A stretch of 8,968 bases of DNA from a bacterium Ga0077546. GTDB lineage: Bacteria > Cyanobacteriota > Vampirovibrionia > Obscuribacterales > Obscuribacteraceae. How positions within the stretch are numbered: the first letter of the stretch is position 1; every line of letters starts with the position of its first letter. Position numbers and translations under genes: made by a program. Shown here piece after piece: positions 1 to 8,968 of this stretch. Below the pieces are notes generated by a model. The model searched no databases. It saw only the letters and a list, made by a program, of their open reading frames with translations, and had not been told where the DNA came from. The DNA lies in the NCBI GenBank assembly GCA_001464165.1, contig LNEX01000281.1, forward strand, positions 1-8,968. Direction: 5' to 3'.

Positions 1-38
1 TTGATTGCTAGTGGTCATTGTATTTCTCTCCAAAGAAA

Positions 39-72
39 AACTCCCTCTCTCGCGGCTGCGGGAAAGGGAGTT
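39..72 (-). terminator. Intrinsic terminator, best on the minus strand
   Basis: A 15-pair stem closes on the four-base loop GGCT, with one mismatch (47/64) and one G-T pair (50/61). Read on the minus strand the stem is followed at once by TTTTTCTTT, a proper U-tract. Read on the plus strand it is followed by GCTAACTT, a poor one. It could therefore end minus-strand transcription coming from about position 190. It might also act weakly on a plus-strand gene lying left of the window. Confidence 0.7.
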
Positions 73-92
73 GCTAACTTAATTACGGATGT

Positions 93-188
93 TTAGTCTC
101 GAATTATTCGATCAAAATCGTAATGCAACAAATCCCTGCCCGCGTGGGGCATGGACATCTGCATGTTTCTGGTGGAACGATTTAACAT
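93..188 (-). CDS. Candidate leaderless small ORF, 31 codons, unknown
   Basis: The frame runs from an ATG at 188-186 to TAA at 95-93 and encodes a 31-residue peptide rich in Arg, Asp and Met, ending in DRIIRD. It has no Shine-Dalgarno sequence. The ATG lies six bases after a CATAAT -10-like hexamer, so it would sit at the predicted transcription start, as in leaderless messages. A strong intrinsic terminator begins 20 bases after the stop. The promoter, frame and terminator together suggest a transcript of about 155 bases. I do not recognise the peptide. The unit could equally be a noncoding RNA in which this frame occurs by chance, or the frame could be a remnant of a larger gene. No other gene is visible in bases 1-316. 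Confidence 0.22.
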   Translation of the reverse strand: MLNRSTRNMQMSMPHAGRDLLHYDFDRIIRD

Positions 189-194
189 GCCGGC

Positions 195-223
195 ATTATG
201 CGGGTATAAAAAATTGATTGCAA
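195..223 (-). promoter_or_regulatory. Promoter-like pair for a minus-strand small transcript
   Basis: On the minus strand TTGCAA (223-218) and CATAAT (200-195) are separated by exactly 17 bases, close to the sigma-70 consensus. Start of transcription is predicted near 188. The region just downstream is a 10-base perfect palindrome, ATGCCGGCAT (187-196). The match is suggestive only; AT-rich intergenic DNA gives such pairs by chance. Confidence 0.3.
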
Positions 224-331
224 GGCAATTCGACTAATTGTTAAGCAACCATGAATAAGCAACTTGAAAAAGCGATAGGATAAGCTCAATACATTTAGAA
301 GATTGCAGATTGATGATTGTTGATTGAAAAA

Positions 332-1114
332 ATGCATCCTACTTACAAACAAAAACTAGTGACGCCGCTGCTATTTTCTTTGCTATTTTCGTTGTTGTTT
401 TCGCTGCTATTTTCGTTGCTATTCCTTGATTGCAATACTAACTCTGCCGCCCAAGCGAGCCATGAACTGGGCTGGTCACTAACTCAGAACCGCAAACACC
501 TTGGCTTATATAAAGTAAGTATGGCGCGCACCGGAATGCGCATTGAGATGCCCAATCAACGAATAATAGCCTTGTGCCTGCCCCCAGGAAAGACTGTCTT
601 CGTAATGAATATTGCCAGCAAACGCTGCTGCCAAGTTCCACTAGCAAATTTCGAAGGGCAAATGTTGCGGCACCTGGCAATTGGAAAAGGTATGGTAATG
701 ACCGATGTTCCGGTAGCTAAGATTGGACAGACTAACTACCTAAAAGTCAAAACCAATTACTACGGCATCGATACTAAGAAGCAAGCGCAATACGCTTCAC
801 ATGTTGCGGCAAGCATGATTGAGCGGCGCCAAGCCGCGCAATCGGTGCACTTGCTTGCCCTCGCCGATTGCCCTTTCTCAGCCGCTGGCAGGCTCATGAC
901 TAAGATCTATGGTTTGCCGAATCTTGATACTATTCCAATAGAAATGTACTACACAGACCCAGATGGTGGCGGGCATCAAATGCTCGAAACCCTTTCAATC
1001 TCACGCATAAACATAGACAACAGACTTGTATTACCAACCGGTTTAAAGCAGTCGTCACTTGCCGAGGTTCTGCTCGACGGCAACGAATCAGCAGTAGATA
1101 TACTCAACTTTTAG
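332..1114 (+). CDS. Exported or membrane-anchored protein of unknown function
   Basis: The protein is 260 residues from this ATG; an in-frame TTG at 317 would add five. Neither start has a clear Shine-Dalgarno sequence, and I prefer the ATG because the short basic segment before the hydrophobic core is complete from it. The leader is a basic n-region followed by an unusually long core made of four LLFS units plus LLFL. A signal peptidase I site is plausible after SAAQA. The FLDC sequence is a poor lipobox. The mature part begins with a polar strand-rich region, with a vicinal cysteine pair (KRCCQVPL) near residue 98. It has an alternating pattern, with a basic 'RIEMPNQ' strand and then 'PPGKTVFVMN', which reminds me of LolA/DUF4412-like periplasmic folds; this is a weak resemblance, not an assignment. 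It stands alone, with 232 bases before the next gene. Confidence 0.75.
   Translation: MHPTYKQKLVTPLLFSLLFSLLFSLLFSLLFLDCNTNSAAQASHELGWSLTQNRKHLGLYKVSMARTGMRIEMPNQRIIALCLPPGKTVFVMNIASKRCCQVPLANFEGQMLRHLAIGKGMVMTDVPVAKIGQTNYLKVKTNYYGIDTKKQAQYASHVAASMIERRQAAQSVHLLALADCPFSAAGRLMTKIYGLPNLDTIPIEMYYTDPDGGGHQMLETLSISRINIDNRLVLPTGLKQSSLAEVLLDGNESAVDILNF
368..427 (+). repeat. 12-base tandem repeat inside a signal peptide
   Basis: Five in-frame 12-base units close to YTGCTATTTTCG start at 368, 380, 392, 404 and 416. The first four encode LLFS and the last, degenerate one encodes LLFL. Units differ at a few positions, mostly synonymous (ctg/ttg, cta/ttg, tct/tcg). Gain or loss of one unit would change the hydrophobic core by four residues without a frameshift. 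Confidence 0.85.
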
Positions 1115-1223
1115 CCTCATTCAATTGACCTCTGCTGATTGGCAAAAGTCAGATTCCAGTTGAGGCAACGGTTCAACTTTTGGGGAGCAGGTCGGTCAGG
1201 TTTTGATGCCAATGCGCCGCCAA

Positions 1224-1257
1224 AAAGGGAAGATTTTTTCGAAAAAATCTTCCCTTT
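1224..1257. repeat. Perfect 34-base palindrome in the intergenic gap
   Basis: Both arms of 17 bases match exactly around the centre at 1240/1241. The core is six T, CG, six A, flanked by AAAGGGAAGA and its complement. As RNA it folds into a hairpin on either strand, but only TTTGG follows on the plus strand and it sits 110 bases after the stop of the upstream gene, so it is an imperfect intrinsic terminator at best. A protein-binding site or small mobile repeat is possible. The rest of 1115-1346 holds only a 10-base palindrome, GGCTTAAGCC (1316-1325), and two near-copies of AATGCTGAAYACTA near 1301 and 1346. Confidence 0.8.
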
Positions 1258-1346
1258 GGAAACCAACAACTGAGAAGTAGCAGCATATGCAATAATCAAA
1301 AATGCTGAATACTAAGGCTTAAGCCAAGAAGTCTCTGGATACAGAA

Positions 1347-1877
1347 ATGCTGAACACTAGCGCCATTGAAATTGATTTGTATGATCACGCCACCGACTCA
1401 CTTGAGCAGATCACGCATTTGCTTCATCGAGCCTACGCCACTCTTGCCGCACGCGGCTTCAACTATGTAGCCGCCACGCAAACTACCGCAGTCACAGAGA
1501 GTCGGCTGAGCGCAGGCAAGGGATACATTGTTAGACAGAAGGGAAACGACCAAATAATCGGTACCATCACCTATTACACAACCGCAAGAGATGCGCCTGA
1601 CGAACCCGATTATTACAAGAAGAGCGCAGTCGGCCATTTTGGGCAATTTGCAGTACTACCAGAAATGCAAAAGCTAGGTCTCGGCAGTAAGCTTGTGGAG
1701 TTCGTGGAATCTCTTGCTCGTGCTGACAGCAAAGACGAGCTTGCCTGTGATACCGCCGAAGGTGCCACTGATTTAATCGATTACTATACGAGCCGCGGTT
1801 ACAAACTAATTGAGCATCACCAATGGGATAAAGCTTGCTATCGCAGTGTGATTCTAAGTAAAAGCCTGGGTAAGTAG
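1347..1877 (+). CDS. GNAT-family N-acetyltransferase
   Basis: This 176-residue protein has the size and layout of a single-domain Gcn5-related acetyltransferase, which moves an acetyl group from acetyl-CoA to an amine. The acetyl-CoA pyrophosphate-binding loop (motif A, Q/R-x-x-G-x-G/A) is seen as QKLGLGS at residues 108-114. It is preceded by the expected strand FGQFAVLPEM, with a proline before the loop, and followed by the helix KLVEFVESLA. The late YYTSRGYK (146-153) is the usual motif B region. The early helix with HLLHRAYATLAARGFNY and the strand IGTITYY fit the family. The substrate cannot be told. The start is the first ATG in frame, with only a weak ribosome site upstream (AAGAAG, 12 bases away). 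It is followed 40 bases later by a membrane protein gene in the same direction; co-transcription is possible. Confidence 0.85.
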   Translation: MLNTSAIEIDLYDHATDSLEQITHLLHRAYATLAARGFNYVAATQTTAVTESRLSAGKGYIVRQKGNDQIIGTITYYTTARDAPDEPDYYKKSAVGHFGQFAVLPEMQKLGLGSKLVEFVESLARADSKDELACDTAEGATDLIDYYTSRGYKLIEHHQWDKACYRSVILSKSLGK

Positions 1878-1917
1878 ACGGAATTCGAAGCAGCGCCGTT
1901 TTTGATAAGATAGCTAC

Positions 1918-2364
1918 ATGAAGTGGATCTACCTATTTAGAAAATACGCTGTGTGGCTGAGTATAAATATCTACCTGCTGCTCACAACAATGTGGCTGAG
2001 CGCCATGCGCAGTGGAGTATTGAAATATGCTTGCTGTCAACCCGAAAGCCACTCGATGCTCATCAATCTACAGTTAATTTTCAGCCCCTGGACCCCAACC
2101 CTGATCGCAACAGCCACATTGTTAATGTGGCTTAGCTTTACCGCCATGAATTTAGATATAAAGTATGGTGCACGAGCTTGGACCACTCTGCAAGCGAAAT
2201 TAGTTCAACATAAAGGCTATATCTGGCTCCCTGCTATAGCGGTTGCATGCTGCTTCTTGTTCGGAGACAAACTAGCAACTCTACTATCACTTCTGTCGTG
2301 GGTCGCATTTATCGGGTTCTTAGCTTCTTGCAGTCTTCTATTAATGAAAACAAGGAAGGCCTGA
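1918..2364 (+). CDS. Small integral membrane protein, unknown function
   Basis: The protein has 148 residues and about four hydrophobic segments, near residues 12-30, 58-77, 101-116 and 118-142, with basic ends (N-terminal RK, C-terminal KTRKA). The two loops between segments 1-2 and 2-3 are polar, and the first carries a cysteine pair (ACC). I recognise no family. The ATG has no good Shine-Dalgarno sequence (TAAGATAG lies upstream). A second frame overlaps it but has no coding support. The gene ends only 12 bases from the end of the convergent PH-like gene on the other strand, with no terminator between them, so the two transcripts probably overlap. Confidence 0.65.
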   Translation: MKWIYLFRKYAVWLSINIYLLLTTMWLSAMRSGVLKYACCQPESHSMLINLQLIFSPWTPTLIATATLLMWLSFTAMNLDIKYGARAWTTLQAKLVQHKGYIWLPAIAVACCFLFGDKLATLLSLLSWVAFIGFLASCSLLLMKTRKA

Positions 2365-2376
2365 GGCAATTTCACG

Positions 2377-2742
2377 CTATGCCTGGCGAGGGTGAATCCG
2401 CTCCAATTGCACCACAAATCTCATCGCGCTCCAGATGGCATACAACGGCCCACCTGGCGGCAGCAGAACATCCCGCTGAAGGCCGCTATCATCAACAAAA
2501 TAGAACCACTGCGAACTGGATCTGAGCATGGCAATCTCATCTTTCCAGGCGTCCCAATCTCCCGATGCCTCATACTGCCGCATAACCTTATCTAGTTCAG
2601 ACATTCCCATTTCGCGGATCTGTCCATATCGCAATTGATGCTTGAAAGACGGCCTAGACCAGAATACACGTCTTGATGTCGCGAAAAACCATGTTTCTGA
2701 ATCTTCAACAAAAGCAAACACTGGCAGCTCTTCAGGCTGCAA
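2377..2742 (-). pseudogene. Second PH-like domain, cut off by an in-frame stop
   Basis: This frame directly continues the preceding gene after a TAA (2745-2743); its nominal start, a TTG at 2742, immediately follows the stop codon and has no ribosome site. The 121 residues align with the first domain of the upstream part. EELPVFAF...TWFFATSRRVFW matches GEIPIVAC...SWVLLTTKRIIW over 25 positions without a gap, and WFYFVDDSG...LPPG matches LFLFDSSGG...LEPG. A stretch of about 26 residues (near 'MRQYEASGDW') is inserted between these blocks. The match also runs upstream across the stop codon for at least 16 residues (FRSLTVDLQHFLLAEA against FEEWDESVRVFLFAHS). The TTG is therefore inside a domain, not at its start. 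A broken gene, readthrough, reinitiation on the TTG, or a sequencing error could each explain it. Confidence 0.6.
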
Positions 2743-3342
2743 TTAGGCTTCAGCGAGCAGGAAATGTTGCAAGTCAACAGTCAGAGACCGAAACAATTTA
2801 GTGGAATAGACTTGAGATTGCTTCAAGAGAGATTTTTCTAACCGCAAAGCTTTATAGGCATCTGAACCGGTGGTCGGGGGGTCAGCCTGCATAAACCCTG
2901 CACGAGTCCGCCCAGGCCGCCCAGAAGATTTAAGCCAACCACTGAGAAGCTGCCAGATTGCATGCCTCATTGCCACTTGTGTTCTTCCAGGCTCAAGGTA
3001 GACCTCGTACCGACCACCAGAAGAATCAAACAGGAACAACGACGGGCTTCTTTCAGGGTCACTGGACAAACCAATATCTTCGATCTCTTCCAGCTTGAGC
3101 TCGCACTTACTATCATCCGGATCGGTCCAGATTATCCGCTTGGTTGTAAGCAAAACCCAACTAGCTTCTGACCGATAGCAAGCCACAATCGGAATTTCGC
3201 CCACTGCCAAATTTGAATGTGCGAAGAGAAAAACTCGAACCGACTCATCCCATTCTTCAAAGACCTTTGTCAGCTCCGAACCCTTGCCGAACTTCTGCTT
3301 TACTCGGGCAGCCTCTAACTCTTCAGATGGCTTCAAATGCAT
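2743..3342 (-). CDS. PH-like (bacterial) domain protein, probably 5' part of a two-domain gene
   Basis: The 199-residue product has no signal peptide or membrane segment. Residues about 25-137 form a PH-like beta domain, judged from the W-x-L-x-T-x-K-R-I-I-W core (W62, W72), the alternating acidic and hydrophobic strands (ELKLEEIEDIGLSS, SLFLFDSSGGRYEVYL) and a closing helix (AMRHAIWQLLSGW). Bacterial domains of this kind often sit beside membrane proteins, but the ligand is unknown and the family call is from pattern only. Residues 140-170 are a basic, Pro/Gly-rich linker, and 170-199 begin the second domain before the TAA. It starts with ATG nine bases after the RDD gene's stop, with a good Shine-Dalgarno sequence, GAGGAAG, overlapping that stop. 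The two genes are thus probably one operon with coupled translation. Confidence 0.7.
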   Translation of the reverse strand: MHLKPSEELEAARVKQKFGKGSELTKVFEEWDESVRVFLFAHSNLAVGEIPIVACYRSEASWVLLTTKRIIWTDPDDSKCELKLEEIEDIGLSSDPERSPSLFLFDSSGGRYEVYLEPGRTQVAMRHAIWQLLSGWLKSSGRPGRTRAGFMQADPPTTGSDAYKALRLEKSLLKQSQVYSTKLFRSLTVDLQHFLLAEA

Positions 3343-3346
3343 CGCA

Positions 3347-3353
3347 CTTCCTC
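3347..3353 (-). promoter_or_regulatory. Shine-Dalgarno GAGGAAG overlapping the upstream stop
   Basis: On the minus strand the RDD gene's TGA (3354-3352) runs into GAGGAAG, four bases before the ATG of the PH-like gene. It is among the strongest ribosome sites in the window. It fixes that start and implies coupling of translation between the two genes. Confidence 0.7.
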
Positions 3354-4029
3354 ATGAGCCTTGATTCCCACGCTTCAGAAAGTCTACCTCTAACCCTAGC
3401 AAATGTTCGGCATTGACAGCGAATGTTTGCTTTGAACTAGTGAAATGACACAGTAACAGTGAGTGCAGAATGCACGCCCCCCAAAGCAAATAGCATAAAA
3501 CGATTCCAAACTGAATTCCTAGAGAGTAGATTAGCTGTCCAAAGAAGCCGAACAGAACCGTTGTGGCCACAAAGAAAGCAATCGTACCGAGCACACAGGA
3601 GCACAAAACATAGAAATACTGAACACAACCGTAATCTATCTCGTTCATCCAACGATTGATTCGCTTTCTCCTAAAGTCAATCACTAGACCCATCAGCATC
3701 TCACCAGGTGTCTGGGAATGCATAAAGACTCTAAAGCAAAGGCGCAGATATATGATGGGAATTGGAGTGAGAAGCAACACTAGCGAAACGAGCACGACGT
3801 GATCCTTTGCCAATGCATGACCAAGACGTTGCATAAATCCGAAGCTGGCAGAAAACTCGGGCAGAGTGCCGAGATTGAACAAAATAGGAATGCTAACAAT
3901 GCCGCTACTGATAGCCCAGTCAACAACAAGGGCAGCAGTGCGCCGCTTCGCCATCTGCCAATTGTCTTGCAGGTCAGGCCTCGGCGCCACGTAAATTTCC
4001 GAATTCACTAAATTCGACCTTGTTAGCAA
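3352..4029 (-). CDS. RDD-family integral membrane protein
   Basis: The RDD motif is visible: KRRTAALVVDW (residues 28-38, with R30 and D37) at the first membrane helix, and SQTPGEMLMGLVI (105-117), which matches the family's G/S-Q-T-P-G-K block. There are four or so membrane helices, near 31-52, 76-97, 138-162 and 166-194, the last two in one hydrophobic tract. The function of RDD proteins is mostly unclear; some have been linked to ion transport. The start is uncertain. The longest frame begins at TTG 4029 with no ribosome site. A GTG at 4008 is preceded at a nine-base spacing by AAGG and would shorten the protein by seven residues to 218. An ATG at residue 26 would leave the domain nearly intact but has no ribosome site. 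It is the first gene of a minus-strand operon with the PH-like gene. Confidence 0.82.
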   Translation of the reverse strand: MLTRSNLVNSEIYVAPRPDLQDNWQMAKRRTAALVVDWAISSGIVSIPILFNLGTLPEFSASFGFMQRLGHALAKDHVVLVSLVLLLTPIPIIYLRLCFRVFMHSQTPGEMLMGLVIDFRRKRINRWMNEIDYGCVQYFYVLCSCVLGTIAFFVATTVLFGFFGQLIYSLGIQFGIVLCYLLWGACILHSLLLCHFTSSKQTFAVNAEHLLGLEVDFLKRGNQGS

Positions 4030-4043
4030 GTTGGTAACAACTT
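4028..4043. promoter_or_regulatory. Inverted repeat AAGTTG-GTAA-CAACTT
   Basis: Six-base arms separated by four bases form a perfect dyad over the possible TTG start of the RDD gene (minus strand). It lies in the 156-base gap between two divergent genes, so it could be an operator, but a dyad this short can arise by chance. A weak minus -10-like TATGCT lies near 4050. Confidence 0.3.
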
Positions 4044-4117
4044 AAAGCATACCCGGCCCTATATTGAAATCACAGAGCAGCGGTTGCAATTCTCCACCCC
4101 AGACCAGAGCCGCTCCT

Positions 4118-4148
4118 GTTTTACCACTGTTTTATCACTGCTACCACT
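4118..4148 (+). repeat. Short direct repeats upstream of the 4186 gene
   Basis: GTTTTACCACT (4118-4128) is followed directly by GTTTTATCACT (4129-4139), differing at one base, and then by a shorter third copy GCTACCACT (4140-4148). The 11-base period is about one helical turn, so repeated copies face the same side of the DNA. They end 37 bases before the start codon and could be a cooperative protein-binding site. Confidence 0.5.
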
Positions 4149-4185
4149 GAGTTAATAACCCCGCACTCAGAAGAGGCCCAACAAA

Positions 4186-5400
4186 ATGAATATGAACATC
4201 AGAGACCTACAGGATCGCTCAAACACTCAAGATCGCACAAACTATCAAGACGCCGGCCAAGATAGATTTACTAGCTGGACACAACAAGCAAGCAACGATG
4301 CCACCGACTTCTTTCGCAGCCAAAGTAGAAGCCGCACCCCCGACAGAATGGCTCAAAACATGCTGGACAGCCTAGAAATAACACCCCTCTTTGTCAGCGT
4401 CAGCAATACATCTGACCACCGCTCGCACCGCAATTCCCGCGACTCTCATGATGGGCACAGGCTCGCTCACGACGGCCATCGCAACTCGATGAACGGAGAA
4501 CGCATCACCATTGATCTTGGTATCGGCGGCAGTGCCCTAGTAATTGACACAGTTAGAGATCGCCGAGGCAATTCAGAAGTACAGCTAATTAGTCTGCTCA
4601 ATCAAAGAAGACCTGAAGAACTAAATCGCACTATGCCATACGACCGCCACAATTCGCCAACGGCAGGCCAAGACATTTTGCCCCGCGATCGCTATGATTC
4701 GCCGTCACCAACGTCCGACACCAGACCACTGCCACCCTGCCCACCTGGGTTCGATCAAACAAAATGGGAAAATGGTCACGACACAATCAAATATGCAGTT
4801 GGAAGGGAGCTGGCCCGCTCATTCGATCAGCTTCTAGCTATTCCTGATGAAGCCGGACAGAAGAAATTTGCCGAAAACTTCCTCAAGACTCAAGTGCCAA
4901 ACATGGAAGCTCGCGGTGGAAAGGTTCTCGCCATTAAGGACGAAAAAGTATTGCTCGACGCTGGCGATGGCTCAGGCCCTCTCTGGATAGACGTTGTAAA
5001 AAACATCGGTGGCAGCAACCCTGAAGTACAGTGGACAGTGCTTGGCAAAGGAGATGCTTCACAAACCAGGGCACCCGAGTTCGCCCCCACGCCCCCAGGA
5101 TTCGACCCAGTGAAATGGGACAACGGCCACGATACACCTAAATATTTCGTCGGTCACCTAGTGGCAGATATGCTGCAGCAAGATCGACTAAATCCTGACC
5201 GAGACGGCCAGAAAGCAAGAGTAGAGCAGTTCCTGAAGAAGCAGGTTCCAGCCATCGAGGCTAAAGGCATCAAGGTACACAATGTCATCGGCGAAAAGAT
5301 ACTGATGGACGTCCATGATGGGACAGGCGCCCACTGGGTTGACACAGTAGCTGATGTCGGTGGAAAAAATCCACAAGCTAGCTGGTTGGTAGAAGCCTAA
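4186..5400 (+). CDS. Unrecognised hydrophilic protein with two tandem ~100-residue domains
   Basis: The protein has 404 residues, no signal peptide and no membrane segment. Residues 1-105 and about 140-183 look disordered: rich in Asp, Arg, Gln, Ser, His and Pro, with many R-x-R, Q-D-R and H-D-G-H-R elements. Between them lies a short strand-rich patch (ERITIDLGIGGSALVIDTV). Residues 184-287 and 301-403 are two copies of one domain. Each opens with PPGFDxxKWxNGHDTxKY and contains GQKxxxExFLKxQVPxxEAxG, the late motif DGxGxxWxDxVxxxGGxNP and a closing tryptophan strand. The conserved Asp, His and Trp positions may be structural or catalytic; I cannot tell. I know of no family match. It has an AAGAGG ribosome site (4171-4176), nine bases before the ATG. 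It ends 30 bases from the end of the convergent kinase gene, with no clear terminator. Confidence 0.75.
   Translation: MNMNIRDLQDRSNTQDRTNYQDAGQDRFTSWTQQASNDATDFFRSQSRSRTPDRMAQNMLDSLEITPLFVSVSNTSDHRSHRNSRDSHDGHRLAHDGHRNSMNGERITIDLGIGGSALVIDTVRDRRGNSEVQLISLLNQRRPEELNRTMPYDRHNSPTAGQDILPRDRYDSPSPTSDTRPLPPCPPGFDQTKWENGHDTIKYAVGRELARSFDQLLAIPDEAGQKKFAENFLKTQVPNMEARGGKVLAIKDEKVLLDAGDGSGPLWIDVVKNIGGSNPEVQWTVLGKGDASQTRAPEFAPTPPGFDPVKWDNGHDTPKYFVGHLVADMLQQDRLNPDRDGQKARVEQFLKKQVPAIEAKGIKVHNVIGEKILMDVHDGTGAHWVDTVADVGGKNPQASWLVEA
4735..5397 (+). repeat. Intragenic duplication of a ~100-residue domain
   Basis: Copy A (4735-5046) and copy B (5086-5397) encode clearly similar proteins and are joined by an Ala/Pro linker. 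The nucleotide sequences have drifted, so the duplication is old and both copies have been kept under selection at the protein level. The best-kept parts are the opening GFD, KW, GHD and KY residues and the later DGxG and GGxNP turns. Confidence 0.8.
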
Positions 5401-5430
5401 CAACTTAAATAATACGGGAAGTCTAAGAGT

Positions 5431-6906
5431 TTAAATCGCGGGGTTAGAAGTGGGCAGGTGGAGCCAGAAGATGCTCCCACTGCCCACTTCGCTTACCACA
5501 CCAATCTCTCCGTCATGGGCCTCAACAATAGCTTTGCAAATAGCAAGTCCGAGGCCACTGGTTCCTGCACCGCCACCGTGAGCTTGTTGAAAGCGGTCGA
5601 AAACAGAGTCTAACATGTGGCGCGGAATACCTTTTCCTTGGTCTTCGATCTTAATGTGCGCACTATCTTTCTTCATAGCGATACTCACTGTTATGGTGGC
5701 ACCATGCGGCGAATATTTGATAGCATTCGAAAGCAGGTTAATAAACACCTGCATAATTCGCTCTTTGTCTATAAAGGCAACAGCATGATCGCCAAAGACT
5801 TCAATTTTAATAGAATTGGCATCAGCAAGTGTTTTCACAACGGCAATAGACTGCAAGGCAAGCTCTGCTAGGTCAGTGGCTGCCCTATTCAATTCCATCA
5901 TTCCTGCTTCCATTTTTTCAATATCGAGCAGCTCATTGACTAGACTAAGTAGACGATCACACTCAATTTGTGCATGGCTTAACCGCTTCTTTCCTTTGTC
6001 TGAGATTTCTCCATACAAGCCCCTCTCAACAAGTTCTATCGCTCCTTGTATGGCAGAAAGAGGGCTGCGCAACTCGTGGCTGACCATCGCCACAAAAGCC
6101 TGCTTCATCTCTTCTGCTTTACTAACATCGTCTGCCATTTTTCTAAAGGCAGCGTCAAGCTCTGCCACTTCGTCGTTGCCTTCAATTGGTGGCAAGAGCG
6201 GTTTGTGCTCAACGAAGAGTTCGGCATTTCGGCTCAAGATATTTAGCCTAGCGGCAATGTCACGACTAAAGTAAACAACCACACCAAGCGAGAGCAACAG
6301 ATTCAAAAGCGCTCCAGCTAGTATGTACAGCCTAAATTCTTGCTTTCGCGCCTCTTCGCTGGTAGGCAAACGCTCTTGAATTTGCCTTTCTTCAATAGTT
6401 AAGCGATGTAGTTCATCAACATAGGTCTTAAAGGAGCCTTCAATCTGGCTTCTAAATTTACCAAACTCAAAGTGATAGACATCCTGCGGCGTCTCTTCGA
6501 TTCGTTTCTTATGCCAGTTGAGCACAGAGACTACACTTTGCGCCTGTGTCTCTACAGACTTAAGACGTTCAATGCGAGTAGGGTCGTCTTTGAGCAAAGC
6601 TTTTAACTTAGCAGCACGCTCAGGAATAACGGCTATCGAGTCATCTAGTCGCTTTAGCAGTGCATCATTTCTCATGTAATTCCAGGCAATAATGGCGCTT
6701 CCAGCGTCGAATAAATCACGCTGGGCTTGATTAGCTTCTGCCACAATTGCTCTTGAGCGATATTCGCGCTCGGCCACGACCTGTGCATTCTCCAAGAGAG
6801 CGCTGAGCACAGCCAAGTAAATGAGCCCCAACAGAAGAGGCACAGCAGCCATTATTAAGCCTTTTTGAGCGACTGAAAGCTTCAATGCATCCGCCAATAC
6901 TAACAA
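5431..6906 (-). CDS. Membrane sensor histidine kinase
   Basis: This 491-residue kinase has a first membrane helix at about residues 17-38, an extracytoplasmic helical region of about 150 residues (40-190, CHASE3-like in pattern) and a second helix at 193-213. A HAMP linker follows (to about 265). The dimerisation/H-box reads [12 protein letters not shown], with phospho-acceptor H277. The catalytic domain shows the N box [13 protein letters not shown] (388-400), G1 DQGKGIP (422-428), the F box FDRFQQ (436-441) and G2 GTSGLGLAI (448-456). All core residues are present, so it should be active. The frame opens only three codons before a TTG, which I take as the start; the first ATG is inside the first helix. 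No ribosome site is seen. It is transcribed away from the response regulator gene and shares its control region, so the two should form a pair. The stimulus is unknown. Confidence 0.93.
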
Positions 6907-6928
6907 GCAACTTTATGAGATTACTGAG

Positions 6929-6944
6929 ATTCCAAGAAATTCCA
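6929..6944. promoter_or_regulatory. Half-site pair ATTCCA/ATTCCA, 10-base period
   Basis: Two identical ATTCCA elements lie 10 bases apart (6929-6934, 6939-6944), read as TGGAAT on the minus strand toward the kinase. OmpR/PhoB-type regulators commonly bind direct half-sites spaced about 10-11 bases, so this may be a binding site for the neighbouring regulator. No direct evidence exists in the sequence. Confidence 0.35.
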
Positions 6945-6960
6945 TTTATCAAAGCCAAGT

Positions 6961-6998
6961 CTATCTTACCTCTAGCCCAGGGTAGAAAGGAAAGATAG
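6961..6998. promoter_or_regulatory. Imperfect dyad in the kinase/regulator control region
   Basis: CTATCTT (6961-6967) pairs perfectly with AAGATAG (6992-6998). After a mismatch the CC/GG pair continues inward, and TCTA/TAGA pairs with a two-base bulge, giving a 38-base near-palindrome. Its right arm runs into TAGAAT (6996-7001), a -10-like hexamer for the plus-strand regulator that has no good -35. This fits an activator- or repressor-controlled promoter. Confidence 0.4.
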
Positions 6999-7014
6999 AA
7001 TACTGCCATTGGAA

Positions 7015-7054
7015 ATTAGTCAAAGTGAGCCAAGATTAGTCAGTGTGAGCCATC
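7015..7054 (+). repeat. Two 20-base direct repeats at the regulator's start
   Basis: ATTAGTCAAAGTGAGCCA (7015-7032) and ATTAGTCAGTGTGAGCCA (7035-7052) match at 16 of 18 positions, with a period of 20 bases, about two helical turns. The second copy ends four bases before the ATG and covers the ribosome-binding region (its GTGAG is the only Shine-Dalgarno-like sequence). It could be a site for autoregulation by the regulator, or a duplication of the leader. Confidence 0.6.
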
Positions 7055-7055
7055 A

Positions 7056-7727
7056 ATGATCAAAATTCTTTTTGCCGAAGACGACCAGAAACTCGCTGAC
7101 CTTGTTGTAGACTTTCTCAGTGCCGAAGGTTATGAGCTAGATCACGTCACCAGCGGTCCGGTGGCATTAAAGCGGCTTGAACAAGAGCAGTATGACGGGC
7201 TCATCCTTGACGTTGGCTTGCCAGGAATGTCAGGATTTGATGTCTGTCAGGCCTACCGTAAACATGGTGGCAGCGCGCCAATATTATTCCTTACTGGTCA
7301 AGATACTCTGGCTGATAAAGAACGTGGCCTTGATTTGGGAGCCGATGATTACTTAACCAAACCCTTTCACATGCGAGAACTAGGGGCTCGCTTAAGAGCC
7401 ATAGCCAGGCGGTCAAGAACCAATGTTGCCGTTCGCCTCGAAATTGCTGACCTCAGCCTTGATGCAGCTAATCACACAGTCAGTAAGGGGGGAATACCCT
7501 TACAACTTATGCCGCAAGAATATGCCTTACTCAACTTTTTCATGCGCAATCCGCGGCGCACATTCAGCCAGAACGAACTGTTAGATCAAGTCTGGTCGAA
7601 AGAAAGCGATGCCTCTCCAGACACTGTGCGGGTTCACATTACTAAGTTGAGGGCCAAGATTGATACACCGGGCACAGAATCAATAATTAAGACTGTACAC
7701 AGAGTTGGCTACAAACTAGAACCTTAA
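7056..7727 (+). CDS. OmpR-family two-component response regulator
   Basis: The 223-residue protein has the full receiver domain (1-117): acidic pair D9/D10, phospho-acceptor D52 in LILDVGLPG, T80 in LFLT and K102 in TKPF. A winged-helix DNA-binding domain follows (about 126-222), with SPDTVRVHITKLRAKI as the recognition-helix region and the usual C-terminal HRVGYKL wing. The ATG has only a weak ribosome site, GTGAG. It is divergent from the histidine kinase gene 150 bases away, the natural partner; divergence rather than an operon suggests shared and probably self-controlled expression from the gap. I see no strong terminator after it. A target regulon cannot be read from this window. Confidence 0.93.
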   Translation: MIKILFAEDDQKLADLVVDFLSAEGYELDHVTSGPVALKRLEQEQYDGLILDVGLPGMSGFDVCQAYRKHGGSAPILFLTGQDTLADKERGLDLGADDYLTKPFHMRELGARLRAIARRSRTNVAVRLEIADLSLDAANHTVSKGGIPLQLMPQEYALLNFFMRNPRRTFSQNELLDQVWSKESDASPDTVRVHITKLRAKIDTPGTESIIKTVHRVGYKLEP

Positions 7728-7827
7728 ATGGTGATTTCCCCCTTGCCCCAGAAACTTTTATAAGAGAAATTAGTAACCCCCGTAAGAAATCATGGTCAGG
7801 AAACCATACAGTTCAGGAAGCCTTGTA

Positions 7828-7866
7828 ACTCAGTCGGTCTTATGCTCCATGACCACGATACTGAGT
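7828..7866 (+). promoter_or_regulatory. Possible structured leader before the 7895 gene
   Basis: ACTCAGT (7828-7834) pairs with ACTGAGT (7860-7866), and inside it GGTC (7836-7839) pairs with GACC (7851-7854), giving a nested hairpin with a small internal loop. It ends about 18 bases before the ribosome site AAGG (7885-7888), and a smaller hairpin ATGGT/ACCAT (7792-7807) lies just upstream. It might be a leader regulating translation or a stem in a short 5' leader. The 167-base gap otherwise shows no gene. Confidence 0.35.
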
Positions 7867-7894
7867 ATGCCTTTAGTCCCTACCAAGGTAATAA

Positions 7895-8320
7895 ATGGAC
7901 TCTTCTGACAGCTCCGCCCCATCTCCCGTCGAACTACCCAATCTTCAGCCAGAATTTGCTGCGCCTCTGAAGATTGGTCGCTGCCCGGCAAATTCACAAA
8001 ATATTGACTCGCTGACTTTAGAACCGACAAACTGCTCAATGCCTAAAATTGACGCAATAGGTCCACTGGGCTTCGGCGACCAGTTTATGCTTAAGCCCTA
8101 TCCAATGACGAAAGAAGACGAAATAATCGGCCGCAATTCAAAGTTCTCGTTCAATGTAGATACACCAGCGCCACACCCTGGTTTAGACTTGCGCTTGCGC
8201 CTCGACAAATTAATCTCCTTTGATCTCAATTTGAACGGCCAGCCAGTAGAAATGTCCTTAAATCCACGCAAATGCGGGGCAAAAGGGCGAGCAGGACTAT
8301 GCTTTAAAGTGCGTTTCTAA
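7895..8320 (+). CDS. Small protein of unknown function
   Basis: The 141-residue protein starts with an ATG that has a good ribosome site (AAGG, six bases before). It has no signal peptide or membrane helix. Residues 1-30 are Ser/Pro/Glu rich, and the remainder is mixed, with a strand-like end (ISFDLNLNGQPVEMSLN) and a C-terminal tail GLCFKVRF that resembles the last strand of an outer-membrane barrel, though the protein is too short and leaderless for that. It has four cysteines, no pattern I know, and no recognised family. It is convergent with the P-type ATPase gene, 31 bases away, with no obvious terminator between. Confidence 0.6.
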   Translation: MDSSDSSAPSPVELPNLQPEFAAPLKIGRCPANSQNIDSLTLEPTNCSMPKIDAIGPLGFGDQFMLKPYPMTKEDEIIGRNSKFSFNVDTPAPHPGLDLRLRLDKLISFDLNLNGQPVEMSLNPRKCGAKGRAGLCFKVRF

Positions 8321-8351
8321 AATCAAAAAAATTCTAACTCTCTAAGCTAGT

Positions 8352-8968
8352 TTACAGGTCATGCAATATCTTAGGCGGTAAGGCCGCTCGAAGAGCATTT
8401 AGCACAGCCAGAATATCAATCACTTCCTGGATGATGGCACCGTTAACTGGATTCAGATGACCAGTAGCGGCAAAGCCCATACCAACGGCGCTGAGGGTCA
8501 TGCCGCCAATTGCGCTCTGGAGAGCAATGGTGCGCATGCGCCTGCTAATGTGCATGAACTCGTCTACTTTTTCAAGCGAGTTATCCATAATCACTACACC
8601 AGCGGCTTCGGCCGTGACGTCGCTATTCTGACCAATAGCCATTCCAACCGTGGCTGCTAACATCGCCGGTGCATCATTGATACCATCACCGACATAAAGT
8701 GTCTTTGCCACTGCTGTTTCTCTTTGCACAATGGCCAGCTTTTCTTCAGGGCGTTTCTCCGCGAATATCTCAGTGATACCAACCTGCTCAGCCAAGTAAC
8801 GCACTTCAGACTCGCGATCACCAGACAAAATCAGAACACGACTAAAAGAATGCTCTGGCTCTAGGTGGCGTACAAAAGTGCTGCTCTCGCTGCGTGGTGC
8901 ATCACGGAAGCGCAGATCAGCAGCGTAGCGGCCATCGATAACTACCACACACTCTAGCCCGCCAACCA
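8352..8968 (-). CDS. Heavy-metal-type P-type ATPase, C-terminal part (5' end outside the window)
   Basis: The frame is open from TAA at 8354-8352 past the right edge. The visible 204 or so residues hold the late half of the ATP-driven cation pump: LSGDRESEV (a TGD-like hinge), the [12 protein letters not shown] block and the signature [10 protein letters not shown] (nt 8690-8661) that binds magnesium. These are followed by the AEAAGVVIM...LEKVDEF segment and two C-terminal membrane helices ending [15 protein letters not shown]. The aspartate kinase-like loop motif DKTG, the metal-binding CPx motif and the N-terminal domain lie beyond the window. The LNALR ending is usual in P1B metal pumps, but the metal cannot be assigned from this part. 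An internal GTG at 8948 is not the real start. Confidence 0.9.

Follow-up and report, generated by a model that had tools for sequence, protein, structure and literature searches.

The PH-like gene in the stretch of DNA analysed here (the window, 8,968 nucleotides) is probably a nonsense allele of a bacterial gene that normally encodes two fused PH-like domains, and an ordinary recent mutation most likely accounts for it. On the minus strand, one frame runs from the ATG at 3342 to the TAG at 2377 and contains a single in-frame internal stop, the TAA at 2745–2743, preceded by 199 codons and followed by 121. The remaining two frames across 3342–2377 contain 11 and 27 stops. Reading of the frame confirms the description, in an earlier note on this DNA, of two open reading frames that are one frame split by a single TAA. 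An SD-like AGGAAG begins 10 nt 5' of ATG 3342. The ORF as it stands (2743–3342, minus strand) encodes 199 amino acids, made up of the first PH-like domain and the helical start of the second, and then ends at the TAA. The frame after the stop (2377–2742, minus strand) has 121 codons and the TAG. On the basis of the frame and of the model of P0001, the protein of the nearest relative, it would contain all of the second PH-like barrel, together with the helix at its C-terminus.

The nearest intact ortholog is in Cyanobacteriota bacterium erpe_2018_sw_21hr_WHONDRS-SW48-000092_B_bin.40, a Cyanobacteriota MAG, at positions 5306–6271 of L001, and its product is P0001. L001 was the only relative from the genome-contig scan and is 91% identical. 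It encodes the same two-domain protein, with 91% identity to the window in the part that precedes the stop and 86% in the part that follows, and has flanking genes alike on both sides, but it lacks the internal stop and is open through this position to give a protein of 321 residues. The window TAA (2743–2745, minus strand) differs by one nucleotide from the L001 codon, which encodes glutamine, and comparison with the relatives shows a sense codon here. All 12 proteins from two protein searches (P0001–P0012, of which P0004 and P0012 have the source name Candidatus Obscuribacterales) cover the position with a sense residue (Q in 8, E in 2, H in 1, and P in 1), although this count is biased because protein collections cannot list proteins with internal stops. 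On the strength of the two source names, the window probably comes from an uncultured relative of the Obscuribacterales. The DNA counts therefore weigh more. L001 belongs to genome G001, and in the order of that genome 11 out of 53 genomes match. Two-domain genes present as one open frame with no internal stop are found in the DNA of G001, G017, and G035, with neighbours in G017 and G035 that differ from those in the window. A single-domain gene like the second half is found in six genomes (G011, G043, G018, G048, G049, and G016), and weak matches are found in G037 (E 1e-6) and at two places in G020 (E 5e-6 and 7e-6). No separate first domain was found in the 4–19 kb around the six single-domain genes. 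Only G001 itself matches in an even sample of 386 genomes across the phylum, in which no more than five candidates were scored for each genome listed. The plasmid search gave no match, and of the viral contigs 2 stretches fit a pattern and 0 encode a relative.

The three fused genes and the open close orthologs indicate that fusion is the normal state in close kin, while the single-domain form is common further off. Domains that are always separate genes, which the earlier note had named as grounds against an interrupted gene, are not what is seen, the close orthologs being fused and open. The six clear single-domain relatives align from P0001 residues 155–158, which is 42–45 residues before the stop. 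A natural two-gene arrangement was rejected for the close kin. Taken with the sense residue in 12 out of 12 proteins, the three stop-free two-domain genes argue that this is a nonsense allele, the gene being normally fused. One nucleotide change from the L001 sense codon would have made the TAA, probably recently. Translation would then end after the first domain and a helix, and the second barrel would not be made, or would be made at trace level only. Of the 320 sense codons in the PH-like gene, 117 are one change from a stop and the gene is therefore an ordinary nonsense target. Bacterial genomes commonly carry single nonsense alleles. In common with bacterial pseudogenes that result from single nonsense mutations, there is one substitution, the relatives are intact, and there is probably little decay so far. 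The difference is that this PH-like family also exchanges domains, at a boundary that adjoins the stop.

The first PH-like barrel and its C-terminal helix correspond to residues 51–134 (2941–3192, minus strand) in the P0001 model and fit the PH superfamily, being a barrel of this type capped by a C-terminal helix. The second PH-like barrel and C-terminal helix correspond to residues 207–316 (2395–2724, minus strand), which in the model are entirely after the stop. The order of strands and helices in the second domain is similar to that of the first in this model, and the two have sequence homology. When modelled alone the second domain has the same order of elements, but with low confidence (pLDDT 52.9), and it is barely covered in one comparison used for the assignment of the first barrel. 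Residues 1–149 are 29% identical to the post-stop piece over 45 residues (E 2e-7) and 24% identical over 150 residues (E 3e-11) to P0004, which is related to the second half. The P0004 alignment is ungapped through the stop position, which bears out the earlier proposal that the homology of the two PH-like copies is gapless across the stop. The stop had also been proposed to replace a residue inside a conserved strand, but the P0001 model places residue 200 after a helix at residues 189–199 (2746–2778, minus strand), where the exchange breakpoints described below are also found, and starts the first strand of the second barrel at residue 207. The stop is therefore placed not in a conserved strand but in a loop, variable in sequence, that precedes the second barrel. 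It most likely abolishes the second domain.

None of the Pfam bacterial PH families scored above its cut-off. PF14470 (bPH_3) matches 2 out of 14 sequences with a best E of 0.021, PF11605 has an E of 0.0016 and 19.0 bits, which is under the curated cut-off of 24.1, and PF08000 was absent from the Pfam profile matches up to an E of 1. In NCBIfam there was one family only (E 0.047 to 0.088), far under its cut-off, and the PDB sequence search gave a single chance-level match (E 0.85). Up to an E of 1, none of the defence-system models matched P0001, P0006, the RDD-like protein, or the G035 relative. With its score below the cut-off, the likeness to the Vps36 GLUE or ESCRT-II PH domain (PF11605) is at the level of the fold only. 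Compared with the PHb domains of bacteria (structures 3dcx and 3hsa; Xu et al. 2010, PMC2817789), the protein here has two tandem copies and no Pfam PH family above cut-off. A literature search for a link between Obscuribacter and pleckstrin homology found none. By analogy with bacterial PH domains (PMC2817789), the intact protein may bind a partner protein, and the truncated form would hold this partner, if at all, via its first domain only.

Of the three options raised in the earlier note, a recent nonsense mutation fits best, since the close orthologs are fused and open; readthrough is unsupported, reinitiation at the TTG is weak, and a sequence error is less likely in light of P0013. Programmed readthrough of the TAA, generating a low level of full-length protein, is extremely improbable. 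The frame is kept and the homology is continuous over the stop, as readthrough would require, but the stop is absent from the relatives, and the RNA around it is not unusually structured (141 nt, z 0.66, with 149 of 200 shuffles folding at least as well). TAA is generally regarded as the least leaky stop in bacteria. It also ends five other ORFs in the window, including those of the histidine kinase and the response regulator, which indicates that TAA is read as a stop here, and recoding of TAA was rejected on this evidence.

It is very unlikely that the gene has become a functional split, in which the 199 amino acid piece works together with a second barrel reinitiated at TTG 2742 or at a later start. 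The location of the stop, in a loop that leads into the second barrel, beside the exchange boundary, would suit such an arrangement, as would the single-domain relatives, with P0003–P0005 being called without a first domain, and the Shine-Dalgarno matches of 4/6 for GTG 2721 and ATG 2583. However, the single-domain matches begin at residues 155–158 and therefore keep helices that the downstream piece lacks. In the P0001 model, GTG 2721 is inside the first barrel strand and ATG 2583 is past several strands. The Shine-Dalgarno matches for TTG 2742 and ATG 2610 are 3/6, as against 5/6 for ATG 3342. The adjacent TTG named for reinitiation in the earlier note is moreover a leucine codon that is present in L001 too.

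A one-base sequencing or assembly error, with the gene being intact in the organism, is an unlikely explanation, yet a less remote one than the split. A single nucleotide is sufficient and the sequence after the stop still looks constrained. Against an error, eight ORFs or pieces in the window align codon by codon with L001 over 121–404 codons, and a second sequence starts after the stop. This sequence, P0013, was found with the post-stop piece and is a protein of 77 residues from one contig of 2323 bases. In the alignment it starts exactly at the first post-stop ATG of the window (residue 245; 2608–2610, minus strand) and is identical at 76 out of 77 residues, with P for Q at residue 278, and therefore differs in sequence from the window. 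A protein truncated at the end of a contig may begin with a residue other than M, as is the case for P0012, which is partial according to its source. The start of P0013 at the ATG after the stop makes an error private to the window less likely. Known from its protein only, P0013 has the start that a gene caller would be expected to give if the frame were closed upstream there too, and shows only that its frame is probably closed somewhere before residue 245. No upstream fragment matching P0013 was listed in the first protein search; at 91% identity, this may sit in the 90% cluster of P0001.

The exchange of the second barrel between diverged backbones is well supported by sequence comparison. 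P0003 and P0008 are 42% identical over residues 155–199 and 96% identical over residues 201–321. Over these two stretches, P0004 and P0007 are 53% and 96% identical, and P0001 and P0006 are 51% and 93% identical. Breakpoints are located before residues 199, 195, and 195 in these three pairs, respectively, and at 190 (window and P0007), 192 (P0002 and P0006), and 190 (P0003 and P0007) in three others, and for each of the six pairs 0 out of 2000 shuffles came up to the observed value. P0001 and P0009 have no breakpoint (685 of 2000 shuffles reach the observed value). A breakpoint at residues 190–199 is therefore present in 6 of the 7 pairs tested, these pairs having been picked after inspection of the identity table. 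The tree of residues 202–321 rejects (AU p 1.6e-6) a grouping of the six sequences in which the part preceding the stop is of the window type, and the tree of residues 155–199 rejects the joining of P0003 with P0008 (AU p 1e-5). Together, the jumps in identity, the breakpoints, and the conflicting trees indicate that the second barrel has been exchanged between backbones, at a boundary no more than about ten codons upstream of the stop. Chimeric assembly as the source of the mosaic proteins is unlikely, since the P0001, P0008, P0003, P0004, and P0007 clusters represent 11, 7, 3, 2, and 2 contigs, P0006 is in a contig of 6.69 Mb, and the exchanged parts are 93–96% identical rather than the same.

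That the exchange boundary adjoins the stop may be coincidence. A stop created by the domain exchange itself is not supported, because the DNA to either side hardly differs from that of L001. It is also improbable, although not to the degree of the functional split, that, at a modular and recombining locus, the stop, if common to the window and the P0013 contig, marks a circulating split form rather than random debris, with the backbone and the second-barrel module as pieces that recombination could rejoin. For the nonsense allele, the stop codon by itself matters little, such an allele being ordinary, while the gene recombines to an unusual degree. Of greater use is a small PH-like family in which diverged backbones swap the second domain. 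Changing partners are often what confronts proteins that exchange a single domain and keep the remainder, and this family could therefore be a tractable case for the question of what bacterial PH domains bind.

The PH-like gene of the window itself looks recombined in its divergence from L001. Its dS is 0.13 before the stop and 0.23 after it, below the 0.46 or more of its neighbours. These have values of 0.71 for the histidine kinase (282 codons present in L001), 0.71 for the gene encoding 404 amino acids, 0.76 for the RDD-like gene, 0.46 for the 148 amino acid gene, and 2.09 for the 265 amino acid gene, and the acetyltransferase is saturated. The contrast between the PH-like gene and its flanks is smaller in plain DNA identity than in dS. 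In 100-base steps, identity to L001 is 84–99% over 3345–2246, 64–81% over 2245–1447, and 44–54% over 1446–1200, and the genes for the histidine kinase and the 404 amino acid protein are mostly at 72–92%, with lower steps at gaps.

Relative to L001, dN/dS is 0.30 up to the stop and 0.26 beyond it, and the corresponding Fisher p values for dN<dS are 0.0007 and 0.0002. The ratio of 0.26 indicates that the second half was constrained for most of the time since the window and L001 split, and similar ratios on both sides are expected if the stop is young. Residues unique to the window are found at 6 of the 199 columns before the stop and 5 of the 121 after it, one of these 5 being merely the TTG read as M. 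The nine closest relatives agree with one another at three of the others, residues 227, 278, and 310. These hint at relaxed constraint but are too few to rely on, and P0002 alone has 6 unique residues after the stop point.

The RDD-like gene (3352–4029, minus strand; Pfam RDD 20.8 bits, cut-off 24.1) is 9 nt upstream of the PH-like gene on the same strand. In L001 this gap is about 2.4 kb and has three ORFs. The L001 segment 2910–5304, absent at window 3344–3359, encodes response-regulator-like, WG-repeat-like, and membrane-like ORFs, as named by eye. Repeats that might mark a mobile cassette at the ends of the PH-like gene are short and imperfect ones only. P0002 and L001 have residues upstream of the PH-like start in common. 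The RDD-like gene is a mosaic relative to L001 (window 3346–4104), with 82–97% identity over 4104–3705 and 52–68% over 3704–3405. Further along, the 404 amino acid protein (4186–5400) contains two copies of a PPGFDxxKWxNGHDT-type segment and has a dN/dS to L001 of 0.05, with no Pfam match at E up to 1. The window also encodes, in divergent arrangement, a histidine kinase (5431–6906), with a weak CHASE3 match below the cut-off, and a response regulator (7056–7727) with a Trans_reg_C output domain.
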